Position numbers and translations under genes: made by a program. Under the pieces are notes generated by a model. That model was not told where the DNA came from. It was given only the letters and a program-made list of their open reading frames with translations, and did not search any database. Of a stretch of 10,342 nt of DNA, positions 1 to 10,342 are shown in pieces. Origin of the DNA: Deltaproteobacteria bacterium (GTDB lineage Bacteria > JAUYMQ01); contig JAUYMQ010000070.1 of assembly GCA_030698575.1 (NCBI GenBank), positions 1-10,342 on the forward strand. The letters run 5' to 3'. The stretch's first letter is position 1, and every line of letters begins with the position of its first letter.

Positions 1-1
1 C

Positions 2-10
2 TGTCAAGCC
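2..10 (-). promoter_or_regulatory. Possible -35 element of a leftward promoter cut by the window edge
   Basis: Read on the minus strand, the first bases give GGCTTGACAG, a perfect TTGACA -35 hexamer. The same 13-base sequence (1-13) recurs at 2548-2560, where it acts as the -35 of a convincing leftward promoter. The -10 box and the gene served would lie left of the window, so this is inference from the motif and from its twin. Confidence 0.3.
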
Positions 11-16
11 GGCCCG

Positions 17-149
17 CTTGTCATTGCGAGGAGGTCCGCAGGCCCGACGAAGCAATCTCCCGGCGGCTTCGAGGGGGATTGCTTCGTTGGGCATGTCGAA
101 TCTTCTCGGCCCGCGCTGCGCGCGGGACCTCGGGCCCCGCAATGACAAG
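17..149. repeat. 133-bp interspersed palindromic repeat (MITE-like) with nested hairpins
   Basis: The ends form a perfect 12-bp terminal inverted repeat: CTTGTCATTGCG (17-28) and CGCAATGACAAG (138-149). Inside, GAGGTCC (31-37) pairs with GGACCTC (125-131). GCCCGACGAAGCAATC (42-57) pairs with GATTGCTTCGTTGGGC (77-92) with one G-T wobble. CCCGCGC (110-116) pairs with GCGCGGG (120-126) around TGC. The whole could fold as a branched cloverleaf in DNA or RNA. There is no coding capacity and no clear target-site duplication. From memory, repeats with CATTGCGAG ends and a GAAGCAATC core are scattered through intergenic regions of many bacteria. It lies 15 bp past the stop codon of the RidA gene, so it may also end or stabilise that transcript. 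A shortened relative lies at 2572-2614. Confidence 0.8.
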
Positions 150-164
150 AGGGCGGCGGAGGGA

Positions 165-560
165 TCAGGCATCGACGACGGCGGCGGACGCCTGGATCTC
201 GAGCTTGAGGGTCGGGAGGACGAGGGCGACGACCTGGACCACCGTGCGGGCCGGGTAGTTCGCGGGGAAAAACTCCGCGAAAACCTTGTCGACGGCGGCC
301 GTGTCGCGGATGTCGGTGAAGTATTGCGTGAGGTGAAGCACGTTCTCGAGAGAAGAGCCCGCGGCTTCGAGCACGCGCTTCAGATTCGTGAAAGCGTTCC
401 GCGCCTGCTCGGAAATATCATCCGGGATGGTCAGATCGGCGGCAATTCCGACCTGCCCGGCCACCTCCACCCGGCCTCCGGCGACGACCGCCTGGGAAAA
501 CTTGAAACGCTCGTAGATGGCCTCCGTGCCCGGGGGATTGATCCGCTCCAGCTTCGCCAT
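165..560 (-). CDS. RidA family protein (YjgF/YER057c/UK114), likely enamine/imine deaminase
   Basis: This 131-residue protein has the normal length and pattern of the RidA family, cytosolic homotrimers that hydrolyse reactive enamine/imine intermediates released by PLP enzymes or amine oxidations. The arginine that binds the substrate carboxylate is present as R105 in NYPART, and the C-terminal acidic position is E121 in LEIQASA. The central AGQVG and EQARNAFTNLKRVLEAAG blocks are also typical. The ATG at 558-560 is set by a strong AAGGAGGAG ribosome site a few bases upstream. It is the last gene of a leftward operon, 45 nt after the DUF2804 stop. Whether it belongs to the RidA subfamily proper or to Rid1-7 cannot be decided by eye, and its link to the hotdog dehydratase upstream is unknown. 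Confidence 0.93.
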   Translation of the reverse strand: MAKLERINPPGTEAIYERFKFSQAVVAGGRVEVAGQVGIAADLTIPDDISEQARNAFTNLKRVLEAAGSSLENVLHLTQYFTDIRDTAAVDKVFAEFFPANYPARTVVQVVALVLPTLKLEIQASAAVVDA

Positions 561-605
561 TATCTCCTCCTTTCCCGGACTCCCGTCCTGGGGACGTCCG
601 TCTCA

Positions 606-1625
606 TCACCATTTCGCGTAGTGCCTCTCCGCGTAGCCCAGAATCCCGTCGACTGGAATTTCGCCGTCCGATTCGCTCCGGAGCCTTCCGTAGTAGCGCC
701 CGAAGAGCTGGGTGAAGTTCGAAGCGAGAAGGCCGGCGTTGATGCGTTCCACGTGCTTCCCCTCGGACCTGAACTCAAGCTCTACGCGGTCATCGCGGGA
801 AGCAAGCTTCCAGGATTTTTCCAGATCGAGCCGGTCGTACTCGAAAGAGACAGCGTCGATCTTGTTCAGCCGCCCGTCCACCCAGAAGCAGTTTTCGGTG
901 AAGCTCGTCTCGTTCACGCCGCAGGAAACGTTCATCCCCAGCATCCGCCCTCCCGCGGCTTCGCCCGCCAGGCAGCCCCAATTCCAGAAGGTCTCGCGCC
1001 GCATGTAGCCGGCGCTCCAGTCATGATGGCCGGCGGCGCCAATCCGCGCGAGATCAAAGCGCTTCCCCTCCCATTGAACACTTCCGGAAACGCCGAGCCC
1101 GGCGGTTTTTCGTGCATAGACCCAGCCGGTCGCTCCGGCCTGCGTGCAGATGAAAAGCGGGCTCATGGGCGGCCGCGCCTCACTGAAGCACGCATCGACC
1201 GCGACCTTGTTCCCGAGCGAGACAGTCAGGCGGCGTTCGGGAGGAGCGCCCTCGCTGCTCATCTCGAAGCGGTTCGCGCCGAACCTGAATGAGGCGCTGC
1301 CGGTTTCGGGGAACTGATCGATCCGCGTGCCGAGGGCGAGAGGGCTCTTGAAGCTGAACCCGGCGTAACGCCGGGTCTTCGGTTCGTAGAAATAGAGGAA
1401 GGCGCTGCCGAGGTATTTCACGTCGGCGATCGCGCAGCCGAAGACCAGATCCTCAGAGAGCGCGCCGAGAAACTGAAACTGGTTGAACGCGAAGTGCCGG
1501 CGGAGGCGCCCAACCGGTCGATCGAAGGGATCGGTGAGCCTGAAGTCGCGGTGGTTGATCTCATGCACGGGATCGGAGAAGACCCCGAAGCGGGCGTTGC
1601 CGTTCTCGTCGATCAGCCGGCTCAT
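606..1625 (-). CDS. DUF2804 domain-containing protein
   Basis: This 339-residue protein has no signal peptide or membrane segment and matches the DUF2804 family along its full length. The opening LIDENGNARFGVFSDPVHEINHRDF segment leads into a beta-rich protein with many aromatic residues. The family-like block HHDWSAGYMRRETFWNWG lies in the middle and a GRYYG...GYAERH stretch ends the protein. The biochemical function of the family is not established; the beta-strand-rich pattern would suit a lipocalin-like barrel that handles a hydrophobic ligand, which is inference. The ATG (1623-1625) overlaps the stop of the upstream MaoC-like gene as ATGA and lacks a strong ribosome site of its own, so it is probably translated by coupling. 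It is the middle gene of the MaoC-like / DUF2804 / RidA operon. Confidence 0.85.
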   Translation of the reverse strand: MSRLIDENGNARFGVFSDPVHEINHRDFRLTDPFDRPVGRLRRHFAFNQFQFLGALSEDLVFGCAIADVKYLGSAFLYFYEPKTRRYAGFSFKSPLALGTRIDQFPETGSASFRFGANRFEMSSEGAPPERRLTVSLGNKVAVDACFSEARPPMSPLFICTQAGATGWVYARKTAGLGVSGSVQWEGKRFDLARIGAAGHHDWSAGYMRRETFWNWGCLAGEAAGGRMLGMNVSCGVNETSFTENCFWVDGRLNKIDAVSFEYDRLDLEKSWKLASRDDRVELEFRSEGKHVERINAGLLASNFTQLFGRYYGRLRSESDGEIPVDGILGYAERHYAKW

Positions 1626-2518
1626 TTTTGTCCCGCGAGGGCGCTGGTTCGTCCCGCGAGGGCGCTCGCGCTTCCCACGAGTGTGAGCGTCCCGTCGCTC
1701 TTCTCGCTCCAGACGGCGAGGTGAACGCGCCGGCCGAGCCCCTCGGGCGTCTCGCCGGTGATCGTTGCCCGGGTCGTGACCGTGTCGTCGGCCCTGACGA
1801 TCCCCGTCAGGTTCACCGACATTCGACCGCCGAGGTACCAGCCAAGGCCGAAGCGGCGGGTCATCAGCTCCCCCACCAGGCAGGTGGAGAGCATCCCCTG
1901 GACCAGGACCTTCGGGAACCCGAGCTGCTGCGCCAGTTCCTCATTGGTGTGGTAGTTCTCGGACGGGCCCGAGAAGGCGCGGCTCATCTCGAGGGTCACT
2001 TTCCGCTCGAACGGTTCGAGACTCTCGCCGGCGATCGTGGACGGATGGGGCGGCCGCTCCTTTTTCTCCTTTGACTTGCGCTCCACGTCGAGGCCAGCGG
2101 GAGCATCGTCGAGAAGAAAGCTCTGATGGGTGCGGCCCCGGCAGCTGAGCCGGCCCTGGCCGTCGATCACGTGCGACTCGTTTACGATGTAGTCCCGGTC
2201 CCGCTTGATATACCGATCGACAACGGTACAGCGCGTCCGGGCCGTCTCGCCCAGGGCGATGGGCCGGAATATCTCCCACTCCTGCTTTGCATGAAGATTT
2301 CCGAAGACGTTCTCCAGATACCAGCCGGGGTGCGCGTAGACCTCGTTCACGAGGATGAGAGAAGGCGCAATCGGCCCCTCACCAGGCGGACCCTCGGTGT
2401 AGAAGGGGTGCCGGTCGCCCGTGGCCGCGCCATATCTGTCGGCAAGGTCCGCGGTAATCGCGACTTCCTGCCCACCCAGGTCCTTCCCTACGTAAACCTC
2501 GTCTTCGGAAATTTTCAT
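1622..2518 (-). CDS. MaoC/FAS1-like double-hotdog dehydratase (enoyl-CoA hydratase type)
   Basis: This 298-residue cytosolic protein consists of two hotdog domains, the layout of FAS1-like MaoC dehydratases/hydratases that act on acyl-CoA or acyl-carrier thioesters. The N-terminal half carries YGAATGDRHPFY, resembling the hydratase signature, with the catalytic Asp kept but the final His replaced by Tyr. The C-terminal half carries SGPSENYHTNEELAQ and GFPKVLVQGM, where the His is kept but the Asp position is Pro/Ser. The ATG at 2516-2518 is chosen because a TTG at 2554 would lie in the -35 box of the promoter. No Shine-Dalgarno precedes the ATG, fitting a leaderless mRNA. The C terminus repeats SALAGRT / SALAGQK through a 21-bp tandem duplication. 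First gene of a three-gene leftward operon. The family is clear; the substrate is not. Confidence 0.85.
   Translation of the reverse strand: MKISEDEVYVGKDLGGQEVAITADLADRYGAATGDRHPFYTEGPPGEGPIAPSLILVNEVYAHPGWYLENVFGNLHAKQEWEIFRPIALGETARTRCTVVDRYIKRDRDYIVNESHVIDGQGRLSCRGRTHQSFLLDDAPAGLDVERKSKEKKERPPHPSTIAGESLEPFERKVTLEMSRAFSGPSENYHTNEELAQQLGFPKVLVQGMLSTCLVGELMTRRFGLGWYLGGRMSVNLTGIVRADDTVTTRATITGETPEGLGRRVHLAVWSEKSDGTLTLVGSASALAGRTSALAGQK
1630..1666. repeat. 21-bp-period tandem duplication at the MaoC-like C terminus
   Basis: GTCCCGCGAGGGCGCT occurs at 1630-1645 and again, identically, at 1651-1666, separated by 5 bases. On the minus strand the period codes for seven residues, so the protein ends SALAGRT-SALAGQK. 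The in-frame length and perfect 16-bp identity suggest a recent slippage duplication just upstream of the ATGA junction with the DUF2804 gene. Confidence 0.85.
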
Positions 2519-2554
2519 GGGCCCATTAGATGGGGCGCTGCCCCGCGCTGTCAA
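2519..2554 (-). promoter_or_regulatory. Sigma70-type promoter giving a predicted leaderless mRNA
   Basis: On the minus strand, TTGACA (2554-2549) is followed after 18 bp by TCTAAT (2530-2525), matching the -35 perfectly and the -10 at 5 of 6 positions. If the last -10 base is position -7, the transcription start is 2518, the A of the MaoC-like ATG. The absence of a ribosome site before that ATG agrees. Start-site assignment is a prediction and could be off by a base or two. Confidence 0.7.
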
Positions 2555-2571
2555 GCCGGCCGGGCCCGCAC

Positions 2572-2614
2572 GTCATTGCGAGGAGCGGCCCTCCTCGCCC
2601 CTCCTCGCTATGCC
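2572..2614. repeat. Shortened copy of the CATTGCGAG palindromic repeat
   Basis: GTCATTGCGAGGAG (2572-2585) is identical to 20-33 of the first repeat and pairs with CTCCTCGCTATGCC (2601-2614) at 12 of 14 positions around a 15-nt loop. The GAAGCAATC core of the long copy is missing. The 13 bases at 2548-2560 upstream are identical to 1-13, so similarity between the copies extends about 33 bases across a 5-nt indel. It sits between two divergent promoters. Confidence 0.7.
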
Positions 2615-2632
2615 ATGCGGCGTGAATAGGGC

Positions 2633-2661
2633 TTGACGGCGGTGGCTCGTTTTGGATTCAT
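2633..2661 (+). promoter_or_regulatory. Candidate promoter for the cytochrome c gene
   Basis: GGCTTGACG supplies a TTGACG -35 (2633-2638), with ATTCAT (2656-2661) 17 bp downstream as a weak -10. Together with the leftward promoter, the GGCTTGAC blocks at 2630-2637 and GTCAAGCC at 2550-2557 form an inverted pair about the shortened repeat. The predicted leader of about 60 nt contains the TTGGAGG ribosome site before 2727. The -10 is poor, so confidence is low. Confidence 0.35.
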
Positions 2662-2726
2662 GCCAACCTGCCGCGCGTGCAGTGCTTGTACGATTTCACT
2701 CTTGAGATACTCTTTGGAGGCTTCCA

Positions 2727-3191
2727 ATGAAGCGCCTGTTTTCGCTGACCGTCCACCTCGTCCTCTTCTGCCTGCTCGTGGCCGCCCAGGCCGGCCCGTC
2801 GGCCGCCCAGGGGCGCGCGGACACCCAGGTGAAGATGGGTAAGAAGCTGTTCATGACCTACTGCAGCTCCTGCCACGGCGCCGATGCGCGCGGCGATGGC
2901 CCGGTCGCCGAGGCTCTCAAGGTTCGCCCCGCGGATCTGACAACCATCGCGGCACGCCGCGACGGCGAATTTCCGGCGGCTGAGATTGCGATGTTCATCG
3001 ACGGGAGAACGGTGATCGCATCGCACGGATCCCGCGAAATGCCGGTGTGGGGCCAGCGATTCAGGGAAGAGCTGGGCAAGGACAGCGTGGCCGAGGAGAT
3101 CACACGGGGGCGCATCGACGTGCTCATTGCCTACCTTCGGTCCATCCAGGCAATCGCCGAGAGCGCCGCGCCGCCGCCCGGAAAGCATTGA
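2727..3191 (+). CDS. Secreted mono-haem c-type cytochrome
   Basis: This 154-residue protein has a classic signal peptide: MKRL, a hydrophobic run to about residue 20, and probable cleavage after A27 in PSAA. One haem-attachment motif, CSSCH, lies at residues 46-50. The likely axial methionine is M105 in SREMPVWG, typical of small class I cytochromes with a C-terminal Met ligand. The mature part, near 125 residues, fits a periplasmic electron shuttle or a free-standing cytochrome c6/cbb3-subunit-like domain. A TTGGAGG ribosome site ends 6 nt before the ATG. No oxidase, reductase or haem-lyase gene is nearby, so its electron donor and acceptor cannot be deduced. It converges on the aspartoacylase-family gene with 6 nt between the two stops. 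The C-terminal APPPGKH tail is low complexity. Confidence 0.93.
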   Translation: MKRLFSLTVHLVLFCLLVAAQAGPSAAQGRADTQVKMGKKLFMTYCSSCHGADARGDGPVAEALKVRPADLTTIAARRDGEFPAAEIAMFIDGRTVIASHGSREMPVWGQRFREELGKDSVAEEITRGRIDVLIAYLRSIQAIAESAAPPPGKH

Positions 3192-3251
3192 GATCGCTCA
3201 GCCTCCCTCGGGAAATACAACGTAGAAGAGGCAGTCGCTGAGCGCGATCTC
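3190..3251. repeat. Long-loop inverted repeat spanning the convergent gene ends
   Basis: GAGATCGCTCAGC (3190-3202) and GCTGAGCGCGATCTC (3237-3251) pair along 13 bp with a 2-nt bulge and a 34-nt loop. The left arm covers both stop codons of the convergent genes; the right arm lies in the last codons of the aspartoacylase-family gene. There is no uridine tract, so it is not a canonical terminator. It could slow polymerase or protect 3' ends in this very tight junction; that is inference. Confidence 0.55.
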
Positions 3252-4217
3252 GGGGTCGGTGGTCATCATGATCGGAATGATGTCGCGCCGGGTCTCGAGG
3301 ATTTCCCCGCGGGCAGCGAACAGATCCCGCGAAACATCCTGGCCTTCGACTCCCACGGCCCAGAGCGGCCAGGCGCCGCCCGAGAGCCAGCCGACAACCG
3401 CGCCGCGCGGCATGGGTTTGAAGTTCTCGCCGTCGATGTCGCTGCGGATCGTGATGTCCGCGCCCGGCACCGGGGCGTCGCCGAACGCCATCCGCGCGCC
3501 GGTCCGGATGTTCACCCGGATCGGCCTTCCAACCACCGTGATCCCCGACACGGCCTCCCGTATCGGCTCCAGATCCCCGGCGCCCAGGTAGCGCTCCAGC
3601 CCCGCCTTCGCAAGCGCGTCGGAAGCTGCTTCCCCCGCCATGCCGCACTCGATCACGACACTTGGAAATTCGTGCTCGGTCGCCTCAACGAGCGTGCCGA
3701 GACGCAGATCGCTGTGAACGTAGGCGCTTGCGAAGAGGCTCACGAGGTGAAGCTGGGGATCGGCAACGATCGTCCCGACGCCGTAGGGAGGCGTGTGCCC
3801 GGTGGTGTTGTGCACGTCGACGAGCGCCTCGGGCGCGGCGCCCCGCAGCTGATCAAGAACCTGGCCCGCGAGCGCGCGTTCCGCCTGCTCAAAGGGGGGC
3901 GCGAAGCAGCGGTTGAGATCGGGATGATCGGGCAGCGCGCGTCGGGAGAAAACAGGGGGCGAGAGGGCCGCTTCCACGGAACCGATGAAGGCCACCAGAT
4001 CGACGGCGGGCACGAACCCCTCCCGCAACATCCTGTGCAGGGCACGAAGCCCCGACGGCTCGTTGCCATGAAGCAGCGTGGAGACGGCCCGGGTCCGCGC
4101 GCCATCCCGGCCGGGAACCCGCAGAATCGCGGGTCCGCCCAGCCAGCGGAGGAAATCCTCGGGCGTGTGGGGAATACGGTCCCGATCATCGATCTCGATT
4201 GCGCGAAGGCGGCTCAC
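3198..4217 (-). CDS. Aspartoacylase / succinylglutamate desuccinylase family zinc amidohydrolase
   Basis: This 339-residue cytosolic enzyme belongs to the carboxypeptidase-A-like AspA/AstE group, which hydrolyses N-acyl amino acids or small amides. The zinc ligands are visible: H50 and E53 in LLHGNEPSG, and H136 in LVDVHNTTGH. DLNRCF (100-105) supplies the substrate-binding Asn-Arg pair, and E190 in VVIECG is the expected general base. The GTG start at 4215-4217 is chosen because it overlaps the stop of the upstream ligase as GTGA; an ATG at 4358 would intrude 140 nt into that gene, and the extra residues look like out-of-frame sequence. It is translationally coupled to the GCS2-like ligase, suggesting linked reactions. 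Substrate is unknown; succinylglutamate is unlikely as no other arginine-succinyltransferase pathway genes are present. Confidence 0.88.
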   Translation of the reverse strand: MSRLRAIEIDDRDRIPHTPEDFLRWLGGPAILRVPGRDGARTRAVSTLLHGNEPSGLRALHRMLREGFVPAVDLVAFIGSVEAALSPPVFSRRALPDHPDLNRCFAPPFEQAERALAGQVLDQLRGAAPEALVDVHNTTGHTPPYGVGTIVADPQLHLVSLFASAYVHSDLRLGTLVEATEHEFPSVVIECGMAGEAASDALAKAGLERYLGAGDLEPIREAVSGITVVGRPIRVNIRTGARMAFGDAPVPGADITIRSDIDGENFKPMPRGAVVGWLSGGAWPLWAVGVEGQDVSRDLFAARGEILETRRDIIPIMMTTDPEIALSDCLFYVVFPEGG

Positions 4218-5716
4218 GGCTTGCCCTGTCCCTCCAGTGGCCAGCGGTGCACCGGCTCGTCTTTGTCTGATAGCGCCAGATAACGCTCGAACATCGCCCG
4301 CAAGGCCTCCTCGCGCGGCATCGACGCTTCGAGATCTTCCAGCATGGCTCGCTGCCATACGGCGGCGGTCTGCCCCGACAGGCTGCGCGCCTCAATCATG
4401 CCGAGCAAGGGATCCGACTCTGCGGGTGCGATCCCGGCCGCCAGAAGCCCTTCCCGGGCAAGAGGCAGGAGCCGGTGGACGAGTTCCCGCGCCGTAAGCA
4501 GATCGACGCCGCGTCCAGTGGCGCGTGGCCAGGCAAGCTCGGCGTCGAGCCCGGACTTGGCGGCGCGATAGAAGTTCCGATGCGCCATCGCAAAGGGGTA
4601 CACGCTGATCCACTCGGGCATGCGAGGCGCAAGCCCATGCGTGAGCCCGATCAGAAAGACAGCGTTCGCCAGCATGTCGGTGATCGTGGGCCCGGAGGGA
4701 AGCACCCGTAACTCGATCCGCAGGTGTCCGCCGTCAACCGGATCGTAGATCGCGCGGTTCCAGCGCCAGACGGTTCCCTGGTGCAGCCGCAACTCGGCGA
4801 GGCCGGGTGTTCCGCCAGACCGGAGACAGGCCGCCGGATTCTCGTCGCTCATGATCGGAAGCAACGGCTCGTGCAGGATGACGCTCTCCGCAAAGAGCTC
4901 CAGCGCATCGCGGCGCACCCAGCCGTTGCCGAAGGATACCCGCGCGATGCCCTGCCGCCGCCCGCCGGCTTCGGGACGTTCGTCGATGGCCTGCTTGAAG
5001 AGCGCTACCCGCGTCTCGCGCCACAGGCGGCGGCCCAGGAAGGTCGGCGAGTTGCCTGCCACGGAGAGCACCGGCGCGGTGGCCACCTGGGCCGCGTTGT
5101 AGAGGCCGGCGAACTCGGCAGGGTCGACCCGGAGATGAACCTGGAAGCTCGTCCCCGCCCCCTCGAAGGTCACGTCGTCGCAGCTTACCTGCAGAACATC
5201 GTCGCCGTGGATGTCCATCTCGAAGGGGGCGCCACCGCGCAGGCGCTGCAGCCCCGCCGAGAGCGCGCGGTAGCGCGGCACGTCGGACATGGCGCCCCTC
5301 TGGAGATCTTCCGGGCGAAGCGTGGGCAGGATTCCGATAGTGGCGATCCGCCCGCCGTGACGCCCCACCGCGCGGCGGGCTTCCGCCAGCGCCGAACGGA
5401 TCTCCTGCCCCAGGGCCGTGAAGGGACTTCCGGCCAGCGGCGAGGGGGTCAGGTTGCATTCGAGGTTGAAACGATTCAGCTCGGTCGTGAAGCGGGGATC
5501 GGTCATCTCGGCCAGCACGGCCTGATTGAGGGAAAGCGGTCGCCCCGTCTCGTCGACCAGGAAGAACTCGAGCTCCGCGCCGAGCGTCGCCGGACCCTTG
5601 CCGAAACCGGGACGCCGCAGAAGCTCCCGCAGCGTTGCCAGGCAGACCGACAAGCGCTCCGAGAAACGCTTGAACTCCTCCTCGTCGAACCGTTCCCGCT
5701 CGATGGACGTCCCCAT
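4214..5716 (-). CDS. Glutamate-cysteine ligase family protein (GCS2 type)
   Basis: This 500-residue cytosolic protein belongs to the GCS2 fold, ATP-dependent ligases that join the gamma-carboxyl of glutamate to an amine, giving gamma-glutamylcysteine or a related compound. Visible motifs are LGAELEFFLVD (45-55) with metal-binding glutamates, LECNLTP (85-91), FQVHLRVDP (191-199), GNSPTF (221-226), LWRETR (231-236) and HLRIELRVLPSGPT (331-344). The ATG at 5714-5716 follows an AAGGAGG ribosome site at 8-nt spacing; longer readings run into the divergent gene. It is the first gene of a leftward pair, overlapping the zinc amidohydrolase by GTGA. No glutathione synthetase, EgtB or EgtD gene is in view, so it may be gamma-glutamylcysteine synthetase or a relative making another gamma-glutamyl amide. 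Confidence 0.88.
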   Translation of the reverse strand: MGTSIERERFDEEEFKRFSERLSVCLATLRELLRRPGFGKGPATLGAELEFFLVDETGRPLSLNQAVLAEMTDPRFTTELNRFNLECNLTPSPLAGSPFTALGQEIRSALAEARRAVGRHGGRIATIGILPTLRPEDLQRGAMSDVPRYRALSAGLQRLRGGAPFEMDIHGDDVLQVSCDDVTFEGAGTSFQVHLRVDPAEFAGLYNAAQVATAPVLSVAGNSPTFLGRRLWRETRVALFKQAIDERPEAGGRRQGIARVSFGNGWVRRDALELFAESVILHEPLLPIMSDENPAACLRSGGTPGLAELRLHQGTVWRWNRAIYDPVDGGHLRIELRVLPSGPTITDMLANAVFLIGLTHGLAPRMPEWISVYPFAMAHRNFYRAAKSGLDAELAWPRATGRGVDLLTARELVHRLLPLAREGLLAAGIAPAESDPLLGMIEARSLSGQTAAVWQRAMLEDLEASMPREEALRAMFERYLALSDKDEPVHRWPLEGQGKP

Positions 5717-5766
5717 GGGGGATCGCCTCCTTCTTTCCAGGGCCCGGGGGACCCGGACCCCGCGCA

Positions 5767-5795
5767 ATTGTAGCCGAACCCGGCCCAAGCCCCAG
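5767..5795 (-). promoter_or_regulatory. Candidate promoter for the GCS2-like / amidohydrolase unit
   Basis: On the minus strand a good -10 hexamer, TACAAT, reads 5772-5767. The sequence 17 bp upstream is CTGGGG (5795-5790), a poor -35. A start near 5760 would give a leader of about 45 nt containing the AAGGAGG ribosome site. The -10 is the best on this strand in the intergenic region, but the weak -35 keeps confidence low. Confidence 0.35.
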
Positions 5796-5875
5796 CCGCA
5801 TCGCGTGGACGATGCAAGGACGCCGGCCGCGGTTCGCGCGAGCGAGGCCCATGAATATTTTGCACCGCACGCCTG

Positions 5876-5905
5876 TGGATACAAAGCGGCGGAAGATGCT
5901 ATCGT
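5876..5905 (+). promoter_or_regulatory. Candidate promoter for the universal stress protein gene
   Basis: TATCGT (5900-5905) is preceded by TGC, an extended -10 arrangement, with TGGATA (5876-5881) 18 bp upstream as a weak -35. The leader would be about 36 nt and includes the GGGAGG ribosome site. The 231-bp region between the two divergent genes shows no other clear element and no repeat. Confidence 0.3.
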
Positions 5906-5947
5906 GAACCGCTCTCCGACCGGAAACATCCACATGGGAGGCAACTG

Positions 5948-6865
5948 ATGAAGCGTGTCCGGCGAATCCTGGTTCCAGTCGACTTTTCGAAAACCAGCGC
6001 GGCCGCCGTTCGAACCGCCGTTCGCATCGCCTCCCGCTCGAAGGCCCGCGTGAGCCTGCTTCACGTCTACCCCTTCCCGCGCGGAAGCTTCTCGGCTTAC
6101 CGGACCATGCGCGAGATCGAAGCCGACGCGAAGGGGGAAAAGGGGGCCTGGACCTCAAAGTCGAAACGGACGCTCAGCGCCTGGGTCACGCGCTATCAGA
6201 AGCCGGGCGTCACTCTCCGCAAGCTGTTCGCCATCGGGCGGCCAGCCGAGGAGATCAAGACCGTCGCGGTGCAGATCAAGGCCGATCTTATCGTGATCGG
6301 AACCCGGGGGCTGGGCGGCCTCAAGGGCGCGATCATCGGGAGCACGGCGGCTGAAGCCATCCGCCTCACGGACGCGCCGGTTCTCACGGTGCACGAGGGG
6401 CGCGGCGCAACGGGAGAGGCGAGCCGTGTGGTCGTGGGGGACGATTTCGGGGACGGGGGCGACGCCGCCATCGCCGCTGCCGTCGCCTTCGTGGATCCGA
6501 AGAAGGCGCGGGTCCTCCTGCTGCACGTGGTCGATCCGGCGCCGCTGCTCTACGCCGGCGCAGCCGAGTGGGGGTGGATCGCCGCGACGGACACCCTGGC
6601 TGAAGATGAAAAGCTCTCGAAGAACAAGATCGAAACGCGCGCCGGAAAGCTGCGCCGCAAGGGCTTCAAGGTGGAGTGTCGCGTGGTGACCGGCCCGCCG
6701 GCGCAGACCATCACGCGGGTCGCGAAGGGCTGGAAGGCCCAGCTCCTCATCGTCGCCACCCACGGGCGCCGCGGCGTCTCACGCGTCCTGATTGGAAACA
6801 CAGCCGACCAGCTGCTCCGCAGCGTACGCACCCCGATCCTCACCGTGCGGCCCGAGCGGAAGTGA
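5948..6865 (+). CDS. Tandem universal stress protein (two UspA domains)
   Basis: This 305-residue cytosolic protein carries two UspA domains, near residues 3-150 and 160-302. Domain 1 has RILVPVDFS with D12, and a complete nucleotide-binding signature G-x2-G-x9-G-S/T: G118, G121, G131, S132. Domain 2 keeps the fold (VVVGDDF, LLHVVDP, LLIVATHG) but the signature is altered, with A270 for the first Gly and N284 for Ser, so it may bind ATP poorly. Tandem Usps usually act in stress survival and energy sensing, often as regulators of a partner protein. GGGAGG precedes the ATG by about 6 nt. It is divergent from the ligase/amidohydrolase pair and is probably a single-gene unit. A lysine-rich insert (about 60-75) extends domain 1. 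The molecular partner is unknown. Confidence 0.92.
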   Translation: MKRVRRILVPVDFSKTSAAAVRTAVRIASRSKARVSLLHVYPFPRGSFSAYRTMREIEADAKGEKGAWTSKSKRTLSAWVTRYQKPGVTLRKLFAIGRPAEEIKTVAVQIKADLIVIGTRGLGGLKGAIIGSTAAEAIRLTDAPVLTVHEGRGATGEASRVVVGDDFGDGGDAAIAAAVAFVDPKKARVLLLHVVDPAPLLYAGAAEWGWIAATDTLAEDEKLSKNKIETRAGKLRRKGFKVECRVVTGPPAQTITRVAKGWKAQLLIVATHGRRGVSRVLIGNTADQLLRSVRTPILTVRPERK

Positions 6866-6960
6866 GCAACAGGCCGGTCCGCTCAGAGATAGCCGAGGGC
6901 CCTCCGTTTCTCCGTTTCCATGCCTTCCCGGACCTTCCCGCCCGGCGCGGACGGCGCCGC

Positions 6961-6989
6961 TTGACCGGCACCCGAACCTGATCCAGGAT
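6961..6989 (+). promoter_or_regulatory. Candidate promoter for the envelope gene pair
   Basis: CCGCTTGACC provides TTGACC (6961-6966), and CAGGAT (6984-6989) lies 17 bp downstream. The same CCGCTTGACC decamer occurs in front of the SGNH hydrolase gene. The -10 matches at only three positions. The rest of the 195-bp gap after the stress protein gene shows no terminator or small gene that I can support. Confidence 0.4.
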
Positions 6990-7060
6990 CACGGGGCGGA
7001 CAGTCCGCGCCGCCAATCCGTTCTCCTCCTACACGACCTGCGATCGAGGTGAAGCGTCCC

Positions 7061-7678
7061 ATGCGCTCCCTGCGATTCTGGATCGCCGCGACCGTCTTCG
7101 CGCTGGCCGCCGGCGCCGTGATCGGTTTCTGGCCGGAGGATGCGAAGCGTCCACTGCCGGCGGCGCCTGTGCCCGGGCTGGAGCCCCTCGCCGAACCTGC
7201 CCCCGCGCCTGCCGGGACCGTTGCTCCTCCGCCGGCGCCCCGTGTTGCTATCCCGCCCCCGGCGCCGCCTCCCGCCGGCGCAACGTCACCCGATGAACCG
7301 GCGGCCCCGGATCGGGCTCTGGTTCGCGAGGCGCTCCAGGAGGCTTTCGCGGAGAAGCTGCCTGATCGCCGACTCTCGGAGGAGGAGTTCGACAAACTGG
7401 CCGACGCCGTCCTCCGGATGCGCGCAGCGCGCGAGAGGATGGCGGCGCTTTCCCTCACCCGCGAAAACGCCGCGGAGCTGGCGCAGCTTCGCGAAGATCT
7501 CAACACCGCCGTCACCGATTTCGAGTACGTCTCGGAACTGACGCCGAGCGCCTTCTCCGCGCTTGTCGAGCCCGACCTGCAACCGATTCGCAAGTCGCCG
7601 GATGCCGGTGTCGATTCCAACAAGGATAAAGACGAGGATGTCACCTTTGAATATCTTCACGACACGCCGCCCCAGTAG
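7061..7678 (+). CDS. Membrane-anchored proline/alanine-rich protein of unknown function
   Basis: I do not recognise this 205-residue protein. Residues 4-24 (LRFWIAATVFALAAGAVIGFW) form a single N-terminal membrane anchor or uncleaved signal. A Pro/Ala-rich stretch follows (about 30-85), probably a spacer crossing periplasm or wall. Next is a charged, helix-rich part (about 90-160) with heptad-like Ala/Leu/Glu spacing, and the tail is acidic and Lys-rich. The ATG at 7061 is preferred over GTG at 7049 because GAGGTGA (7046-7052) is the ribosome site for it. The next gene starts 41 nt before its stop, implying translational coupling with the DsbA-like lipoprotein, so both probably act in the envelope. 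The C-terminal half is not low complexity, which argues for a real protein; no homologue comes to mind. Confidence 0.72.
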   Translation: MRSLRFWIAATVFALAAGAVIGFWPEDAKRPLPAAPVPGLEPLAEPAPAPAGTVAPPPAPRVAIPPPAPPPAGATSPDEPAAPDRALVREALQEAFAEKLPDRRLSEEEFDKLADAVLRMRAARERMAALSLTRENAAELAQLREDLNTAVTDFEYVSELTPSAFSALVEPDLQPIRKSPDAGVDSNKDKDEDVTFEYLHDTPPQ

Positions 7679-8753
7679 CATTCCCGCCCTTCTCTGTATT
7701 CTTCTGCTGGCCTGCTCTCCCGATCCTTCGGGCACGGGAGAAGTGGCGGAAAACCGCGGAGAACCGATCGCCCGGCTCGGAGATCAGATCATCTACCGCG
7801 ACGAGGTTGCGCCCGCCGTCGCCTATCAGGTCTACAGGCGAGAGGTCGACATCTACTCGCTTCTCAAGGGAGAAACGGAAGCGCTGATAAGCAACCGTGT
7901 GCTGGCCATGGAGGCGGAGCGCCGCAAGATCGCGCTGGAGGATCTCCTGCGCGTGGAGATCGACGAGAAGGTCGAGCCCGCCGGCGAGGCCGACGTGGAC
8001 GCCTATCTCGCCGGGCACCCGCAGGAGGCGGGGAGCGGAAAGGAGACGAGGGCGCGGATTCGATACTTCCTCTCCGAAACCCGGCGGGAAGAGCGGCGGC
8101 TCGCGCTCCAGGAGGATCTGCGCGCCAGGGCGGGTTTCGAATTCCTGCTGGAACCGCCCCTCGCGATCCGCACTCGCCTCGATGTCGCTGACGCACCTGT
8201 GCGCGGGCCGGCGGAAGCACCGATCACGCTGGTGCATTTCGCGACTTTCAGCTCTCCCCTCTCCGTGCGATCCGCGGGCTACCTCCGGCGCCTCGTCGAG
8301 GAGTTCCCCGGCAAGATCCGCTGGGTCCACCGCCATTTCCTGAACCCCCACGACGAGACAGGGCTGCTAGCGGCCGAGTTCGCGGTGGCGGCGCAGGACC
8401 AGGAAGTTTTCTGGGAGGCTCACGACGCGCTCTTCGACCTCGAGGGAAATCTCGACGAGAGGAAGATGCTGGGCGTCGCTCACAAGATCGGCGTGGATGA
8501 CGACACGATGCGTCAGGTCGGGATCGACGAGAAGTACCTGAAGGCGGTCAAGCGGGACATCGACGCCGGCGTCAAAGCGGGCGTCCGGAGCGAGCCCGTG
8601 GTCTACGTGAACGGCCGGTACTTCAGCAGCACCTTCCCCTACGAGCGGCTCCGCCAGATGGTCGCCGAGGAGCTGGGCGAGGCGCCCCCCTCCGTCGAGC
8701 CGGACGATCCCCTGGCCGGGCCCCTCCCGGCCCCATCACGGGGCGGGGGATAA
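7638..8753 (+). CDS. Lipoprotein with SurA-N-like region and cysteine-less DsbA-like domain
   Basis: This 371-residue protein begins with a lipoprotein signal: hydrophobic 15-25 and lipobox LLAC at C26, so it is likely membrane-tethered in the periplasm. Residues about 40-120 resemble SurA/PpiC-type N-terminal helices (ARLGDQIIYRDEV, then charged helices). Residues about 188-340 resemble DsbA/Thioredoxin_4: GPAEAPITLVHF, EEFPGKIRWVHRHF, AAEFAVAAQDQEVFWEAHDALF and the cis-Pro region GVRSEPVVYVNGR (P320). Where the family has CPYC, this protein has SPLS (S206, S209), so it cannot do thiol-disulfide exchange by the usual route and may be a chaperone or scaffold. The ATG at 7638 is chosen because earlier in-frame ATGs lie deep in the preceding gene and would bury the lipobox. 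The Gly/Pro-rich tail is likely disordered. Confidence 0.85.
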   Translation: MSPLNIFTTRRPSSIPALLCILLLACSPDPSGTGEVAENRGEPIARLGDQIIYRDEVAPAVAYQVYRREVDIYSLLKGETEALISNRVLAMEAERRKIALEDLLRVEIDEKVEPAGEADVDAYLAGHPQEAGSGKETRARIRYFLSETRREERRLALQEDLRARAGFEFLLEPPLAIRTRLDVADAPVRGPAEAPITLVHFATFSSPLSVRSAGYLRRLVEEFPGKIRWVHRHFLNPHDETGLLAAEFAVAAQDQEVFWEAHDALFDLEGNLDERKMLGVAHKIGVDDDTMRQVGIDEKYLKAVKRDIDAGVKAGVRSEPVVYVNGRYFSSTFPYERLRQMVAEELGEAPPSVEPDDPLAGPLPAPSRGGG

Positions 8754-8779
8754 AGGGCGGCGGAGGACGGCGAATCCGC

Positions 8780-8809
8780 TTGACCTCACTCTCGAATAGG
8801 CCCTAACAT
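8780..8809 (+). promoter_or_regulatory. Sigma70-like promoter for the SGNH hydrolase gene
   Basis: TTGACC (8780-8785), inside the decamer CCGCTTGACC, is followed after 18 bp by TAACAT (8804-8809), a reasonable -10. The predicted start near 8816 leaves a leader of about 82 nt containing the GTTCA repeats and a GGGGAGG ribosome site. Confidence 0.5.
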
Positions 8810-8848
8810 CGCCGCCGTACCCATCCGGCCCATCCAAAGAAAATTTCG

Positions 8849-8883
8849 GTTCAGACCAAAGTTCACCCGGACCTTTGTTCAGA
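8849..8883 (+). repeat. GTTCA direct repeats in the SGNH gene leader
   Basis: GTTCAGA occurs at 8849-8855 and 8877-8883, with a related GTTCACC at 8861-8867. A short inverted pair CAAAG / CTTTG also falls within this stretch. The repeats lie downstream of the predicted promoter, so they could be an operator or an RNA structure, or chance. Confidence 0.3.
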
Positions 8884-8897
8884 GGGGAGGTTCCGAC

Positions 8898-9806
8898 ATG
8901 CGAAAATCGATGCTTGCCATCCTCATCGCACTGGGGATTGCCGGCCTTGTGGTTCCCGGAGGCGTGTTCGCGAAGGACCCGCGGCTCTCACCGAAGCGGC
9001 TCTCCAGCACGGGCGACAGCATTACCGAGGCCATCAACGCCGAGGAGTTCAACCCGTTCATCTTTATCACCCCGAACCACTGGGCCAGCTGGGCGAACGG
9101 ATACTATGGCTTCTGGGAGTGGCTCTTCGGCCGCACGAACGTGAAGAGCCACAACCAGCGGATCAGCAGCAACTTCGGCTCGTCGGGGCGCAAGAATTTC
9201 ATGCAGGCGCTCAGCGGGGCCGATAGCTTCGATCTGCCGGGACAGACGGCGCAGTCGGTTTCGAACGCCGCCACCTACGTGACCCACTTCATGGGCCACA
9301 ACGACGTCTGCCAGGGCTCCTTCGCCGATATTCCGAGCGATGCGCAGTTCGAGGCGAACGTGCGGGCCGGGCTCAACAACATGAAGAACGGACTGCCCAA
9401 CGGCGCGACGGTCTACGTGCAGGCCATCGTCGATATCTACAAGCTGTGGCAGCTCGGTGACCAGCTGACCTCCTTCGGCATCATCGATTGCCGGGTCATC
9501 TGGGCGGCGAGCCTCTTCAACATCTTCCCCTGCGCCACGATGCTGAGCCCGCTGAACAGCGAAGCGGACCGGCAGTACACGAGGAGCCGCAACGTTGCGT
9601 TCAACACCATCCTTCAGAACCTGGTGAACGAATTCAACGCGAACGACACGCACCACTACTACCAGTACACCACCGTGACGTTCGACACGACGTTCACCGC
9701 CGACCAGGTCTCTCCCTTCGACTGCTTCCACCCGTCGGCCAAGGGACAGAAAGACCTCTCGGCCTACACCTGGGCGGACGGTCCCTTCAAGGCTTACACC
9801 AAGTAA
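8898..9806 (+). CDS. Secreted SGNH/GDSL-family hydrolase
   Basis: This 302-residue protein has a cleavable signal peptide (MRKSMLAILIALGIAGLVVP, probable cleavage after A25 in VFA). Catalytic blocks of the SGNH family are present in order: S41 in STGDSITEA, a block II glycine near 94-97 or G115, G133-x-N135-D in MGHND, and D275-x-x-H278 in FDCFHPSAKGQ. It is therefore a serine esterase/lipase-type enzyme exported to the periplasm or outside; possible substrates are phospholipids, acylated polysaccharides or ester lipids. Four cysteines (138, 198, 212, 276) are left in the mature protein, and C276 lies between the catalytic Asp and His, so disulfides near the active site are likely. GGGGAGG precedes the ATG by about 7 nt. 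It appears to be a single-gene unit ended by a strong terminator. Confidence 0.9.
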   Translation: MRKSMLAILIALGIAGLVVPGGVFAKDPRLSPKRLSSTGDSITEAINAEEFNPFIFITPNHWASWANGYYGFWEWLFGRTNVKSHNQRISSNFGSSGRKNFMQALSGADSFDLPGQTAQSVSNAATYVTHFMGHNDVCQGSFADIPSDAQFEANVRAGLNNMKNGLPNGATVYVQAIVDIYKLWQLGDQLTSFGIIDCRVIWAASLFNIFPCATMLSPLNSEADRQYTRSRNVAFNTILQNLVNEFNANDTHHYYQYTTVTFDTTFTADQVSPFDCFHPSAKGQKDLSAYTWADGPFKAYTK

Positions 9807-9830
9807 GCAAACGAAGGCGTGGAAAAGCGC

Positions 9831-9858
9831 GGGCCCCCTGCCGGAAGGCCGGGGGCCC
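9831..9858. terminator. Bidirectional GC-rich hairpin terminator between convergent genes
   Basis: GGGCCCCC (9831-9838) pairs perfectly with GGGGGCCC (9851-9858); after one T-C mismatch, GCC/GGC pairs close a GGAA tetraloop (9843-9846). Rightward, the stem is followed by a CTTGCCTTTC stretch; leftward it is followed by GCGCTTTTCC. It can serve both the SGNH gene and the convergent methyltransferase gene. Confidence 0.85.
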
Positions 9859-9890
9859 TTGCCTTTCAACGCGGCGAACCTGCCTCGGAA

Positions 9891-10342
9891 CTACGGACGC
9901 GCCTCCAGGATCAGGTTGAAGGGGGTCTCGGCGGCGCGGCGGAAGCGCGTGAAGCCGGATTCCGTCACCACCTCGCGCAGCCGAGCCTCGCCCGCCTGCG
10001 CTCCGAGCGCCCGGCCGACCTCCTGGGAGAGCGAGGCGGGCGTGCAGATCAGGGTAGACGCGCTGTAGTAGACGCGTCCGATGGGATTGAGGTTGTCCTC
10101 CACCCGGTCATGGGCAAAGGGTTCCACGATGAGCCAGGTGCCGTCGTCCTCGAGCCGCTTCAGCACATGCGCGCCCGCGCCGACCGGATCGCCCATGTCG
10201 TGGAGGCAGTCGAAGCATGCGATAAGATCGTAGCGTCCCGGGAAATCCTTGGCCGAGGCCTGCTCGAAGCTGACCCGATCCGCAAGGCCCGCCGCTTGCG
10301 CCCTCTCGCGTGCCGTCTCGACCGAAGCACCATGGTAGTCGA
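9891..10342 (-). CDS. Class I SAM-dependent methyltransferase, C-terminal part (runs off window)
   Basis: The visible 149 residues are the C-terminal part of a class I methyltransferase; the start lies beyond the right edge. It opens with DYHGASVETARERA, the strand-2 acidic residue that contacts SAM ribose, then KDFPGRYDLIACFDCLHDMGDP, the strand-4 region, and GTWLIVEPFAHD, the strand-5 region. The ending LNPIGRVYYSASTLICTPASLSQEVG and FTRFRRAAETPFNLILEARP is typical of a widespread bacterial group, usually about 350 residues with a winged-helix N-terminal domain, with mycobacterial members such as Rv2258c. The methyl acceptor is unknown for most of that group. It converges on the SGNH gene across a shared terminator. 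Confidence 0.88.
   Translation of the reverse strand, partial: DYHGASVETARERAQAAGLADRVSFEQASAKDFPGRYDLIACFDCLHDMGDPVGAGAHVLKRLEDDGTWLIVEPFAHDRVEDNLNPIGRVYYSASTLICTPASLSQEVGRALGAQAGEARLREVVTESGFTRFRRAAETPFNLILEARP

Follow-up and report, generated by a model that had tools for sequence, protein, structure and literature searches.

Among the described systems, the periplasmic oxidoreductases of the DsbA, BdbD and ScsC types are alike in fold, sequence family, cis-proline and export signal to the protein considered here, a SurA_N-like/DsbA-like fusion that we call DsbS, which differs from them by the absence of CxxC, by a deviant cis-Pro loop and by its added SurA_N-like N-terminal domain. In DsbA enzymes, the cis-Pro loop follows the consensus X-[GAST]-[VT]-P (PMC13269488). 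ERp29 of the eukaryotic ER is a PDI/thioredoxin-fold protein without CxxC that serves as a chaperone or escort of secretory clients (PMC7506106); it belongs to another compartment and lineage, has no SurA_N-like domain and attends to a broad client set, and DsbS is likened to it in mode only. The thioredoxin (Trx) domain of E. coli CnoX has an SXXC motif and does not work as an oxidoreductase, representing a lineage-specific loss of a redox cysteine with persistence of the chaperone function, and Cys-bearing relatives occur elsewhere (PMC6282202). CnoX joins its Trx domain to TPR domains, works with cytoplasmic chaperones and keeps the second reactive cysteine, whereas in DsbS, an exported member of the DsbA family, both cysteines are gone. 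By analogy, DsbS is most likely comparable to ERp29 or CnoX in mode, yet represents a distinct, DsbA-family lineage, to which neither of the two belongs. Chaperoning by DsbA-type proteins is hard to test apart from disulfide exchange because both activities share one surface, and among open-licence papers we have found none on SurA_N-DsbA fusions and none on periplasmic cysteine-lacking DsbA chaperones.

The dsbS gene (7638..8753, + strand, an ORF of 371 aa) is located in a 10,342-nucleotide stretch of DNA, hereafter the window, and its 5' end shares 41 bp with the 3' end of the preceding gene, p209. The sequence-only reading of this DNA had placed a serine-substituted motif at the active site of a DsbA-like lipoprotein. 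Indeed, the codons TCT CCC CTC TCC (8253..8264, + strand), in frame with the ORF, encode S206-P-L-S209, and these residues occupy the CxxC position by sequence, family alignment and model; each change from cysteine takes one base (TCT/TGT, TCC/TGC), as had been pointed out. Both motif columns contain cysteine in every other aligned family member, bar three close orthologues. Besides C20 of the signal peptide, the ORF encodes a single cysteine, C26 of the putative lipobox LLLAC (7713..7715, + strand); the exported domains have none, and C26 is thus the sole cysteine of the mature protein. With the catalytic cysteines gone and no mature cysteine outside the lipobox, thiol-disulfide exchange by the domain is excluded; judged from its sequence, the Trx domain is thus ruled out as a thiol oxidoreductase, in agreement with the earlier suggestion. 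The proposed lipid anchor fared less uniformly: the lipobox, LLLAC26-S, was recognised by inspection in the window DsbS and is missing from the orthologues, so that a tether is not a trait of the family.

Two domains are recognised in DsbS, an N-terminal SurA_N-like domain (residues 43-170; 7764..8147, + strand) and a DsbA/thioredoxin-fold domain (residues 177-348; 8166..8681, + strand). The latter is matched above the Pfam cut-offs by Thioredoxin_4 (PF13462; residues 187-342, 8e-11, 42.8 bits vs. 23.2) and DSBA (PF01323; residues 245-340, 1.2e-8, 35.4 bits vs. 25.6), and cis-Pro320 is conserved. The nearest NCBIfam model, NF041057 (the Rcas_1661 family of thioredoxin-like (seleno)lipoproteins), scores 63.7 bits (E 1.8e-17) against a cut-off of 190, which excludes DsbS from that family, and the DsbS Trx domain has neither Sec nor Cys. 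An AlphaFold2 model built from eight orthologues (mean pLDDT 81, pTM 0.53) consists of two parts: residues 43-170 form a beta hairpin with helices, closing with a long helix (135-165), and residues 177-348 a thioredoxin fold that contains inserted helices. Comparison of this model with solved structures by Foldseek (3gyk, TMt 0.81) and by VIA-align (BdbD 3eu3, Z 22.5, 2.3 A over 172 aligned residues, with alignment rows covering mainly residues 175-351) confirmed, at the level of a predicted structure, the DsbA fold of the Trx part on which the earlier family assignment depended. For the N-terminal part, the assignment stood at the family level and not for the window protein itself: SurA_N_3 is matched in five of nine aligned N-domains, those of the orthologues and one own-genome paralogue (best 5.8e-6), and the window DsbS has no such Pfam match. 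The N-domain gives a weak PDB profile match (E 0.35) to 3rfw, a SurA-like protein, and the Pfam scan of DsbS returned no parvulin PPIase domain. In the model, S206 immediately precedes helix 207-222, and a serine at this position may merely cap that helix. The cis-Pro loop reads R-S-E-P and fails the DsbA consensus given above.

A search of genome contigs with the DsbS protein as a single-sequence query returned no relatives; four of the orthologous loci (L035, L036, L037 and L040) were found by a scan with an alignment of the more conserved GDSL hydrolase encoded next to it. The motif reads SRSS in Deltaproteobacteria OFTM245 (L036) and OFTM73 (L037) and SRAG in Myxococcota KLAP59 (L035), these three Cys-less orthologues coming from three Myxococcota MAGs; it reads CPRC in an uncultured bacterium (L040) and CEHC in L007, L033 and L034, three MAGs that share a phylum other than the window's. 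Maximum-likelihood analysis of 21 sequences unites the four Cys-less proteins in one clade (support 99/98; 91/93 with the motif columns removed), nested within a GDSL-linked subfamily (100/98) whose other members retain CEHC or CPRC, and one change of state is inferred. Had orthologues with CxxC made DsbS a lone mutant, as the sequence-only reading had allowed, the four Cys-bearing orthologues would have sufficed; the three that group with the window protein show otherwise, and on the sequences compared the loss is neither universal nor a lone mutation, being shared by one clade of four. Within this clade, identity amounts to 41–54% in the Trx domain and 39–52% in the N-domain; with the two so similar after the loss of cysteines, the DsbA domain appears to have been maintained, with no faster decay. 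In the clade, 44 positions of the Trx domain do not vary; they include S206, R211 (8268..8270, + strand; Arg in 4/4 Cys-less proteins, where Cys-bearing orthologues have Glu) and E319, which with cis-Pro320 occupies 8592..8597 (+ strand). Glu precedes the cis-proline in 4/4 Cys-less proteins, and Val or Ala does in the Cys-bearing orthologues; we have nevertheless dropped this Glu as a mark of the Cys-less form alone, given that L074, a distant CxxC relative (CKVC), likewise has it.

The best clue to the function of DsbS is its gene neighbourhood, a same-strand trio of p209, DsbS and a GDSL hydrolase in that order, which the sequence-only reading had overlooked. The first gene (7049..7678, + strand) encodes 209 aa with a predicted N-terminal membrane helix (7-21), a Pro/Ala-rich linker and a C-terminal helical bundle (89-173; AlphaFold2 pLDDT 93–98), and has counterparts in the same place in seven loci (L007, L033, L034, L035, L036, L037, L040). 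It matches nothing over the Pfam cut-offs and no PDB fold with E <= 0.001; its layout of membrane helix, Pro/Ala linker and helical domain brought lipase-specific foldases to mind, and relatedness to them, having no Pfam or PDB support, was set aside as an analogy only. The trio is retained in 8/8 close members, the hydrolase changing more slowly in them than p209 and DsbS do. Of GDSL relatives further away, ten were considered: L041, a Methylotetracoccus contig with the same three gene kinds in the order hydrolase, p209-like, DsbA-like, and nine from a Myxococcota-side search; a DsbA-like gene lies beside or near the hydrolase in seven of them (motifs CAPC, CKVC, CRPC, CHHC, CRVC, CRHC and CRLC), and the remaining three (L078, L079, L081) show no recognisable DsbA-like neighbour, with the four hydrolase cysteines still present. 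The close form of the hydrolase was found in only 3 of the 90 genomes searched from the class of L036, and no new lineage emerged from two other broad samples, of 386 and 396 genomes. Two of the distant DsbA-like proteins (L041:3337-4800 and L074:6435-8297) apparently carry two tandem SurA_N-like regions before the Trx domain.

The hydrolase (8898..9806, + strand) is an exported GDSL/SGNH enzyme (PF00657, 4.9e-12, 46.9 bits vs. a cut-off of 23.6) whose motifs GDS (S41), HND (N135) and DxxH (D275/H278) are invariant in nine aligned members. A consensus match to a sigma-70-like promoter (9/12; one found, 0.2 expected) precedes the gene at 8780..8809 (+ strand). Four cysteines (C138, C198, C212, C276) are invariant in 9/9 aligned hydrolases, whether the neighbour reads CEHC, CPRC, CAPC, SPLS, SRSS or SRAG, and presumably form disulfides; the idea that the hydrolase lost its cysteines together with its partner is rejected by the same alignment. 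The nearest solved relatives are acyloxyacyl hydrolases: a distant match to 5w7d (1.8e-8), spanning the GDSL part only, reflects the domain in common, and the NDVC regions of the two align. Based on this sequence kinship, a lipid or other ester is the likely substrate. A second hydrolase of the same family lies directly downstream of the first at L092 (G024:C88:24334-25161), making a tandem pair (62–63% identical to the window's).

Other DsbA-like proteins encoded in the window genome carry CPFC, CPYC and CETC motifs, the CETC protein adjoining a DsbB homologue (G000:C576:539-1048 and 1225-1596); thus, even without DsbS, the genome provides oxidants for the hydrolase. When membrane oxidants were searched for, VKOR turned up in genome G063 only and DsbB in the window genome and G064 only; the genomes being incomplete, no correlation between oxidant type and cysteine state can be drawn. 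The same genome encodes a second SurA_N-like/DsbA-like protein with an intact CPFC, 28% identical to DsbS over the full length (L086; G000:C621:4491-5480); this paralogue (L002/L086) falls outside in the tree. The window genome is the sole representative of its phylum among the genomes compared, with a contamination estimate of 4.6%. By tetranucleotide usage, another contig of its own genome is the nearer neighbour of the window (0.126), the three Cys-less Myxococcota loci lying further off (0.21–0.32), which speaks against a stray contig. Elsewhere in the window, a large ORF (4214-6064, - strand), by eye of the glutamate-cysteine ligase (GCS2) type, overlaps the 5' end of an AspA-like ORF (3198-4358).

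Taken with these observations, the explanation that we regard as probable is that DsbS assists the GDSL hydrolase as a folding or escort factor without redox activity. Its ancestor would have been a SurA_N-like/DsbA-like CxxC protein encoded between p209 and the secreted hydrolase; both active-site cysteines would have been lost once, in one lineage, by change to serine, with retention of the first serine, and the loop responsible for clamping the substrate cysteine would have been remodelled, with Glu before the cis-proline, on a retained scaffold. DsbS would then bind the unfolded or partly folded hydrolase after export, as a dedicated holdase or escort aiding its folding or delivery, possibly in cooperation with p209 at the inner membrane, and other enzymes of the DsbA type in the cell would form the disulfides of the hydrolase. 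The long maintenance of DsbS beside the same Cys-containing hydrolase, together with the SurA_N-like domain, favours such a redox-free role; we infer a chaperone activity of DsbS and, from the gene neighbourhood, its binding to the hydrolase and the participation of p209. Against this explanation stand the hydrolases at L078, L079 and L081, where the missing DsbA-like neighbour indicates that the enzyme does not always need one. The lack of a SurA_N match in the window N-domain, the Glu before the cis-proline of L074 and the small number of Cys-less sequences known at present, four, all from MAGs or draft assemblies, also count against it. A more specific proposal, which we advance tentatively and with more doubt than conviction, is that p209 and DsbS act on the hydrolase in the manner of a lipase-specific foldase, free of redox chemistry, client binding having been kept, redox activity dropped and the disulfides handed to other enzymes.

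Alternatively, DsbS could have no part in folding, its fold providing a protein-binding platform to retain the mature hydrolase (and p209) at the membrane. DsbA-like folds can serve as adaptors, as in YjbH, one of the proteins matched by structure (6gho_B, Z 16.0), p209 is predicted to be membrane-anchored and the window DsbS carries a lipobox; yet the YjbH match is no better than that of many DsbAs, the orthologues have no conserved lipid anchor and an ancestral role in folding is suggested by those orthologues that retain the cysteines within the same trio, so we consider such a platform unlikely. A redox protein on its way out might also be expected to show the drift seen at the second motif position (S, S, S, G) and the slower divergence of the hydrolase noted above, but four intact ORFs in one clade, 39–54% identical per domain, the 44 invariant Trx-domain positions with S206 and E319 among them, and a Trx domain that diverges no faster than the N-domain make a decaying relic distinctly improbable. 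The invariance of S206, at the nucleophile position, and of E319 beside it would also suit a serine-based reaction; with no catalytic triad in view, a helix N-cap at hand to explain S206 and four sequences as its entire basis, this new chemistry seems very far-fetched. As for a lone mutation or an assembly error in one MAG, one base suffices for each change from cysteine to serine and the genome is a draft of 653 contigs; however, the three Myxococcota orthologues are Cys-less at the same site with the same neighbours and are monophyletic with DsbS, and the recurrence of this state in three independent assemblies rules out a sequencing error. We have rejected both readings on this evidence and give them hardly any credence.

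Overall, the data add a redox-dead variant to the DsbA family, and the suggestion of a new class of envelope folding factor, made from the sequence alone, is plausible. An annotation by domain match as a DsbA family thiol oxidoreductase is wrong for the Cys-less clade. The orthologues provide a natural comparison, in which proteins with CEHC and proteins with SxxS or SxxG occur in the same trio, next to hydrolases with the same four cysteines. If the redox-free foldase reading is true, the client-binding role of DsbA proteins would be separable from their redox chemistry.
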